Assembly (NCBI GenBank): GCA_029287455.1
Contig: JARFRB010000056.1
Coordinates: 1-64,000, forward strand
DNA from: Pelagibius litoralis
GTDB lineage: Bacteria; Pseudomonadota; Alphaproteobacteria; Kiloniellales; DSM-21159
Reading direction: 5' to 3'
Length of the DNA: 64,000 nucleotides
The notes under the pieces are model-generated. The model had not been told where the DNA came from. It made no database searches and worked only from the letters and a program-made list of their open reading frames with translations. The translations under genes and the position numbers were made by a program. Shown in pieces: positions 1 through 64,000 of this stretch. The first letter of the stretch is position 1, and each line of letters starts with the position of its first letter.

Positions 1-683
1 ATATTAGTATCGCCCGAAACGCTGTACCAAACGTAAGCCTGAATATGGTCTCTTGGCGTCGCGCCCCAGCCGTTTCGGTAATAGTCACCCATGATGTACT
101 GAGCGCGTTTGTGGCCTGCGTGAGCAGCTCGGCAATACCAATAGAATGCAGCTTCTACGTTGCCCTTGGTCTGATCCGTGTATGGCATCCATAAGGCTAC
201 CCCATAGTCGAGCATCTTCTGGGGGCCAGTAGCGGCCATTCGCTTTGGTGACGTCTCGCGAAGCTCCTGGGCCGTTTCATACCCAAACAGCAAGACCGGG
301 CAGTTCAGACGAGCACCTTCGCCAAGCAAATAAACGGGCCCGCCCGCCAACTCGAAACTGAAAAGCGTATCTTGCGCGTCGAACACGAGCTTTGAACAGC
401 GCTCGTCATCAATGCCCCAGACGGGGAGAGGCAACATGCCGAAGAAAGCTACACCAGCTGTATCCACCCATGTCTCGTAGACAAAGTAGCTTTCGCCATC
501 CCCTAGAAACTCATAGTCAGGACGGCCCAAGCGTGCGACTACCGTGGCTTTGTCTTCGCCAACCAGCTCTGTAAGCAGGTTGTGCTGATACTCCGGATCA
601 CGCTCTTCCGTCGATACGGCGAAGCCGCATCCTGTCAGCAGCAGGATCATGAAAGCGGTTATAAGCGACTTGAGAGACCACAT
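1..683 (-). CDS. Sel1-repeat lipoprotein (3' end beyond window)
   Basis: Translating the minus strand from the ATG at 683 gives 227 open codons that run off the window edge, so the C-terminus is missing. The protein begins with a lipoprotein signal, MWSLKSLITAF followed by the lipobox LLTGC, with the acylated Cys at residue 19. After it comes a stretch resembling the BamE/SmpA outer-membrane lipoprotein fold (LVGEDKATVVARLGRPDYEF), then from about residue 165 at least one Sel1-like repeat (AAFYWYCRAAHAGHKRAQYIMG) and the start of another (AYVWYSVSG). A GAGG ribosome site lies just upstream of the ATG. It is probably anchored in the outer membrane as a protein-binding scaffold; Sel1 repeats are helical protein-protein modules. 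The partner is unknown. Codon use is less GC-rich than in the main gene blocks. Confidence 0.8.
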   Translation of the reverse strand, partial: MWSLKSLITAFMILLLTGCGFAVSTEERDPEYQHNLLTELVGEDKATVVARLGRPDYEFLGDGESYFVYETWVDTAGVAFFGMLPLPVWGIDDERCSKLVFDAQDTLFSFELAGGPVYLLGEGARLNCPVLLFGYETAQELRETSPKRMAATGPQKMLDYGVALWMPYTDQTKGNVEAAFYWYCRAAHAGHKRAQYIMGDYYRNGWGATPRDHIQAYVWYSVSGDTN

Positions 684-722
684 CCCGCCTCGCTACCACG
701 CCGCCGGGCGGGCAGGTGCGAT

Positions 723-836
723 CGGGGTTAAGGGTGTGACCTACAGGTGGCTTTCGTTTCAGCTTCCTACGGGGCTTTAGCTTCCTACGGGGCTAACGTG
801 TGACATCTCATATGATCTCGGGGCTAACGTGTGACA
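723..836. repeat. Cluster of short direct repeats (GTGTGAC family)
   Basis: Two nested direct repeats occupy this gene-free stretch between the lipoprotein and the next small gene (684-969). A 16-base unit beginning AGCTTCCTAC occurs at 761-776 and again at 779-794. A 17-base unit, GGGGCTAACGTGTGACA, occurs at 789-805 and 820-836, 31 bases apart. A looser third copy, GGGGTTAAGGGTGTGAC, lies at 724-740. The unit resembles the GGGGT(C/T)A-type repeats often seen scattered with RAYT/REP elements, but no transposase gene is visible, so this is only a likeness. Confidence 0.6.
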
Positions 837-969
837 ATTGAGTTCACGCCGTCTTCCGCTTGCGTGGCTTGTGGTAATGGACGTGCCTTCAGTGAGGTGC
901 AAGCGAGATGCCTGAGCAGGGTGAACGCATCTCCTCTGAGGCGCTTGGGAATGTGGAAGCGGAAGAACG

Positions 970-1239
970 ATGATCCAATTTGTGGTGGCTATTGTCGCGA
1001 TGGTCATATGCGCTCTCTGCTTGGCATTCGTTGTGATCGGCACCAAGCGGCGAAGCCGCTTGCAGAAACAGCGAGAGGCAGAGGGCAAGCTCATCCGGGA
1101 ATGGCTCGATGACAAGGGCTATCAGATGTGGGCCCAGCAAGTCGCACAGCGAACCACCACGCTAAGCTATATTGAGTGGCGATCAGCTTTAAGCAGAGAG
1201 CTGCAGGATTTCGAGGATGGTCGGAAACACGCTGCGTGA
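970..1239 (+). CDS. Small single-pass membrane protein, unknown function
   Basis: An 89-residue open frame with a GGAAG-type ribosome site ending a few bases before the ATG. Residues 1-25 (MIQFVVAIVAMVICALCLAFVVIG) form one clear membrane helix. It is followed by a positively charged stop-transfer KRRSR and a polar, charge-rich helical tail of about 60 residues, so the tail should be cytoplasmic. No family was recognised. Neighbouring genes are on the other strand and give no functional hint. It could be a chance frame, but the helix plus positive flank and a usable ribosome site argue for a real gene. Confidence 0.45.
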   Translation: MIQFVVAIVAMVICALCLAFVVIGTKRRSRLQKQREAEGKLIREWLDDKGYQMWAQQVAQRTTTLSYIEWRSALSRELQDFEDGRKHAA

Positions 1240-1308
1240 GCGGAAGATGACTATCTGAGCAGCTTTAGCCAATCTTGGTTTCAAAGCTGGGCTGGTGCCT
1301 ATCAAGCG

Positions 1309-1705
1309 TTAGACCAGTTCTCCTCGCCGCCTCCGAACGTTCAGTGCGCCGATTTCCTCCCATGCCTTCTCCTCTTCTTTGGGACTTTTGCCCCAGCAGG
1401 CTTCTTTCATAATCAGATCAATTTCTTTGCCAGTCAAAACCCGCCCCAGCGTGCTGTAGGCATCAAATGCCGCCTCGAGCCTCGCTGCTCTTCGCTTTTG
1501 CAGCGTTCGCATCAACGCCTGCATTTTCTTCAATATCCAATCCAATTTTCCCTTGTTGCATACAGACTACGAATGTGTGCCCGTGGTCGCTCAAGGGGGA
1601 ATTGAAACCAAAATACGCAGAATAGTCAGCCGCGATCACCGGCAGAAAAAGCCTTCCGCTCGAGCAAAGCTCTGCACCTAGCGACCACACTGCAGAGTAG
1701 CCCAA
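1309..1705 (-). pseudogene. Small protein in two overlapping frames, probable frameshift
   Basis: Two minus-strand frames overlap here. The upstream one, from a TTG at 1705, reads as plausible protein (LPVIAADYSAYFGFNSP, then HGHTFVVCMQQGK) but after about 1555 turns into low-quality sequence and ends at 1463. The downstream one, from 1545 to 1309, reads well from LDWILKKMQALMRTLQKRR through a basic and then acidic helical region to its stop. They join near the run GGAAAATTGGATTGG around 1545-1560, which is where a one-base slip would restore one chain of roughly 130 residues. It could be a decayed gene, a sequencing error or two genuine overlapping small genes. No family was recognised. A GGGGTCAGGG repeat-like sequence sits directly at the 5' end (1707-1716), which may mark a truncation point. 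Confidence 0.35.
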
Positions 1706-1996
1706 TGGGGTCAGGGTTAAGGCTGGGGCGGCGGACCCGATGATTTGGTCTTGGCGACGGCGCTGGCAAATTTGGGCGACTGTTTTTAGTGCACGTGTTC
1801 CCTAGAAAGCACCTGAAATCGTAATTCTCCGACGATACAACGCCAAGAAATCAAGGCATATAAAGGGTTTTAGCTAGCAAGCAATGGGTGTGAGCTATAC
1901 CGATATGTCGTTGGTGCGCAAAAGGGCGCAGCCTTAAAACCGGGGCTTTCCGCTGGGGCTTTTCCTGGGGCCTTTCTCCAAGCATCATGAGCGATC
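1706..1996. other. Gene-free AT-richer stretch upstream of the LysR gene
   Basis: No convincing gene. The stretch opens with GGGGTCAGGGTTAAGG, which recalls the repeat at 724-740, and has AT-rich blocks around 1780-1880. Base composition becomes typical of the chromosome at about 1980, so this may be the edge of an accessory segment. No tRNA or attachment-site duplication was found by eye. Confidence 0.4.
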
Positions 1997-2932
1997 ATGG
2001 TGCGCCGATTTTACAATCTTCCCTCCCTCACAACCCTGGCGGTCTTCGAGGCCAGTGCCCGGCATCTCAGCTTTACGCGGGCCGGGCGGGAGCTCAACGT
2101 GACACCGGGGGCGGTGAGCCGGCAGATCAAGTCGCTTGAGGCGGAGATCGGCTGCCCGCTTTTCCAAAGAGTGCACCGGGGTGTGGTGCTGACCTCCGAA
2201 GGCGAGGAACTTCATGGGGTACTGTCGCGGGCCTTCAGCCAGACCGCCGCGGCGTTTCATCACATCAAGCGCCAGGGTGGCGCGCGCAGCGTCACTGTCG
2301 GGGCGAGCACCGCCTTCGCCTCGCTGTGGCTTCTGCCAAGGTTGGCCGCGTTCTGGCGGGCCTCGCCGGAGGTCGTCTTGAACCACGTTATCTCCGATAA
2401 CCCGCAGGACCTGCGGCTCGCCCAAGTGGACCTCAGGATCCGCTACGGGCAAGGGGCTTGGCCGGAGGAAGACGCGGCCCTGCTATTCCCGGATCGCATC
2501 TACCCAGTCTGCGCGCCTGAGTTCGCCAAGCGCCACGAAGATGCTGCGACAGCTGCGGATCTGGCGCGCTTGCCGCTGCTGCAGATCGACAGGGTCGATC
2601 CGGACTGGTCGAGCTGGGATGACTGGTTCACCTTGCTCGGCCAGCCTCTTGTCAAGGGAGCGGACGCTCCCAGATCGCCTCGGTTCAATAACTATGTGAT
2701 CTCCTTGCAGGTGGCCGAGGAGGCGCAGGGTGTGGCCTTGGGTTGGGACAGCTTGGTGCGCCCTCTGATAGAGGCTGGACGCCTGGCGCGTATCACGGAT
2801 CTCGAAATCCCGGCGCCTGGCGCGTTTTACATCACCGGCAGCCGTGGCCGCGAGCTCGGTTCCGACGCTCAGGTGCTGCGGGACTGGCTGATCGCGGAAG
2901 TCGCGCGGGAGCGGGCTTTGGCGGCAACTTAA
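1997..2932 (+). CDS. LysR-family transcriptional regulator, GcvA-like
   Basis: A 311-residue protein of standard LysR length. The N-terminal winged helix (about residues 9-68) has the typical series LAVFEASARHLSFTRAGRELNVTPGAVSRQIKSLE in which the recognition helix lies around TPGAVSRQI. The rest is a LysR effector domain with the GcvA-type features SLWLLPRLAAF and a stretch that mentions only partial-strength effector signatures. Regulators of this subgroup usually control a neighbouring catabolic gene and respond to a small metabolite. Here the downstream PPOX protein and Rieske oxygenase are the natural candidates because all three point the same way. The start is the ATG at 1997; an ATG ten bases upstream is out of frame. 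The effector cannot be told from sequence. Confidence 0.88.
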   Translation: MVRRFYNLPSLTTLAVFEASARHLSFTRAGRELNVTPGAVSRQIKSLEAEIGCPLFQRVHRGVVLTSEGEELHGVLSRAFSQTAAAFHHIKRQGGARSVTVGASTAFASLWLLPRLAAFWRASPEVVLNHVISDNPQDLRLAQVDLRIRYGQGAWPEEDAALLFPDRIYPVCAPEFAKRHEDAATAADLARLPLLQIDRVDPDWSSWDDWFTLLGQPLVKGADAPRSPRFNNYVISLQVAEEAQGVALGWDSLVRPLIEAGRLARITDLEIPAPGAFYITGSRGRELGSDAQVLRDWLIAEVARERALAAT

Positions 2933-3022
2933 GCAGCATCGCGATAATGTTCTTTATTTGTTCTGATCCGGCCGCTACCTTAGGCAGAGGCCGGGATAGG
3001 GCTTTCCGAGGGAGCGCGGACC

Positions 3023-3574
3023 ATGGGCATTTCCAAAGCGTTGAGTCCTGAATTTCGAAGTTTTATCGAAAGTCAGCCGATGTTCTTCGTTGCCACCGCA
3101 GCTCCGCAAGGCCGGGTCAATCTTTCACCGAAGGGGCTCGACTCCTTAAGGATCATGGATGACTCGCGAATCGTTTGGATCAATCTGAGCGGAAGCGGAA
3201 ACGAGACTGCGGCGCATCTGCGTGAGAACGATCGCATGACCCTGATGTTTTGCGCGTTCAACGGGCCGGCGATGATCCTGCGTGTCTACGGCAGGGCAAT
3301 GACTTGCCATCCTGGCGATTCCGAATGGGGGGTCCTTGCCGGATTGTTTCCGCCGATGGCCGGATCGCGACAAATCTTCGATCTCGCGCTGGACCTGGTG
3401 CAGACCTCCTGCGGATCGGGCGTGCCTCTCATGGATTTCAAGGCGCATCGCGGATACGAGGAACTTCTGCCGTTCTACGAAGAGATGGGCGAGGCGGGTG
3501 TCGAGGCGTACTGGCGCCGCAAGAACACACGCAGCATTGATGGTAAGCCCACCGGTATCTTGCCTAGCTCGTGA
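3023..3574 (+). CDS. Pyridoxamine 5'-phosphate oxidase-like flavin-binding protein
   Basis: A 183-residue PPOX-superfamily protein with a split-barrel fold. The opening FIESQPMFFVATAAPQGRVNLSPKG is the usual start of this subgroup, and the middle strand region NDRMTLMFCAFNGPAMILRVYGRA is the FMN-contacting part. It is distinct from the true PdxH encoded at 6572. Members bind FMN, F420 or haem and many are general redox or detoxification proteins, so no substrate is assigned. It lies between the LysR regulator and the Rieske oxygenase on the same strand, with gaps of 90 and 117 bases. That leaves room for a separate promoter upstream of the oxygenase. Confidence 0.85.
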   Translation: MGISKALSPEFRSFIESQPMFFVATAAPQGRVNLSPKGLDSLRIMDDSRIVWINLSGSGNETAAHLRENDRMTLMFCAFNGPAMILRVYGRAMTCHPGDSEWGVLAGLFPPMAGSRQIFDLALDLVQTSCGSGVPLMDFKAHRGYEELLPFYEEMGEAGVEAYWRRKNTRSIDGKPTGILPSS

Positions 3575-3691
3575 GTTGAGCTGAACTCAACACTGACCTG
3601 AACGAAAGACCACTTGAAAAACGGCTGGATTCCGCCGTCCATATTGAATGGAGATCGCCCATTCGATGGACCCGGGCGAAAGGAACATGCC

Positions 3692-4873
3692 ATGGAACTG
3701 AAGCGGAATAGGAACGAGACGGTCGCGGTCGCGGAGTCCGATCTGGATCTGGCCGCCGTGCTGAAATCGGTGGAGCGCGCGCATGGCCTGCCGAACGCCT
3801 TCTACACCGATCCCGAGATTTGGGAGGAGGAGAAGCGTAAGGTCTTCCTCGCCAACTGGGCCTGCGTGGGCTTCGGCAAGGACGTTCCGCTGCCGGGTGA
3901 CCTCATGCCACTGGAATTTCTCGGGATTCCCTTGCTTCTCGCGCGGGACAAGAGCGGGGGCGTGCGGGTGTTCCAAAACGTCTGTCGGCATCGTGGCATG
4001 ATCCTGGTGCAAAAGCCCAAGCGCGCGAACATCATCACCTGTCCCTATCACGCCTGGTGCTACCGCTTGGACGGCAGCTTGAAGGGCACGCCGCATCTGG
4101 GTGGACCAGGCGTCCATAAGGATCCACGCATCGATCCGAAATCTTATGGCCTGTTCGAAGTCCGGTCCCACGTTTGGATGGACATGATCTTCGTAAATCT
4201 GTCCGGCGAAGCGCCGGACTTCTTGGACTACGCGGCCCCCCTGATCGCGCGGTGGCGGGAATTCGAAAGCCGCCCCTTGGTCCATGGCGGACCGGAGTCG
4301 ACCCTGACTTTCGAGCTGGACAGCAATTGGAAGCTGGCGGTGGAGAATTTCTGCGAGAGCTACCACCTGCCGGTAGTCCATCCCAGTTTGAATACCTATT
4401 CCCGGCTTGAGGACCATTATCATATCCAGGAGCCCGGCCATTTTTCAGGCCAGGGCACCACGGTCTACAATCCTCAGCTCGACGAGAGCGGGCGCGCCTT
4501 CGCCCTGTTTCCCGGGCTGTCGAGCAAGTGGGAAACGGGTGCGGAGTACATCGCGCTTTACCCCAACGTTCTTCTGGGCGTCCACAAAGACCATACCTTC
4601 GCGATCCGCATCGACCCCTTGGGTCAAATCGGCACCCGGGAAACGGTCGAGATCTACTACGCGGACCCTGTCATGGCCGGCCCGGATTGGGCGGACCTCA
4701 GGGCAGCCAACGCCGAGACTTGGCGCGGCGTCTTTGCGGAGGACGTCGGGGTGGTTGAGGGGATGCAGGAGGGCCGCCGGGCCCCGGCCTTTGACGGCGG
4801 CGTCTTTTCTCCGGCGATGGACGGGCCAACCCAGTGCTTTCACCAGTGGGTCGCGGGCTGCTTTCGCGCTTAA
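3692..4873 (+). CDS. Rieske non-haem iron oxygenase, alpha subunit
   Basis: A 393-residue ring-hydroxylating-type oxygenase. The N-terminal Rieske domain shows Cys98-x-His100 (VCRHRG) and Cys117-x2-His120 (CPYHAWCY), which bind the [2Fe-2S] cluster. The catalytic domain has NWKLAVENFCESYHLPVVHP, supplying the mononuclear-iron ligands His225 and His230. This form, with VENFCESYHLP, is common in oxygenases acting on quaternary amines (betaine, carnitine or stachydrine type) as well as aromatic enzymes, so the substrate is open. No reductase or ferredoxin gene lies beside it, so electrons must come from elsewhere. The ATG at 3692 was preferred to the upstream one at 3614 because GAAAGGA precedes it by eight bases. 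Its stop overlaps the cbpM stop by four bases. Confidence 0.9.
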   Translation: MELKRNRNETVAVAESDLDLAAVLKSVERAHGLPNAFYTDPEIWEEEKRKVFLANWACVGFGKDVPLPGDLMPLEFLGIPLLLARDKSGGVRVFQNVCRHRGMILVQKPKRANIITCPYHAWCYRLDGSLKGTPHLGGPGVHKDPRIDPKSYGLFEVRSHVWMDMIFVNLSGEAPDFLDYAAPLIARWREFESRPLVHGGPESTLTFELDSNWKLAVENFCESYHLPVVHPSLNTYSRLEDHYHIQEPGHFSGQGTTVYNPQLDESGRAFALFPGLSSKWETGAEYIALYPNVLLGVHKDHTFAIRIDPLGQIGTRETVEIYYADPVMAGPDWADLRAANAETWRGVFAEDVGVVEGMQEGRRAPAFDGGVFSPAMDGPTQCFHQWVAGCFRA

Positions 4874-5241
4874 ACCTGGTCCCGGTCCAGGGGATCCCTT
4901 TCGTTCGCCGGAAGGGTCATGAGGCGCTCAAGTTCCGCCTGGAGTTCCGGCGGCAGATGCTCGATCGCTTCACGCAGTCCGCGCATGGTGTCGCGCAAGC
5001 TGTAAACCTGATCTAGAAGTTTCAGCACGATGGGCACGGCCTCGTCGTTGACGGCCAAGTCCTGCCTAAGCTCGCAGATGAGCTTTACCCGTGCCGTGTC
5101 CGCTTCATCGAAGCTCAGACCCTGTGGGCCCGGCGTGGCGAGAACCCAGCCCTGACTGACGAAACGGGTAACCTCGGTCGTCGTGACCTCCGCGCCACCG
5201 CGCGTGAGCTGCGTCACCACTTCTTCAATCGTCAACACCAT
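4870..5241 (-). CDS. cbpM: Chaperone modulator CbpM
   Basis: A 123-residue MerR-like helical protein directly downstream of the CbpA co-chaperone gene. It has a short HTH-like N-terminus (MVLTIEEVVTQLTRGGAEVTTTEVTRFVSQGWV), then a long helical segment (ELRQDLAVNDEAVPIVLKLLDQVYSLRDTM) typical of CbpM. In the family CbpM binds the J-domain of CbpA and blocks its stimulation of DnaK. The ATG at 5241 was chosen because GGGAGGG lies a suitable distance upstream; a longer frame reaching 5295 would overlap cbpA. The gap to cbpA is 40 bases, so they are probably co-transcribed. Its TAA stop shares TTAA with the converging Rieske gene. Confidence 0.85.
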   Translation of the reverse strand: MVLTIEEVVTQLTRGGAEVTTTEVTRFVSQGWVLATPGPQGLSFDEADTARVKLICELRQDLAVNDEAVPIVLKLLDQVYSLRDTMRGLREAIEHLPPELQAELERLMTLPANERDPLDRDQV

Positions 5242-5281
5242 CGGGGCGCCCTCCCTGGCCCTAGGCTCCCATCTCGCTGCC

Positions 5282-6196
5282 TTACGACATTCCAATTTTG
5301 GCCCTGGGGTCGTAGGGATGGTTTTCGGCCCAACCCTCCACGAAGTCCCTCAAGTCGTCGTCCACTTTGTCCGGCAGAACCACTTTCAGCTTCACATACT
5401 GGTCGCCGGCGGTCCCGCTCTTCGCCCCGCTGATCCCCTTGCCCTTCAGCCGGAGCGTTTTTCCGCTATTGGAGCCTGCGGGAACCTTGACCGAAAGGCG
5501 CCCGTGAATGGTCGGCACGGATACCGACCCGCCAAGCACGGCTTCCTGCAAAGTGATGGGCAGTTCCAGATGGATATTCCGTCCCTCCCGCGTGAAAAAG
5601 GGATGGGGGTCCACATTCAATTCGATATAGGCATCTCCGGCCCCGGCGCCGCCCGCGCCCGGCATGCCTTGACCCTTTAGCCGCAAGGTTTGCCCGGTCT
5701 CGCTGCCGGGGGGGATGTTCACATCGAGGGTTTTGCCGTCGGCAAGTTGCAGGCGCTTCTTATCGCCCAGCGCCGCCTCCAAAAAGGTGATGCGGGCAGT
5801 GTAGGAGACGTCGGCTCCCTTACGGCGCCGGCCACCCCTCTGGCCGCGGCCGCCGAAGAGGTCGGCGAAGATATCCTCCGCGGCGAAGTCGCCGCCAAAC
5901 TCTGGGCCGTGATACTTCCCCCGGCCGCCTGCATGAGTATAGGCCTGATAGAACCCGCCCCGCGGAGCGGTCTCCTGGCCCGAGGCATCGATCTCTCCGG
6001 CATCGAAGCGCTTGCGCTTATCGGGATCGGACAAGAGGTCGTAGGCCTGGCTGACATCGCTGAAGCGAGCCGCCGCTTTTTCATTGCCCGGATTGAGATC
6101 AGGGTGCAGCTCCTTGGCGAGCTTTCGGTAGCTGCGCTTGATATCCTCGGCGCTGGCCGTTTTGGAAACCTCGAGAACCTTGTATGGGTCTTTCAT
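5282..6196 (-). CDS. cbpA: DnaJ-class co-chaperone CbpA
   Basis: A 304-residue J-domain protein. Residues 1-70 are the J-domain with the HPD triad at 31-33 (KELHPDLNPG). A Gly/Arg/Phe-rich linker (about 75-128, GGRGQRGGRRRKG) follows. Two tandem DnaJ C-terminal beta domains then carry the repeated signature PPGSETGQTLRLKGQG and PAGSNSGKTLRLKGKG. There is no cysteine zinc finger, which separates CbpA from DnaJ. It should deliver clients to DnaK and stimulate its ATPase in the cytoplasm. It is followed by cbpM, its dedicated inhibitor, the usual arrangement. The promoter must lie in the 375-base gap shared with pdxH. Confidence 0.93.
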   Translation of the reverse strand: MKDPYKVLEVSKTASAEDIKRSYRKLAKELHPDLNPGNEKAAARFSDVSQAYDLLSDPDKRKRFDAGEIDASGQETAPRGGFYQAYTHAGGRGKYHGPEFGGDFAAEDIFADLFGGRGQRGGRRRKGADVSYTARITFLEAALGDKKRLQLADGKTLDVNIPPGSETGQTLRLKGQGMPGAGGAGAGDAYIELNVDPHPFFTREGRNIHLELPITLQEAVLGGSVSVPTIHGRLSVKVPAGSNSGKTLRLKGKGISGAKSGTAGDQYVKLKVVLPDKVDDDLRDFVEGWAENHPYDPRAKIGMS

Positions 6197-6571
6197 CTCA
6201 CCGCCGTGCTCGCCGAATGCTACTAGCCAAAACTAATATTTCCAGGTTTGGCCGAAAAGGGTTCACGTGAGTGTTCTCTCTCGAATTTCCGCCCGCGGGA
6301 TTCCCGCCGTGGCGGGAGGCGCCTGCTTGCGGGCAGGAACGGGCCTTGGGGTGCGGAATCGGCCGAAAAGATCTATGTGTTTGTCTTAGGCACCCGGAAC
6401 CGTCAACCAGATAGATCACACTAAGGTGCGAGAATGATTTATAACCAGCAGCTTAGGGCGGGTTCTTTGGCGTTAACCTGATCGCGGCATTGGGTGCCGG
6501 CCGCGCGGTGCCCGCCGTCCGCATTGGGCAATCGCCGGGAGACGTCCACTGCGAGGTTCCAAGGAGTTTTC
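6197..6571. other. Divergent promoter region with two hairpins
   Basis: Gene-free 375 bases between cbpA and pdxH, which are transcribed apart. It holds a perfect seven-base stem TCCCGCC/GGCGGGA with a two-base spacer (6302-6308 and 6311-6317). A second, CCTGC/GCAGG, follows at 6322-6326 and 6332-6336. Lacking a T-run they are not classic terminators. They could be a small palindromic repeat or a leader structure in one of the two transcripts. The pdxH ribosome site AAGGAG is at 6561-6566. No promoter hexamers could be assigned with confidence. Confidence 0.5.
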
Positions 6572-7165
6572 ATGTTCGCCGATTCCCCTGCATCCGACCC
6601 CTTTGAACTTTTCGCGACCTGGTTCCAGGAAGCCAATGAGAAGGAGATCAACGACGCCAACGCCATGGCATTGGTGACGGTCGGGCCGGATGGCATGCCG
6701 TCCTCGCGGATGGTCTTGCTCAAGGGCTACGATTCAAGCGGCTTCGTGTTCTACACGAACCTGGAAAGCCGGAAGGGCGTGCAGCTGCTCGGCCATCCCA
6801 AAGCGGCCTTGCTGTTTCACTGGAAATCCTTGCGGCGTCAGGTGCGGATCGAAGGAAATGTGACGCCGGTAAGCGATGCGGAAGCCGATGCCTATTTTGA
6901 TTCGCGGCCGCGCCAGAGTCAGATCGGGGCTTGGGCATCCGACCAATCACGCCCCTTGGAAAGCCGCTTCGCACTGGAAAAGCGCGTCGCCGCCTTCGGC
7001 GCGAAGTACGGCATCGGGACGGTTCCCCGGCCGCCCCATTGGTCCGGGTTTCGAGTCGCCGGGGAGCGGATGGAGTTCTGGCAGGATGGTGCCTTTCGGC
7101 TGCATGACCGGCTAGTTTACCATCGCGAAGACGGCGCTTGGCGGACCGAGCGTCTTTATCCGTAA
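6572..7165 (+). CDS. pdxH: Pyridoxamine 5'-phosphate oxidase
   Basis: A 197-residue FMN enzyme that oxidises pyridoxine or pyridoxamine 5'-phosphate to pyridoxal 5'-phosphate, the last step of vitamin B6 supply. Diagnostic segments are all present: [17 protein letters not shown] and [10 protein letters not shown] for FMN and phosphate binding, [26 protein letters not shown], and the conserved C-terminal end WRTERLYP. Length matches the family (about 200). The ATG at 6572 follows AAGGAG by five bases and is preferred to an upstream in-frame start at 6494. It is 21 bases from the next gene, which may be co-transcribed. The many PLP enzymes nearby (such as the aminotransferase at 17977) depend on its product. 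Confidence 0.96.
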
Positions 7166-7186
7166 GGCTTCAAGGCAGGGCAGCAG

Positions 7187-8119
7187 GTGACTGACACGAC
7201 TCACAAAGTCACGGCTCCGGGAGAGCGGCTAACCGGCCCCGCGGCTGGGCGCCTGATGCGCCTGGCGACCTATGCCTCCGTCAGCACGGCGGCAGTGCTG
7301 ATCTTGGTGAAGCTTGTCGCCTGGTGGATGACCGACTCCATCGCCATGCTGTCCAGCCTGGTTGACTCCATGCTCGACATCGCAGCTGCCCTTGTGACTC
7401 TCGTGGCCGTTCGGCATGCGCTCTCCCCGGCCGACAGCGATCACCGCTTCGGCCATGGCAAGGCGGAACCTTTGGCCGCGCTGGCGCAGGCCGGCTTGAT
7501 CACCGGCTCCGCTTTCTTCTTGCTGATCGAGGCCATTCATCGCTTCTTCCAGCCCGCAACCGTTGAGAATTCGGAGTTGGGCATCGCGGTGATGGTCTTT
7601 TCGATTATTTTGACCTTCGCGCTGACACGCTTTCAGGCCTATGTGGTGCGCAGGACTCAATCGGTCGCCATTTCCGCCGACTCCTTGCACTACATCTCCG
7701 ATATTTTGATGAACTCCGCGGTGATCGCCGCTTTGATCCTCGTGACCTATTTCGATTTTCCGTTAGCCGATCCCTTGATCGGATTGGCGATCGCGTTCTG
7801 GATCGTGCGCAGCGCCTGGACCATCGCACGCAAGTCCTACGACATGCTCATGGATCGTGAACTGCCGGACGAAGATCGTGAAAAGATCTTCGAAATTGTT
7901 CGGGGCCACCCCCAGGCTTTAGGCGTCCACGACCTGAGGACCAGGTCTTCCGGGCCAAACACCTTCATTCAGATGCATTTGGAGATTCCGGGAGATTTCA
8001 CACTGGAGCGGGCCCACGCCATCGCCGACGCCGTGGAGATGGACGTGCGGGCTGCCTTCCCCGACGCGGACGTGTTGATTCACCAAGACCCCTACGTGGC
8101 TACAGCCAAAGAGATTTAG
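7187..8119 (+). CDS. Cation diffusion facilitator, FieF-like divalent metal exporter
   Basis: A 310-residue CDF-family antiporter that expels Zn(II), Fe(II) or similar ions using the proton gradient. It has six membrane helices within about residues 22-215. Metal-site motifs are SLVDSMLDIAA in helix 2 and DSLHYISDIL in helix 5, with HRFGHGKAE between them. A cytoplasmic dimerisation domain (from about 220) carries conserved histidines such as GVHDLRTR and MHLEIPG. The DxxxD-HxxxD pattern places it nearer FieF/YiiP than the magnetosome types. The start is a GTG at 7187, 21 bases after pdxH; an AGGG precedes it. Metal specificity is not settled by sequence alone. Confidence 0.92.
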   Translation: MTDTTHKVTAPGERLTGPAAGRLMRLATYASVSTAAVLILVKLVAWWMTDSIAMLSSLVDSMLDIAAALVTLVAVRHALSPADSDHRFGHGKAEPLAALAQAGLITGSAFFLLIEAIHRFFQPATVENSELGIAVMVFSIILTFALTRFQAYVVRRTQSVAISADSLHYISDILMNSAVIAALILVTYFDFPLADPLIGLAIAFWIVRSAWTIARKSYDMLMDRELPDEDREKIFEIVRGHPQALGVHDLRTRSSGPNTFIQMHLEIPGDFTLERAHAIADAVEMDVRAAFPDADVLIHQDPYVATAKEI

Positions 8120-8205
8120 GGTCTTTCGCTAAAATAGTTGCTATCGTATCTCTCGGAGAGGCCGCGCGCGGGGCTAGGCGATCCGATCGCTTCACGGTCG
8201 GGCGC

Positions 8206-8219
8206 TTGACCTAGGTCAA
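8206..8219 (+). promoter_or_regulatory. FNR/FixK-type box upstream of usp
   Basis: TTGAC-CTAG-GTCAA is a perfect 14-base palindrome that fits the FNR/Anr/FixK pattern (TTGAY-N4-RTCAA). It ends 60 bases before the ATG of the usp gene at 8279. Such boxes mark promoters activated when oxygen is low. The equivalent site before the second usp gene has the same distance to its start. Confidence 0.75.
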
Positions 8220-8278
8220 TGTCGCCGGCGCGATCCGGCGCAACCCTTTGGTAAAACTAACTCACGGGCCAGGTAGCT

Positions 8279-9148
8279 ATGACGTTTGCATCCATCCTCT
8301 GCGTGATCGACGGAGAAAGCGGCAGCGAAGGCGCGCTGGCCGCGGCTTTTGCCCTTGGGCGCCGCTTCAACGCCTATCTCGAAGTCCTGCACGTTGAACC
8401 GAATCCCGAGGACACGATTCCCCTCGTCGGCGAAGGCATGTCGGGGGTCCTGGTGGAGCAGGTTTCGGCCGACTTGCGGGCGAGCGCCGAGCGGGCGGCC
8501 GCTGAAGCGCGGCGCCTTTTCGACGCGCAATGCGCCGCCGGCGACGTTAAGCCCGTAGATGCGGAGGAATATCGCGCGACCGGCAAGTTCGTCGCTGCCT
8601 GGCGGCACGTCACTGGCCGCGAGGATCGGGAAACCGCGCAGCGGGGATTGCTTTTCGACCTGATCGTCGTGCAAAGGCCGTCGTCCGAGGCGGACGGCGC
8701 CTATGCGCCCGCACTGGAAGCTGGATTGTTCGAAACCGGGCGCCCCGTGCTCGTGGCACCGCCCTCCGTGGGTGAGGACTTCGGCAAATCCGTCGTGATC
8801 GCGTGGCGCGCCACTCGCGAGGCGAGCGAGGCAGTGAGCGCTGCCTTGCCCGTGCTGGTCGCTGCGTCCGAAGTGACGGTGCTTTGCTTGAAGGAGGCGA
8901 AGAGCGAGGAAGACGATCCGCGCGCTCTGGTGCGCTACCTGGCGCTGCACGGCGTGGAAGCCCGCCCGAAAGTCGTTGAGCCGTCCGATTCCCACGGCGC
9001 CTCTATTTTGGCGGAAGCCAGTGAGTTGGGTGCGAATCTCCTGGTTATGGGCGCCTATGGGCACAGCCGATTGCGGGAATTCGTGCTTGGGGGTGTTACT
9101 CGGAGTGTTTTGACCAGCGCCTCGATACCGGTGCTCATGGCGCATTAG
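8279..9148 (+). CDS. Universal stress protein, two tandem UspA domains
   Basis: A 289-residue cytoplasmic protein with two Usp folds in one chain. The first (about 1-160) opens MTFASILCVIDGESGSEGALAAA. The second ends with the ATP-binding-type loop LLVMGAYGHSRLREFVLGGVTRSVL, the G-2x-G-9x-G-(S/T) signature, then SIPVLMAH. Tandem Usp proteins in proteobacteria often respond to oxygen limitation and energy stress. An FNR-type box 60 bases upstream supports that here. Its closest relative in the window is the gene at 29142, which shares the domain plan and box. The start ATG at 8279 follows a weak AGG site. The molecular target is unknown. Confidence 0.93.
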   Translation: MTFASILCVIDGESGSEGALAAAFALGRRFNAYLEVLHVEPNPEDTIPLVGEGMSGVLVEQVSADLRASAERAAAEARRLFDAQCAAGDVKPVDAEEYRATGKFVAAWRHVTGREDRETAQRGLLFDLIVVQRPSSEADGAYAPALEAGLFETGRPVLVAPPSVGEDFGKSVVIAWRATREASEAVSAALPVLVAASEVTVLCLKEAKSEEDDPRALVRYLALHGVEARPKVVEPSDSHGASILAEASELGANLLVMGAYGHSRLREFVLGGVTRSVLTSASIPVLMAH

Positions 9149-9212
9149 GTTTAGGGCCGCCTATGCCGAAGAAGAACGAAAAACCTGCCGGGCGGATGTA
9201 TTGGAGGAAACA

Positions 9213-9494
9213 ATGTTAACCATCGAGGACTGTATTGCCCTTTCGGATTTGACCGAAGAGGAGATTGATGCCATTGCCGAGCATGAGCACGTGCCCGAGA
9301 TCATCGCGGCGGAGATGGGCAATTATTTGATCCACCGGCCTGATGGCGTGCCCTGTCTGAAGCGCATCATCCTGGACGACATTCGTGCTTCCGAAGCGCG
9401 TGGCGATATGGCCCACGCCTACAAGCTTCGCCTGGTCCTGCGCCATTTCATTCAAACCCACCCCCAGAACGCTTCGTCCTCGACGTCAAGCTAG
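9213..9494 (+). CDS. Conserved small hypothetical protein, acidic
   Basis: A 93-residue acidic protein beginning MLTIEDCIALSDLTEEEIDAIAEHEHVPEIIAAEMG. This looks like a conserved alphaproteobacterial small protein, but no function is known to me. The N-terminal half is predicted helical; the C-terminal tail is Ser-rich (NASSSTSS). The ATG at 9213 is preceded by GGAGG at 9204-9208, so it is preferred to the TTG at 9201. It lies 64 bases after the usp gene and 18 bases before the next small gene. The three may therefore form one transcript under the FNR-type box, which would make it a low-oxygen stress accessory protein; this is inference. Confidence 0.75.
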   Translation: MLTIEDCIALSDLTEEEIDAIAEHEHVPEIIAAEMGNYLIHRPDGVPCLKRIILDDIRASEARGDMAHAYKLRLVLRHFIQTHPQNASSSTSS

Positions 9495-9512
9495 AAACCC
9501 AAGGAGCTTTAC

Positions 9513-9914
9513 ATGCCTTTGAAGGCCATTCGCTTGGAGCTTGCCCGCGACCCCGATCACCCCCAGGGGAGTTCTCAGTTCGGCTACGAATTCCTGGCGC
9601 CTATCGACGAGGACGGCCACATAGACGCGGACGCCTGGCGCGAGAATAGAAAGAGCTGCCGGGTATGGCGGTTTTGGGCCGGCGAGGATGACGAATACGG
9701 GCACCTCGTCCATACGCGCTCGGGCTCTTGGGCTTTCCACTACGATATCGCCGGCGATCCGGATGAGGACGAGGCTGGCTTCCGCTTCGACTCTCACCGC
9801 TTCACCGAGGGCGAATATGTCTCGTTGCGCGAACAAGACGGCGAGCTTCGAACCTTTCGCGTTGTCTCGATTCGGCCTGCCATCACCAGTCGCTTGGCGG
9901 TCGCGCCTACTTGA
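9513..9914 (+). CDS. Conserved hypothetical protein, 133 residues
   Basis: A soluble, strongly acidic protein opening MPLKAIRLELARDPDHPQGSS, with GYEFLAPIDEDGHIDADAWR and WRFWAGEDDEYGHLVHTRSGSWAFHYD in the middle. The aromatic and acidic pattern suggests a compact beta-rich domain. I recognise it only as a hypothetical type seen in related bacteria, with no assigned role. An AAGGAGC ribosome site ends about eight bases before the ATG. It sits 18 bases downstream of the 93-residue gene and probably shares its transcript with usp. No membrane segment or signal peptide is visible. Confidence 0.75.
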   Translation: MPLKAIRLELARDPDHPQGSSQFGYEFLAPIDEDGHIDADAWRENRKSCRVWRFWAGEDDEYGHLVHTRSGSWAFHYDIAGDPDEDEAGFRFDSHRFTEGEYVSLREQDGELRTFRVVSIRPAITSRLAVAPT

Positions 9915-9982
9915 TCAAGTGGCAGCCGGCGGTGCGAAGAAGGCTGCGGTTTCGTCCGGTTTTGAGCTAAACTCGCGCCGCC

Positions 9983-10723
9983 ATGGGGGATGAACGCAAG
10001 ACCGTCGTGCTCACCGGTGCCAGTCGCGGTATTGGCCATGCCACGGTGATGCGCTTTTCCCGGGAGGGATGGCGGATCATTACTTGCTCGCGCGACGATG
10101 TTCCCGCCGAATGTCAGCGCGACCCGAATTGGGCTCACCATATCACCGCCGACCTAGCCGACCCGCGCGGCGTCGAAGCGATGGTCGCTGAAGCGAACGA
10201 CTTCCTGGGCGAGGGCGCCTTGGATGCCTTGGTCAACAACGCTGCGGTTTCGCCGAAAACACCCTTCAAGGAGCGCCTGGGCTGTCTCAATGGCGATATC
10301 CAGGATTGGCGGCTTGTCTTCGAGCTGAACTTCTTCGCGCCGCTCGCCCTGGCGCGCGGCTTCGCGGCACCCCTGCGCAAGGGGCGGGGGTCCATCGTCA
10401 ATATCACCTCGATCGCCGGGCATGCGATCCATCCTTTCGCTGGTTCCGCCTATTCCACCTCGAAGGCGGCGCTTTCCGCGCTGACTCGCGAGATGGCCGT
10501 GGAATTTGCCGAGCTTGGCGTCAGGGTCAACGCCGTCGCGCCGGGGGAAATCGAGACGGCGATGATCGGGGAGGAGTACGAAGCGCTGATTCCCCGCATC
10601 CCAATGAACCGGATGGGAACGCCGGAAGAGGTTGCCGGTGCTGTCTTTCAGCTTTGCAGCGATGACTTCGCCTATGTGACCGGGACGGAGATCTTCGTGA
10701 CCGGCGGGCAGCACCTGTTTTGA
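9983..10723 (+). CDS. SDR-family NAD(P)-dependent oxidoreductase
   Basis: A 246-residue classical short-chain dehydrogenase. The cofactor motif TGASRGIGHATV is near residue 11, the structural NNAA motif near 88, and the catalytic Ser followed by Tyr-x3-Lys is in SAYSTSKAAL (about residue 155). The C-terminal VTGTEIFVTGGQ is typical of the family. Substrate cannot be inferred; FabG-like 3-oxoacyl reductases and sugar-alcohol dehydrogenases share these motifs. It precedes the SLC13-type permease by 22 bases, so the two may act together on an imported hydroxy- or dicarboxylic acid; this is inference. Confidence 0.88.
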   Translation: MGDERKTVVLTGASRGIGHATVMRFSREGWRIITCSRDDVPAECQRDPNWAHHITADLADPRGVEAMVAEANDFLGEGALDALVNNAAVSPKTPFKERLGCLNGDIQDWRLVFELNFFAPLALARGFAAPLRKGRGSIVNITSIAGHAIHPFAGSAYSTSKAALSALTREMAVEFAELGVRVNAVAPGEIETAMIGEEYEALIPRIPMNRMGTPEEVAGAVFQLCSDDFAYVTGTEIFVTGGQHLF

Positions 10724-10745
10724 ATTTCTCCGGGGGGCGGGACGG

Positions 10746-12527
10746 GTGACCTTCGACCAGATCGCGATTTTCGCGGTTCTTTCGGTGCTTGTCGTTTTCC
10801 TCGTCTGGGGGCGCTGGCGCTTCGATATCGTTGCCTTTACGGCCTTGATCATTTCCGTCTTGCTTGGCTTGGTGCCCGCCGAGAGCTCCTTCGCGGGCTT
10901 CGGCCACCCGGCAACGGTTACCGTGGCCTTGGTTCTCGTGATGAGCCGGATCCTATCCCAGTCGGGCGCCACGGATGTCTTCTCGCGGCTGATCGCGCCT
11001 TTCAGCGGGCACACCTCTTCCCACATCGGGATCCTCGCCGGCATAGGGGCGGCTTTGTCGGGCTTTATGAACAACGTCGGCACGCTGGGCCTGCTCATGC
11101 CCATCGCGCTGCAGACGGCCGCGAAGGCCAAGCGGGCGGCCGGGCTGGTGCTAATCCCGCTGTCCTTCGGAACGATCCTGGGTGGGCTTGTGACCTTGAT
11201 CGGGACGCCGCCGAATATCATCGTCGCCGGCATCCGCCGCGACACTTTCGGCGAGAGCTTCTCGATGTTCGACTTTGCGCCGGTCGGCGGGGCGATTGCC
11301 ATCGTCGGCTTGGCGTTCGTGGCCCTGATCGGCTGGCGGCTTTTGCCCCGGCGCGAGCCGGGCGTGGGTGCCGAGGGCGGCTTGTTCGATATCGAGCGCT
11401 ATATCGCCGAAGCCAGCGTTCCGGAGGATTCGCCGGCTATCGGGCAAACCGTATCCGAGCTCTACGAGATGTCAAAGGACGCGGACGTCCAGATCGTCGC
11501 GCTGATCCGGCGGGGGAAACGTCTCCGGCCAGCCCCGCGCACCGAGGAGCTGCGCAAATCCGACCGGCTGTTGCTGGAAGCGGGCCCGGAGGAGATCGAG
11601 AAGTTCATCGGCACCCTTAAACTCAAGCTCGGCACGGCGAAGGGAAATTCGGCGGGCCTGCTGAAGACGGACGATGCCGACACGCTCGAGGTGCTCGTGC
11701 CTTCTGCGTCGAAAATCGAAGGCCGCACCACGGCCCAGCTTCGCTTCGGCAGCCGCTTTGGGGTCAATCTTTTAGGCGTGGCGCGGCATTCCCAGCCCTA
11801 CCGTGGGCGGCTGCGGGATTTCAGGTTCCGTGGCGGTGATGTCCTGCTGCTCTATGGCGACCGGGAGCGCCTGGCCGAGGCGGTGGTCGCGTTGGAATTG
11901 CTGCCACTCGCCGAGCGCGGCCTGGCCTTCGGGCAGCGTAGCCATGCGAAGTATCATGTGGCGCTTTTCGCGGGTGCCATCGCGCTCGCCATTACGGGCC
12001 TGGCCCCGATCCACATCGCCTTGGGATTGGCGCTCGCGATCATGGTGATCGCCAATCTGGTCCCCTTGCGGTCGCTCTATGAGGGGATCGACTGGCCGGT
12101 GATCGTCTTGCTGGGGGCCCTGATTCCCATCGGTGGCGCCTTGCAATCCACCGGCGCCACGGACTTGATCGCGCAGGGTGTGCTGGATCTCGGCGCGGGA
12201 CTTCCGGCGTGGTTGCTCCTTACCGCCATCTTGGTGGTGACCATGACCTTGTCGGACATCTTGAACAACAACGCCACGGCCATCGTCATGGCTCCGATCG
12301 GGATCACTGTGGCGGAGCGTCTGGGCATCAATCCGGATGCCTTCCTGATGGCGGTGGCGATCGGCGCCTCTTGCGCTTTCTTGACGCCGATCGGGCATCA
12401 GAACAATGCGCTTGTGATGGGGCCGGGGGGCTATCGTTTCGGAGATTATTGGCGGGTCGGGCTGCCGCTCGAGATCCTGATTGTCGTTGTGGCCGTCCCG
12501 ATGATTCTCTGGGTCTGGCCGCTCTAG
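10746..12527 (+). CDS. SLC13-family anion permease with two TrkA-C domains
   Basis: A 593-residue inner-membrane carrier. The transmembrane part has the paired re-entrant signatures of the DASS/SLC13 family: SGFMNNVGTLGLLMP plus TLIGTPPNIIV in the first half, and LSDILNNNATAIVMAPI in the second. Two cytoplasmic RCK_C (TrkA-C) domains lie between the halves, about 218-295 and 311-385, and probably sense a ligand. Members carry sulfate, dicarboxylates or related anions coupled to sodium or protons; the exact substrate is unknown. The start is a GTG at 10746 preceded by GGGGGGCGGGAC. It is 22 bases from the SDR gene and likely shares its transcript. Confidence 0.87.
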   Translation: MTFDQIAIFAVLSVLVVFLVWGRWRFDIVAFTALIISVLLGLVPAESSFAGFGHPATVTVALVLVMSRILSQSGATDVFSRLIAPFSGHTSSHIGILAGIGAALSGFMNNVGTLGLLMPIALQTAAKAKRAAGLVLIPLSFGTILGGLVTLIGTPPNIIVAGIRRDTFGESFSMFDFAPVGGAIAIVGLAFVALIGWRLLPRREPGVGAEGGLFDIERYIAEASVPEDSPAIGQTVSELYEMSKDADVQIVALIRRGKRLRPAPRTEELRKSDRLLLEAGPEEIEKFIGTLKLKLGTAKGNSAGLLKTDDADTLEVLVPSASKIEGRTTAQLRFGSRFGVNLLGVARHSQPYRGRLRDFRFRGGDVLLLYGDRERLAEAVVALELLPLAERGLAFGQRSHAKYHVALFAGAIALAITGLAPIHIALGLALAIMVIANLVPLRSLYEGIDWPVIVLLGALIPIGGALQSTGATDLIAQGVLDLGAGLPAWLLLTAILVVTMTLSDILNNNATAIVMAPIGITVAERLGINPDAFLMAVAIGASCAFLTPIGHQNNALVMGPGGYRFGDYWRVGLPLEILIVVVAVPMILWVWPL

Positions 12528-12545
12528 GATCTGGAGCTTGCGGAG

Positions 12546-13079
12546 TTAGCGCTGGGCGTTGCCCAAGGCCTCGAACCAAGCGAGCCGTTCGCGGGTGAGC
12601 TTGATCTCGAGATCGAGCCAATCGCTGAGGTGCTTCGAATAGGCCGCGTCCTGAGCGCGCAGGTCACTGAGCCTGGCCAACTCGCGCTCGAAGATCTCGG
12701 TAAGAATATCCGTTTGAACCTGCCGCTCCTCCGGCGGGAGCAGATGCAGGAAGCGAACCTTGATGGCGATGATCAGCTTGTTCAGGTCGTTGATCTGAGG
12801 GCGCACGTTCGCGCCCAAAAGGCGATGCAACTCTTCGCGCCCCGCTTCGGTCAGGGCCAGCAGGTCGTCTTGACCCGACCCGGCGCTCTCAACGAGCCCT
12901 TCCACCTTGAGCAATTCCAGAGGCTGCGCGACCAGATCCAAGGAAGGGCCCACGATGCGGCCGGTGAAATGCCGGACTTGCTCGGCAAGCGCGGCGTAGC
13001 TGGTCGAATGCTCGGCGAGAATCCCGAGAGCCAGCAATCGAATGGCTTCGCGCGGGATCAGACTATTGTCACGATACAT
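12546..13079 (-). CDS. PadR-family transcriptional regulator
   Basis: A 177-residue PadR-type repressor. The winged helix (about 10-75) runs IRLLALGILAEHSTSYAALAEQVRHFTGRIVGPSLD, and a second helical half (NDLNKLIIAIKVRFLHLLPPEER to the end) is the dimerisation arm. The ATG at 13079 was chosen over a GTG at 13088 because GAGGG lies ten bases upstream. It ends 18 bases from the permease gene at 12527 on the opposite strand. It is the last of six same-strand genes that form the polyamine block, so it may respond to that substrate or autoregulate through the palindrome at 13098. PadR proteins usually repress nearby transport or stress genes. Confidence 0.8.
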   Translation of the reverse strand: MYRDNSLIPREAIRLLALGILAEHSTSYAALAEQVRHFTGRIVGPSLDLVAQPLELLKVEGLVESAGSGQDDLLALTEAGREELHRLLGANVRPQINDLNKLIIAIKVRFLHLLPPEERQVQTDILTEIFERELARLSDLRAQDAAYSKHLSDWLDLEIKLTRERLAWFEALGNAQR

Positions 13080-13097
13080 CGGAAGCACGCCCTCGTA

Positions 13098-13109
13098 TGT
13101 TTACTAACA
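13098..13109 (-). promoter_or_regulatory. Candidate PadR operator
   Basis: TGTT-TACT-AACA is a palindrome placed about 19 bases before the PadR start, next to a TATAAA-like -10 element (near 13111-13116 on the minus strand). The position would overlap the transcription start and suit autorepression. PadR sites are generally ATGT/ACAT-like palindromes, so this is a possible, unproven match. Confidence 0.35.
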
Positions 13110-13176
13110 ACTCTTTATATGGGGAAGTTCACCCCGATTGTCCAGCGCGACAGGTGCTTCCGCTCGAAGCCCTGTC

Positions 13177-14040
13177 TCAGCCAGGTGTCATCCCGCGCAA
13201 GCGCTCCGAGCGCCGGCGCAGCAGTTCGATCACGGTCATCAGAACGATTGACAGGACAATCAGCAGCGTTGCGACCGCCAGGATAGTCGGACTGATCTGC
13301 TCGCGGATGCCAGACCACATCTGCCGCGGCACGGTGTACTGCTCGGGGCTTGGTGCGATGAAGAGCACCACCACCACTTCGTCGAAGGAGGTGACGAACG
13401 CGAAGAGTGCTCCCGAGATCACGCCCGGCAGGATTAGCGGCATGATGATCTTGAAGAACACAGTGGTGGGGTCCGCCCCCAGCATGGCGCCAGCTCGGCT
13501 GAGCGAGCGGTCGAATCCGATGAGGGTGGCCGTCACGGTGATGACGACAAAGGGCGTGCCAAGCGCTGTGTGAGCCAGAATGATGCCGAAGAGGCTGCCG
13601 GTTAGACCGACCGATGAATAAAAGAAGTAAATGCCGGCGGCAGTGATGATCAGAGGCACCACCATGGGCGAGATCAGCAGTCCCATTATGAAATTGCGGT
13701 AGGGCATGTGGGACTGGCTGAGGCCCAGTGCCGCGATCGTTCCCAGGACGGTCGCGAGGATCGTGGAGAAGATGGCGACGATGATGCTGTTCTGGATCGA
13801 GGTCATCCACCGGTCGTTGCTCAGGAAGCTCTCGTACCACCGCGTCGAGTAGCCGGCGGGATCGAAGGCCAGCATTTCCTTGGTGAAGGTGAAATAGGGC
13901 TCCGCATTGAACGACAGCGGGATGATCACCAGGATAGGGGCGATAAGGAATAGAAAGATCGCGCCGCAGATCACGCGGAAGGCATAGTACCAGACGCGCT
14001 CGCCTGTATCGGCGTAGGGAGGAAGGGAAGATTGGGCCAT
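13177..14040 (-). CDS. Polyamine-type ABC transporter permease (PotC/PotI-like)
   Basis: A 287-residue inner-membrane permease with six helices. It carries the EAA-type cytoplasmic loop RAGAMLGADPTTVFFKIIMPLILPG that couples to the ATPase. It resembles PotC/PotI more than PotB in length and order. The ATG at 14040 follows GGAGGG by ten bases; an upstream TTG reaches 14058 but would remove the site. It follows the other permease gene by 18 bases, an operon arrangement. With the three other pot-type genes it makes a complete importer for putrescine, spermidine or a related cation. Substrate is inferred from family likeness. Confidence 0.9.
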   Translation of the reverse strand: MAQSSLPPYADTGERVWYYAFRVICGAIFLFLIAPILVIIPLSFNAEPYFTFTKEMLAFDPAGYSTRWYESFLSNDRWMTSIQNSIIVAIFSTILATVLGTIAALGLSQSHMPYRNFIMGLLISPMVVPLIITAAGIYFFYSSVGLTGSLFGIILAHTALGTPFVVITVTATLIGFDRSLSRAGAMLGADPTTVFFKIIMPLILPGVISGALFAFVTSFDEVVVVLFIAPSPEQYTVPRQMWSGIREQISPTILAVATLLIVLSIVLMTVIELLRRRSERLRGMTPG

Positions 14041-14058
14041 GAAATTCGCTCCCTCCAA

Positions 14059-15324
14059 TCAGCCGAGCGACAAGCGCTCGACACCGACGAGCTTGTTGTA
14101 GAGCCAGTAAAGCAGCAAGACGCCGATCAATAGGATGCCGCCCAAGGCCGCGGCCAGCCCCCAGTTCAGCGAGGATTGCATGTGGTGAGCAATGAAGTTC
14201 GAGATCATCTGCCCGGTCCGCCCGCCCACGAGCGCGGGAGTGATGTAGTAGCCGATGGCGAGAATAAAGACGAGAAGGCTGCCCGCGCCGACGCCCGGCA
14301 GTGTATTCGGCGCATACACCTTCCAAAACGCTTGGAACCGGGGCGCCCCAAGCGATTGCGCGGCGCGCATGTAACTCGGCGAGATGGTTTTCATCACGCT
14401 GTATAGCGGCAGAACCATGAAGGGCAGCAGGATCTGCGTCATGGCAATAACTGTGCCGGTTTGATTGTAGATAAGCTGGACGCGCCCATCCTCTCCGACA
14501 ATGCCGGTCCAAACCAGGATATCGTTGAGCACGCCCTCAGATTGCAGGATCACGATCCAGGAGGTGGTGCGCACGAGGAGGGATGTCCAAAACGGCAGCA
14601 GCACCATGATCATCAGCAGATTGCTGATCCTGAGCGGCTGGGTCGCCAGCATGTAGGAAATCGGGAATCCGAGCAGCAGGCAGCAGGCGGTCACTAGCAG
14701 CGACATCCACAAGGTGCGCCCGAAGATCGGTACGTAGATCTGGCGATCCTCGGGCTGCATCACGACGTTGCCTTCGGTATCGAAGCGCCGGTCCACCGAC
14801 GCCAGGTACTGGACCGTGTTAAAGCGGTTTCCTAGGCGCTTAATGGTGGCCCAGGTTTCGACCTCGCCCCAGGCCTTGTTGGCGTCCAGGAATGCCTCTT
14901 TGTAAGGGCCCTCCTCGAGCTTGGCGACGCGCCGGGCTGTGCGGGTGATGACGCTGCGCACACCCGACTGCTCGAAGTTGAGGCGGGTGGCGACCTTGCC
15001 GATGGATCGGTCTTCGCGCCCCTTCTTCATATCCTCCGCCAGAGCCGCGAACACCGGCTCTCCGGGAATGTCGGTGCCGTCCCAGTCCTTGAGCGCCGCA
15101 ATGGTGTTGGGCAGCAGGTCCACCACCAGCGGATCGTGGATGCTTCGGAACAGCATCTGGCCAATCGGGAAAAGGAAAGTGATGCAGAGGAAAATGAGCA
15201 GCGGAACCACCAAGGCGAACGCGCGAATCCGTGCCCGGCGTTCCACCCGTGCAAGCGATGTCTTGAGCGGCTGTCCGTCGGCTGTCGTCAGCGCGACCGG
15301 GGGCTGCAGGGTGGATTCGGCCAT
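14059..15324 (-). CDS. Polyamine-type ABC transporter permease (PotB/PotH-like) with long periplasmic insert
   Basis: A 421-residue permease, longer than typical PotB/PotH (about 280-320). Helix 1 is at about 36-60. Residues 61-200 are a hydrophilic insert with helical charged segments (AKLEEGPYKEAFLDANKAWGE) and no membrane helix. The remaining helices and the EAA loop (AAQSLGAPRFQAFWKVYAPNTLPG) are standard. The insert should be periplasmic, because it joins helix 1 to helix 2, and may contact the binding protein. A group of permeases of this length is known in alphaproteobacteria, so it is a subgroup feature, not a defect. It follows the binding-protein gene by 115 bases that hold two hairpins. 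Confidence 0.9.
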   Translation of the reverse strand: MAESTLQPPVALTTADGQPLKTSLARVERRARIRAFALVVPLLIFLCITFLFPIGQMLFRSIHDPLVVDLLPNTIAALKDWDGTDIPGEPVFAALAEDMKKGREDRSIGKVATRLNFEQSGVRSVITRTARRVAKLEEGPYKEAFLDANKAWGEVETWATIKRLGNRFNTVQYLASVDRRFDTEGNVVMQPEDRQIYVPIFGRTLWMSLLVTACCLLLGFPISYMLATQPLRISNLLMIMVLLPFWTSLLVRTTSWIVILQSEGVLNDILVWTGIVGEDGRVQLIYNQTGTVIAMTQILLPFMVLPLYSVMKTISPSYMRAAQSLGAPRFQAFWKVYAPNTLPGVGAGSLLVFILAIGYYITPALVGGRTGQMISNFIAHHMQSSLNWGLAAALGGILLIGVLLLYWLYNKLVGVERLSLG

Positions 15325-15360
15325 GGGTGGGACGCCTTGAATTGTCTTTAACGTACTGGC

Positions 15361-15432
15361 TCGCGGCCGATTGGAAGGAGATACTCCGGCCGCGACCCGA
15401 AACGGGAGGGGGCGCCCTAGGCGGACGCCCCC
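15361..15432 (-). terminator. Two tandem intercistronic hairpins after the binding-protein gene
   Basis: Reading the minus strand after the binding-protein stop, two strong stem-loops appear. One is the seven-base stem at 15408-15414 with 15426-15432 (GGGGGCG/CGCCCCC). The other is the nine-base perfect stem at 15361-15369 with 15387-15395 (TCGCGGCCG/CGGCCGCGA). There is no T-run, so full termination is doubtful. Such structures often stabilise the upstream mRNA and lower downstream permease expression, as in other binding-protein operons. Confidence 0.6.
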
Positions 15433-15439
15433 GAACCGG

Positions 15440-16531
15440 TTACTGAGCCAGCCAAGCGTTGAACCGCTCGTTCAGCTCGTCCTGATAGTCGGCCCAGAAT
15501 TCGAAATCGTTCTGCAGCGCATTCTTGAAGTTATCCGGCGCCGTCGGCATGTGCGGCATCATCTCAACACCGGATTCGGCATGGGTCGAGATCAAGGGCA
15601 CGGAGGATTTGCGGGTGGGACCGTAGGAGATCCAAGCCGCCTGGTCCGCGAGACGCTGGGTGTCGGTGGAGAAAGCGATGAACTTCAAGGCTTCTTCCTT
15701 GTTCGGAGCACCCTGCGGGATCACCCAGAGGTCGAGGTCCCAAACCTGGCCGTCCCAAACAATCACGAAGGGCTTGTTCTCAACGGTTTGGGCATTGAAC
15801 AGGCGGCCGTTGTAGGCGGTGGTCATGACCACTTCGCCGTCGGCCAGCATCTGCGGGGGCTGGGCGCCGGCTTCCCACCAGACGACGTCGTCCTTGATGC
15901 TATCCAATTTGGCAAACGCGCGGTCGATGCCCTCGGGCGTGGCGAGAACATCGTAGACTTCGTCGGCCGGCACACCATCGGCGATCAGTGCAAACTCCAA
16001 GTTCGCCTTCGGCGTCTTGCGCATGCCCCGCTTGCCCGGGAAGCCCTCGGTGTCGAAGAAGTCGGCCATGGTGGCCGGCTTGTCGCCCGGGAACTTCGTT
16101 GCGTCGTAGGCGTAGACCGTCGACCAAACGATGGTCGACACGGCGCAGTCGGTCAGGGTGCCGGGCAGGAAGTCGTCGGCCGCGGGCGTGCCGTCCGGGG
16201 CGTCCGGCAGGATCGATTTGTCGATGGGCTCGAGCAAGCCTTCGTCGCAGCCGCGCACGGCGTCCGACAGTTCGACGTCAACCAGATCCCAAGTGACGTT
16301 GCCCGCTTCCACCTGCGCCTTAACCTCGGCAAGACCGCCGTTGTAATCGGCGGAGACGATTTCGACGCCGGTCATCTCGGTGTAGGGCTTGTGGTAGGCT
16401 TCGACCTGGCTCTTCGTGTAGGCGCCGCCCCACGAAACCACGGTCAAGGGGTCGGCGGCCTGAGCCGACACGATCCCGAAGGCCGCGACCGCGGCCCGCG
16501 CCACGGTGGTGGATTTAAGAAGGTTTTTCAT
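15440..16531 (-). CDS. Polyamine-type ABC transporter substrate-binding protein
   Basis: A 363-residue periplasmic protein. Residues 1-25 are a signal peptide ending ASAQA-like (GIVSAQA, then ADP). The mature sequence begins LTVVSWGGAYTKSQVEAYHKPYTE, the start of PotD/PotF-type binding proteins (spermidine, putrescine or related cations). The later segment GLLEPIDKSILPDA and ALKFIAFSTDTQRLADQAAWISYGP fit this family. The ATG at 16531 follows CAGGGAGAC. It lies 130 bases after the ATPase gene and 115 bases before the first permease. Whether the ligand is putrescine, spermidine or another amine cannot be decided. Confidence 0.9.
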   Translation of the reverse strand: MKNLLKSTTVARAAVAAFGIVSAQAADPLTVVSWGGAYTKSQVEAYHKPYTEMTGVEIVSADYNGGLAEVKAQVEAGNVTWDLVDVELSDAVRGCDEGLLEPIDKSILPDAPDGTPAADDFLPGTLTDCAVSTIVWSTVYAYDATKFPGDKPATMADFFDTEGFPGKRGMRKTPKANLEFALIADGVPADEVYDVLATPEGIDRAFAKLDSIKDDVVWWEAGAQPPQMLADGEVVMTTAYNGRLFNAQTVENKPFVIVWDGQVWDLDLWVIPQGAPNKEEALKFIAFSTDTQRLADQAAWISYGPTRKSSVPLISTHAESGVEMMPHMPTAPDNFKNALQNDFEFWADYQDELNERFNAWLAQ

Positions 16532-16661
16532 ACTCTCTTTGTCTCCCTGTTAATCGAACTGCCGGCCTTGGCCGGTCTGGGGGTGCAAAGCCGCGGAAGC
16601 TTGATTTGGGGTAATCACCGTTTCCGTCGGCATCCACGAAAGTGACCTGGGCTGTTCGCGA

Positions 16662-17756
16662 CTACGCGTCAAGCGCGCGGCAGTCCTCGATTGACCAGCC
16701 CAATTTCACTGCCGCTCCTTCGCGAAGGGCCGCGTGCGCTTGGGCATTCGGCACCTTCACCACGAAATCATCGTGGCCGCAAACCTTGACGCGTGTACGG
16801 ATATGATCTCCCAAATAAATCAGCTCCTGCACTTCCGCGTCGAAAATATTCGGCAGGCTGCCGGCTTCCGGACCGATGGTCACGCGCTCGGGCCGAAGCG
16901 ACAGCAGCGTGGCGCTCCCGGCACCCGCGATATTCACCGGCAGGGCTTGAACTTCGTCGCCGCTGTCCAAAACGACGGTGCAGGCATTCTCGCCGTTTGT
17001 GTGCTGGACCTTGCCCATCAGCTTGTTGTTCTCGCCGATGAACTGCGCGACGAAGGCGTTCTCCGGGCGCTCGTAGAGGTCGGGCGGCGAGGCGAGCTGC
17101 TGGATGATCCCGTCGTTGAAAACCGCGATGCGGTTCGACATGGTCAGCGCCTCGGACTGATCGTGGGTTACATAGACCACGGTGACGCCGAGGGACTCGT
17201 GGATGTGTTTGATTTCGAGCTGCATGTGCTCGCGCAGCTGTTTATCCAGCGCGCCGAGCGGCTCGTCCATCAGCACCAATGTCGGCTGAAACACCAGCGC
17301 GCGGGCCAGGGCGACACGCTGCTGCTGCCCGCCCGAAAGCTGACTTGGGCGGCGGGTGCCGAAGCCGCCAAGCTGCACCATGTCGAGCGCTTTCTTGACC
17401 TTCGTTTCCACCTCGCTCTTGCTCATCTTACGGACCTGCAAGGGGAAGGCCAGGTTCTCGTAAACGCTCATGTGCGGGAACAAGGCGTAATTCTGAAACA
17501 CCATGCCGATATCCCGCTTGTGGGGCGGCACGTTGTTCAGGGTTCTTCCGTCCAGCTTGACGTCGCCGTGGGTCGGTGATTCGAACCCGGCCAGCATCAT
17601 CAGCGTGGTGGTTTTCCCGGAGCCCGATGGGCCCAGCATGGTCAGGAATTCGCCCCGCGCGATGCTAAGATTGAGATCTTTTACGACAAGCGTTTCGCCA
17701 TCGTAGCTTTTTTGGACTTCGGTGAACTCGACAAGGTTCTCGTTACTAATCGCCAT
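16662..17756 (-). CDS. Polyamine-type ABC transporter ATP-binding protein (PotA-like)
   Basis: A 364-residue ATPase that drives the importer. The Walker A motif GPSGSGKTT is near residue 42, the Q-loop in MVFQNYALFPHMSVYENL, the signature LSGGQQQRVALARAL near 145, and Walker B LVLMDEPLGALD. The C-terminal third (about 245 on) is a TOBE domain, which is usual for PotA/FbpC-type regulated ATPases. It heads the transporter genes on the minus strand and lies 220 bases downstream of the aminotransferase gene. That gap contains an inverted repeat and is long enough for its own promoter. Confidence 0.92.
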   Translation of the reverse strand: MAISNENLVEFTEVQKSYDGETLVVKDLNLSIARGEFLTMLGPSGSGKTTTLMMLAGFESPTHGDVKLDGRTLNNVPPHKRDIGMVFQNYALFPHMSVYENLAFPLQVRKMSKSEVETKVKKALDMVQLGGFGTRRPSQLSGGQQQRVALARALVFQPTLVLMDEPLGALDKQLREHMQLEIKHIHESLGVTVVYVTHDQSEALTMSNRIAVFNDGIIQQLASPPDLYERPENAFVAQFIGENNKLMGKVQHTNGENACTVVLDSGDEVQALPVNIAGAGSATLLSLRPERVTIGPEAGSLPNIFDAEVQELIYLGDHIRTRVKVCGHDDFVVKVPNAQAHAALREGAAVKLGWSIEDCRALDA

Positions 17757-17857
17757 CCCAGTGTTCGGCCCCTGCTCGGGTTGCTTGTTCGGGCCTGCCT
17801 CCGCCGCTGTCGCGGTCTTTTATGACCTCAGGTTCTTTTAACTTCGCCCGGGCCGAT

Positions 17858-17876
17858 GCTATTCCATAACAATAGC
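17858..17876. promoter_or_regulatory. Inverted repeat upstream of the transporter ATPase gene
   Basis: GCTATT-N7-AATAGC is a perfect six-base inverted repeat within an unusually AT-rich stretch of the gap between the aminotransferase and the PotA-like gene, about 100 bases before its ATG. The spacing fits an operator for a dimeric regulator. The controlling protein is unknown; the PadR gene at the end of the block is one candidate. Confidence 0.35.
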
Positions 17877-17976
17877 GAATTCGAGTCATTCGTCCAGTGC
17901 GGGAATTGCCTTACAGTTCCACGACTGGGCGCGGTCCCGCCGGCCCAATCATGCAGACCCAATCACGCTGGCTGGA

Positions 17977-19374
17977 TCACTCGGCCGCTTGGCCCTTGCT
18001 CTTCATCCAGGCGGCTGTGTCCTCCAGCGCCGCGCCGAACCGCTCCAGAAGCGTGTCGATATCCTTTTCGGTGCAAATCAGCGGCGGGCAAAACGCTAGG
18101 GTATCGCCGAGATTCCGCAGGATAAGCCCATGGTCCTGGCAGCGCTCGAAGAGGTAGGTCCCGACGACCCCGACCGGGTCGAATGCAGCCTTGCTGGCCT
18201 TGTCGGCGACGAGTTCGATCGCGGCAAGCATGCCCACTCCGCGAACCTCGCCCACGAGAGGATGATCGGTGAAGGCTCGCAGGCCGTTCTGTAAGCGGGG
18301 TGTCAGGGTGGCGGCATTCTCCACCAGCTTCCGCTCTTCGATGATCTTGATGTTCTCGAGCGCCACGGCGGTGGCCACCGGATGGCCGCTGGCCGTGAAG
18401 CCGTGGCCGAAAGTCCCGATCTTGGCGGTGTTCTCGGCGATGCCCTGATAGAGTTCGTCCGAGATCAAGAGGGCCGAAATAGGCATGTAGGAGGACGACA
18501 GGGCCTTCGAGACCGTCATCATGTCCGGGTCGATGCCATAGGTATCGCAGCCGAACATCTTGCCCGTCCGCCCGAATCCATTGATCACCTCGTCGGCGAC
18601 CACGAGGATGTCGTGTTTGCGGCAGATTCGTTGGATCTTCTCCCAATAGGTCGCCGGAGGCGTGATCACGCCGCCCGCACCCATCGCCGGCTCCCCGATG
18701 AAGGCGGCGATGGTCTCCGGGCCTTCGTCTAGGATCAACTGCTCCAAATGCCCGGCCAGCCGGCTCGCGAACTCTTCCTCGCTCTCTCCCGGCTCCGCGA
18801 AGCGGTAGTGGTGGGGGCAGGCGGTGTGCAGAATGTTCGCAATCGGCAGGTCGAAGTCGCGGTGATTGTAAGGCAGACCCGTCAGGCTTCCCGACGCGAT
18901 GGTCACGCCGTGATAGCCCTTGATGCGGGAAATGATTTTCTTCTTCTCTGGCCGTCCGATGGCGTTGTTGTAGTACCAGATCAGCTTCACCGCCGTGTCG
19001 TTCGCCTCGGAGCCCGAGTTCGTGAAAAAGACCCTTGCCGTATTCCGCAGCTTACCCGGCGCCATTGCCGCGAGCTTCTCGGCCAGGTCGATGGAGGGAT
19101 CGTGGCTCTTGTGCGCGAAGGTGTGGTAATAGGGCAGCTTGCGCATTTGTTTAGTCGCCGCCTCGACCAAACGATCCTCCCCGAAGCCGACCGCCACGCT
19201 CCAGAGGCCTGAAAGTCCTTCCAGGTATTCCTTGCCCTGGTCGTCGTAAACATAGACGCCCTTGCCGCGCTCGATGATCATCGGCCCTTTTTCTTCGTGC
19301 TTGCGGGCGTTTGTGTAGGGATGCAGGCTGTACGCGACGTCGCGCGCTGCGGGCGAATTCGGGCGGATCGCCAT
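17977..19374 (-). CDS. Class III aminotransferase, putative polyamine/omega-amino acid:pyruvate
   Basis: A 465-residue PLP-dependent aminotransferase of class III. It has the entry HPYTNARKHEEKGPMIIERGKGVYVYD, the binding-site stretch TNSGSEANDTAVKL, KGYHGVTIASGSLTGLP, the motif DEVINGFGRTGK, and the Schiff-base lysine in SKALSSSYMP. Subgroup features such as ISALLISDELY fit putrescine/omega-amine:pyruvate enzymes (SpuC-like). In front of a polyamine importer it would remove the terminal amino group of the imported amine. The substrate is therefore inferred from context. The ATG at 19374 is preceded by AGGAG with seven bases spacing; a longer frame to 19503 lacks a ribosome site. It diverges from the DapB-like gene. 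Confidence 0.9.
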   Translation of the reverse strand: MAIRPNSPAARDVAYSLHPYTNARKHEEKGPMIIERGKGVYVYDDQGKEYLEGLSGLWSVAVGFGEDRLVEAATKQMRKLPYYHTFAHKSHDPSIDLAEKLAAMAPGKLRNTARVFFTNSGSEANDTAVKLIWYYNNAIGRPEKKKIISRIKGYHGVTIASGSLTGLPYNHRDFDLPIANILHTACPHHYRFAEPGESEEEFASRLAGHLEQLILDEGPETIAAFIGEPAMGAGGVITPPATYWEKIQRICRKHDILVVADEVINGFGRTGKMFGCDTYGIDPDMMTVSKALSSSYMPISALLISDELYQGIAENTAKIGTFGHGFTASGHPVATAVALENIKIIEERKLVENAATLTPRLQNGLRAFTDHPLVGEVRGVGMLAAIELVADKASKAAFDPVGVVGTYLFERCQDHGLILRNLGDTLAFCPPLICTEKDIDTLLERFGAALEDTAAWMKSKGQAAE

Positions 19375-19532
19375 GGCATTGCTCCTAGACTGCGGGTGAA
19401 GCGCCGACGTGGCTTCCCCGACGTGGCATTCGGGCAAGCCTATACCCTTGCTCAGGGGCCGCTCAAGATGTCTCGCGATGAATCGGGCAAGGGTTGGGCC
19501 CAAGCAAGAACCTAGAAAAGGACGAGCGTTCG

Positions 19533-20342
19533 ATGGTGAAAATTTGCATGGCAGGGGTAACCGGCTGGACCGGGCGCGCGATCACGGAGGCTCTGGTGGC
19601 GGCTGAGGATCTTACCCTAACGGGTGCGGTTGCGCGAAAGGCCGCGGGACAAGACCTGGGTGAGGCATTGGGGCTTGCTCGCCAGGGGCTTGTCGTATCC
19701 AAGAGCGTGTCCGAGGCGCTCGATTCGGCCGCGTGCGACGTGCTGATCGACTACACCCATCCCGACTCCATCAAGGGGCACGTTCTCGAGGCCGTGGGCC
19801 GTGGCGTTTGCGTTGTCGTCGGCACCTCTGGGCTGACCGCCGAGGACTACGCGGAGATCGATGCGGCGGCGAGGTCCGCAAAGGTTGGTGTCCTCGCATC
19901 CGGAAATTTCGCCATCACCGCGGCTCTATTGAGCCATTTCGCCTTACAGGCCGCGCGCTACATCGAGCACTTCGAGGTGATCGACTACGCCAAATCCGCC
20001 AAGCCGGACGCCCCATCCGGCACGGCGCGCGAACTCGCCGAGCGTTTGGGCGAGGTTCGGCAGCCGGCCATCGATTGGCCCCTGGACCGGATTCGCGGGC
20101 CGCGCGAGCTTCGGGGCGGCAGCATTAATGGGGTGCAGGTGCATTCGGTCCGCTTGCCCAGCTATACGGCTTCGGTGGATGCGCTTTTCACGGTGCCCGG
20201 TGCCCGCTTGAAGCTAACCCACGATGCCGGGACGGACGCGCGGGTTTATGCCGAGGGAACGCTGTTGGCGGCGCGCAAGGTCGGTGGTTTCGTCGGGCTG
20301 AAACGGGGACTCGATCAGCTTCTTTTCGAGGAAGGCGACTGA
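19533..20342 (+). CDS. DapB-like reductase lacking the catalytic histidine pair
   Basis: A 269-residue homologue of dihydrodipicolinate reductase, of normal length. The nucleotide-binding start GVTGWTGRAI replaces the canonical GAxGRMG. Conserved parts are DVLIDYTHPDS, VVVGTSGL and the substrate loop KPDAPSGTA (157-165). In E. coli DapB the segment before it is EAHHRHK, with His159 and His160 next to the catalytic Lys163. Here it reads DYAKSAK, so Ala153 and Lys154 replace the two histidines while Lys157 is kept. It diverges from the aminotransferase gene and precedes a LysE exporter gene. True DapB may be elsewhere in the genome. It is likely a paralogue with a different imine or keto substrate, perhaps tied to the amine-degrading block. 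The ATG at 19533 was chosen over 19494, which adds a non-conserved tail. Confidence 0.8.
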   Translation: MVKICMAGVTGWTGRAITEALVAAEDLTLTGAVARKAAGQDLGEALGLARQGLVVSKSVSEALDSAACDVLIDYTHPDSIKGHVLEAVGRGVCVVVGTSGLTAEDYAEIDAAARSAKVGVLASGNFAITAALLSHFALQAARYIEHFEVIDYAKSAKPDAPSGTARELAERLGEVRQPAIDWPLDRIRGPRELRGGSINGVQVHSVRLPSYTASVDALFTVPGARLKLTHDAGTDARVYAEGTLLAARKVGGFVGLKRGLDQLLFEEGD

Positions 20343-20390
20343 TCCTCCAAACACGAGCGCGCGGAATGGGGTGACGGCGACTCTGCCGCT

Positions 20391-20455
20391 CCGCTATATA
20401 AACCACCGGTAGCGGATATGGCGGGGAAGGGGCCGGAGGGATTGGCACCGGCCCC
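20391..20455 (+). terminator. Hairpins between the DapB-like and LysE genes
   Basis: The 138-base gap holds two inverted repeats. CCGCTA/TAGCGG is at 20391-20396 and 20410-20415, and the stronger GGGGCCGG/CCGGCCCC is at 20429-20436 and 20448-20455 with an 11-base loop. The second would end the DapB-like transcript or act as an attenuator, because the LysE GTG start lies just 25 bases further. No T-run follows, so it is not a clear intrinsic terminator. Confidence 0.5.
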
Positions 20456-20480
20456 CTAACGCGGGAGTTAACGGCGGCCG

Positions 20481-21146
20481 GTGCTGACGGTCCTTTTCCT
20501 CTTCAAGGCGATCCTCGCGGGGTTCATCGTAGCCGTGCCGGTTGGCCCGATCGGCGCCATCGTCATGCGCCGGGCCTTGCACGGGCGCTGGGCAAGCGGT
20601 CTGGTTACGGGCTTGGGGGCCGCCGTTGCCGACGCGGTGCTTGCGGCGGTGGCCGGCTTGGGCCTGACCCTGGTTCTGAGCTACTTGCGCGATTACGAGA
20701 GCGCCATTCGCTTTTTCGGCGGCCTCTTGCTGATCTACTTCGGTGTGCGGATGCTGGTGCAGCATCCACCTCATCTGCCGCAGAAGCAGCCGGACGAGAC
20801 CTTGAACGGCCGCAGGCTTCGGATCTTGCGGGAGTCCTCGGCGGATTTCAGCGGGGGGTTCCTGCTCACCATCATCAACCCCGCGACCTTTGTCGCGTTC
20901 ATGGGCGTCTTCGCCGCGCTGGATCTTTTCGTGTCGGAGGCGCCGACGGTGGTCAGCTCCGCCCTCTTGATCCTTGGCGTCTTCGCGGGTTCGGCCCTAT
21001 GGTGGCTGACATTGGCGCTGGCGTCCGCGGCGGTAAGGTCTTGGCTTTCCTATAGCCTGATCGAGTGGATCAACCGGGTTCTTGGCGTTCTGGTGATCGG
21101 CTTCGGATTGGCGACGCTTCTCTCCGTCTTCGGCCTGCCGATCTAG
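20481..21146 (+). CDS. LysE/RhtB-family amino acid exporter
   Basis: A 221-residue inner-membrane protein with about six helices. The opening FKAILAGFIVAVPVGPIGAIVMRRALHGRW is typical of LysE/RhtB translocators, with the PVGPIGA signature. A cytoplasmic loop (about 95-120) separates helix 3 from helix 4. It ends with a helix-rich C-terminus LIEWINRVLGVLVIGFGLATLL. Such proteins export basic or neutral amino acids to avoid build-up during peptide or amine catabolism. The start is a GTG at 20481; the upstream AGGG-like site is weak. The stop and the next gene's region are close (GST ATG at 21174). Confidence 0.88.
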   Translation: MLTVLFLFKAILAGFIVAVPVGPIGAIVMRRALHGRWASGLVTGLGAAVADAVLAAVAGLGLTLVLSYLRDYESAIRFFGGLLLIYFGVRMLVQHPPHLPQKQPDETLNGRRLRILRESSADFSGGFLLTIINPATFVAFMGVFAALDLFVSEAPTVVSSALLILGVFAGSALWWLTLALASAAVRSWLSYSLIEWINRVLGVLVIGFGLATLLSVFGLPI

Positions 21147-21173
21147 ATGCCGCGAAAGGGAGAAGCGAGAGGC

Positions 21174-21803
21174 ATGCGGGTATTCGGGGACGCCGGTTCC
21201 GGGAACTGTTATAAGATTCAACTGCTGCTGAACTTGCTCGATATCGATTACGAGTGGGTTTCCATCGACATCCTGAAGGGCGAGACGCGCACGCCCGAAT
21301 ACCTCGCCCGGAACGCGAACGGCAAGATTCCATTGCTTGAATACGCGCCGGGCGACTATCTTGCCGAATCTAATGCCATCCTGCATTACCTGGCCGAAGG
21401 CAGCGCCTACCTGCCCACCGATCGCTTGGCGCATGCGCAGGTCCTGCAGTGGATGTTCTTCGAGCAGTACAGTCACGAGCCCTGCATCGCGGTCGCGCGA
21501 TTCTATATTTTTTACCTTGAAGATCGCGAGGGCCGCCGCGCGGAGTTGGAAAAGCTCTGGGAACGGGGCTACGCTGCCTTGAAGGTGATGGAAAGCCGCT
21601 TGGCGCAAAGCCCTTTCTTGGTGGGGGAGACGCCGACGATCGCCGATCTTTCGCTCTTCGCCTACACCCACGTAGCCCACGAGGGTGACTTCTATCTCGA
21701 TGATTTCCCGGCGATCCGGGCGTGGATCGATGCCATCGAAGCTTTGCCCAGGTTCCGGCCAATGGGCCGGCGAGGGCCGCCAGAAACAAAGGAGGCGCGG
21801 TGA
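21174..21803 (+). CDS. Glutathione S-transferase family protein
   Basis: A 209-residue soluble protein. The thioredoxin-like N-terminal domain has DAGSGNCYKIQLLLNLLDIDY, and the cis-Pro region is NGKIPLLEY, followed by the glutathione-binding ESNAILHYLAEGS. The C-terminal helical domain has GETPTIADLSLFAYTHVA, the N-capping box of the family. It conjugates or otherwise binds glutathione; the actual substrate is unknown. The ATG at 21174 directly follows GAGAGG; the upstream ATG at 21147 overlaps the LysE stop and is less likely. Its TGA overlaps the ATG of the amidohydrolase by one base, suggesting translational coupling. Confidence 0.9.
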   Translation: MRVFGDAGSGNCYKIQLLLNLLDIDYEWVSIDILKGETRTPEYLARNANGKIPLLEYAPGDYLAESNAILHYLAEGSAYLPTDRLAHAQVLQWMFFEQYSHEPCIAVARFYIFYLEDREGRRAELEKLWERGYAALKVMESRLAQSPFLVGETPTIADLSLFAYTHVAHEGDFYLDDFPAIRAWIDAIEALPRFRPMGRRGPPETKEAR

Positions 21804-23038
21804 TGACCGCCCCAAATCAGGTTCTGATCCGCGATTGCCGGATCTTCGACGGATGGAACGAGGCACTTCTGGACGCTCATCATGTCCTGGTGGAGTCCAA
21901 TCGGATCAAGGAGGTGTCCGACCGTCCGATCGAAGCGCCCAACGCGCGGGTAGTGGAGGCCGGGGGCAAGGTTCTCATGCCCGGCCTTATCGACGCTCAT
22001 TATCACGCCGTGGCCGTCGATCCGGATTTGCGCAAGCTGGAAACCATGTCCCGCTACCACATCGCGCAGTACGCGCGCGGGTTCCTGGAGGCCTCCCTGC
22101 GGCGCGGCTTCACGTCGATCCGCGATGCCGGCGGCGCCGACTTCGGCCTGGCACTGGCGGTGGAGAGCCGCCTGGTCGAGGGGCCGCGTGTCTTCTATTG
22201 CGGCCACGCTTTGACCCAAACCGGCGGCCACGCGGATTTTCGAGGCTTGAACGAGGATCACCCGGCATTTTGCCTCTGCGGTCAGGGCGGCAATACCATG
22301 GGCATTATCGCCGATGGCGTTGCCGAGGTGCGCCGCGCAGCCCGCGAGGAGCTTCGCAAAGGCGCCACCCAGATCAAGATCATGGCCTCGGGCGGGGTAT
22401 CGTCTCCGACCGATCCGATATGGAATTTGCAATATTCCGAGGAGGAGATCCGGGCCATTGTCTGGGAGGCGGAGTCCTGGCGGACCTACGTCATGGCCCA
22501 TGCCTACACGCCGGAAGCCATTCGTCGTTGCGTGGCGTTTGGTGTGCGCTCGGTCGAGCACGCGAATCTCATCGACGCGGAAACCGCGGCGTTCTGTGCC
22601 GAGAAGGGGGCGTATGTCGTCCCGACCCTGGTGACTTACGACGCCTTGGAAAGCGACGGTCCGGCCCTTGGCCTGCCCGAGGTGAGCCTGGAGAAACTGC
22701 GCGACGTGCGCGCGGTTGGCCTGAATTCGCTGGAAATCCTGCGCGACGCCGGAGTGAAGATGGGTTTCGGCACCGATCTGCTGGGTCAGATGCACCGACA
22801 TCAGTCCCGCGAGTTCTCCATCCGGGCGGAGGTCTTGACCCCCCTTGAAATCCTGCGCTCGGCCACGCGCGTCAACGCGGAGATGATGAATCGGCAAGGC
22901 GAATTGGGCTGTGTCGCCGCCGGGGCGCTGGCCGACCTCTTGCTGATCGACGGGAATCCCTTGGACGACATTGCCTTGCTGGCGAATGACGGGGCAGGGG
23001 TGTCGATGATCATGAAGGACGGTGAAATCTATCGATAA
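21803..23038 (+). CDS. Metal-dependent amidohydrolase, likely dipeptidase-type
   Basis: A 411-residue member of the amidohydrolase superfamily. Metal-binding motifs are present in order: GLIDAHYHAVAV (HxH, about residue 72), the carboxylated-lysine site in QIKIMASGG (about 195), AHAYT and SVEHANLIDA (His residues), and the catalytic Asp in GTDLLG (about 317). This is the imidazolonepropionase/prolidase-like subgroup, some of which hydrolyse Xaa-Pro or Xaa-Arg dipeptides. It lies upstream of an oligopeptide ABC transporter, which supports peptide processing. The ATG at 21803 is preceded by GGAGG. Substrate is inferred from subgroup and context. Confidence 0.85.
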   Translation: MTAPNQVLIRDCRIFDGWNEALLDAHHVLVESNRIKEVSDRPIEAPNARVVEAGGKVLMPGLIDAHYHAVAVDPDLRKLETMSRYHIAQYARGFLEASLRRGFTSIRDAGGADFGLALAVESRLVEGPRVFYCGHALTQTGGHADFRGLNEDHPAFCLCGQGGNTMGIIADGVAEVRRAAREELRKGATQIKIMASGGVSSPTDPIWNLQYSEEEIRAIVWEAESWRTYVMAHAYTPEAIRRCVAFGVRSVEHANLIDAETAAFCAEKGAYVVPTLVTYDALESDGPALGLPEVSLEKLRDVRAVGLNSLEILRDAGVKMGFGTDLLGQMHRHQSREFSIRAEVLTPLEILRSATRVNAEMMNRQGELGCVAAGALADLLLIDGNPLDDIALLANDGAGVSMIMKDGEIYR

Positions 23039-23244
23039 ACCCGCGGCGCGAAACCGCCGGAATGATTTTATTCCGCTTGTTTCGGGAAGCGGGCTGTACC
23101 AAAGTTGGAGGAATCTGGAGCCGACCGCCCCCAGGCGGCTCACCGGTCCCGGCTTGGCTGGCGGAGCGGAGAATAAACTTTTGGGGACTATAGGGAAGCT
23201 GGGGCGCCTGCCGCCTCGAGGGCTAACGGATCAGGGAGAATAAG

Positions 23245-24849
23245 ATGCGTTTACGTATTGGCGTGGCGGCGGCCATCGCGGCGGTAGCCGCAATGGCGAT
23301 GACGCCGCACTCGGACGCGCGCGCGGAGAAGGTTTTCCGCTACGCGACCACGGGCGATATCCTGGGCTTGGACCCGCACTCGAACAACGAGGGTCCGACC
23401 AACACCATGAAGGGGAACATCTACGGCAAGATGCTGCACCGGCTGCCGGACCTGTCCCTGGAGCCGGACTTGGCGGTGTCCTGGGAGGTGATCGACCCCA
23501 ATCGCTGGCGTTTCAAGCTGCGCGAGGGGGTAACTTTCCATAACGGCAACCCCTTCACGGCCGATGACGTGGTGTATTCCTTCAAGCGTCAGACGCAGGA
23601 AACTTCGGACATGGCCTTCGCGCTGGCGACGGTCGCCGACGTGGAGAAGGTCGACGAGTACACGGTCGACCTGATCACCAAGGGCCCTGACCCGATCCTG
23701 CTGCTGAACATGCCCAACTTCTACATTATGGATAAGGAGTGGACGGAGGAGAACAACGCCTTCGAAGTCGTGCGCGGCGCCGGGAAGACGAACTACCCGA
23801 ACGTCAACGCGAACGGCACCGGCCCCTTCATGGTCGAGGAGTGGGTGCAGGACAACCGCGTGGTGCTCGTGCCCTTCGACGGCTACCACAGCAACGACAA
23901 GATCATGTCGAACTTCGACAAGGCGGTCTTTACGCCCATCGGCAACGACGCGACCCGCGTTGCCGCCCTGTTGTCGGGCGAAATCGATCTCATGTATCCG
24001 GTGCCCTTGCAGGACATCAAGCGCCTCGAGTCCGACCCGAATACCCAGGCGCTGGAAGGCCCGGAACTACGGACCATCTTCCTGGGCTATGACCAGTACC
24101 GCGACGAGCTGCTGGACATGCCGGGCTCGGGCAAGAACCCGTTCAAGGATCCTCGGGTGCGTCAGGCCTTCCATCAGGCCATCGACATCGAGGCCATCAA
24201 GCGCGTCGTGATGCGCGGCGCCTCGACGCCCACCGGGCTGATGGTCGCCCCGGGGATCAACGGCTTCATGGAAGACATGAACGACCGCCAGCCCTACGAT
24301 CCGGACAACGCCAAGGCGCTTCTGGCCGAGGCCGGCTATCCGGACGGTTTCCCGGTGACCTTCGACTGCCCGAACGACCGCTACGTCAACGACGAGGCGA
24401 TCTGCACTGCGGTCGTGCCAATGCTGGAGCGCATTGGCATCGACGTCACCCTGAACGCGCAGACGAAGTCGCTGCATTTCAATAAGATCGGCAAGGCCGA
24501 GGACAACAACACCAGCTTCTTCATGCTGGGTTGGACCCCGGGCTCCTACGACTCCCTCAATCCCTTGATGCAGCTCATGACCTTGGGCAAGCCGGGCCAT
24601 GGCGACTGGAATTCCGGCCGCTACACCAACCCGCGCGTCGAGGAGTTGACGGAGGAGATCAAGACCGAACTGGATCCGGAAAAGCGGGCGGCGCTGATTC
24701 GCGAAGCCTTCCAGATTCATAAAGACGACTTCGGTCACCTTCCGCTGCACCAACAGGCGCTGGCCTGGGGTGTGCGGAGCGACACCGTCGAGGAAGTGGT
24801 GCAACGCCCCTTCAACGACGTGGACCTGCGTTACGTTAAGCTGAAGTAG
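23245..24849 (+). CDS. Peptide/nickel-type ABC transporter substrate-binding protein
   Basis: A 534-residue periplasmic protein of the SBP_bac_5 type. A signal peptide occupies about 1-28 (VAAAIAAVAAMAMTPHSDARA). Family signatures are VFRYATTGDILGLDPHSNN, LEPDLAVSWEVIDPNRWRFKLREGVTFHNGNPFTADDVVYSF and the later DPRVRQAFHQAIDIEAI. It binds di- or oligopeptides in the family. It is the first gene of a five-gene importer; GGGAG lies just before the ATG. The 206-base gap upstream should contain the operon promoter, though the amidohydrolase transcript could read through. Confidence 0.93.
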   Translation: MRLRIGVAAAIAAVAAMAMTPHSDARAEKVFRYATTGDILGLDPHSNNEGPTNTMKGNIYGKMLHRLPDLSLEPDLAVSWEVIDPNRWRFKLREGVTFHNGNPFTADDVVYSFKRQTQETSDMAFALATVADVEKVDEYTVDLITKGPDPILLLNMPNFYIMDKEWTEENNAFEVVRGAGKTNYPNVNANGTGPFMVEEWVQDNRVVLVPFDGYHSNDKIMSNFDKAVFTPIGNDATRVAALLSGEIDLMYPVPLQDIKRLESDPNTQALEGPELRTIFLGYDQYRDELLDMPGSGKNPFKDPRVRQAFHQAIDIEAIKRVVMRGASTPTGLMVAPGINGFMEDMNDRQPYDPDNAKALLAEAGYPDGFPVTFDCPNDRYVNDEAICTAVVPMLERIGIDVTLNAQTKSLHFNKIGKAEDNNTSFFMLGWTPGSYDSLNPLMQLMTLGKPGHGDWNSGRYTNPRVEELTEEIKTELDPEKRAALIREAFQIHKDDFGHLPLHQQALAWGVRSDTVEEVVQRPFNDVDLRYVKLK

Positions 24850-24938
24850 CCGCTGCGGCGAGGGGAACGGCCTGGGTCCGGCGGCGGAAGCCGTCGGCGC
24901 CCGGGCCGGCCCGAATTCTTCGATTAGGCGGTTTTCGG

Positions 24939-25922
24939 ATGTTCGCATTCATCGTGCAGCGGCTGTTCCAAGCGATCTTCGTCATGCTGGCGGTCGCCCT
25001 GGTGTCGTTCACGCTGTTTCAGTTCGTCGGCGACCCCATCAACAACATGATGGGTCAAGACGCCACCGAGGAGCAGCGCGAAGCCCTGCGCGAACGCTTA
25101 GGCCTGAACGATCCGGTGCCGGTCCAGTTTCTGCGCTTCGTTGGCAACACGGTGCAGGGGGAATTCGGCTTGTCGTACCGGGTCGGCAAGCCGGTTTCGG
25201 AATTGATCGCCGAGCGGTTGCCGGCGACCCTGGAGTTGGTGGCGGTCTCCGCGGTGCTGGCGCTGGTGGTTGGCGTGCCCATGGGGATCTATACCGGGCT
25301 CAAGCGATATTCCGTGGTCAGCAGGCTTTTTCTGACGGTTTCGCTCGTTGGCATATCTCTGCCAACTTTTTTGATCGGCATTCTTTTGATCCTTATTTTC
25401 GGCGTCTGGCTCGGCTGGCTTCCGACCTTCGGGCGCGGCGGCACGGTGGACCTTGGCCTTTGGCAGACGAGTTTCCTGACGCTGCAGGGCTGGAGCCATT
25501 TGATCCTGCCTTCGATTACCCTGGCGCTTTTCCAATTGACGCTAATCATGCGCTTGGTGCGGGCGGAGATGCTCGAGGTTTTGCGCACCGACTACATCAA
25601 GTTCGCTCGGGCCCGGGGCTTGCGAAATCGCGCCATCAATTATGGCCATGCCTTGAAAAACACCCTGGTGCCGGTGATCACCATCATGGGCCTACAGATC
25701 GGCTCTTTGCTGGCCTTCTCGATCATTACCGAAACGGTGTTCCAGTGGCCTGGCATGGGCCTGCTGATCCTGCAGGGCATCCAATTCGTCGATATCCCCG
25801 TGATGTCGAGCTATCTGGTGCTCGTCGCGCTGTTCTTCGTCATCATCAACCTCACTGTTGACCTGCTTTACTACGCGGTCGATCCGCGCCTGCGCATCGA
25901 GCGCGGGCCGGCAGGCCATTGA
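24939..25922 (+). CDS. Oligopeptide-type ABC transporter permease (DppB/OppB-like)
   Basis: A 327-residue inner-membrane permease. The N-terminal helix FIVQRLFQAIFVMLAVALVSFTLFQFVGDP begins the DppB-type order. Six helices follow, with the EAA loop in DYIKFARARGLRNRAINYGHALKNTLVPVI. It pairs with the next permease to form the channel. It lies 89 bases after the binding-protein gene and 13 bases before the next permease, so the genes form one operon. The family name is clear; peptide length preference is unknown. Confidence 0.94.
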   Translation: MFAFIVQRLFQAIFVMLAVALVSFTLFQFVGDPINNMMGQDATEEQREALRERLGLNDPVPVQFLRFVGNTVQGEFGLSYRVGKPVSELIAERLPATLELVAVSAVLALVVGVPMGIYTGLKRYSVVSRLFLTVSLVGISLPTFLIGILLILIFGVWLGWLPTFGRGGTVDLGLWQTSFLTLQGWSHLILPSITLALFQLTLIMRLVRAEMLEVLRTDYIKFARARGLRNRAINYGHALKNTLVPVITIMGLQIGSLLAFSIITETVFQWPGMGLLILQGIQFVDIPVMSSYLVLVALFFVIINLTVDLLYYAVDPRLRIERGPAGH

Positions 25923-25935
25923 GCGGGGGCGGGGC

Positions 25936-26901
25936 ATGACCGCTGGAAGCGAAATTCGCACGATCTCTCCTGGCTTCGGTGCCCGCGTCGGCGACAGCCT
26001 GAAACGCTTTTTCGACAGCGACGTCTTCTACAGCTTCAAGCGCTCCCCGGTGACGATTATCGCCTTCCTTGTGACCGTGCTGCTAATCCTCGGTGCCGCT
26101 CTGGCACCCTGGATCGCACCCCACAACACCAACGATGTGGCCAGCCTGAACCTGATGGACGCTTTCCGTCCACCTGTCTGGGAGTCGGGTGGGGAGCCCA
26201 ACTTCCTTTTGGGCACGGACGATCAAGGGCGCGGTGTCTTGTCCTCGATCATGTTTGGGATGCAGCTCTCTTTGCTGGTGGGCTTCGCTTCCGTGCTGCT
26301 GGCCGCCGCCGTTGGCACGATCCTGGGCCTTTTGAGCGGCTATGTCGGCGGGCGCGTAGATAGCGTGATCATGCGCATCGCCGACGTGCAGCTGACGTTT
26401 CCGGCGATCCTGATCGCGCTCTTGATCGACGGTATCGTGGGCAGCTTGTTGCCCAGGGCCATGCACGAGGAGGTGAAGATCTACGTTCTCATCGTAGCCA
26501 TCGCCGCTTCCCAATGGGTGAATTTCGCGCGTACCGTCAGAGGTTCGACCCTGGTGGAGAAGAACAAGGAGTACGTCCAGGCGGCACGTGTCATTGGGGT
26601 GCGCCCTATCGCGATCATGTGGCGCCACGTCCTGCCGAATGTCATGGGTCCGGTGCTGGTGATCGCCACTCTGTCGCTCGCTCTGGCGATCCTGACCGAA
26701 GCCACGCTCTCCTTCCTCGGTGTTGGCGTGCCGGTCACGCGGCCGTCGCTTGGCACCTTGATCCGCATCGGCAACGACTTCCTGTTTTCGGGTGAGTGGT
26801 GGATGACGATCTTTCCGGGGTTGGCTCTGGTGATTTTGGTGCTTTCCGTCAACCTCTTGGGCGATTGGCTGCGCGACGCCCTCAATCCGAAGCTTCGATG
26901 A
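25936..26901 (+). CDS. Oligopeptide-type ABC transporter permease (DppC/OppC-like)
   Basis: A 321-residue permease of the DppC/OppC type. The cytoplasmic start is followed by helix 1 (VTIIAFLVTVLLILGAALAPWIAP), the conserved family segment NFLLGTDDQGRGVLSSIMFGMQLSLLVGF, and the EAA loop KEYVQAARVIGVRPIAIMWRHVLPNV. The ATG at 25936 was chosen because a longer frame beginning at 25858 would overlap the upstream permease. Its TGA (26899-26901) overlaps the ATG of the next ATPase gene, a translational-coupling arrangement. Confidence 0.94.
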   Translation: MTAGSEIRTISPGFGARVGDSLKRFFDSDVFYSFKRSPVTIIAFLVTVLLILGAALAPWIAPHNTNDVASLNLMDAFRPPVWESGGEPNFLLGTDDQGRGVLSSIMFGMQLSLLVGFASVLLAAAVGTILGLLSGYVGGRVDSVIMRIADVQLTFPAILIALLIDGIVGSLLPRAMHEEVKIYVLIVAIAASQWVNFARTVRGSTLVEKNKEYVQAARVIGVRPIAIMWRHVLPNVMGPVLVIATLSLALAILTEATLSFLGVGVPVTRPSLGTLIRIGNDFLFSGEWWMTIFPGLALVILVLSVNLLGDWLRDALNPKLR

Positions 26902-27944
26902 TGAGCGAGTCCGATCCCGTCGGCGCCGCACCGCGCGAGGCTTTGCTGCAGGTCGAGAACCTGCGGATCGAGTTCCCCACCCGCCGCGGCGTCCTGGTGG
27001 CCGTGGACGACATTTCCTTTCACATCAACGAGGGCGAGGTTCTGGGCGTCGTCGGGGAATCCGGGGCGGGCAAGTCGCTGACCGGGGCCTCGATCATTGG
27101 CTTGCTGGAGCCGCCAGGCCGGATCGCCGGCGGAGAGATTTTGCTCTCCGGGCGGCGGATCGATCATCTTCCCTACGAGGACATGCGGCGGATCCGTGGC
27201 CGCGAAATCGGGATGGTCTTCCAGGACCCGCTGACCAGCTTGAACCCGCTCTACACGGTCGGGCGCCAGCTCATCGAAACCATTCAGACCCACACGGACT
27301 TGAGCGAGCAGGCCGCGCGGAAGCGCGCGTTGGAATTGCTTGGTGAGGTCGGCATTCCGGCGGCGAGCCAGCGCATCGATCAGTATCCTCACCAATTCTC
27401 CGGCGGGATGCGCCAGCGCGTGGTTATCGCGCTCGCGCTTTGCATCAATCCCAAGCTGGTGATCGCTGACGAACCCACCACCGCACTCGACGTTTCCATC
27501 CAGGCCCAGATCATCAAGTTGCTCAAGCGCCTCTGTCACGAGCACGGGGCGGCGGTGATGCTGATCACCCACGACATGGGCGTGATCGCCGAAACCGCCG
27601 ACCGGGTCGCGGTGATGTACGCCGGGCGGATCGCCGAAGTCGGGCCTGTGAGCCAAGTTATCAAGCACGCACGCCACCCCTATACCCACGGCTTGATGGG
27701 CTCGATTCCCATGATCGGGCACGACATGGAGCGGCTGACCCAGATCGACGGCTCCATGCCGCGCTTGACGGAGATCCCGCGCGGCTGCGCATTCAATCCG
27801 CGCTGCCCGAAGGTTATGGAGCGCTGCCGGCTCGATCGTCCCGAACCGCTGCCGGTGGGCAATTCCCAGGTGGCGTGCTGGCTCTATGACGATCCCAGCG
27901 CGGAGGTGGAGGAGATCGTGTTTGGAGAGGCCGAGAATGGCTGA
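26898..27944 (+). CDS. Oligopeptide-type ABC transporter ATPase (DppD/OppD-like)
   Basis: A 348-residue ATPase. Walker A GESGAGKS is at about residue 51, the signature [15 protein letters not shown] near 160, Walker [14 protein letters not shown] near 185. The C-terminal half carries the oligopeptide-type extension ([18 protein letters not shown]), a cysteine motif that binds an iron-sulfur cluster in some family members. Two adjacent ATGs, 26898 and 26901, both overlap the permease stop; the first is used here. It overlaps the following ATPase gene by eight bases. The pair of ATPases powers peptide import. Confidence 0.94.
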
Positions 27945-29013
27945 CCGCGTTGAGGCAATGCCGGAAGACTCTGGCGACGCTTTGGTTCGCGTGACGGATC
28001 TGGCGAAGTACTTCGACGTGTCGCCGCCCTGGCTAACGCGGGTTCTTCAGAACGAGCCGCGCTTGTCCCTGCGCGCGGTGGACGGGGTCAGCTTTGATAT
28101 CCCGCGGGGCAAGACCTTCAGCCTGGTTGGGGAGTCGGGCTGTGGGAAATCCACGGTCGCCAGGCTTGTAGTGGGGCTCTACCGGCCGACCATGGGAAGC
28201 ATCGAGTTCGAAGGCGTCGACATGGCGAGCCTGAAAACCCGCGCTCAGATGGCGCCGGTGCGCAAGCGTTTGCAGATGATCTTTCAGGATCCCTTCGCCA
28301 GCCTGAATCCGCGCTGGCGGGTCGCCGACATCATCGCCGAGCCAATTCGCGCCCACGGCTTGATGAGTGACGATGGGGAGATCGCGCGCCGGGTTGGGGA
28401 GCTCTTGGAGCAAGTGCGCTTGAGCGCGCGCGATGGCGAGAAGTTCCCGCATGAGTTTTCCGGCGGTCAGCGCCAGCGGATCTCCATCGCCCGGGCCTTG
28501 GCGAGCAATCCCGACTTCCTGGTGTGCGACGAGCCGACCTCGGCCCTCGATGTTTCCGTTCAGGCGCAAATTCTCAATCTGATGAAAGATTTGCAGCGCG
28601 AGTTGGGCCTCACGTATCTCTTCATCAGCCACGATCTCGCGGTGGTCTATCACATCTCTGACTATCTGGGGGTGATGTACCTCGGCCGCCTGGTGGAGTG
28701 GGGCGCGGCGCGAGAGATTTTCCGGGAGCCGCGACACCCCTACACACGCATGTTGCTGGACGCGATTCCCGATTTGGAGATGAGCGGGCGCCAGCGCATT
28801 CCGGTGGCCGGCGAGGTGCCGAGCCCAATCAGCCCGCCGACCGGCTGCCACTTCCATCCCCGTTGTCCCTTCGCAAACGACCGTTGCCGGACCGAGATGC
28901 CGCTGCCCATCGCCACCGCCACGGGCGAAGTGCGCTGTCATGCGGTGGAGGAGGGCCGCCTGACGGAAGAGCTGATCCGGGCCAAGCGGGCCGAGGCCGG
29001 GATCGCGAACTAA
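27937..29013 (+). CDS. Oligopeptide-type ABC transporter ATPase (DppF/OppF-like)
   Basis: A 358-residue ATPase that partners DppD. Walker A GESGCGKST is near residue 67, the signature FSGGQRQRISIARAL near 175, and Walker B FLVCDEPTSALD. The C-terminal Cys-rich tail (GCHFHPRCPFANDRCR) matches the oligopeptide subgroup. The ATG at 27937 overlaps the previous gene by eight bases and follows GGAGAGG. A region between Walker A and the signature (LMSDDGEIARRVGELLEQVRL) is typical of DppF. It ends the operon; a FNR-type box and the second usp gene follow after 128 bases. Confidence 0.94.
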   Translation: MADRVEAMPEDSGDALVRVTDLAKYFDVSPPWLTRVLQNEPRLSLRAVDGVSFDIPRGKTFSLVGESGCGKSTVARLVVGLYRPTMGSIEFEGVDMASLKTRAQMAPVRKRLQMIFQDPFASLNPRWRVADIIAEPIRAHGLMSDDGEIARRVGELLEQVRLSARDGEKFPHEFSGGQRQRISIARALASNPDFLVCDEPTSALDVSVQAQILNLMKDLQRELGLTYLFISHDLAVVYHISDYLGVMYLGRLVEWGAAREIFREPRHPYTRMLLDAIPDLEMSGRQRIPVAGEVPSPISPPTGCHFHPRCPFANDRCRTEMPLPIATATGEVRCHAVEEGRLTEELIRAKRAEAGIAN

Positions 29014-29068
29014 TAGTCTTGGCACGACCTCGGCGGCGGGCGAACGGGGGCGAAACCTCTTCGTGATG

Positions 29069-29082
29069 TTGACACAAATCAA
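29069..29082 (+). promoter_or_regulatory. FNR/FixK-type box upstream of second usp
   Basis: TTGAC-ACAA-ATCAA matches TTGAY-N4-RTCAA. It ends 60 bases before the usp ATG at 29142, as at the first usp gene. If the box is centred at -41.5, the expected -10 position is 29105-29110, where TTAAAT is found. That is the layout of a class II FNR-activated promoter. Confidence 0.75.
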
Positions 29083-29141
29083 TGTGTTAGCGGCGAGTTC
29101 GCGCTTAAATCGCGCCCGTCCAATGTGGAAGGGGAGCCGCG

Positions 29142-29987
29142 ATGAGTTACAAGAATCTCTTGGTGCATCTTGACGATAGCAAGCACTGCTCCGCGCGGGT
29201 TGCCGCGGCGCTCGATCTGGCGGCGCGTTGTGATGCGCACCTGGTCGGTCTCTACCTCCACTCCGAACCGGTGATCCCGGGCTACGTCTCCGTGCAGATT
29301 CCCCCGGAAGTCCGGGAAATGCAGCGTAAGGTGCGGGCGGAACAGGCGGAGACGGTTATTGCAGCCTTCGAGGAGGCAGCGAGGCTCGCCGGGGTGAGCA
29401 GTATCGAAACGCGCAGCGAAACCGGCTACGCGGAGGACGCCCCCGACCTTTTGGCGCTGCACGGCCGCTACGCGGATTTGCTGCTAATCGGTCAGCATGA
29501 CCCGGACGACGAGCACAGCCCGCCGCGCTCCGTCGTCGAGCATGTCCTGCTTGGCTGTGGACGGCCATGCATCGTGATTCCCTACATCGGGGCGCCCGCC
29601 GGTTTCGGCCAAAGGGTTCTGCTGGCTTGGGATTCGAGCCGGGAGGCCGCGCGCGCGGTGAGCGACTCCTTGCCGCTGCTGGAGCGCGCCAAGAGCGTTA
29701 GCGTGGTGGCCGTGAACCCGAAAAGCGGCATTGGGGGACACGGTGAGGAGCCGGGTGCCGATATCGCCTTGTCGCTGGCCCGGCACGGCGTGAAGGCCGA
29801 GGCACAGCATATCGTTGCACCGGACCTCGACGTGGCGGATACACTCCTCTCAAAAGCCGCGGACGCGGATTCTGACCTCTTGGTAATGGGTGCCTATGGG
29901 CATTCGCGCCTGCGTGAAGTCATGCTCGGAGGTGCGACCCAATCCATCCTGGAACAAATGACCGTGCCGGTCCTGATGTCCCACTAG
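29142..29987 (+). CDS. Universal stress protein, two tandem UspA domains (second copy)
   Basis: A 281-residue tandem Usp protein. Domain one starts MSYKNLLVHLDDSKHCSARVAAALDLAARCDAHLVGLYL. The C-terminal domain ends with DLLVMGAYGHSRLREVMLGGATQSIL, the same ATP-loop signature as the gene at 8279, then TVPVLMSH. The two genes are diverged duplicates at about 20 kb distance with the same box-to-start spacing. The ribosome site GGAAGGGGAG sits a few bases before the ATG. It stands alone between the peptide transporter and a minus-strand peptidase, so it is probably monocistronic. It is likely induced at low oxygen through the FNR-type site. Confidence 0.94.
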   Translation: MSYKNLLVHLDDSKHCSARVAAALDLAARCDAHLVGLYLHSEPVIPGYVSVQIPPEVREMQRKVRAEQAETVIAAFEEAARLAGVSSIETRSETGYAEDAPDLLALHGRYADLLLIGQHDPDDEHSPPRSVVEHVLLGCGRPCIVIPYIGAPAGFGQRVLLAWDSSREAARAVSDSLPLLERAKSVSVVAVNPKSGIGGHGEEPGADIALSLARHGVKAEAQHIVAPDLDVADTLLSKAADADSDLLVMGAYGHSRLREVMLGGATQSILEQMTVPVLMSH

Positions 29988-29997
29988 GCTTGCGGGA

Positions 29998-31083
29998 TTA
30001 ACTCCCCGCCAGGCCTGCGATGGCGAGGCGCTGGGTTTCCAGGCCGCGTTCCCAGACGGCTTCCTTCCAGTCGTCGGCGTCGGGATAGAAGCACCGGCGG
30101 ATTTCCGCCTTGATATCCCGGCCGAGCGCCGTGTCCAAGTCGCCGTGCAGGTGTAGCCAGTTGTCGGCGCGCAAGGACTGCAGCACTTCCTCGATCGCGC
30201 GGGTGCCGTACTCCAGAGTGACGCCGGTGATGGCCGCGTGCGGCAGGGCGCCGGCGATGCCATTGATGCTCGTTCCGGTCAGTTGAGGAGAGACGGCTGT
30301 TCCGGCTGTGGGCCGCGTGAAGTCGTCCCCGTACCACTCGGCCACCCGCGCGTCGCCATTACTGTCGGCCGGATGAACGCAGATTCGCTCGCCGTAGCCA
30401 TAGGGTCCCAGCCCCGTGTGATAGTCGATGGAGGCAACGGCTTTAGCCGCTCCAAGATGGCTCTGAAGCGCTTTTATAAAGGTTTCGCGCGACCAGACCG
30501 GACCCTGGCCACCGTAGAATAAGCCATCCGGGTGGCTGTACTGCCCGGAGGCTACGGCCGACTGCAGGCCCCAGGGCCCATGTTCGGCGCGATAGGCCTC
30601 GATCACCGTTTGGGCCTCGGCCAAGGCCTCGGGTGTCCAATCCTTTGGGCAGATCGCGTCGTGGAGTTCGCGGTAGCCGGGATTATCGGGTAGGGGCGAG
30701 GCGAAATCCGCGTAGTTGCGGTTGAGATCGACGTTGCCCTCGGTCACACGGCGGCTCCAGGCGAAACCATGTGGATTGATCGCGTGGATCATCATGACCG
30801 CGATATCCGGCGGGAGTTCCGCGAGCAACCCGCTGCGCAGGGTTGCCACCTGGGCGCCCGAGCCGCAATAGCCCTCGACGCCATGGGTGGCGGAAATCGT
30901 CAGCAGGACTTTCTCAGCGTCGCGCGGCCCGATCCAGGCAATATCCGTGGTGAGCGTTTCGCCGTCCGGTCCGGGGTGGGGGTGAGCGTGGCTTTCGAGC
31001 AAGGCCCCGGCCTCGACGCAGGCGTCGCGAAATTTCGTCCTGGCGTCCGAGTAACTGTCTGAAAAATAGCCGGATATGGCCAT
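29998..31083 (-). CDS. M14-type metallopeptidase, DUF2817 family
   Basis: A 361-residue zinc carboxypeptidase-like protein. The zinc-binding HxxE appears in SATHGVEGYCGSGAQ and the third ligand His in SIDYHTGLGPYGYGE; NVDLNRNYADF carries the substrate-binding Arg-Asn pair of the M14 fold. The catalytic Glu is probably in GVTLEYGTRAIEEV. It has no signal peptide and should be cytoplasmic. Its position next to peptide uptake genes fits terminal trimming of peptides, though DUF2817 proteins have few tested substrates. The ATG at 31083 follows GGAGGAG; the longer frame to 31182 has a poor start. Confidence 0.85.
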   Translation of the reverse strand: MAISGYFSDSYSDARTKFRDACVEAGALLESHAHPHPGPDGETLTTDIAWIGPRDAEKVLLTISATHGVEGYCGSGAQVATLRSGLLAELPPDIAVMMIHAINPHGFAWSRRVTEGNVDLNRNYADFASPLPDNPGYRELHDAICPKDWTPEALAEAQTVIEAYRAEHGPWGLQSAVASGQYSHPDGLFYGGQGPVWSRETFIKALQSHLGAAKAVASIDYHTGLGPYGYGERICVHPADSNGDARVAEWYGDDFTRPTAGTAVSPQLTGTSINGIAGALPHAAITGVTLEYGTRAIEEVLQSLRADNWLHLHGDLDTALGRDIKAEIRRCFYPDADDWKEAVWERGLETQRLAIAGLAGS

Positions 31084-31194
31084 TTGCTCCTCCGTTTGGG
31101 CCCACCGTCCCGCAGGGGGTCCTCTTGAATTTGTGATCGGATTTTCCACCAGCGCTACTTGGCCGGGCCGGAGTCCTGCCACATACTTTCAGAC

Positions 31195-31743
31195 ATGAGA
31201 AGACTTGCTTTATCTCTTTTGCTTGTCGTCATCGCGGTCGCCTGGAGCCCAGCGGCGGCTGACCAGAACGATCCCCGCTTAGACGGTCTCTTTATCATGC
31301 TGAAGGAGACTTCCGACCCCTACAACGCGATTGGGGTGGAGAACGCCATCTGGATAATTTGGCACGAGACTGACAACCAGGGCGCTGCCGAGCTGTTGGC
31401 GGACGGGACGGCGGCCATGCACAGCGGGTCCTATGACCGCGCCTTGGAGCTCTTCGACAACCTGATCGCGGAGGCGCCGGATTTCGCGGAAGGCTGGAAC
31501 AAGCGGGCGACTGTCCAGTATTTGCGTGGGGACTACGAGGCTTCCCTGGCGGACATCGATGAGACGCTAAAGCGCGAGCCCAGGCACTTTGGTGCGTTGA
31601 GCGGGCGCGGATTGGTCTACACGGAGATGGGCCAGCCGGCCGAAGCGGTCTCGGCCTTTGAAGAGGCCTTGGAGATTCATCCCAGTCTGCGCGGGGCACG
31701 CGCTAACCTCGAAGCCCTTCGCAGGTTGATCGAGCCCATCTAA
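31195..31743 (+). CDS. Exported tetratricopeptide-repeat protein
   Basis: A 182-residue protein with a signal peptide (MRRLALSLLLVVIAVAWSPAAA, cleavage near residue 22). The mature part begins DQNDPRLDGLFIMLKETSDPYNA, then about three TPR units from residue 70 to the end (RALELFDNLIAEAPDFAEGWNKRATVQYLRGDYEAS and AVSAFEEALEIHPSL). This layout is a periplasmic TPR protein seen in alphaproteobacteria; its partner is unknown. The ATG at 31195 was preferred to 31159 because it begins the signal peptide. It diverges from the DUF2817 gene with a 111-base gap, so the two may share a promoter region. Confidence 0.85.
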   Translation: MRRLALSLLLVVIAVAWSPAAADQNDPRLDGLFIMLKETSDPYNAIGVENAIWIIWHETDNQGAAELLADGTAAMHSGSYDRALELFDNLIAEAPDFAEGWNKRATVQYLRGDYEASLADIDETLKREPRHFGALSGRGLVYTEMGQPAEAVSAFEEALEIHPSLRGARANLEALRRLIEPI

Positions 31744-31858
31744 ACGCGCGCTCTTCTCCATATCTTCCCAGTCATGGCAGCTATGACGCTAGCGGCTATG
31801 GTGCTGCCCGCCTATAGGCGGTACTTTTCGGCTGGCTTCGGCTAGGAGCGAGCAGGGG

Positions 31859-33070
31859 ATGACTACCGGCCAGACAGCTCGATCGCCACTTTGGATCTTG
31901 ATCGCCGCAGGCATCGTGCTCGGCCTGGGGATGGGCGTGCGCCAAACCTACGGGCTGTTCATCGAGCCGATCAACGCCGATCTGGGAGTCAGCGTCGCCA
32001 GTATCTCCCTGGCCATCGCCATCCAGAACCTGCTGTGGGGCGTTGTGACACCGTTCTGCGGCGCGATCGCCGACCGCTACGGGACGGGCCGGGTGCTGGT
32101 GGTTGGCGGCCTGTTTTATGCCGGCGGCTTGGTATTGACCGCATTCGCCCAGGGGCCGGTCGCGGTTTTCGCGGGCACGGGCCTCTTGGTCGGTCTGGGC
32201 GTCAGCGCGGCCAGTTTCCCGCTGGTGCTCTCGGTGGTGGCGCGCAGCGCGCCGGACGACCGGCGCAACACTTGGCTTGGCCTCGCCTCGGCCGGCGGTT
32301 CGGTTGGCCAATTCCTGCTGCTGCCGGGCGCGCAAGGTCTGATCGCTGCCTTCGGCTGGGTCAACGCTTTGCTTGTTCTGGCGGCACTCGCCTTCTTGAT
32401 CGTGCCCCTGGCGGCGAGCCTGAGCATGAAGCCGGGCACGACCCAGGGCAGCGCGCAATCCCTGTCCACGGCCTTGGAAGAGGCGCGCGGCCATGGCGGC
32501 TACTGGCTTCTAACGGCCGGGTTCTTCGTCTGTGGCTTTCACGTTTCCTTCATCGCCACGCATCTGCCCGGCTACATCGTCTCCTGCAACCTTCCCGCCT
32601 TCGTCGGGGCGACGGCCTTGGGGTTGATCGGTTTCTTCAACATCATCGGCGGGCTGATGGCCGGCTGGCTTGGCCAGCGGTTCCGCGTCAAGTACCTGCT
32701 GGCCGGGATTTATCTGGCGCGGGCCGCCGCCATCACCATCTTTGTCCTTGCCCCAAAAGTCGATGTGGTGGTCTGGGCTTTCTCCGCCACCTTCGGATTG
32801 CTTTGGCTGTCCACGGTCCCTTTGACCAGCGCTCTCGTGGGACAGATATTCGGTCCACGCTACATGGCCACGCTCTTCGGCATCGTGATGCTCGGCCACC
32901 AGGTCGGGGCTTTCTTCGGGGCCTGGCTTGGCGGTTTGAGCTTCGACATGACCGGGTCCTACGACACGGTCTGGTGGATCGCGATTCTGCTGGGCCTCTT
33001 GGCCGCCGCCCTGCATTGGCCTATCGAAGACAAGACGATCCAGCGCCCGGCGACTGAGGCGGCGAGTTAA
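31859..33070 (+). CDS. MFS transporter, monocarboxylate-porter-like
   Basis: A 403-residue, twelve-helix major facilitator. The first helix contains LGMGVRQTYGLFIEPI, the family motif between helices 2 and 3 is GAIADRYGTGRVLVVGG, and the second half repeats the fold (GGLMAGWLGQRFRVKYLLAGIY). The GMGxRQTYGLF start is found in a subgroup similar to monocarboxylate and oxalate/formate carriers. The direction and substrate are not shown. It is preceded by GAGCAGGGG and followed by short tandem repeats before the convergent pyruvate kinase gene. Confidence 0.88.
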   Translation: MTTGQTARSPLWILIAAGIVLGLGMGVRQTYGLFIEPINADLGVSVASISLAIAIQNLLWGVVTPFCGAIADRYGTGRVLVVGGLFYAGGLVLTAFAQGPVAVFAGTGLLVGLGVSAASFPLVLSVVARSAPDDRRNTWLGLASAGGSVGQFLLLPGAQGLIAAFGWVNALLVLAALAFLIVPLAASLSMKPGTTQGSAQSLSTALEEARGHGGYWLLTAGFFVCGFHVSFIATHLPGYIVSCNLPAFVGATALGLIGFFNIIGGLMAGWLGQRFRVKYLLAGIYLARAAAITIFVLAPKVDVVVWAFSATFGLLWLSTVPLTSALVGQIFGPRYMATLFGIVMLGHQVGAFFGAWLGGLSFDMTGSYDTVWWIAILLGLLAAALHWPIEDKTIQRPATEAAS

Positions 33071-33076
33071 GCAGGA

Positions 33077-33120
33077 CCCTAGGCCCAGGCCCTCTGCCCA
33101 GGCCCTAGACCCAGGCTCTA
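33077..33120. repeat. 13-base tandem repeat between convergent genes
   Basis: Three and a half near-identical 13-base units: CCCTAGGCCCAGG (33077-33089), CCCTCTGCCCAGG (33090-33102), CCCTAGACCCAGG (33103-33115), then CTCTA ending at 33120. The array runs into the pyruvate kinase stop codon. It is a small variable-number-type repeat; no binding role is evident. Confidence 0.75.
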
Positions 33121-34536
33121 GACGTCCACCCAGGCGATGCGAAGGATGTTTGTGGAACCGGGGGTTCCGAAGGGCACGCCGGCGGTGATTACCAGCTTGT
33201 CCCCGCGGGCCGCGAAATTTTCCTTCACCGCTGTGCGGCAGGCCTTCTTCACCATCTCCGCGAAGCTCTGCACGTCCTTGGTGTGAACGCAGTGAGAGCC
33301 CCAAAGGATCGCGAGCCGTCGCGCCGTGCTCAATTCCGCCGTCAGGGTTAGGATCGGCGAGACGGGCCGCTCGCGGGCCGCCCGAATGGCCGTCGAGCCA
33401 CTGGTGGTATAGGTCACGATGGCGGCGGCCGAGATGGTTTGGGCTACTTGGGCGGCGGCGGCCGAGATCGCGTCGGCCGCGGTGGCCTCCGGCTCCGGAT
33501 GCAAAGCCGCGATAATCGGCCGGTAGGAAGAGTCGCGCTCAGTGCGTTCGATAATGCGGCTCATCATCGAAACCGCCTCGGCCGGATAATGGCCGGCGGC
33601 CGATTCGGCGGAGAGCATTACCGCGTCCGCGCCGTCGTAGATCGCGGTCGCTACGTCCGAGGCCTCGGCGCGGGTGGGTGCTGGCGAAGACACCATGGAA
33701 TCCAGCATCTGCGTCGCCACTACCACCGGCTTGCCCGCCAGCCGACAGGCCCGGATGATTTCCTTCTGGCGGCCGGGTACGTCCTCCGGATCCAATTCCA
33801 CGCCAAGGTCGCCGCGCGCCACCATCAGGGCGTCGGAGAGCTCCACCAGCTCGTGCAGGCAGTTGAGGGCGGCCGGCTTTTCGATTTTCGCCATGACGGC
33901 CGCACGGCCCGCGATCAAGCGCCGGGCCTCGGCTACGTCTTCCGGCCGTTGCACGAATGACAAGGCCACCCAGTCAACGCCCAGTTCAAGGCCGAAGGCC
34001 AGATCCTTCCGGTCTTTCTGGGTGAGCGGCGACAAGGGCATCACGACACCCGGCACGTTGACGCCTTTCCGGTCGCTTAGGATGCCGCCGGTCACCACGA
34101 CGGTATCAGCGTAGTCCGGCCCGCAGTCCACAACCTCCAGGCGGAGCTTGCCGTCGTCGAGCAGGATCGGCGTGCCTGCTTGCAACCCGGCGAAGATTTC
34201 CGGATGGAGGAGGGGCGCGCGGCGCGCGGTCCCCATGGCCTTGTCGAGGTCGAGGCGGAAGGGATCCCCCCGCTCGATCCGCGCTTGGCCGCCTTCCAAT
34301 TGGCCGATCCTCAGTTTGGGGCCTTGCAGGTCCTGCAGAACCCCGATGGGCCGCCCGAGCTCCTTTTCCAAGCGCCGAAGTATGTCGTAGCGCGCCCGGT
34401 GCTCGTCATGGGTGCCATGACTGAAGTTCAGCCGGAAGACATCGACGCCGTTCTCGAATAGGCGGCGGATCGTGGGCTCGTCGGAACTGGCCGGGCCTAG
34501 GGTTGCAACGATCTTTGCTTTGCGCTGGCGTCTCAT
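33118..34536 (-). CDS. pyk: Pyruvate kinase
   Basis: A 472-residue glycolytic enzyme that turns phosphoenolpyruvate and ADP into pyruvate and ATP. Signatures in order are KIVATLGPASSDEPTIRRLFENGVDVFRLNFSHG, the active-site MAKIEKPAALNCLHEL with the catalytic lysine, ARGDLGVEL (Mg-binding region), and MLSAESAAGHYPAEAV. The C-terminal effector-type domain ends LRIAWVDV. It lies 22 bases downstream of the glycerate kinase gene on the same strand, so 2-phosphoglycerate made from glycerate can run through enolase to this enzyme. The pairing of these two genes is common in alphaproteobacteria. Confidence 0.96.
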   Translation of the reverse strand: MRRQRKAKIVATLGPASSDEPTIRRLFENGVDVFRLNFSHGTHDEHRARYDILRRLEKELGRPIGVLQDLQGPKLRIGQLEGGQARIERGDPFRLDLDKAMGTARRAPLLHPEIFAGLQAGTPILLDDGKLRLEVVDCGPDYADTVVVTGGILSDRKGVNVPGVVMPLSPLTQKDRKDLAFGLELGVDWVALSFVQRPEDVAEARRLIAGRAAVMAKIEKPAALNCLHELVELSDALMVARGDLGVELDPEDVPGRQKEIIRACRLAGKPVVVATQMLDSMVSSPAPTRAEASDVATAIYDGADAVMLSAESAAGHYPAEAVSMMSRIIERTERDSSYRPIIAALHPEPEATAADAISAAAAQVAQTISAAAIVTYTTSGSTAIRAARERPVSPILTLTAELSTARRLAILWGSHCVHTKDVQSFAEMVKKACRTAVKENFAARGDKLVITAGVPFGTPGSTNILRIAWVDV

Positions 34537-34558
34537 GGTCGCGGGGCCTGGTTCGTCT

Positions 34559-35833
34559 CTAGGAGGTGATGAGAATGGCTCGAAAATCGTTCACATTGGT
34601 TAACGTCGGGCCGGTGACGACCAGATCGCCCAAGGCGTCGAAGACTGAGTAGGCATCATTGTCGGCCAGTCTGGCCTTCGCGTCCATGCCAAGATCCGCT
34701 GCACGCTTCAAACTGTCGGGAGAGGAGAGCGCGCCAGCGTTGTCCTCGCTGCCGTCGATGCCGTCGGTGTCGCAGGCGATGGCGTAAACACCCTCCAAGC
34801 CATCCAGTGCCACCGTGAGGCCGAGCAGGAACTCCGCATTCCGGCCGCCCCGGCCCGAGCCGTGGAGCGTGACCGTGGTCTCGCCCCCCGACAGCAGAAC
34901 GCACGGCGGGCGCTCCGGCTGTCCGTGGGCCCGCACCTGCCGGGCGATTCCCGCCATGACCTTACCCAGTTCCCGTGCCTCGCCCTCAAGGGAGGCCCCT
35001 AATATCACCGGCAGAACGCCGGCCGAGCGCGCCAGGGCGGCGGCGGCCTCCAAGGATTCTTGGGGACGGGCAATCAAGCGGAACTCCGCGCGCTCCAGCC
35101 TCTTGTCGCCGGGCTTGGGCGTGTCGTCGTCGGCGCTTTCCAAATGCTGGAGCACTGTCGCGGGAGGATTGATGCCGTATTTCGCCAGGATCGCGCGGGC
35201 ATCTGCGAAACTGGTCGGGTCGGGAACTGTCGGGCCAGAAGCGATGGTCGAGGGATCGTCGCCGGGCACATCCGAGATCGCCAGTGTCAGAGCGCGGGCC
35301 GGCGCCGCCGCGGCGGCCAGGCGCCCGCCCTTGATTGCGGAGAGGTGCTTGCGCAGGCAGTTCATCTCGTCAATCGCGGCACCGGATTTCAACAGGGCGC
35401 GATTGACGGCGCGCTTATCCTCGAAGGTCACCCCAGGCGCCGGCAGGGCCAACAACGCCGATCCACCGCCCGAGATCAGGCAAAGCAGCAGGTCGTCGGG
35501 TCCGAGCCCCTCGGCAAGCGCGAGAATGCGAGCGGCGGCTTGCTGTCCGGCATCATCGGGCACGGGGTGGGAGGCTTCCACGACTTCAATATGCTGGCAC
35601 GGCGCGCCATGGCCATATCGCGTGACCACCAGCCCCTCGAGGGGCGGCCCCCAAGCGGCCTCCACGGCTTGCGCCATGGCTGCCGCCGCTTTGCCCGCAC
35701 CGACCACCACCACCCGGCCATCGGGCCTCGGCGGAAGATAGCCCGACAGGACCCTGCGCGGTTCCGCCGCCTCCACGGCCGTGTCGAAGAGGGCGCGCAG
35801 TAGCGCCAAAGGTGCGTCCAGACTGACTGTCAT
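34559..35833 (-). CDS. Glycerate 2-kinase, MOFRL family
   Basis: A 424-residue kinase that phosphorylates D-glycerate to 2-phosphoglycerate. The N-terminal glycerate-kinase domain contains VVVGAGKAAAAMAQAVEAAW, the nucleotide site LLCLISGGGSALLALPAPG, LLKSGAAIDEMNCLRKHLSAIKGGRL and ISDVPGDDPSTIASGP. The C-terminal MOFRL domain includes LSGGETTVTLHGSGRGGRNAEFLLG and CDTDGIDGSEDNAGA. It overlaps the MFS gene by four bases (ATGA), so they are coupled; the MFS transporter likely imports the substrate or a precursor. The ATG at 35833 was chosen because the longer frame to 36043 lies inside the MFS gene. Symbols ttuD, garK and glxK are used for this activity, so none is assigned. Confidence 0.92.
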   Translation of the reverse strand: MTVSLDAPLALLRALFDTAVEAAEPRRVLSGYLPPRPDGRVVVVGAGKAAAAMAQAVEAAWGPPLEGLVVTRYGHGAPCQHIEVVEASHPVPDDAGQQAAARILALAEGLGPDDLLLCLISGGGSALLALPAPGVTFEDKRAVNRALLKSGAAIDEMNCLRKHLSAIKGGRLAAAAAPARALTLAISDVPGDDPSTIASGPTVPDPTSFADARAILAKYGINPPATVLQHLESADDDTPKPGDKRLERAEFRLIARPQESLEAAAALARSAGVLPVILGASLEGEARELGKVMAGIARQVRAHGQPERPPCVLLSGGETTVTLHGSGRGGRNAEFLLGLTVALDGLEGVYAIACDTDGIDGSEDNAGALSSPDSLKRAADLGMDAKARLADNDAYSVFDALGDLVVTGPTLTNVNDFRAILITS

Positions 35834-37122
35834 TTTGGATGCTTCCCCTTGGCCGCCCCTGTCTCGCTTAAGGTGCAGCTTACCAGGAACCCAAGAATCA
35901 GGAAGACCACAAGCACGGAGAATGCGGTTTCGTAGGTTGCCTCGGAGTAAAGTCTCGCGCCGTCGATTTCCTTGCCATCCCATCCGCTGTCGAGCAAGGC
36001 CCCGATCAGGGGCTGGAAGATCGCCCCGGTGCCAACCACGCAACCATTCAAGAACCCGTAGGCCGCACCGGTGTTCTCCGCGGGGTTAATCTCGCGCATC
36101 ATCGCGAAGCAAATCGCCATGGCCCCTAGCCCGACGCCCGCCAGAAGGAAAAGAAGGGCCGCGAATGGGCCGCCTGGCCTGAGATAGAGCAAGGCCGAAA
36201 GACAGGCCAAACCCAGCAGTGCGCCTAACAGAAGGGGCAGCTTGCGGCGCCCAAGGCGGTCCGAGGCATAGCCTGCCAGCGGCGATCCCGCGGCCCAGCC
36301 GATTAGCAATAGTGATGTGGTCGCCGCGGCTTCCGCGCGGGCCATGCCGCCTGTCTGCATCAGCCAGGCAACGCCCCAAAGGCCCGCGAAGGAAAGCATT
36401 GGTGCGGTCATCGAAGCACCGACCAGGCAAATCATCCAATTGCGCGGCAGGCTGAAAACCTCGCCCAGGCCCTTGAGCAAACTCTTGGCGGTATCCGATG
36501 CTGCTGCTTCGGTATTCGTGCCGTTGGGCGAATCCCGAACGATGAGCCAGATGGAAAGGGCGAGTGCTAGACCAAGGGCGCCGGACCCGAGCAAGGCACC
36601 CCGCCAGCCGGCAAGCTCGACCAGGGCGGCAAGCGGTGCTTGTCCGCCGATTCCGCCGATCATTCCGGCCATCATGGTGAGACCCGTGAGCTGCGCGAAG
36701 CGGCTGGCGGGAAACCAATTGGTCGCAAGCTTCAGCGTGCCGACGAAGGAGCACCCCGCGCCGGCGCCGACCATCAGGCGGGCCGCATAGGCCAGAAGCA
36801 GACTCTCCGCGGTGGCGAACACAAGCGTGCCCACCGCGCAGAGGGTGGCGCCAAAGGCAAGCATGCGGCGCGGGCCCCAGCGGTCGACCATGAGGCCGAC
36901 AGGAATTTGCAGACTGGCGTAGGCATAGAAGTAGAACGCGGAGAGGTTTCCCAGCACGGCGCCGCTGACCGCGAAGTCGCGCATCAAGGGATCGATCATC
37001 ACGCTGGGTGCCACACGCTGGAAGAAGCCGTAGCAAAAGAGAGTGGCGCCCAGGCCCCAAATCAGCCAGGCCATTCGTCCGATTGAGCGGTCTCTGCTCG
37101 GGGCTTGATCCTGTGCCGTCAC
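35830..37122 (-). CDS. MFS transporter in the glycerate cluster
   Basis: A 430-residue, twelve-helix carrier. The first-half loop VDRWGPRRMLAFGATLC carries the MFS motif, and the second half has GYASDRLGRRKLPLLLG. The N-terminus is cytoplasmic and basic (DRSIGRMAWL). The layout suits organic-anion carriers of the GlpT/hexuronate type. It follows the GntR gene by five bases and overlaps the glycerate kinase gene by four, placing it in a regulator-transporter-kinase-pyk operon. Glycerate, tartronate or glyoxylate-related acids are likely substrates, by context only. The start is a GTG at 37122. Confidence 0.88.
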   Translation of the reverse strand: MTAQDQAPSRDRSIGRMAWLIWGLGATLFCYGFFQRVAPSVMIDPLMRDFAVSGAVLGNLSAFYFYAYASLQIPVGLMVDRWGPRRMLAFGATLCAVGTLVFATAESLLLAYAARLMVGAGAGCSFVGTLKLATNWFPASRFAQLTGLTMMAGMIGGIGGQAPLAALVELAGWRGALLGSGALGLALALSIWLIVRDSPNGTNTEAAASDTAKSLLKGLGEVFSLPRNWMICLVGASMTAPMLSFAGLWGVAWLMQTGGMARAEAAATTSLLLIGWAAGSPLAGYASDRLGRRKLPLLLGALLGLACLSALLYLRPGGPFAALLFLLAGVGLGAMAICFAMMREINPAENTGAAYGFLNGCVVGTGAIFQPLIGALLDSGWDGKEIDGARLYSEATYETAFSVLVVFLILGFLVSCTLSETGAAKGKHPK

Positions 37123-37127
37123 GGAGT

Positions 37128-37919
37128 CTAGCCGCGATCCACTGGCGTGAGCGGAGGGCCTTCGCTAAGGGCCGGTCCCTCCGATCCGTCCCTTTGGTAC
37201 TTGGCGTTCACATTCGCCATGTGCTCGGCCATGGCCTCCGCGGCACCCTCGGCGTCGCCAACGCGAATGGCCTCGGCGATGTGCCGGTGCTGCTCGAGAA
37301 AGCGTTTGTCGTCTTCCTCGGTGGCGTAGAGGGTGTAGCGGTGATGGATCACCATCTCTTCGAGGATATCCCGCAGGACCGAGGTCAGGTGCAGGTAGAC
37401 CGCACTTCCCGAGGCCTTGGCGATGGCGAGGTGGAAATTCAGGTCGTCTTCGGCCTTATGACGCTTCGATCTATTCGGATCGGCCATGGCGGCCAGGCGC
37501 TGGTCGATCTCGTCACGCTGCCTGGGGCTGGCGCGGCTCGCGGCCCGGCGGGCAGCCCAAACTTCAAGATAGGCGCGTAACTCCATTAAATCGCGCAGAT
37601 TTTCCTGATTGGCACGAATCAGCGCGCTCAGCCCTGCGTCGATCTCTTCCGCTGCGGCGGTGATGCGGGTTCCACCGCCCTGGACGGCGCTGACGAAGCC
37701 TTGCGCCTTGAGCTGCTGCAGGGCCGCCCGGATCGAAACGCGGCTAACGTTCATCATCTCCGCGAGTTGCCGCTCGCCCGGCAGCCGTTCGCCGGGCGCA
37801 AGTTCACCACCCGCGATCAGGCGCAGCAGTTCCTGGGCAACCCGCTCCGATACACGCTCGCGCTGAATTTCCTGAAAGCGCGTATCGAACTTTCCAAGGG
37901 GTAGCGTTTGCGGCGGCAT
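37128..37919 (-). CDS. GntR-family regulator, FadR subgroup
   Basis: A 263-residue repressor. The winged-helix DNA-binding part (about 18-85) contains RVAQELLRLIAGGELAPGERLPGERQLAEMMNVSRVSIRAALQQLKAQGFV, a good FadR-type HTH. The effector-binding FCD domain follows (DLMELRAYLEVWAARRAA and EDDLNFHLAIAKASGSAVYLHL, with metal-site histidines in HRYTLY and EQHRHIAEAI). FadR-family proteins often control acid or hexuronate catabolism. It heads the minus-strand operon with the MFS, glycerate kinase and pyruvate kinase genes and diverges from the DapA-family gene. The ATG at 37919 excludes a non-conserved upstream frame. Confidence 0.9.
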   Translation of the reverse strand: MPPQTLPLGKFDTRFQEIQRERVSERVAQELLRLIAGGELAPGERLPGERQLAEMMNVSRVSIRAALQQLKAQGFVSAVQGGGTRITAAAEEIDAGLSALIRANQENLRDLMELRAYLEVWAARRAASRASPRQRDEIDQRLAAMADPNRSKRHKAEDDLNFHLAIAKASGSAVYLHLTSVLRDILEEMVIHHRYTLYATEEDDKRFLEQHRHIAEAIRVGDAEGAAEAMAEHMANVNAKYQRDGSEGPALSEGPPLTPVDRG

Positions 37920-37960
37920 CGTAAAGCCCTCGGCGCGCAGGCAAGCGGTAAGTGGTCCGG

Positions 37961-37971
37961 TGGTAGCACCA
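37961..37971. promoter_or_regulatory. FadR-family operator in the divergent promoter
   Basis: TGGT-AGC-ACCA fits the FadR subgroup consensus TNGTNNNACNA exactly, half-sites TGGT and ACCA mirrored about AGC. It lies 42 bases before the gntR start and 115 bases before the DapA-family start, placing it to affect both promoters. The regulator is probably the adjacent GntR protein. Confidence 0.65.
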
Positions 37972-38085
37972 TTAACTTGCCTTGCCCTCGGATAGGCGTC
38001 AAGCAAGCCCGGTCGGAAGCCTTGGGCCGGGAGTGGCAATCGGCTATCGTTTGCGGGCGCAATCAAGAGCGAGGGAGCTGCCGTG

Positions 38086-39006
38086 ATGACAGGTGCTTGG
38101 GCAGGGGATTGGGCCGGTGTTTTCCCGGCGGTTACGACGCAATTCCAGATCGACGAAAGCCTCGATCTGGAAGCCACCGCCGCCCATGTCCGGCGCCTCT
38201 TGGACGCCGGTGTCCACGGGCTGGTCATGCTGGGGACTGTCGGCGAGAACACCGCCCTCGACCCAGAGGAAAAGCGCGCGGTGCTAAAGACTGCCATCGA
38301 AACCGCAGAAGGCGCGGTCCCGGTGCTGAGCGGGGTGGCGGAGACTTCGACGCGCGCTGCCTGCCGCTATGCCGCCGACGCGGCTGAGCTGGGCGCCGAT
38401 GGGCTCATGGTGCTACCCGCCATGGTTTATAAGTCCGATGTCCGGGAGTCGGTGGCGCATTTCCGCGCCGTGGCGGGGGCGAGCCCGCTTCCGATCATGA
38501 TCTACAATAATCCCGTGGCCTATGGGGTCGATACGCCGCCGGAAGCCTTCGCGCAGCTCGCCGACGAGCCGACCATCGTGGCTATCAAGGAATCCTCGGA
38601 CGATCCGCGCCGCTTGACGGACCTGGTCAACGAGGTTGGGGCGGAGCGGTATGTCCTGTTCTGCGGCGTCGACGACCTGATCGTGGAGTCGACGCTGTTG
38701 GGAACTACCGGTTGGGTCGCCGGGCTGGTCAATGCCTTTCCCGAGGAAAGCGTTCGGCTCTGGGAATTGGCACGCGACGGCGAATGGGAGGAGGCGCGCG
38801 AACTTTATCGCTGGTTCATGCCGGTCCTTCATCTCGACTGCCATACCAAGCTCGTGCAGTACATCAAGCTTGCCCAGGCGATTTGCGGATTAGGCAGCGA
38901 AAACGTCCGCCAGCCCAGGATGAAGCTCGTGGGTGACGAGCGGGCGCGGGTCACCGCCGTGGTGCAAGCCGCCATCGATGCGCGCCCAGCCTTGGCGGCG
39001 GAGTAG
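38086..39006 (+). CDS. DapA-family lyase, probable pyrroline-4-hydroxy-2-carboxylate deaminase
   Basis: A 306-residue class I aldolase-type enzyme of the DapA/NAL family. The Schiff-base Lys (about residue 168) is in IVAIKESSDDPRRL, and the conserved Tyr (about 140) is in PIMIYNNPVAYG. The opening GVFPAVTTQFQIDESLDLEATAAHVRRLLDAG is standard. True DapA makes lysine precursors and often lies with other biosynthetic genes. Here the neighbour is a 4-hydroxyproline epimerase, so it most likely removes ammonia and water from pyrroline-4-hydroxy-2-carboxylate in hydroxyproline breakdown. The GTG at 38083 and ATG at 38086 are both possible; GAGGGAG is upstream. Function is inferred. Confidence 0.8.
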   Translation: MTGAWAGDWAGVFPAVTTQFQIDESLDLEATAAHVRRLLDAGVHGLVMLGTVGENTALDPEEKRAVLKTAIETAEGAVPVLSGVAETSTRAACRYAADAAELGADGLMVLPAMVYKSDVRESVAHFRAVAGASPLPIMIYNNPVAYGVDTPPEAFAQLADEPTIVAIKESSDDPRRLTDLVNEVGAERYVLFCGVDDLIVESTLLGTTGWVAGLVNAFPEESVRLWELARDGEWEEARELYRWFMPVLHLDCHTKLVQYIKLAQAICGLGSENVRQPRMKLVGDERARVTAVVQAAIDARPALAAE

Positions 39007-39024
39007 GGGGCTTCGCTTGCCTGG

Positions 39025-40035
39025 TCAGGTTACCTGGAAGCCATGGGCGAAGGGGTCGTAAGGGTCCACGAAGATCGTGTTGAACCCCGTCATGCGCGCC
39101 CAGCCTTCTATCGAGGGAACGATGGCCGGAATGTCTCCGGCCGAAGCCGCGCCTTCGACCCGCCCGGTGAACAGGCTGCCGATGATGCTTTCGTGCACGA
39201 AGCTATCGCCTGGGCGAAGCTCGCCCCGTGCCGCGAGCTGCGCCATGCGCGCGGAGGTGCCGGTCCCGCAGGGGCTGCGATCGATCGCGTTGTCGCCATA
39301 GAAGACAGCATTGCGCGCATCGGCCTTGGCGTGGGTCGGCGAGCCCGTCCACATCACGTGGCTCACACCCGCGATCGTCGCGTCCTCGGGGTGGCTAATC
39401 TTAACCTTTTCATTGACCGCACGGCGAACCAGGGGAGACAACCTCAGGATCTCCCCAGGCGTCATGGCGTCCAGCCCGGCAAAGCCATCTTGCGGCTCGA
39501 CGATGGCATAGAAATTACCGCCGTAGGCGATATCCAGATCCAGGAAGCCAAGCCCCGGAATTTCGACGCTGACACCGGTCATCGCGAGAAAGCTTGGCAC
39601 GTTCTTGATACGCACGCTTTCCACGCGCCCGATGTTGTCCTTGGCGTAGTGGGCCTCGACCAAACCGGCTGGGGCGTCGAGCCTAAGGGTACCGGCTTCG
39701 CGCGGCGTCACCAGCCCACGCTCGAGAGCGAAGGTCACCGTTCCTATGGTGCCGTGCCCGCACATCGGCAGGCATCCGGTGGTTTCGATGAAGAGAATGC
39801 CGATATCGCAGTCGGCCCTTGTGGAGGGCATCAGGATGGATCCGGACATCATGTCGTGGCCCCGCGGCTCGAACATCAAAGCGGTGCGGATCCAGTCATA
39901 GCGGCGGATGAAGTCCTGGCGCCGCTGGCTCATGGTTTCGCCCGCGACACTGGGCGCGCCGCCGGCGACCAGCCGCACGGGATTGCCGCAGGTGTGCCCG
40001 TCGATGCAAAAGAAGGTGTTGGGTTGCGTCTCCAC
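39025..40035 (-). CDS. 4-hydroxyproline 2-epimerase / proline racemase family
   Basis: A 336-residue cofactor-free epimerase. The two catalytic cysteines are both present, Cys92 in LPMCGHGTIG and Cys256 in RSPCGTGTSARM, so it is an epimerase and not a dehydratase with a replaced Cys. In the family this step converts trans-4-hydroxy-L-proline to cis-4-hydroxy-D-proline. Only proline racemase activity would be an alternative. The DapA-family gene converges on it, and the N-formylglutamate amidohydrolase gene diverges from it. The D-hydroxyproline dehydrogenase and the later semialdehyde dehydrogenase are not visible here. The start is a GTG at 40035, with GAAAGG upstream. Confidence 0.9.
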   Translation of the reverse strand: METQPNTFFCIDGHTCGNPVRLVAGGAPSVAGETMSQRRQDFIRRYDWIRTALMFEPRGHDMMSGSILMPSTRADCDIGILFIETTGCLPMCGHGTIGTVTFALERGLVTPREAGTLRLDAPAGLVEAHYAKDNIGRVESVRIKNVPSFLAMTGVSVEIPGLGFLDLDIAYGGNFYAIVEPQDGFAGLDAMTPGEILRLSPLVRRAVNEKVKISHPEDATIAGVSHVMWTGSPTHAKADARNAVFYGDNAIDRSPCGTGTSARMAQLAARGELRPGDSFVHESIIGSLFTGRVEGAASAGDIPAIVPSIEGWARMTGFNTIFVDPYDPFAHGFQVT

Positions 40036-40109
40036 CAGACGACCTTTCCGCGCAAAAGCGTGCTTGCAGGCTGTTTCAAAGCTTCACCTGTGGTTATAGT
40101 CCGGCGGCC

Positions 40110-40922
40110 ATGGTGACTCCACTCTCCGTCGAACCGGCGCTGCCGGATTTGTTTCGTGTCGTCGATCCCGGCTTGCTGGTGGCCGACGACGAACCCTTGC
40201 CGTTCCAGTTCGCCGGTTTGGATGGATCCTGCCCCGCGTTGCTGATCTGCGACCATGCGGAGCGGTTTCTGCCGCGCAGGCTAGGCGATCTGGGCCTAGA
40301 CCATGCGGATCTCGCCCGGCATATCGCCTGGGACATTGGGATCGCGGAGGTGACGCGGGACCTGTCGTGGCGGCTGGGCGCCCCGGCCGTGCTAAGCCAT
40401 TTCTCACGTCTTGCCATCGACCCCAACCGCCACCTGCGCTCGGTCAGTTCGATCCCTGAAATCAGCGACCGGACGGAGGTGCCGGGTAACCTGAATCTCA
40501 ATCATGGACAGCGCCAGGCGCGCGTCGATAGCCTTTTCAAGCCCTACCATGCCGCGGTGACACGCATGATCGAGGCCCTGGTCGCTAGTGGCCGTTCACC
40601 GGCCCTGATCTTCATGCATTCCTTCACGCCGGTTATGGACGGCTTCGAGCGGCCCTGGGAGATCGGGATCCTATCGGACAGGGACCGGCGCCTGCCCGAT
40701 CCGCTAATCGAGCGCTTGCGTGCCCAAGGGATCAATGTGGGGGACAACGAGCCGTATTCGGGGCGCTCCCAAGAGGACTACAGCCTGCATGCGCACGGCC
40801 AGGCGCGAGGCCTGCGCAGCGCCCTGGTGGAAATTCGTCAAGATTTGATCGACACTCATCACGGGGCTGTCGAATGGTCCCGCAAGTTGCAAGACGCGCT
40901 CACGCCTCTTCTTGAGGAATAA
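40110..40922 (+). CDS. N-formylglutamate amidohydrolase-like protein
   Basis: A 270-residue member of the N-formylglutamate amidohydrolase family. Typical motifs are ALLICDHAERFLP (metal-binding DHA), the stretch DLARHIAWDIGIAEVTRDLSWRLGAPAVLSHFSRLAIDPNRH, and FMHSFTPVMDGFERPWEIGIL. Histidine degradation uses such an enzyme to make glutamate from N-formylglutamate, but many family members are not linked to hut genes, and none is visible here. It lies 25 bases before the YbdK-like ligase gene on the same strand. The pair may act on glutamate- or aspartate-type amides; that is inference. Confidence 0.85.
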   Translation: MVTPLSVEPALPDLFRVVDPGLLVADDEPLPFQFAGLDGSCPALLICDHAERFLPRRLGDLGLDHADLARHIAWDIGIAEVTRDLSWRLGAPAVLSHFSRLAIDPNRHLRSVSSIPEISDRTEVPGNLNLNHGQRQARVDSLFKPYHAAVTRMIEALVASGRSPALIFMHSFTPVMDGFERPWEIGILSDRDRRLPDPLIERLRAQGINVGDNEPYSGRSQEDYSLHAHGQARGLRSALVEIRQDLIDTHHGAVEWSRKLQDALTPLLEE

Positions 40923-40947
40923 AATCAAGTAACGGGAGGAAGCCCCT

Positions 40948-42081
40948 GTGGATCCTTCATTTACGGTTGGAATCGAAGAAGAATACCTGCTCGTCGATCT
41001 GCGCAGTGGGGATCTGGTCGTCGATCCGCCGGACGAGCTATTGGCCGATTGCGAAAAGCTGACCGACGGCCGGGTGAGTCCCGAGTTCCTGAAATCCCAG
41101 ATCGAGGTCGGCACCCGCAAATGCGATGGCATCAAGCAAGCGGCGGCGGAGATCTTGGAACTGCGGCGCCTTGTCGCCGAGGCCGCGGGCCGCTTCGGCT
41201 TGGGGCCGATCGCCGCTTCGACCCACCCGATGGCCGCTTGGGAAGTTCAGAAGCATACGGACAAGGAGCGCTACAATATCCTGGCCCGCGACATGGAGGC
41301 CGTGGCCCGGCGCTTGGTGATCTGCGGCATGCATGTGCATGTCGGCCTGGACGACGACGATCTGCGCTTGGATCTTCTGGGGCAGGTCAGCTACTTCCTG
41401 CCACATCTCTTGGCGCTGAGCACCTCCTCGCCGTTCTGGCGCGGCGAGAAGACCGGCCTGATGTCCTACCGCCTGGCGGTCTTCGACGAACTGCCGCGCA
41501 CGGGCCTGCCGGAGCAGTTTGAAAGCTACGGCGAGTATCAGCGCCACCTGGAAATCGTTACCGGCGCGGGCGTGGTGGAGGATGCCACGAAGCTGTGGTG
41601 GGACGTCCGGCCCTCGGCTCGCTTCCCAACCTTGGAGCTGCGCATTCCCGATGTCTGCACCCGGGCGCGCGACGGCTTCGCGGTGGCGGCTATGTACCTT
41701 TGCCTGCTTCGCATGCTCTGGCGTTTGAAGCGGAGCAATCAACGCTGGCGCCGTTATTCCAACATGCTGATCCAGGAGAACCGCTGGCGCGCCCAGCGCT
41801 ATGGCATCGACCAGGGGCTGATCGATTTCGGCAAAGGGATCATTGTGCCTTATGCCGACCTCCTGGAGGAGCTGATCGAACTGGTGGAAGAGGACGCGGC
41901 CGCGCTGGATTGCGTCGCGGAGGTCCAATGGACGCGCGAGATCCTTCGCCGTAAGACCTCCGCGCACCGGCAGCTTGAGATTTACGAGGCGGCGATCGCG
42001 GGCGGGTCGGAAAAGCGCGAAGCTTTCCGCCAGGTTGTGGCGTTCCTGACCCAGGAAACGCTTGCCGACGACGCCGCTTAA
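40948..42081 (+). CDS. Carboxylate-amine ligase, YbdK/GCS2-like
   Basis: A 377-residue enzyme of the glutamate-cysteine ligase type 2 family, with start FTVGIEEEYLLVDLRSGDLV containing the conserved EEE(F/Y). It also has GLGPIAASTHPMAAWEVQ, CGMHVHVGLDDDD, ALSTSSPFWRGEKTGLMSYRL and WWDVRPSARFPTLELRIPDV. Such proteins join an amine to a carboxylate using ATP. Gamma-glutamylcysteine is the known product in a few, while YbdK has weak activity. It probably works with the upstream amidohydrolase. The start is a GTG at 40948 with GGGAGGAAG upstream. Confidence 0.88.
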   Translation: MDPSFTVGIEEEYLLVDLRSGDLVVDPPDELLADCEKLTDGRVSPEFLKSQIEVGTRKCDGIKQAAAEILELRRLVAEAAGRFGLGPIAASTHPMAAWEVQKHTDKERYNILARDMEAVARRLVICGMHVHVGLDDDDLRLDLLGQVSYFLPHLLALSTSSPFWRGEKTGLMSYRLAVFDELPRTGLPEQFESYGEYQRHLEIVTGAGVVEDATKLWWDVRPSARFPTLELRIPDVCTRARDGFAVAAMYLCLLRMLWRLKRSNQRWRRYSNMLIQENRWRAQRYGIDQGLIDFGKGIIVPYADLLEELIELVEEDAAALDCVAEVQWTREILRRKTSAHRQLEIYEAAIAGGSEKREAFRQVVAFLTQETLADDAA

Positions 42082-42123
42082 CCTCACATAGCGGGGAACG
42101 GGATAAGAAGGAGCGACGACAGC

Positions 42124-42423
42124 ATGGACCAGCAGACCCAGACCGAACTTGAAGCTGCGGCCTACCGCCGCCTCGTCGAGCATTTGCGCGAGCGCACCGA
42201 CGTACAGAACATTGACCTGATGAATATGGCTGGCTTTTGCCGCAATTGCCTGTCGCGGTGGTATCAGGAAGCTGCCGACGAGAAGGGCATCGAGATGGGT
42301 AAGGAGGAGGCGCGCGAGATCGTCTATGGCATGCCCTATGACGACTGGCGCGCCAAGTACCAGACCGAGGCGACGGCCGAGCAAAAGGCTGCTTTCGCGA
42401 AGTCGGCACCCAAGGCGCACTGA
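42124..42423 (+). CDS. DUF1244-domain protein
   Basis: A 99-residue helical protein of the DUF1244 family. Its core [42 protein letters not shown] has two cysteines (FCRNC) that may bind metal or pair. The rest ([24 protein letters not shown]) closes the family pattern. It has no known biochemical role. It follows the ligase gene by 42 bases, with a GAAGGAG ribosome site, and a strong hairpin lies downstream before gapR. These proteins are widely conserved in alphaproteobacteria. Confidence 0.9.
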
Positions 42424-42487
42424 GTTATCCCCAGCTTTCACCTCGTCGGCTCGCTTGTTCGGGCGCGGCGCGGCGGATAGGTTTCCC

Positions 42488-42518
42488 AGCCCCGGCGAGG
42501 CAAGCCTCCGCCGGGGCT
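42488..42518 (+). terminator. Strong hairpin between DUF1244 and gapR
   Basis: AGCCCCGGCG (42488-42497) pairs with CGCCGGGGCT (42509-42518) as a perfect ten-base stem, and the AGG/CCT inside extends it. No T-run follows, but the stability suggests a terminator for the DUF1244 transcript or an RNA-processing structure. Confidence 0.6.
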
Positions 42519-42553
42519 CGTATGTCCAAACAGCAGCAGGGGAGCGGAATTCC

Positions 42554-42802
42554 ATGGTCGAGGCTGGAGGAGTCGCTGCGGAGCGCCTGAAATCTTTCAT
42601 CGAGCGCATCGAACGCTTGGAGGAGGAAAAGGCCGCTCTTGCCGCCGATATCCGCGAAGTCTATTCCGAGGCCAAGGGTGCGGGCTTCGACACCAAGATC
42701 ATGCGCCAAGTCGTCCGTTTGCGGAAAATGGATGAAACGGACCGCCAGGAGCAGGAAACCCTGCTGGACGTTTACAAGCAGGCCTTGGGACTACTGGGGT
42801 AG
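42554..42802 (+). CDS. gapR: GapR, DUF2312 nucleoid-associated protein
   Basis: An 82-residue helical protein of the DUF2312 family. The core [52 protein letters not shown] is the GapR pattern. GapR binds AT-rich or overtwisted DNA as a clamp and helps replication and chromosome organisation in Caulobacter. The N-terminal helix pair drives coiled-coil dimerisation, and the basic helix ([11 protein letters not shown]) contacts DNA. GGGGAGCGG lies upstream of the ATG. It has its own position after a strong hairpin, so it is probably monocistronic. The short length matches the family (about 80-90). Confidence 0.93.
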
Positions 42803-42835
42803 GGGACCTAGGCGGCGCCCTGCAGCCAAGAAACT

Positions 42836-42907
42836 CTGGATTGCCAAGCCTTCGGCTCGCAATGACGAACCTTTTCCGTCATTGGAAGCGTCAGCGAAGC
42901 AATCCAG
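42836..42907. repeat. 72-base palindromic intergenic repeat
   Basis: The ends CTGGATTGC (42836-42844) and GCAATCCAG (42899-42907) are perfect inverted copies. Inside, CAATGACG (42860-42867) pairs with CGTCATTG (42877-42884) around a nine-base loop. Intervening parts pair imperfectly, giving one long hairpin. Sequences of the GGATTGCTTCGC...CAATGACG type are a familiar repeated intergenic palindrome in alphaproteobacteria. It lies between the ends of gapR and the convergent oxidoreductase gene, a usual location. Confidence 0.8.
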
Positions 42908-42929
42908 GGGTATTTGGCTCCGTCGCCCG

Positions 42930-45900
42930 CTACTCCGCCGCGCTTGCGGTTGCGCCGGGTGAGCGAAAGCTTTCCAAAAGCTTTGTTTCCTCGGTCTTGG
43001 CTCGCTCCAGGTTTGCTTCCTTCACGTGACCGAAGCCGCGGATCTTGTCGGGCAGGGTGGCAAGCTTCACCGCCAGGGCGTGGTTGTCCTGGGTCAGCGC
43101 GCGGGATAGCTCCTCAACGAGGGACAGATAGTCCGCCAAGAGCTTGCGCTCCATCTTCCTTTCCGCGGTGTAGCCGAAGATGTCGAGCGCCGTGCCGCGC
43201 AGGCCTTTGAGCTTTGCCAGATGCCGGAAGGCGGAAAGCATCCAGGGCCCGTACTCGCGCTTCTTGAGGTGTCCGGTGCTCGGGTCGCGCGGCGCAAGCA
43301 GGGGCGGGGCCAGGTGGAAGTGAATTTTGTAGTCACCCTCGAACTGCTGCTTGAGCTTCGCCGTGAACGCCGGGTCCGCGTGAAGCCGGGCCACCTCGTA
43401 CTCGTCCTTGATCGCCATGAGCTTGAAGCCGTAGCGGGCGACCGCCTCGGCTAGACCGCTTCGCCCGGGCGCTTTTCCCGCTTCAGCGCTTTTGACCCTT
43501 TCGACCAGATCCCGATAGCGCTGGGCGTAAGCTGCGTCCTGGTAGTTGGCCAGAAAGACCGCCCGGCGCTCGACGATCTCGTCGAGGGTTTCGGAGATCT
43601 TGCGGGTCTCCAAGGGCACGGGTGGCTCGACGGTTTTCTCGACCGCTGCAAGGTCCGCCGCCGCGCGCCGCCCCCAGAGGAACGCCGCCTTGTTGAACGG
43701 CACGGCGACACCGTTGAGCTCGATGGCCGCGTCGATGGACTCCCCCTTCAACGGGACCATGCCCTTCTGCCAGGCGTAGCCAAGCATGAAAAGGTTGGTC
43801 GCGATGGAATCGCCCAGCAGCGAGGTCGCGACGCGGGTCGCCTCGACGAAATCCACGCTGGCCCCATCGACCGCGTTAGCGCTGCCCACCGCTTCGGCGA
43901 TGGTCTTCTCCAGCATTTGGTGTGGGAAGCTGTAGTCCGTGGAGTTGCGGGTGAACTCGCCGGTGACGGTGTCGTGGCTATTAATTACCGCCCGCGTCAC
44001 GCCGGGGCGGATCTTGCTGATGGCGTCCTTGCCCGCCGCGACGACCAAGTCGCAGCCGATCACCACCCGTGCGCCGCCGGCCGAAATCCGAACTGCATGG
44101 AGATCCTCGGGCCGCTCGGCCAAGCGGACATGGCTGGTGACAGCGCCGCCTTTTTGCGCCAGTCCGGTCATGTCGAGCACGGAGCACCCCTTGCCCTCTA
44201 TATGGGCCGCCATGCCGAGCAAGGCGCCGATGGTCACGACTCCGGTGCCGCCGACACCGGTAACCAGGATGCCGTAGGGCTGGTCCAGATCGGGAAGCTG
44301 AGGCTCGGACAGGGCAGGCCAGTTGTTCTCGCCGGTGCCGGTGCGCGCGCCCGCCTTTGACTTGCGGAGCTTGCCGCCGTGGACCGTCACGAAGCTGGGG
44401 CAGAAACCCTTTAGGCAGGAATAGTCCTTGTTGCAGGACGATTGATCGATAGCCCTCTTGGTCCCAAACTCCGTTTCCAACGGGGTGACGGACAGGCAGT
44501 TGGACTGCACCGAACAATCGCCGCAGCCTTCGCAGACCAGATCGTTGATGACCACGCGCTTTTGCGGGTCCGGGAAGGTGCCGCGCTTGCGCCGGCGGCG
44601 CTTTTCCGCGGCGCAGGTTTGGTCGTAGACGATGGCCGTCACACCGGGGTAGGCCCTGAGCTCGCGCTGGATGCGGTCCAGGTCGTCACGGTGCTCGATA
44701 TCCACCTTGTCGGCCCATTCGGTGCCCAGGGGATATTTGTCCGGCTCGTCGCTGACCACGACGATCCGCCGCACACCCTCGGCGCGGAGCTGGCGAGTGA
44801 TCATCGCCGGGTCCAAGGGGCCATCGTGGGGCTGTCCGCCGGTCATCGCCACGGCGTCGTTGAACAGAATTTTGTAGGTGATGTTGACGCCGGCCGCGAC
44901 CGCCGCGCGCACCGCCAGGATGCCGCTGTGGAAATAGGTGCCGTCGCCCAAGTTCGCGAAAACGTGCTCGGTCTTGCAGAAGGGTGCTTGGCCGATCCAG
45001 GGCACCCCTTCGCCGCCCATCTGGGTGAAGGTTTCGGTGTCGCGGTCCATCCAGATCGCCATGTAGTGGCAGCCGATGCCCGCTAGCGCCCGGCTGCCCT
45101 CCGGCACCTTGGTGGAAGTGTTGTGCGGGCAGCCCGAGCAGAAATAGGGGATGCGCTCGAAGCTGGATCCTCCGCCGGCCTGCTTCGCCGTTTCCTTCTC
45201 GCGCAGGAAGTCCAGGTTCCGGCGGATGGGATCGGTTAGCACGCCATGCCGCTCTAGCAGGCGGCCAACCGCCATGGCGACCTGGGCCGGGGACAGCTCG
45301 CCGATCGACGGCAGGATCCAATCGCCGGCTTCGTCGGGGTAGTCGCGGTCGAACTTGCCGAAGATGCGCGGGCGCTTGTCTAGGTTCCAGTTGTAGAGCT
45401 GTTCCTTGAGCTGGTTCTCGATGACCGCGCGCTTTTCCTCCACCACGAGCACTTCGTCCAGCCCCTCGCAGAACGCGCGCACCCCCTGCGGCTCTAGCGG
45501 CCAAGGCATGGAGACCTTGTAGACCGAGAGGCCCAACGCGGCCGCCGTGGCCTCGTCGATGCCCAAATCCTCCAGGGCTTGGCGAACGTCGAGGTAGGAC
45601 TTGCCCGCGGTCACGATACCGAGCCGCCGCTTCGGCGAGTCTATCACCACCTTGTCCAGGCCGTTGGCCCTTGCGTAGGCGAGCGCGGCATAGAGCTTGT
45701 AGCGGTGGTGGCGCGCCTCCTGCTCCAGGATGCCGTCGGGCCAGCGGATGTTGAGGCCGCCCTCGGGCATCTCGAAATCCTCGGGCAGGCGGATATCCAC
45801 CCGGTGCGGATCGATGTAGCAGGACGCGGTGGCGTCCACGGTTTCGGCGATGGTCTTAAAGCCGATCCAGCAGCCCGAAAACCGGCTCATCGCCCAGCCG

Positions 45901-46454
45901 TGCAGGCCAAGATCCAGGAACTCTTGCACGCCGGCCGGGTTCAGCACGGGCACCATGGTGTCCATGAAGGCGTATTCGCACTGATGGGCGGTGGTGGAGG
46001 ACTTCGCCGCGTGGTCGTCGCCGGCCAGCAGCAGCACGCCGCCATGCTTGGCCGAGCCCGCGAAGTTGCCGTGGCGGAAGACGTCGCCGCAACGGTCCAC
46101 GCCCGGACCCTTGCCGTACCACATGGCGAAGACGCCGTCGTAATTGCTGTCTTGGAAAATGTCGCCTTGCTGGCTGCCCCAAACCGCCGTGGCGGCCAGG
46201 TCCTCGTTCACGCCGGGCTGGAAGTGGATATGGTTGTCCTTGAGGTACCCGTGCGCCTTCCAAAGTTGCTGATCCAGCGCGCCGAGGGGGGAGCCGCGAT
46301 AGCCGGAAATGAAGGCCGCCGTGTTCAAACCCGCGCGCGCGTCGCGCTGGCGCTGCATCATCGGCAGGCGCACCAGGGCCTGCGTGCCGGTCAAGAAGAT
46401 CCGGCCGCTTTCGAGGCGGTACTTATCGTCCAGCGAAATCGTCGCGTCCGGCAA
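42930..46454 (-). CDS. Indolepyruvate ferredoxin oxidoreductase, fused single chain
   Basis: An 1174-residue enzyme that converts aryl- or branched-chain 2-oxo acids to acyl-CoA and reduces ferredoxin, for aromatic amino acid breakdown. The TPP-binding part has PYFCSGCPHNTSTKVPEG, GIGCHYMAIWMDR and the ILFNDAVAMTGGQPHDG pocket. A ferredoxin-like cluster region contains LVCEGCGDCSVQSNCLSV and SCNKDYSCLKGFCPSFV. The C-terminal gamma-type domain starts GILVTGVGGTGVVTIGALLGMAAH. Fused versions of about 1150-1190 residues are typical of aerobic proteobacteria. The TTG at 46454 is chosen because GGGAGGAAGG precedes it; an alternative TTG at 46502 adds 16 residues. It is divergent from the exported protein at 46684. 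Confidence 0.94.
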   Translation of the reverse strand: MPDATISLDDKYRLESGRIFLTGTQALVRLPMMQRQRDARAGLNTAAFISGYRGSPLGALDQQLWKAHGYLKDNHIHFQPGVNEDLAATAVWGSQQGDIFQDSNYDGVFAMWYGKGPGVDRCGDVFRHGNFAGSAKHGGVLLLAGDDHAAKSSTTAHQCEYAFMDTMVPVLNPAGVQEFLDLGLHGWAMSRFSGCWIGFKTIAETVDATASCYIDPHRVDIRLPEDFEMPEGGLNIRWPDGILEQEARHHRYKLYAALAYARANGLDKVVIDSPKRRLGIVTAGKSYLDVRQALEDLGIDEATAAALGLSVYKVSMPWPLEPQGVRAFCEGLDEVLVVEEKRAVIENQLKEQLYNWNLDKRPRIFGKFDRDYPDEAGDWILPSIGELSPAQVAMAVGRLLERHGVLTDPIRRNLDFLREKETAKQAGGGSSFERIPYFCSGCPHNTSTKVPEGSRALAGIGCHYMAIWMDRDTETFTQMGGEGVPWIGQAPFCKTEHVFANLGDGTYFHSGILAVRAAVAAGVNITYKILFNDAVAMTGGQPHDGPLDPAMITRQLRAEGVRRIVVVSDEPDKYPLGTEWADKVDIEHRDDLDRIQRELRAYPGVTAIVYDQTCAAEKRRRRKRGTFPDPQKRVVINDLVCEGCGDCSVQSNCLSVTPLETEFGTKRAIDQSSCNKDYSCLKGFCPSFVTVHGGKLRKSKAGARTGTGENNWPALSEPQLPDLDQPYGILVTGVGGTGVVTIGALLGMAAHIEGKGCSVLDMTGLAQKGGAVTSHVRLAERPEDLHAVRISAGGARVVIGCDLVVAAGKDAISKIRPGVTRAVINSHDTVTGEFTRNSTDYSFPHQMLEKTIAEAVGSANAVDGASVDFVEATRVATSLLGDSIATNLFMLGYAWQKGMVPLKGESIDAAIELNGVAVPFNKAAFLWGRRAAADLAAVEKTVEPPVPLETRKISETLDEIVERRAVFLANYQDAAYAQRYRDLVERVKSAEAGKAPGRSGLAEAVARYGFKLMAIKDEYEVARLHADPAFTAKLKQQFEGDYKIHFHLAPPLLAPRDPSTGHLKKREYGPWMLSAFRHLAKLKGLRGTALDIFGYTAERKMERKLLADYLSLVEELSRALTQDNHALAVKLATLPDKIRGFGHVKEANLERAKTEETKLLESFRSPGATASAAE

Positions 46455-46683
46455 AGGCCCTTCCTCCCAAATCGAGCTTAACGCCACACCCCTCCCAAAC
46501 AAGGTGGGATGCGCGAATTTTTGGTAAAAGGTAAGCTATGCTGACGTATTTGTCTATGCTTCTGTCAAATTCAACATCACTGGTGAACCATCCACGAGGC
46601 CTCCCAAGGGTCTGCAATTGAAGATGTCATGTGTAATCAATAAACTTTGACGGGTAACTCGACGCATCCCCTCAGAGCCACAC

Positions 46684-47595
46684 ATGCACCCGCGCTTGTT
46701 CCTCATACTCGCCTTCTTCCTTGCCGTCCCGGCCGCGTCAGCTGCTCAGGACGAGTGGGCTGCTTCCCGGATCGACCCCGCGTCCGTTCCCATGGAGATC
46801 GTTGAGGAGACGCGGGAACTGGCGCCGGGTGGGCTGCCCGATGGGTTGATGGAGACATACGCGGGCGATGGCGATATTGCGGCGGGCTGGTACGCGAGTC
46901 CGACGGAGAGATACGGCCATGGCGTTATTGGCGACGCGGTGGAGGGTGGGGCGCTCGTGGCGCGGACCGCCGCCGGCGAGGTACTAGTTCTGGAACTGCC
47001 GGAAACGGAGGTCTTCGAGGACCGCTATCCGCGGCTGGCGGATCTCGACGGGGACGGGACCGTCGAGGTGGTCACCATTCGCGCCTCGATCCAACTTGGG
47101 GCCTCGGTCACGGTCTATGGCATCGATGAAGGCCGCTTGGCCGAAAAGGCAAGTACCGGCTTTATCGGCCTTGCGAACCGTTGGCTCAACATCGCGGGCA
47201 TCGCAAGTTTTCGCGGGGGCCCCGGCAAGGAAATCGCCTTCGTCGAGAAACCGCATATCGGGGGCACGCTGTTCGTCTACGAGTATATGGACGAGGCATT
47301 GACCCCGGTTGCCAGTATGCCTGGCTTCTCGAACCATCTGATTGGTGCCGCCGAGCTGCGCCTTTCCGCGCTCGCGGACGTCAACGGGGACGGTGGCATG
47401 GACCTCGCCTTGCCGTCTTTCGATCGCCGGTCCTTGCGGATCGTCGGCTTCACCGATGGTGCCTTCGCCGAGCTCGCGTCCGTGGCGCTGCCATCGCGAA
47501 TTGACAAGGCCATCGGTGTGAAAGGGGTGGGAAGGGACGCGAGCTTCCTCGTGGGGCTGCAAAACGCGGACGTCTACGAGGTGCACCGCCGATAA
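46684..47595 (+). CDS. Exported FG-GAP/VCBS-like protein, unknown function
   Basis: A 303-residue protein with a signal peptide (LFLILAFFLAVPAASAA, cleaved about residue 20). Two calcium-binding-type DxDGDG motifs, RLADLDGDGTVEVVTI and ALADVNGDGGMDLALPS, fit FG-GAP/VCBS beta-propeller repeats. The beta-strand spacing, with repeats such as GALVARTAAGEVLVLELPETE, also fits. It should be periplasmic or secreted; members bind polymers or act as lectin-like scaffolds, but this one has no assigned ligand. It is separated from the convergent 5' end of the oxidoreductase by an AT-rich divergent promoter region (46455-46683). The next exported protein follows after about 97 bases. Confidence 0.75.
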   Translation: MHPRLFLILAFFLAVPAASAAQDEWAASRIDPASVPMEIVEETRELAPGGLPDGLMETYAGDGDIAAGWYASPTERYGHGVIGDAVEGGALVARTAAGEVLVLELPETEVFEDRYPRLADLDGDGTVEVVTIRASIQLGASVTVYGIDEGRLAEKASTGFIGLANRWLNIAGIASFRGGPGKEIAFVEKPHIGGTLFVYEYMDEALTPVASMPGFSNHLIGAAELRLSALADVNGDGGMDLALPSFDRRSLRIVGFTDGAFAELASVALPSRIDKAIGVKGVGRDASFLVGLQNADVYEVHRR

Positions 47596-47692
47596 GGTGT
47601 CGCCCGGGCAAACGAAGATAAGGTAGTCTGGGGTTTCAGCGGCGGCGCGGCCTTGATGCGTGATAGGGTTTGCTCTCCGAAGGAGAAGGATC

Positions 47693-48730
47693 TTGAGACT
47701 CGTTGCCTTGATCTTGCTTGCCGCCCTAGCCCTTGTCCCGGCGGCGAGCGCTTGCCTGTTCCATGGCTACGTGCCAAGCGAGACGATTGTCGATCGGATG
47801 CTGGCGAGCCGGCAAATCGTTCTGGCGCGCCCGCTTGCCGAATCCCCCTTCAAGTTCACCGCCGTCGCTGCGTTGAAGGGCGACCCTTCCGATGCCGAGA
47901 TTCCTCACCTGGTGGATTCGCAAAGCCGCCTGAAGATGGCAGCTCATCCCCAAGATACCGTTATGTTCGCGCGCGACGCCAAGGACGGCACCTGGCTGCG
48001 CCTGGCCTATCTCGACGCTGACTTCAGGGCCGTTGTGGAAGGTGTCGCGGCGCGCTTGCCGGACTGGGCGGCGGGCGACGATGCTGACCGCTCCCGGATG
48101 TTCGCCGGCCTCTACGAGCACCCGAACCGGGACATTCGGAACCTGGCCTTGCAGGAGCTCGACCGCGTCGACTACGCCGTGCTGCGGGATCTGGACCTGC
48201 ATCCCGATAGCCGTGCCATCCGCTCGCGGCTGGTCAATTTGTCGGAACTCCACCTGCTGCCGATACGTGTGCTGCTGATCGGGCTTTCCGGAGACCCGGA
48301 CGCGCAAGAGTTTCTGGCGAACGGCGTGTCGAAGCTGAGGGATACGAACCTGGCCCTCATGGGCGCTTACGCAACGGCGTGGCTCGAACTCAGCGGCGCC
48401 GAGGCGGCGAAGGCCTTGTCCGAGCAGTATCTGCTCGACCGGGATACTTGGCCAACCGCGAAGGAACTGATTGTGGAGGCCATGGCCATCCACAGCCGGA
48501 GCGGGGACCTGTCGACCCGGCGCGCGATCTTGGCCGAGCTGCGCGGCACCTTGGCACGGGCGCCCGAGCTCGCGCCCGCCGCGGCCCAGCACTTCGGCGC
48601 GCGCGAGGATTGGAGCCTGCGCGACGCGCTTGCCGGGGTCTTGGACGCAAATGCCATGGATAAGCCCGGCGACGTGATTGCGGTTCGGCACTATGTCGCA
48701 CTGGCGGCGAACGACCGGAACCGGGAGTAG
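47693..48730 (+). CDS. Exported hypothetical protein
   Basis: A 345-residue protein of unknown family. The chosen TTG at 47693 gives MRLVALILLAALALVPAASA as signal peptide, and AAGGAGAAGG ends three bases before it. A GTG at 47660 adds an 11-residue basic tail, without a ribosome site. The mature N-terminus begins CLFHGYVPSETIVDRMLASRQIVLARPLAESPFKF. The C-terminal two-thirds looks helical, like a repeat array (VSKLRDTNLALMGAYATAWLELSGAEAAKAL and RAILAELRGTLARAPELAPAAAQHFG), similar to a HEAT-type scaffold. The Cys at the cleavage site could be a lipoprotein anchor, but the lipobox is poor. It follows the FG-GAP-like gene and precedes a PhyH-type gene by 23 bases. Confidence 0.7.
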   Translation: MRLVALILLAALALVPAASACLFHGYVPSETIVDRMLASRQIVLARPLAESPFKFTAVAALKGDPSDAEIPHLVDSQSRLKMAAHPQDTVMFARDAKDGTWLRLAYLDADFRAVVEGVAARLPDWAAGDDADRSRMFAGLYEHPNRDIRNLALQELDRVDYAVLRDLDLHPDSRAIRSRLVNLSELHLLPIRVLLIGLSGDPDAQEFLANGVSKLRDTNLALMGAYATAWLELSGAEAAKALSEQYLLDRDTWPTAKELIVEAMAIHSRSGDLSTRRAILAELRGTLARAPELAPAAAQHFGAREDWSLRDALAGVLDANAMDKPGDVIAVRHYVALAANDRNRE

Positions 48731-48753
48731 GGCAAGCGTGCCGGGGCGCTGGG

Positions 48754-49620
48754 ATGGCTGCTAGGAAAACCGGAGGGACGGCACCGTCGCCACTTGTGAC
48801 AGCGGAGGAGAAGGCGGCTTTTCACCGTGATGGCGCGGCCCTTCTCAAAGGCAAGTTTTCGCGCGCGTGGATAGACAAGCTTCGCGCCGGCATCGATCGG
48901 GACCTGGCCAATCCGACCGCCAACTTCGCCCGCCATACGCGAGATCCGGACGCGCCAGCCTATTTCGAGGACTTTTGGGCCTGGAGCGAGATTCCCGAGC
49001 TCGAGGACTTCGTGCGCCACTCGCCCTCGGCGCCGATCGCGGCCGAGCTGCTGGGGGCGCCGACGATCAATCTGGTGATGGACAATTGGTTCCTGCGCGA
49101 GGCGGGCTCGATGTCCCGCCCGCCGTTCCATCACGATATGGCCTACTTCGACTTCGAAGGCACGATGTGCGTTCTCTGGCTGCCGCTCGAACCGGTCACC
49201 AAGGAGAACGGCATCGCCTTTGTTCGCGGGTCGCATCGTTGGGACAAGCTGTTCATGCGCGTTCGCTTCGCCGACGGGCATCTCAGTTTCGAGCCCCAGG
49301 TCGTCGCCGGGCGCGCTTACCATCCGCCGCCGGACGTGAACGCCGATCCGGACGCCTACGACTTGCTGCAATGGGATCTCGACCTGGGCGATTGCATCTA
49401 CTTCGACATGCGCACGCTTCACGGCGGGTTGGCCTCGGTCACGCCGGGCGGGACGTCGCGCCGCTTCACCTTGCGGATGACCGCGCCGGACGGCGTCATC
49501 CGCTACCGCGGGGATTGGGCCAAGCAAGAGCGGGCGCTGTTTGAGGCCGCGGGCTATCGCGAGGGCGACCGCATCGCGGGCCCCTTCTTCCCGCAACTTT
49601 GGCCGCGGGAGCCGGCCTAG
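48754..49620 (+). CDS. Phytanoyl-CoA dioxygenase-family Fe(II)/2OG oxygenase
   Basis: A 288-residue PhyH-type dioxygenase. The iron-binding HxD is His126-x-Asp128 (PFHHDMAYFD), and the distal His is His223 (TLHGGLASV). The 2-oxoglutarate-binding Arg is in SRRFTLRMT. The entry VTAEEKAAFHRDGAALLKGKF is the standard PhyH start. Substrates of bacterial PhyH proteins range over lipids, halogenated products and amino acids, so none is assigned. It follows the exported protein gene after 23 bases, perhaps in one transcript. The start at the ATG 48754 is well placed, though it lacks a strong ribosome site. Confidence 0.85.
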   Translation: MAARKTGGTAPSPLVTAEEKAAFHRDGAALLKGKFSRAWIDKLRAGIDRDLANPTANFARHTRDPDAPAYFEDFWAWSEIPELEDFVRHSPSAPIAAELLGAPTINLVMDNWFLREAGSMSRPPFHHDMAYFDFEGTMCVLWLPLEPVTKENGIAFVRGSHRWDKLFMRVRFADGHLSFEPQVVAGRAYHPPPDVNADPDAYDLLQWDLDLGDCIYFDMRTLHGGLASVTPGGTSRRFTLRMTAPDGVIRYRGDWAKQERALFEAAGYREGDRIAGPFFPQLWPREPA

Positions 49621-49666
49621 GCGCCAGCGCGCTGCGACCGGTCGGACACGCTATTGGCCGGGCCAA

Positions 49667-50716
49667 CTATCGCGCGGGAAGAACGCGATTGCCGCGCAAG
49701 TGGGCATCGTGGGTCTCGGCGCCTTGGACAGGGCTTGAAAGCAGGTTGTCCTCGATCCAGCCCGAGCTCCTGACCTCCGGATAGTTCCGGTCCTTCGCCA
49801 GCAGGATCGAAATCCCGGGACCCGTAACGCGGTTGCCCTCGATTCGAAATCCGCGCGCGTTGATCACGGCCAGCCCGATCTCGGCCGACTGGTCGATGGT
49901 GTTATCGCGCACAACGCCGGAAATGTTCTCGGGGCTCGCCAGGCCTTCTCCGCCTAGAACGACGCCGATGTTGCAGCGCTCGATCCGGTTGCCGGCGATC
50001 AGGATGTCCTCGCTGGCGCTCTTGAACTGAATGCAGCTTCCCCGGTCGTAATAGGAGTGCTCGAAGGCGGTTGGCTGTTTGATGTCGTGGATGTGGTTCC
50101 CCAGCACCTGGAACCCCCGGCAGAAATTGCAGTCGATCCCTTGGAAGTTGCTGCCCGGCGGATGCGTCGCGTGAAAGATCTCGTTGCCCCGCAGCACTAC
50201 GTTCCAGGGCGCGCGTCCGCCGCGCGAGCCCTTGATCTCCGCGTGGCTGTTGAGCGGCCGGGTGCGGTGATTGTCGAAGACGCGATTGTTTTCCACCAGG
50301 ATGTTGTTGGCGCCCTGGTCGAGGAATATGCCGTGGTAGCCGCCTCCGGTGATCTGAAGCCCCTTCAGGTGAACGAAGCTGGCGCCGCTGAATTTCCAGG
50401 TGATGGTGGCGCCGGCGCCGTCGATCGTCACGGACCCGAGCCCTTGCTCCGCGGTCACCACGATCGGCCGCTCGGCCGTTCCCGCGGTTAGCGGGCCGAC
50501 GATGATCCTGCCGGCATAGTGGCCGGGGCGGATCAAAACGCGCGTGCCGGGGCAAGCGGTGTGCAGGGCCGCGCGCAGGGCCTCCAGCGAGGTCACCCGT
50601 ACCGTCTTGCCGGGGTCGTCTGCTCCGCAGGGCCCTTGCGCCCCGGCCCCCAAGGGCAAGGCGAGAAAGATCGCGGCCCCCAAGGCCAAGAGAGCTTTCC
50701 CGGCGAAGTATCTCAT
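49667..50716 (-). CDS. Secreted right-handed beta-helix protein
   Basis: A 349-residue protein with a signal peptide (MRYFAGKALLALGAAIFLALPLGAGA). The mature part is a right-handed parallel beta-helix: repeated turns such as HLKGLQITGGGYHGIFLDQGANNILVENNRVFDNH, GNEIFHATHPP and IAGNRIERCNIGVVLGGE contain the alternating hydrophobic and Asn-rich pattern. Such folds serve as polysaccharide lyases or surface proteins; no lyase residue set could be identified. Asn and Gly turn positions are well kept. It is convergent with the PhyH-type gene. The start ATG at 50716 fits the signal peptide. Confidence 0.85.
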   Translation of the reverse strand: MRYFAGKALLALGAAIFLALPLGAGAQGPCGADDPGKTVRVTSLEALRAALHTACPGTRVLIRPGHYAGRIIVGPLTAGTAERPIVVTAEQGLGSVTIDGAGATITWKFSGASFVHLKGLQITGGGYHGIFLDQGANNILVENNRVFDNHRTRPLNSHAEIKGSRGGRAPWNVVLRGNEIFHATHPPGSNFQGIDCNFCRGFQVLGNHIHDIKQPTAFEHSYYDRGSCIQFKSASEDILIAGNRIERCNIGVVLGGEGLASPENISGVVRDNTIDQSAEIGLAVINARGFRIEGNRVTGPGISILLAKDRNYPEVRSSGWIEDNLLSSPVQGAETHDAHLRGNRVLPAR

Positions 50717-50818
50717 GCACCGCCGTCCTAGAGTGATGCCCGCGCCACCTGGGCCCGAAGCCCGCCGGCCCGGCCATTTTGATGGAGCGCGGCGGCTTCC
50801 GCCAAGGAATTCCCAAGG

Positions 50819-51256
50819 GTGCCTGGAGCGACCGAAGCGCCCCGGCCCCGAGCAGCCGCTAAACTGTTTTTGTTCTTGTTAAGCGATAAAAAGCTTATTA
50901 CAGTTGTAATATATCAGAAAATAATCGATAAACGGGAATCCCTGGTCGCCAAGGCAGCGGATTCCCGTCCGGACTACTCCCTGACCTTCGGTCTGCACCG
51001 CTTCCAGCACGACTTCAACCTTAAGCCCGACGGAATCGCCGAGCCGGGCGGCGAAACCGAACGAGAACTCAACCGCGTCGCCGGGCCGCTTATGGGCCAG
51101 CACCTCGAACGAATGCGCCAGCGCTGGTTCAACAACGGCCAGCCCAAGGACGGCGCCCGGCCGGTGCCCGCGGACAAATCACTATCCGGTGCCGATCTCC
51201 TCTACCAGCGCCGCCGCGCCTCCAACGCCTTCCGCGAAGCCGTCATCGCGCGATGA
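50819..51256 (+). pseudogene. Remnant with peptidoglycan-binding-like motif
   Basis: An open frame of 145 codons, but only the part after about 50955 looks like protein. There a peptidoglycan-binding-type pattern is seen (LTFGLHRFQHDFNLKPDGIAEPGG, then ETERELNRVAG), where FQ...NLKPDG and the GGETE segment resemble such domains. The N-terminal 45 residues (RAAAKLFLFLL and DKKLITVVIYQK) come from a very AT-rich stretch (50862-50935), unlike the flanking sequence, and have no good start codon. It is probably the broken 3' part of a larger gene that lost its 5' end. The 100 bases before it (50717-50818) show no gene. No partner was found nearby. Confidence 0.45.
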
Positions 51257-51267
51257 TGGGGCCCGGG

Positions 51268-53067
51268 CTAGTGTTTGGCCGGGCCATAGAGGGCGTCGAG
51301 GGCTTCGCCGAAGGAGCCGCGGATGACGTGGCGGCGGATCTTCATGGTGGGGGTCAGCATTTCGTTTTCCACCGTGAAGCGCTCCGGGGAGATCATGAAG
51401 CGCCGCACCTTCTCCAGGTTCGACAGTCCCCCGTTCACTCGTTCGACTACCTTCGAGAGGGCGTTGCGCAGGTCCTCGTCCTCCGACAAGCTCGCGAGGT
51501 CGCGGGGTTTGCCGGAACCACGCGCCCATTCATGCAGCCAGTCCGGGTCCGGCACCAAAAGCGCCACCAGGTGCGGGCGCTTGTCGCCCACAACCATGGC
51601 CTGGGCGATCTCCGGCTGCAGGGTGAGGAAGCTTTCCACCCGGGCAGGCGAGATGTTGTCGCCGCCGGAGAGCACCACGATGTCTTTCTTGCGGTCGGTG
51701 ATGGTGAGGTAGCCATCCTCGTCCAGCTCGCCGATGTCGCCGGTGTGCAGCCAGCCGTCCTGGATGGCGCGGGCCGTGGCCTCGGGCTGCTTCCAATAGC
51801 CCTGCATGACCAGTTCGCCGCGCACCAGGATTTCCCCGTCCTCGGCGATGCGCACCTCCACACCGGTTAGGGGCGGGCCGACGGTATGCATCTTGTTCTT
51901 CTGCGGCCGGTTCGCGCAGATCACCGGCGAGGCCTCGGTTTGGCCGTAGCCCTGCATGATCCGCAAGCCAAGCGCCGTGAAGAACAGGCCGATGTCCGGG
52001 TTGAGCGCCGCGCCGCCGGAAACCATAGCCTTCAATCGCCCGCCGAAGCGCGCCCTAACCTTCGTGCGCACCAGCCTGTCGCAGACGACGTCGAGCAGTC
52101 GTTCCCACAGAGTCAGGCTGCCGGGCTCCAGAAAGCGCTTGCGGCCCAAGCGCTCGGCCAGGGCGAAGAGGCGCTGGCGGAACGGCTTTTCCTTGGAGAT
52201 CTGCCGTTGGATACGCTGATACATGGTTTCGTAAAGGCGTGGCACCGCCGTCATCAGTGTGGGCCGCACCTCGCCAAGGTTCGAGAGCAGGGTCTCCACG
52301 CTCTCGGCGAAATAGATCTCGGCGCCCAAGGAGATGGGCAGAACCTCGCCGGCCGTGTGCTCGTAGGAGTGGGAAAGCGGCAGGAAGGAGATGAAGATCT
52401 CGTGCGAGAGCCCGTAGGACTTCAAGAGATCGTAGGCACCCAAACAGTTGCAGAGAATGTTGCCGTGGCTGAGCATCACCCCCTTCGGCGTGCCGCCGGT
52501 GCCCGAGGTGTAGATGAAGCAGCAGACGTCGCCGCGCTTGGCCTCGGCCTCCAGCGCTTCAACGTCGTCCGGCAAGGCCGCGCCGCGTGACAGCACCTCA
52601 CCCCAAGGATAGAACGACACTTCGTGCACCTGGTGGATCTCCACCTCGTCCATGGCGATCACGATCTTGCAGGTCGGGACTTTCGAGGCAGCCGGCAGCA
52701 CCTGCTTCAAGAGCTGGTCGCCGGAAACGATCACGGCCTTGGCCTCGCTGTCAGCCAGAATGTGCCGGTGGTCGCTTTCGGTGTTCGTGGTGTAGGCGGG
52801 CACGGTGATGGCGCGCGCGCTCATGATCGCCAGGTCGGCGATCATCCATTCGGGCCGGTTCTCGGACACCAAGGCGACCCGGTCTCCGGGCTCGATGCCC
52901 AGTTCGCGCAGCCCTTTGGACAAGCGGCGCACGGCGGCGTCGGTTTCCGCCCAGGTCGTACGCCGATAGGCCCCGTCGCGCTTGGCCCAAAGAAAAGGCT
53001 GGTCGCCAAGTTTCGCTGCTTGCGAAAAGAACAGCGCGGGGATGCTGCGCAATGCTTGATAGTCCAT
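51268..53067 (-). CDS. Long-chain acyl-CoA ligase (AMP-forming)
   Basis: A 599-residue AMP-dependent synthetase of the FadD15/long-chain group. The P-loop-like ATP motif YTSGTGGTPKGVMLSHGNIL lies near residue 180, and the acyl-pocket and gate motif GYGQTEASPVICANRPQKN and DGWLHTGDIGELDEDGYLTITDRKKDIVVLSGGDNIS follow. It activates fatty or aryl acids to CoA thioesters. The 3-hydroxyacyl-CoA dehydrogenase at 59688 could use its products in beta-oxidation, though the two genes are apart. The ATG at 53067 is preceded by AGGGAAAGGGAG. Length fits the eukaryote-like bacterial long-chain ligases. Its exact chain length is unknown. Confidence 0.92.
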   Translation of the reverse strand: MDYQALRSIPALFFSQAAKLGDQPFLWAKRDGAYRRTTWAETDAAVRRLSKGLRELGIEPGDRVALVSENRPEWMIADLAIMSARAITVPAYTTNTESDHRHILADSEAKAVIVSGDQLLKQVLPAASKVPTCKIVIAMDEVEIHQVHEVSFYPWGEVLSRGAALPDDVEALEAEAKRGDVCCFIYTSGTGGTPKGVMLSHGNILCNCLGAYDLLKSYGLSHEIFISFLPLSHSYEHTAGEVLPISLGAEIYFAESVETLLSNLGEVRPTLMTAVPRLYETMYQRIQRQISKEKPFRQRLFALAERLGRKRFLEPGSLTLWERLLDVVCDRLVRTKVRARFGGRLKAMVSGGAALNPDIGLFFTALGLRIMQGYGQTEASPVICANRPQKNKMHTVGPPLTGVEVRIAEDGEILVRGELVMQGYWKQPEATARAIQDGWLHTGDIGELDEDGYLTITDRKKDIVVLSGGDNISPARVESFLTLQPEIAQAMVVGDKRPHLVALLVPDPDWLHEWARGSGKPRDLASLSEDEDLRNALSKVVERVNGGLSNLEKVRRFMISPERFTVENEMLTPTMKIRRHVIRGSFGEALDALYGPAKH

Positions 53068-53232
53068 GGGACTCCCTTTCCCTCTGGGCCTGCCTGCCAC
53101 AGTTGCCGTCTGGGTACTGTCTTAGCGCGCCGAGAGCAAGTCACCAGAGTGATTTGCCAGGTTGTGGCTTGCCGGATCGCGATCCAAACCCTAGATGGCC
53201 CTAGGCGTTTCGCGATCAAGAAGGGGGTATCC

Positions 53233-55026
53233 ATGAGCGAGACAATGACGGCGGTGCTGAGTGAACTTGGCGACCTTCCGAATTGGGATCTCGGGGACCT
53301 TTATCCGGCGCCGGAGTCACCCCAGCTCGCCTCGGATATCGAGCAGGTGAGGGCGGACGCGGAAACCTTCGCGAAGACCTATGCCGGCTGCTTGGCTTCT
53401 CTCTCGGGCAGCGAGCTTGGCGCCGCCGTGGCGGGCTACGAGGATCTGCAGGAACGCATGGGTCGGATCTCGAGCTATGCGCAGTTGGTCTACGCCGGCG
53501 ATATGAGCGATCCCGCGACCGGCCAGTTCTATCAGTCCATGCAAGAGACGGTCACCGCGATTTCCAGCCAGCTTCTGTTCTTCACGCTGGAGCTTAACCG
53601 CATCGACGAGGAAGAACTGGAGCGCAGGCTCGAGGTCCCGGCGCTCGCGCGCTACCGGCCCTGGCTGCGCGATCTTTGCGCCTATCGGCCCTATCAGCTT
53701 GGCGACGACTTGGAGCGCTTGCTGCACGAGAAGTACGTTTCGGGGCGCGCCGCCTGGAACCGCCTCTTCGACGAAAGCCTTGCAGCCCTGCGTTTTGATC
53801 TCGACGGCGAGGCCTTGACCAACGCCGAAATCCTCAACCGCATGACCGACCCCGACGCCGGGGTGCGCAAGCGCGCCGCCAAGTCCTTCGGCAAGGTGCT
53901 TGGGGAAAACTTGCGGATTTTCACCACCATCACGAACACCCTGGCCAAGGACAAGGAAATCGAGGATTCCTGGCGCGGCTTCGCCCGGCCCGTCTCTTCG
54001 CGCAACCTGGCGAATTTCGTTGAGGACGAGGTGGTGGACGCATTGGTTGCCGCGGTTACCGAGTCCTATCCGCGCCTTTCCCACCGCTATTACCGGCTAA
54101 AGGCGAAGTGGATGGGGCTGGAGAAGCTGCCCTATTGGGACCGCAACGCGCCTTTGCCGGAGGCCGACGACCGGGTTATCCCTTGGGCCGAGGCGCGGTC
54201 CACCGTGTTGAGCGCATACGCCGACTTTTCCCCGAAGCTGGCGGAGGTCGGCCGGAATTTCTTCGACCGGCCCTGGATCGACGCGCCGACGCGGCCGGGC
54301 AAGTCGCCCGGGGCCTTTGCCCATCCGACGGTGCCCAGCGCCCATCCTTATTTGCTGCTGAACTACCTTGGACGCACCCGCGACGTGATGACCCTGGCGC
54401 ACGAGCTCGGCCACGGCGTGCACCAGATCTTGGCGGGAGGGCAGGGCGCCTTGATGGCGGACACGCCCTTGACCCTGGCCGAAACCGCTTCGGTCTTTGG
54501 GGAGATGCTCACCTTCCAAGCGTTGCTCAAGGCGACCGAGGATCCCGCCAAGCGCAAGGCCATGCTGGCCAGCAAGGTCGAGGACATGCTGAACACCGTG
54601 GTGCGCCAGATCGCGTTCCATCGCTTCGAAACGCGCGTTCACGACGCGCGGCGCAAGGGTGAGCTTTTGGCGGAGGACCTGGGCGGCATCTGGATGGACA
54701 CCCAAACCGAGGCCCTGGGCCCCGCCTTCGAGTTCGACGAGGAGTACCGGGCTTATTGGGCCTATATCCCTCACTTCATTCACGTGCCGTTCTATGTTTA
54801 TGCCTATGCCTTCGGAGATTGCTTGGTGAACTCGCTCTATGGCGTTTATCAGGGTGCGAGCGAGGGCTTCGCCGAGAAATATCTCGAGATGCTGAGCGCC
54901 GGGGGCAGCAAGCGCCATAAGGAGCTGCTGGCGCCCTTCGGGCTCGATGCTTCCGACCCGGCGTTCTGGCACAAGGGCTTGGACGTAGTGAGTGGGCTCA
55001 TCGATGAGCTGGAAGAGCTCGATTAA
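53233..55026 (+). CDS. pepF: Oligoendopeptidase F-type M3 metallopeptidase
   Basis: A 597-residue cytoplasmic zinc peptidase of the M3 family. The active-site motif HELGH occurs in TLAHELGHGVHQILAG (about residue 390), and the third zinc ligand Glu is in TLAETASVFGEMLTF about 25 residues further. The N-terminal helical part (PNWDLGDLYPAPESPQL, YEDLQERMGRISSYAQL) matches PepF. It cleaves oligopeptides of medium length, fitting the peptide import system in the window. The ATG at 53233 was taken over a far upstream frame that overlaps the ligase gene. A GGGGGTATCC site precedes it. The promoter should be in the 165-base divergent gap. Confidence 0.93.
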   Translation: MSETMTAVLSELGDLPNWDLGDLYPAPESPQLASDIEQVRADAETFAKTYAGCLASLSGSELGAAVAGYEDLQERMGRISSYAQLVYAGDMSDPATGQFYQSMQETVTAISSQLLFFTLELNRIDEEELERRLEVPALARYRPWLRDLCAYRPYQLGDDLERLLHEKYVSGRAAWNRLFDESLAALRFDLDGEALTNAEILNRMTDPDAGVRKRAAKSFGKVLGENLRIFTTITNTLAKDKEIEDSWRGFARPVSSRNLANFVEDEVVDALVAAVTESYPRLSHRYYRLKAKWMGLEKLPYWDRNAPLPEADDRVIPWAEARSTVLSAYADFSPKLAEVGRNFFDRPWIDAPTRPGKSPGAFAHPTVPSAHPYLLLNYLGRTRDVMTLAHELGHGVHQILAGGQGALMADTPLTLAETASVFGEMLTFQALLKATEDPAKRKAMLASKVEDMLNTVVRQIAFHRFETRVHDARRKGELLAEDLGGIWMDTQTEALGPAFEFDEEYRAYWAYIPHFIHVPFYVYAYAFGDCLVNSLYGVYQGASEGFAEKYLEMLSAGGSKRHKELLAPFGLDASDPAFWHKGLDVVSGLIDELEELD

Positions 55027-55079
55027 GCCTTTGTCGATCCAAGCTGGACATTCGTGCACGCCCGCGCCATTTCATCCCT

Positions 55080-56462
55080 ATGTCGGACATTGACTCAGAC
55101 GGACATTTCGGCAACGAGGATTCCCGGCTGTCGGGACGGGTGCGCCGGATCGCGCAAGTCGGAACGCAGGTTGGGGGGCTGGCCGCGCAGCTGGCGGGCG
55201 CGCGGGTGCTCGGGCGCGAACTGGACCGGGAAAAGCATTCCACGAACCTGAAGGCGGCACTTGGCAACCTGAAGGGCCCCCTGATGAAGGCGGCGCAGAT
55301 CCTGGCGACCATTCCCGATGCCTTGCCGTCGGAATACGCGGAGGAACTGCGGCAACTCCAGTCCAACGCGCCCCCCATGGGCTGGCCCTTCGTGAAACGC
55401 CGCATGCGGACTGAACTAGGGCCGGATTGGCGTGGCCGGTTCGACTCCTTCGGCCAGGAAGCGGCGGCAGCGGCCTCCTTGGGCCAAGTCCACAAGGCTA
55501 CCCTCGACGGGCGTATCCTGGCGAGCAAACTGCAATACCCGGATATGTCCTCCACGGTGGAGGCGGATCTTGGGCAGCTGAAGCTGGCGTTTTCCGTCTA
55601 TCGCCAATACGACCGTGCGATCGATACCTCGGATATTTACAAGGAACTGTCGGCCCGCCTGCGCGAAGAGCTGGATTACGACCGCGAGGCCCGGCACATA
55701 GCGCTGTACCGTCTGATGCTCGCCGAGGAAGCGGGGGTGGAGGTTCCGGAGCCCATCATGGAGCTGACCACCCAGCGGCTGCTCACTATGACCTGGCTGG
55801 AGGGAATGCCGCTCCTGGAGTTCGTGGGTCGGCATCCGGACCCTGAGCTGCGCAATCAAGTGGCTCTCAACATGTTTCGGGCCTGGTACCGGCCTTTCTA
55901 CTATTACGGCGTGATCCATGGGGATCCGCATCTTGGCAACTACACGGTGCGCGATGATTGCCGAATCAATCTGCTGGATTTCGGCTGTATCCGCGTGTTT
56001 CCGCCAAGCTTCGTGAAGGGCGTCATTGATCTCTACCACGCTATCCGCGACGAGGACCGGGACCTCGCCATTTCCGCCTACCAGGCCTGGGGCTTCGCCA
56101 ACGTTGCCGACCAGCCGGATCTCTTGGAAGTCTTGAATATCTGGGCGAAATTCATCTATGCGCCCTTGTTGGAGGATAAGTCCCAACCGATCATGGAAGG
56201 GCGTGGCGGTGCCGAAGGGGCCGCGACCGCAGCCAAGGTGCACAAGGAATTGCGGCGCCTGGGCGGGGTAAAGCCACCGCGGGAATTCGTGCTGATGGAT
56301 CGTGCGGCCGTCGGGCTGGGCTCGGTCTTTCTGCACCTAAAGGCGGAGATCAACTGGTACCGCCTGTTCCACGAGATGATCGGCACCTTCCACGTGAAGG
56401 ATCTGGCGAAAAGGCAGAAGGCGGCCTTGAAGCAGGTCGGCTTGCCCGAGGAGATTCCCTGA
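55080..56462 (+). CDS. ABC1/AarF/UbiB-family atypical kinase
   Basis: A 460-residue protein of the UbiB/COQ8-like family. The family's KxGQ element appears as MKAAQILATIPDALPSEY, an Ala-for-Gly variant. Others are the Ala-rich loop EAAAAASLGQVHKA, the lysine region GRILASKLQYPD, the catalytic-like HGDPHLGNYTV and DFGCIRVFPP (DFG). Such kinases help coenzyme Q assembly or lipid handling at the membrane, though this one has no visible C-terminal membrane helix. Q-related coq9 lies about 6 kb away. It is 54 bases from the pepF stop, and the ATG at 55080 has no strong ribosome site. Confidence 0.88.
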   Translation: MSDIDSDGHFGNEDSRLSGRVRRIAQVGTQVGGLAAQLAGARVLGRELDREKHSTNLKAALGNLKGPLMKAAQILATIPDALPSEYAEELRQLQSNAPPMGWPFVKRRMRTELGPDWRGRFDSFGQEAAAAASLGQVHKATLDGRILASKLQYPDMSSTVEADLGQLKLAFSVYRQYDRAIDTSDIYKELSARLREELDYDREARHIALYRLMLAEEAGVEVPEPIMELTTQRLLTMTWLEGMPLLEFVGRHPDPELRNQVALNMFRAWYRPFYYYGVIHGDPHLGNYTVRDDCRINLLDFGCIRVFPPSFVKGVIDLYHAIRDEDRDLAISAYQAWGFANVADQPDLLEVLNIWAKFIYAPLLEDKSQPIMEGRGGAEGAATAAKVHKELRRLGGVKPPREFVLMDRAAVGLGSVFLHLKAEINWYRLFHEMIGTFHVKDLAKRQKAALKQVGLPEEIP

Positions 56463-56615
56463 GGTCTAAATGCCGGTTCCGTTGCCGCTCAGCGACGCCT
56501 ACCTCTTGCGGTGGGGCCTTTCTGTGCGGCATGGTAGCGCGCGCCGTGCAACGGGGGGAGGCGGCGCGGGTCCGGAACTCCTTCCAGCAGCGAGAGGGTG
56601 CGAGAGAGCGAGCCG

Positions 56616-57809
56616 ATGAAAGTCGCCATCCTGAAGGAAAGACGCGCGAAGGAGGCGCGTGTCGCCGCCTCGCCGGACACCGTCGCGAAGATGGTGAACC
56701 TGGGGGCCGAGGTGGCGGTCGAGAAGGGCGCCGGCCTGGGCGCCGCGATCACCGACGCAGCGTTCAAGGAGGCGGGTGCCACCGTCGCCAAGGACGCGAA
56801 AACCGCCCTGAAAGGCGCCGATCTGATTTTGAAGGTGCAGCGGCCGGAGCCTTCGGAGTTGACGGGCATGCCCTCAGGGGCGGTTCTGATGTCGCTGCTT
56901 GACCCTTATAGGGCCGGCGCAGAGTTGGACGCCATCGCCAAGGCCGGCTTGACCGCCTTTTCCATGGAGTTCATGCCGCGCATCACCCGCGCGCAATCCA
57001 TGGATGTGCTCTCCAGCCAGGCCAACCTCGCGGGCTACAAGGCGGTGCTCGACGGGGCCGCGGAATTCGGCCGCGCTTTTCCCATGATGATGACCGCTGC
57101 CGGCAAGATTCCCCCGGCCAATGTCTTGGTGATGGGCGCGGGTGTGGCGGGGCTGCAGGCTATTGCCACGGCCCGGCGGCTAGGGGCGGTGGTCTGGGCG
57201 ACCGACGTGCGCCCCGCGGCGAAGGAGCAAGTGGAAAGCTTGGGCGGCAAGTTCGTCGCGGTCGAGGACGAGGAGTTCAAGCAGGCTGAAACCGCCGGCG
57301 GCTACGCCAAGGAGATGAGCGACGCCTACAAGAAAAAGCAGGCGGAGCTTATCGCCGAGACGATCCAGAAGATGGACATGGTGATCACCACCGCCCTGAT
57401 CCCAGGGCGGCCCGCGCCGGTGCTGGTCAGCGAGGAGATGGTGAAGTCCATGAAGCCCGGCTCGGTGATCGTGGATCTCGCGGTGGATAACGGCGGGAAC
57501 TGCGCGCTCAGCCAGGCGGGCAAGGTGGTGACGAAGCATGGCGTTGCGATTGTCGGCCATGCCAACGTGCCAGGGCGCCTGGCGGCGGACGCCTCCATGC
57601 TCTACGCCAACAACCTTTACAACTTTCTTGCTCTGCTGTTCGACAAAGAGGCCAAGGGGCTCTCCATCGACTGGGAGGACGAGATCGTGAAGGGGACCTT
57701 GGTCGCCAAGGACGGTGCGATCGTGCATCCCAACCTAAAGCCGGCCGAGCCCGCGCCGAAGGCGGAAAGCAAAACCTCCGGCGAAGAGGGGAAGACAGAT
57801 GGCGAATGA
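56616..57809 (+). CDS. pntAA: Proton-translocating NAD(P) transhydrogenase, alpha-1 subunit
   Basis: A 397-residue soluble NAD(H)-binding subunit. The N-terminus [26 protein letters not shown] is typical. The dinucleotide-binding segment [31 protein letters not shown], the mobile loop region [21 protein letters not shown] and [16 protein letters not shown] are in order. The C-terminal tail is charged. With PntAB and PntB it transfers hydride between NADH and NADP while moving protons. The ATG at 56616 was preferred to 56598 because it aligns with the family start. Its stop overlaps pntAB by 11 bases. The split into pntAA and pntAB is the Rhodospirillum-type arrangement. Confidence 0.95.
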
Positions 57810-58227
57810 AGCTTTCGTGGACCGCGCCTCGGAGCTCGCGGATGAGGCGCTCGAGCTTTCCAAGGACATGGTCGATCTCGCGCGCGAGGCCACCGGATTG
57901 GTCGAGCCGGCCGCTGCCGGAGGCGGCTCGGCGCTGGTCACGGGTCTCACGGTCTTCGTGCTGGCGGTTTTCGTTGGTTATCACGTGGTCTGGCGAGTGA
58001 CCCCGGCCTTGCACTCCCCATTGATGGGCGTGACCAACGCGATCAGCTCCGTGATCATTGTTGGCGCCTTGATCGCCGCGGGATCGGGGGCGGGTTTCTC
58101 AGAGGTCATGGGCTTCATCGCCGTGGTGCTGGCGAGCGTCAACATCTTCGGCGGGTTCATCGTGACCCATCGGATGCTCAGCATGTTCAAGAAAAAAGAC
58201 CGCGCCGCGGGCGCCAAGAGTAAATAG
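57799..58227 (+). CDS. pntAB: NAD(P) transhydrogenase, alpha-2 membrane subunit
   Basis: A 142-residue membrane subunit. It starts with an acidic amphipathic segment ([34 protein letters not shown]) and then four helices: [59 protein letters not shown] and a short end. The sequence [14 protein letters not shown] is a conserved transhydrogenase motif. The family usually has three or four helices here. It overlaps pntAA, 17 bases before pntB. A GGGAAGACAGATG ribosome site lies in the pntAA end. Confidence 0.95.
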
Positions 58228-58244
58228 GGGCGGGGGCGCTAGGC

Positions 58245-59642
58245 ATGAGTCACGATCTTTCCGCGCTGCTGTACCTGGTTGCATCCATTTTCTTCATCCT
58301 CGCGCTGAGAGGTTTGTCGCATCCGGAGTCCAGCCGCAACGGCAACCGCTTCGGCATCGCCGGTATGGCGATCGCCGTGGTCACGACGCTGTTCTTGATG
58401 GAAGAGCCGAATTACTTCCTGATCGCCGTGGCGATCCTGATCGGTGGCTCCATCGGCACGGTGATCGCGCTCAGAATCCAGATGACGGCGCTGCCGCAGC
58501 TCGTCGCCGCCTTTCACTCGCTGGTCGGGTTGGCGGCGGTCTTCGTGGCAGCCGGCGCCTTCTACAACCCCTCCGCCTACGGCCTGGGGACGCCAGGTGA
58601 TATTCATCTCAACAGCCTGATCGAAATGTCAATCGGCACAGCCATCGGTGCCATAACCTTCACTGGCTCCATCGTGGCCTTCGCCAAGCTGCAGGGCTTG
58701 GTCTCCGGCAAGCCGGTGATCTTCCCCATGCAGCATTGGCTGAATTTGGCCCTGGGGATATTGGGCGTGCTTCTGATCGCCTGGTTCTGCAGCACGGAAT
58801 CCTCGGTCGCGTTCTGGCTCGTGGTCTTGCTCACCCTGGCCCTTGGGGTCCTGATCATCATCCCCATCGGCGGGGCGGACATGCCGGTGGTGATCTCGAT
58901 GCTGAACTCCTATTCCGGATGGGCGGCCTCGGGTATCGGCTTCACGCTGGAGAACAACCTCTTGATCGTGACAGGCGCCCTGGTGGGCTCCTCGGGCGCT
59001 ATCCTGAGCTACATCATGTGCAAGGGGATGAACCGCTCCTTCTTCTCCGTCATCCTCGGCGGCTTTGGCGGCGAGGCGGCGGCGGGTTCCGGCGGCGCGG
59101 ACTTGGGCGACCGGACTTATCGCCAGGGTTCCGCGGAGGACGCGGCCTTCCTGATGAAGAACGCCGACCGGGTGATTATCGTGCCGGGCTATGGCATGGC
59201 GGTGGCCCAGGCACAGCATGCCCTTCGGGAGATGGCCGACCTCTTGAAGAACGAGGGCGTGGAGGTGAAGTACGCCATCCACCCGGTCGCCGGGCGCATG
59301 CCGGGCCATATGAATGTGTTGCTGGCCGAGGCCAACGTCCCCTATGACGAAGTCTTCGAGATGGACGAGATCAACCGCGAGTTCTCGGAGACCGACGTGG
59401 CCTTCATCATCGGCGCCAACGACGTGACCAACCCAGCCGCCAAAACGGATAAAACTTCGCCGATCTACGGTATGCCGGTGCTCGACGTCGAGGACGCGGA
59501 GAACGTGCTTTTCGTCAAGCGCTCCATGGCTACCGGCTACGCCGGCGTGGACAATCCGCTCTTCTACATGGACAAGACGATGATGCTTCTGGCCGACGCC
59601 AAGAAGATGAGCGAGGACATCGTGAAGGCGCTGGAGCAATAA
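58245..59642 (+). CDS. pntB: NAD(P) transhydrogenase, beta subunit
   Basis: A 465-residue subunit with nine or so helices and a soluble NADP-binding domain. The membrane part has LPQLVAAFHSLVGLAAVFVA (with the conserved His in the proton channel) and IPIGGADMPVVISMLNSYSGWAA. The C-terminal domain (about 290-465) has VPGYGMAVAQAQHALREMADLL, KYAIHPVAGRMPGHMNVLLAEANVPYDEVFEM and FIIGANDVTNPAA. It binds NADP(H). It completes the pntAA-pntAB-pntB operon. The next gene starts 45 bases later. The ATG at 58245 has GGGGGCG upstream. Confidence 0.95.
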   Translation: MSHDLSALLYLVASIFFILALRGLSHPESSRNGNRFGIAGMAIAVVTTLFLMEEPNYFLIAVAILIGGSIGTVIALRIQMTALPQLVAAFHSLVGLAAVFVAAGAFYNPSAYGLGTPGDIHLNSLIEMSIGTAIGAITFTGSIVAFAKLQGLVSGKPVIFPMQHWLNLALGILGVLLIAWFCSTESSVAFWLVVLLTLALGVLIIIPIGGADMPVVISMLNSYSGWAASGIGFTLENNLLIVTGALVGSSGAILSYIMCKGMNRSFFSVILGGFGGEAAAGSGGADLGDRTYRQGSAEDAAFLMKNADRVIIVPGYGMAVAQAQHALREMADLLKNEGVEVKYAIHPVAGRMPGHMNVLLAEANVPYDEVFEMDEINREFSETDVAFIIGANDVTNPAAKTDKTSPIYGMPVLDVEDAENVLFVKRSMATGYAGVDNPLFYMDKTMMLLADAKKMSEDIVKALEQ

Positions 59643-59687
59643 GGCGCCTGCTTTCCTCCGGCATGGATTGAACCGTTCGAGGCCGCG

Positions 59688-60782
59688 ATGACGATCGCCA
59701 AGCTCGGAATTCTGGGTGCGGGCACCATGGGGGCCGGGATCGCCGTCGGAGCGGCCCAGCACGGCGTCCCGGTGACTCTCGTTGATATCAGCGAGACAGC
59801 GCGCCGGCGCGCGCTCGAGGCAGCCGGAAAATTCTTTGCCCGCGCTCAGGAGAAGGGGCGGTTATCCGACGAGGCGGGGCGTGCCGCTTTGGCGCGCATC
59901 ACGACCGCCGAGGATGCGGCCGCCCTCTTGGACTGCGGCCTAGTCATCGAAGCGGTCTTCGAGGATTTTGAACTCAAGGCGAGGGTCTTCGAAACCTTGA
60001 GTGGCTTGCTTCCCGCCGAGACGGTTCTTGCCACCAATACATCTTGCCTCACGGTCGGCGGTTTGGCGGCTCACGTGGACCATCCTGAACGCTTTCTCGG
60101 CATGCACTACTTCTCGCCCGCCGAGGTCAATCCGCTGGTCGAGATCGTGCGCGGAGAGCGGACGGGCGACGGGGCCATGGCGGCTGCCCTGAGCTTCGCG
60201 CGGGATACCGGCAAGCGCCCGCTGGTGTGCAGGGATTCGCCGGGCTTCGCGGTCAACCGCTTCTTCTGCCCCTACACCAACGAAGCGGCGCGTGTTTGGG
60301 ATGAAGGTTTGGGGGACCCCGCGCGGATCGACCGCGTTGCCCAAGAGGCCCTGGGGGCGGCGGCAGGCCCCTTCTTCGTTCAGAACATCATCAAGCCCCG
60401 GATCAACCTTCATGCCATCCGGAACCTGGCGCCGCTCGGTCCTTTCTATGCCCCGGCCGAGGGCTTGATCCGGGTTGGGGACGCCGATGAGTCCTTTCCC
60501 CTGGGCGAGACACTGGCGCCGGACCCGGCGCTCGACGGTCCCATCGCCGAACGGCTCTTGGGCGCGACATTCCTTGCGGTCCTGCAAGAGTTGGACGAGG
60601 AGGTCGCGAGCCCGGCGGATATCGACATGGGGGCGTCCATTGCACTGCGTTTCGGCAAACCGCCGTGCGCGCTCATGGACGCTCTCGGCGCGAAGGAGGT
60701 TTCCCGGTTGCTCCAGCCGATCCTTGAACGTTTCGAACTCAAGGCGCCCGGTGCGCTTGGGCGGGTTGGCGGTCTGAGTTAA
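59688..60782 (+). CDS. 3-hydroxyacyl-CoA dehydrogenase
   Basis: A 364-residue NAD-dependent enzyme. The Rossmann motif LGILGAGTMGAGIAVGAAQ is at the start, and the catalytic His is in FLGMHYFSPAEVNPLVEIV with the partner Glu in VIEAVFEDFELKARVF. DSPGFAVNRFFCPYTNEA starts the dimerising C-terminal domain, with a second repeat after about residue 295. It oxidises the 3-hydroxy group in beta-oxidation. It is a stand-alone chain without the hydratase fusion. It follows pntB by 45 bases, and reducing power from it could feed the transhydrogenase; the link is inference. The substrate length is unknown. Confidence 0.93.
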   Translation: MTIAKLGILGAGTMGAGIAVGAAQHGVPVTLVDISETARRRALEAAGKFFARAQEKGRLSDEAGRAALARITTAEDAAALLDCGLVIEAVFEDFELKARVFETLSGLLPAETVLATNTSCLTVGGLAAHVDHPERFLGMHYFSPAEVNPLVEIVRGERTGDGAMAAALSFARDTGKRPLVCRDSPGFAVNRFFCPYTNEAARVWDEGLGDPARIDRVAQEALGAAAGPFFVQNIIKPRINLHAIRNLAPLGPFYAPAEGLIRVGDADESFPLGETLAPDPALDGPIAERLLGATFLAVLQELDEEVASPADIDMGASIALRFGKPPCALMDALGAKEVSRLLQPILERFELKAPGALGRVGGLS

Positions 60783-60852
60783 TCTCCTAACGGTGTTCTC
60801 CGCGGCGCGGCTCTGTGCTATAGGCAAGACTCGTTGACGAGGTGCAGGAAGC

Positions 60853-61491
60853 ATGACGATTCTCGATATAGAGGCCCTTGAAAGGACTTCGGCGCAGCAC
60901 GACCCTTGCGACTTTGTGATTGTGCCGCGATTTGTTAGGGCGGATCAGCTCGCGGCGGTGAACAGGGACTTTCCAGCCATTGAAGAAGCGGGAAACTTTG
61001 ACCCCGCGCAGCTGGAGTATGGGCCAAGCATCCAAAGCTTGATCGACGAACTCAACAGCCCGGAAGTCAAGGCGGCATTCTCGCGGAAATTCGACGTCGA
61101 TCTCGACGGCTTGACCCTACAGATGACCTTCCGCAAATACAGCAAGCTGGCTGACGGCAATGCCCACAACGACTCCAAGAACAAGATCGTCACGGCGCTG
61201 ATCTACTTTAACGAGGATTGGCCGCACGACAGTGGGCGCCTGCGCATGCTGCGCTCAACCTGGAACATGGATGATTACGCGGCGGAAGTTGCTCCCCAAG
61301 ACGGCAATCTAATTGCCTTCAAGCGAAACGAGCAATCTTATCACGGATTCAATCGCTACGAGGGGGAGCGCAGATCGCTGCAGATGTACTGGGTAAAGCC
61401 CAAGCGGCAAGCCACCTCCAAGCGCGAGAAGGGGTTTAGCCTTAAGCGTTCCATCAAGCGCCTGCTGCGCTGGCGCCCCCGGTTCGGCTAA
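60853..61491 (+). CDS. 2OG-Fe(II) oxygenase family protein
   Basis: A 212-residue Fe(II)/2-oxoglutarate oxygenase. Iron ligands are His105-x-Asp107 (NAHNDSKNK) and His164 (QSYHGFNRY), with Arg173-174 after the distal His for 2-oxoglutarate (EGERRSLQMYWV). The double-stranded beta-helix strands VTALIYFNEDWP and NLIAFKRN fit the prolyl-hydroxylase-like group. The C-terminal tail is strongly basic (KPKRQATSKREK and SLKRSIKRLLRWRPRFG), perhaps binding RNA, DNA or a membrane. Several members act on sugars or protein residues. It ends before a bidirectional terminator. No substrate is assigned. Confidence 0.85.
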   Translation: MTILDIEALERTSAQHDPCDFVIVPRFVRADQLAAVNRDFPAIEEAGNFDPAQLEYGPSIQSLIDELNSPEVKAAFSRKFDVDLDGLTLQMTFRKYSKLADGNAHNDSKNKIVTALIYFNEDWPHDSGRLRMLRSTWNMDDYAAEVAPQDGNLIAFKRNEQSYHGFNRYEGERRSLQMYWVKPKRQATSKREKGFSLKRSIKRLLRWRPRFG

Positions 61492-61516
61492 TCCTGGCTC
61501 GAGCCTAAACACACCA

Positions 61517-61548
61517 AAAGCCCGCCGAGCTTTGCCGCGGCGGGCTTT
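61517..61548. terminator. Bidirectional intrinsic terminator
   Basis: AAAGCCCGCC (61517-61526) pairs perfectly with GGCGGGCTTT (61539-61548) over ten bases around a 12-base loop. The T-run on one side and the A-run on the other let it work for both the oxygenase gene (plus) and rpsU (minus), which converge here. Confidence 0.85.
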
Positions 61549-61599
61549 GTCGTTTCTCGGGATCGGCAGACGCTTTGCCGCTCCACAAGGGGCGTGCGG

Positions 61600-61803
61600 C
61601 TAGAAGCCCTCGCGCTCCATACGCTTGCGCAGAAGCTTGCGATGCCGGCGAACTGCCTCGGCCTGCTCGCGCTTGCGCTTCTGGGAGGGTTTCTCGAAAT
61701 GGCGCCGCAGCTTCATTTCACGGAAAACGCCCTCGCGCTGCAGCTTCTTCTTGAGCGCGCGCAGGGCCTGATCGACGTTGTTGTCGCGAACGGAAACTTG
61801 CAC
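61600..61803 (-). CDS. rpsU: 30S ribosomal protein S21
   Basis: A 67-residue basic ribosomal protein. The sequence [47 protein letters not shown] is the S21 family pattern, with helix 1 [16 protein letters not shown] and the basic C-terminal tail [17 protein letters not shown]21 helps mRNA binding at translation initiation. The start is a GTG at 61803 with GGAGGTGG eight bases upstream, preferred to a TTG at 61821 lying on that site. The nearby def and coq9 genes on the opposite strand, with a 170-base promoter gap, are a usual alphaproteobacterial arrangement. It converges with the 2OG oxygenase gene. Confidence 0.96.
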
Positions 61804-61973
61804 GGTGGATTCCACCTCCAACGAATTTCAGCGATAAAGCTAACGCTTCGGCGAATCGAAACCCGCCGATTTAGCTGCGGTTTAACACAACGCTGCCAGC
61901 TTGTGAAGCCGCTTGAAGGCGTTTTCCCTAAGGGCGGCTTTACCGGCAACGCCAGCGCTTCATATAGTCAATC

Positions 61974-62531
61974 ATGGCAATTCTCAAGATAGCCCGCATG
62001 GGTCACCCCGTGCTTTCCGGAGTGGCTCAGCCGGTTCCGGACCCGACGGCCCCGGAAATCGCGCGCCTGGTGCAGGACATGCGAGAAACAATGGAGGACG
62101 CCCCTGGTACAGGCTTAGCGGCCCCCCAGGTGCATGTTCCGCTGCGGCTGGTGATCTTCACGGTGGCGGAGGAGCGGGCCGCGCGCGAGGACGGCGCGGC
62201 GGGGGAGGCGGTCCCCCTGACTGTCCTGATCAACCCCGAGATCGAGATACTCAGCGACGAAACGGCCCTGGGGTGGGAAGGGTGCTTGTCCGTGCCGGGG
62301 CTGGTGGGCGAGGTGCCGCGCCCTACGCACATCCGCTACCGGGCCACGGATCAGCACGGCAAGGCGATCGAGCGCGAGGCGTCGGGTTTTCACGCTCGGG
62401 TCGTCCAGCACGAATGCGACCACCTGGATGGTCGCCTCTACCCGAGCCGGATGAGGGACCTTTCGAGGCTGGTGTTCACCTCCGAGCTTCATCATCTCAA
62501 TGCGGGCGGAAACGAGGGCAGTACAGAATGA
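61974..62531 (+). CDS. def: Peptide deformylase
   Basis: A 185-residue metal hydrolase that removes the formyl group from nascent proteins. The three family motifs are GTGLAAPQ (45-52), EGCLSVPG with metal ligand Cys104, and HECDHLDG (146-153) with His146, His150 and the catalytic Glu147. The N-terminal [21 protein letters not shown] is standard. A somewhat long insert ([16 protein letters not shown]) lies between strands. Many alphaproteobacteria have two deformylases, so this one may be an accessory copy. Its TGA overlaps the coq9 ATG (ATGA), so they are coupled. Confidence 0.94.
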
Positions 62532-63196
62532 CCGAGACGGAAACCTTTGCGGAGGCGCGGGCTCGCCTGCTGGAGGCGGCGATTGCCCATGTGCCGTTCG
62601 ATGGTTGGAGCCTGTCGGCGCTACGGGCGGGTGCGGCTGACCTGGGCCTGCCAGAGCTTGAAGCCATGAACGCCTTTCCGGGTGGTGCGCGGGAGATGAT
62701 CGAGGCTTTCAGCCAGGAGATCGACCGGCGCATGATCCAGCGTTTGGATGAAGCGCACCTGCATAATCTACGTGTGCGCGAGAAGGTGGCTCTGGGGGTC
62801 CGCACGCGCCTGGACCTCCTGGAGCCGTACAAGGAGGCGGTTCGCCATGGCATGATCTTTCTCGCCTTGCCCCAGAACGCCGCCCTTGGGTCGCGCCTGG
62901 TTTGGCGCAGCGTGGACGCGATCTGGTATGCGGCCGGCGACACCGCGACGGATTACAATTTCTATAGCAAACGCATGCTGTTGGCCGGCGTCTACTCCTC
63001 GACTCTACTGTACTGGCTGTCCGATCGCTCGCCGGGCTACGGCGACACGGAAGCCTTCCTAGAACGAAGGATCGACGAAGTTCTCAGGCTTGGCGGGAGC
63101 TTCGGCAAGCGTTTCCGCAAGATCATGGATTTGCCGGACCGTCTTGTCGGCGCCCGGATGCGCGCGACGGCGCCGGCCGGGCGGATGAAACGCTAG
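62528..63196 (+). CDS. COQ9-family ubiquinone biosynthesis protein
   Basis: A 222-residue helical protein of the COQ9 family. The N-terminal TetR-like fold has [33 protein letters not shown]. The lipid-binding half has [82 protein letters not shown], typical of COQ9. It helps the ubiquinone pathway by presenting lipid intermediates to a hydroxylase. It overlaps def by four bases. Its TAG shares the palindrome CTAG with the purK stop on the other strand. Confidence 0.93.
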
Positions 63197-64000
63197 CGCT
63201 TGGGCGAAAGCCGGTTGACGTGGCCCATCTTGCGGCCAGGGCGGGCTTCGGACTTGCCATAGAGATGTAGCTTCGCGGCGGGGTCCGAGAGGATTGCGCG
63301 CCAGTCGTTGGCCTCCTCGCCCAGCAGGTTCTTCATGACCACGTCCGAATGCCGTTCCGTGGACCCTAGGGGCAGACCCGCCACGGCCCGGACGAATTGC
63401 TCGAACTGCGACGTGACGCAGCCGTCCTGAGTCCAGTGGCCCGAGTTATGAGGTCTTGGGGCCAGCTCGTTGACCAGCACCCGCCCGTCCTTGGTGACGA
63501 ACATTTCCACCCCGATCAAACCCACAAGATCCAGGGCTTCCGCGATCCGGTGAGCGTGGGTTTCGGCCGCCTTGGCGATGGCGGAGGAAATGGGCGCGGG
63601 AACTATAGTTTCATCGAGAATGTGGTTGCGGTGCCGGTTCTCCACGGGCGGGTAAGTGGTCACGGTTCCGTCGAGCCCGCGCGCGACGATGACGGAGATC
63701 TCCAGCTCGAAGTCGACGAAGCCTTCCAAAATGCCCTGCGCCGCGCTTTGCGCGCCGGCCATCTCGCGCCAGGCGGCAGTGGTATCGGCTTCGCGCGCGA
63801 GCAGGACCTGGCCTTTTCCGTCATAGCCCATCTCCACCGTTTTCAGCACCGCCGGCAGACCGAGCAATTGCGCGGCCCGTGCCAAGGCATCGGGCCCTTC
63901 GGCCCCTGCATAGGGCGTCGTGGGGACAGAGATTGATGACAAAAAATCCTTTTCACGCAATCTATTTTGGCAGATTCTTAAGACGTTTGGATTAGGTCGG
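63193..64000 (-). CDS. purK: 5-(carboxyamino)imidazole ribonucleotide synthase (5' end beyond window)
   Basis: The frame is open from the window end on the minus strand (269 codons seen), so the N-terminal part is outside. The first visible residues read RPNPNVLRICQNRLREKDFL, which is the usual PurK junction. ATP-grasp features follow: KTVEMGYDGKGQVLL, the LEGFVDFELEISVIVARG segment, then LIGVEMFVTKDGRVLVNELAPRPHNSGHWTQDG with metal ligands. It carboxylates aminoimidazole ribonucleotide with bicarbonate and ATP in purine synthesis. The usual partner purE should lie just beyond the edge, by context. The stop overlaps coq9's by three bases. Confidence 0.93.
   Translation of the reverse strand, partial: RPNPNVLRICQNRLREKDFLSSISVPTTPYAGAEGPDALARAAQLLGLPAVLKTVEMGYDGKGQVLLAREADTTAAWREMAGAQSAAQGILEGFVDFELEISVIVARGLDGTVTTYPPVENRHRNHILDETIVPAPISSAIAKAAETHAHRIAEALDLVGLIGVEMFVTKDGRVLVNELAPRPHNSGHWTQDGCVTSQFEQFVRAVAGLPLGSTERHSDVVMKNLLGEEANDWRAILSDPAAKLHLYGKSEARPGRKMGHVNRLSPKR

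Follow-up and report, generated by a model that had tools for sequence, protein, structure and literature searches.

DapB is the HTPA reductase of the diaminopimelate pathway, and in the E. coli enzyme His159 is the general acid, a residue for which no mutant data were found in the literature searched. Reductases of piperideine-2-carboxylate and pyrroline-2-carboxylate belong to other families, namely that of DpkA (Ldh_2) and that of ornithine cyclodeaminase and mu-crystallin (OCD/mu-crystallin). In the Paenisporosarcina DapB-NADPH-dipicolinate complex, Thr165 and the backbone O of Pro125 contact one carboxylate of the ligand, Lys158 contacts the ring nitrogen, with the K158A variant being inactive, and the other carboxylate is held by His155 and a water-bridged Arg236 (PMC5962572). 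A related two-domain, NAD(P)H-dependent fold occurs in the native amine dehydrogenases and 2,4-diaminopentanoate dehydrogenase (PF19328; PDB 6g1m, 6iau). Native amine dehydrogenases are marked by a catalytic glutamate at position P3, and NADH-preferring relatives of the fold bear Glu at the end of strand 2 (PMC11164908). No description of a DapB paralogue lacking the catalytic histidines was found in the literature searched, and the 'DapB2' of PMC3646685 is only the name of a primer there. The gene described here lies in the first 64,000 nucleotides of contig JARFRB010000056.1 of Pelagibius litoralis (GCA_029287455.1), referred to as the window, and encodes such a protein (Table 1).

The DapB-like gene and its active site

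Pfam matches of the product are DapB_N (1.1e-24), DapB_C (7e-18) and NAD_binding_3, and nothing else. The protein passes TIGR00036, the curated DapB equivalog model, with 155.6 bits against a cut-off of 122, and automatic annotation therefore names genes of this type DapB. Alignment with E. coli DapB pairs H159 with A153, H160 with K154, K163 with K157, S168-G169-T170 with S162-G163-T164, R16 with W12 and R240 with A236. The original prediction had thus read the residues correctly, with Ala153 and Lys154 in place of His159 and His160, Lys157 retained and GVTGWTG as the first motif, and it was also right that the nucleotide-binding fold and the KPDAPSGTA loop are kept; its list did not include the loss of Arg240.

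Table 1. Coordinates of the DapB-like gene, its motifs and its neighbours in the window.
Feature	Position	Strand	Basis or remark
DapB-like reductase (269 aa) with both catalytic His replaced	19533..20342	+	ATG start; ORF and domain matches
Nucleotide-binding motif GVTGWTG, G8-G14	19554..19574	+	Canonical R16 is W12; W in 56/59 members
A34-R35, end of strand 2	19632..19637	+	Aligns to E. coli E38-R39; NADPH-type pattern
Active-site loop A153-K-S-A-K157-P-D-A-P-S-G-T-A165	19989..20027	+	Other residues at His159/His160; Lys163 and PSGT retained
A236, aligned to E. coli Arg240	20238..20240	+	Second-carboxylate clamp lost; Arg in 0/59 members
Divergent class III aminotransferase (PRK06105 subfamily)	17977..19374	-	Domain/family matches
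Intergenic region of 158 bp separating the divergently oriented transaminase and DapB-like genes	19375..19532		
PotA-type ABC importer: two permease genes, solute-binding protein, ATPase	13177..17756	-	
LysE-family exporter, next downstream gene	20481..21146	+	

Residue counts over 59 non-redundant members, with 12 alphaproteobacterial DapB as the canonical comparison, show that the active site is rewritten in a consistent manner throughout the clade. At the His159 position, 57 members have Ala and two have Cys, and none has His, the residue of 12/12 canonical proteins; His160 survives in 2/59 members and Arg240 in none. Lys163 and Thr170 are each kept in 58/59 members and Asn128 in 59/59, and the end of strand 2 carries a small residue in nearly all members, followed by Arg in every one. 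E167 and R258 are invariant across the members and rare (1/12) or absent in canonical DapB. Tyr152 was considered as a substitute acid and rejected, being Ile or Phe in 4/59 members. Pairwise dN/dS values for ten close pairs range from 0.06 to 0.30, indicating purifying selection, and these values together with the non-His residue in all 59 members exclude chance or sequencing error. The window-type genes are a real, conserved and repurposed subfamily of DapB.

The comparison with described enzymes can be made feature by feature. The fold, with DapB_N and DapB_C, is common to the window protein and to DapB (TIGR00036), including the actinobacterial, cyanobacterial and Firmicutes branch (PDB 5tjy, 5kt0, 5z2e), and with the structures of that branch the window protein also shares the Lys163/PSGT half-site, the RG...VHSxR segment and the predicted hydride transfer from NAD(P)H. 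The window clade differs from DapB in lacking His159, Arg240 and nearly always His160, in having Trp for R16, and in its new invariants E167 and R258 and a one-residue insertion (G233). Native amine dehydrogenases are only 14–17% identical to the window protein and have another family of C-terminal domain, and no Pfam match to PF19328 (DAP_DH_C) was found in it. The Ldh_2 and OCD/mu-crystallin reductases are of unrelated families, with no Pfam match to either at E 0.001, and the likeness to them would lie in the proposed reaction class only. An AlphaFold2 model built from an alignment of 39 family members, from which plasmid-record sequences were left out, has a mean pLDDT of 93.7 and a pTM of 0.89; the solved structure nearest to it is DapB 5tjy (Z 29.4, rmsd 2.2, 242 residues), and native amine dehydrogenases come next after the DapB structures (Z about 20–22). 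The fold that the model predicts to be common with DapB does not show what the protein does.

Distribution, phylogeny and canonical DapB in carrier genomes

Relatives of the window gene, at 43–77% identity with the Tistlia orthologue at 77%, are sparse among Alphaproteobacteria, with a window-type gene in 7/61 genomes of the order (E 1e-40) and in 7/398 genomes of a phylum sample, and many loci are found in Microvirga, Bosea, Chelatococcus and others. Members also occur on a Pantoea plasmid, a Mucilaginibacter plasmid and a Persicobacter replicon, which points to horizontal transfer. In a maximum-likelihood tree, the 43 members included form one clade with support of 100/99, on a long stem that drew a long-branch warning from the program, and with the same warning the canonical DapB closest to it is the actinobacterial, Firmicutes and cyanobacterial group, the proteobacterial type being more distant. 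The separate clade expected from the claim of a paralogue is thereby recovered, subject to that long stem.

A special function would be hard to maintain if the gene were the only DapB of its genome. The genome-wide search for a second, canonical copy found one other DapB_C protein in the window genome (3.63 Mb, 96% complete), on contig C17, which is canonical (EMHHRHKVDAPSGTA) and has the HH pair, so that this objection to the original prediction fails. Among 18 genomes with a window-type gene, drawn from the class sample together with the window genome, a canonical-type second copy is present in 16. One of the other two (G071, 82% complete) shows a fragment covering 63 model positions. In the other (G035, 99% complete), canonical dapB was not found, though dapD and the window-type gene are present; the neighbours that dapB has in a sister genome are all on one G035 contig but widely separated and in a changed arrangement, the stretches read there contain no dapB, and because of this rearrangement a gap is indistinguishable from loss of the gene. 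In the window genome, the window-type gene is unlinked to the diaminopimelate pathway, and its product is very probably not the working HTPA reductase there.

Gene neighbourhoods

The divergent class III aminotransferase, starting at 19374, and the downstream LysE-family gene at 20481 both lie where the original prediction had placed them. The two permease genes of the ABC importer were called from ORF positions and sequence similarity to relatives, and no match to a sigma-70-type consensus was found in the 158-bp intergenic region. The window-type gene adjoins the transaminase in 7/7 carriers of the order, within about 0.2 kb in six of them and across a 0.9-kb gap in G336, and three f38-family genomes and one from family f72 also have the pair. 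The transaminase is independent of the window-type gene, since it is found in 53/61 genomes of the order against 7/61.

The surroundings form an order-wide syntenic block (13177–27944 in the window; relatives L108, L109 and L115), which is found both with the DapB-like gene and without it. Its layout is a PotA-type ABC importer, hemA in some cases and the class III transaminase, divergent from the Dpp transporter genes, which may be accompanied by genes for LysE, GST and an amidohydrolase. Adjacency to LysE says little, because the block contains LysE-like genes whether or not the DapB-like gene is present. A 5-aminolevulinate synthase gene (hemA) stands between the transaminase and the importer in many relatives, including L033 (4215–5429) and L066 (10008–11243). 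This enzyme was considered as a pathway partner and rejected, as the sole hemA match above the family cut-off in the window genome is on another contig (C13) and is read as the housekeeping gene.

Outside the order, the neighbours differ from clade to clade. In 14 Microvirga loci the gene lies some 20 bases after gcdH, and it is directly followed by a succinate-glutarate-type CoA-transferase in all 13 of those whose contig continues; the GcdH call has 600-bit matches to solved glutaryl-CoA dehydrogenases, and the CoA-transferase scores 628 bits, below the glutarate-enzyme cut-off of 750. A GcdH homologue is present elsewhere in the window genome and in those of eight other carriers, which adds little as it would be expected in many such bacteria. 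In Caenispirillum, the gene lies in a polyamine locus, between PotF-/PotA-type genes and an agmatine deiminase and N-carbamoylputrescine amidase pair; in Phreatobacter, it stands between a DapL-type aminotransferase gene and hom; and it precedes a D-amino acid transaminase gene in Mesorhizobium and a DMT-family exporter gene in Mucilaginibacter. The remaining neighbours look incidental. The theme common to these loci, amino acid and amine metabolism, is no more than suggestive, and the context of transaminase, polyamine importer or locus, and gcdH with CoA-transferase agrees with an imine reductase of amine or lysine catabolism without proving it. Two observations were made in passing: the ORF adjoining the DapB-like gene in one Caenispirillum locus (L034, 7057–7977) matches an RGS domain (PF00615, 30.4 bits), which is unexpected in a bacterium, and the 1.2-Mb record CP061270.1 (L107), named 'plasmid pSTEC1012_1', has the usual chromosomal order rihC-dapB-carA and may be a piece of chromosome.

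Proposed substrate and rival readings

The sequence of Paenisporosarcina DapB aligns with the window protein at the same active-site motif. By this alignment, the His155/Arg236 pair (E. coli His160/Arg240) is exactly the pair lost in the clade, and the half-site for the ring nitrogen and the other carboxylate, the equivalents of Lys163 and Thr170, is retained. As one half-site is kept while the other and the general acid are gone, a substrate with a single carboxylate beside the ring nitrogen is inferred, and NADPH is the predicted cofactor because strand 2 ends in a small residue and an invariant Arg, not in Glu. The window protein probably reduces a substrate other than that of DapB, and a smaller one, so that its name in databases would be wrong. 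A cyclic imine from amine breakdown, which the original prediction had also suggested, is plausible. That the protein is a DapB-derived, NADPH-dependent enzyme outside the diaminopimelate pathway, acting in the breakdown of amines or lysine on a cyclic imine with one carboxylate, is given somewhat less than an even chance. The substrate may be delta1-piperideine-2-carboxylate or a close relative, from lysine or diamine breakdown; delta1-piperideine-2-carboxylate would be the simplest candidate, being the DapB product minus its second carboxylate. Binding of the ring nitrogen and the lone carboxylate would fall to Lys157 and the S162-G163-T164 loop, with direct hydride transfer from NADPH to the C=N carbon. 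A protonated cyclic iminium would not require a general acid, and the loss of His159 might for this reason be tolerated.

The cyclic-imine proposal has to be weighed against neighbourhoods that vary by clade and are in part apparently incidental (nadE/gltX, glycosyltransferase genes), against a transaminase that is common without the window-type gene, and against the 99% complete genome with dapD and the window-type gene in which canonical dapB was not found. This last genome would instead suit a protein that has kept HTPA reduction as its function, serving as a reserve or condition-dependent DapB and tolerating the altered residues, as would the TIGR00036 score and the retained DapB fold, Lys163 and PSGT. 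Such an enzyme is nevertheless improbable, given the absence of His159 and Arg240 from 59/59 members and of His160 from 57/59, the canonical DapB maintained in 16/18 carrier genomes, and clade residues that are fixed in a state of their own with no drift. The altered histidine positions could mark a non-catalytic homologue, such as a regulator binding NADPH or a metabolite, but this is very unlikely, since a dead enzyme need not retain the NADPH site, Lys163, PSGT and the new invariants E167 and R258, all of which are strongly conserved.

The same residue data are also compatible with an NADPH-dependent reductase of another carbonyl, an open-chain imine or a conjugated C=C, for example a reductive aminase or enal reductase, and the native amine dehydrogenases, as the next-nearest fold, show that the fold takes open-chain carbonyls and ammonia. 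Against such a substrate stand the near-invariant Lys163/PSGT half-site, which in DapB binds the ring nitrogen and a carboxylate, and the C-terminal domain, which is DapB_C and not that of the amine dehydrogenases; an activity of this kind is rather unlikely, though less so than either of the two preceding readings. Returning to the cyclic imine, the broadest form of the proposal likewise has somewhat less than an even chance: the clade may constitute an unrecognised enzyme family, in which a biosynthetic reductase of a dicarboxylate, DapB, has lost its general acid and one carboxylate clamp, has become a catabolic cyclic-imine reductase of the piperideine-carboxylate type in lysine or diamine breakdown, and has spread horizontally.

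Through a curated model, an entire clade is automatically named DapB despite its rewritten active site. If a cyclic imine with one carboxylate is indeed reduced, a few fixed changes would have redirected a biosynthetic enzyme that is essential and a drug target, and the clade would offer a new scaffold for imine reduction.
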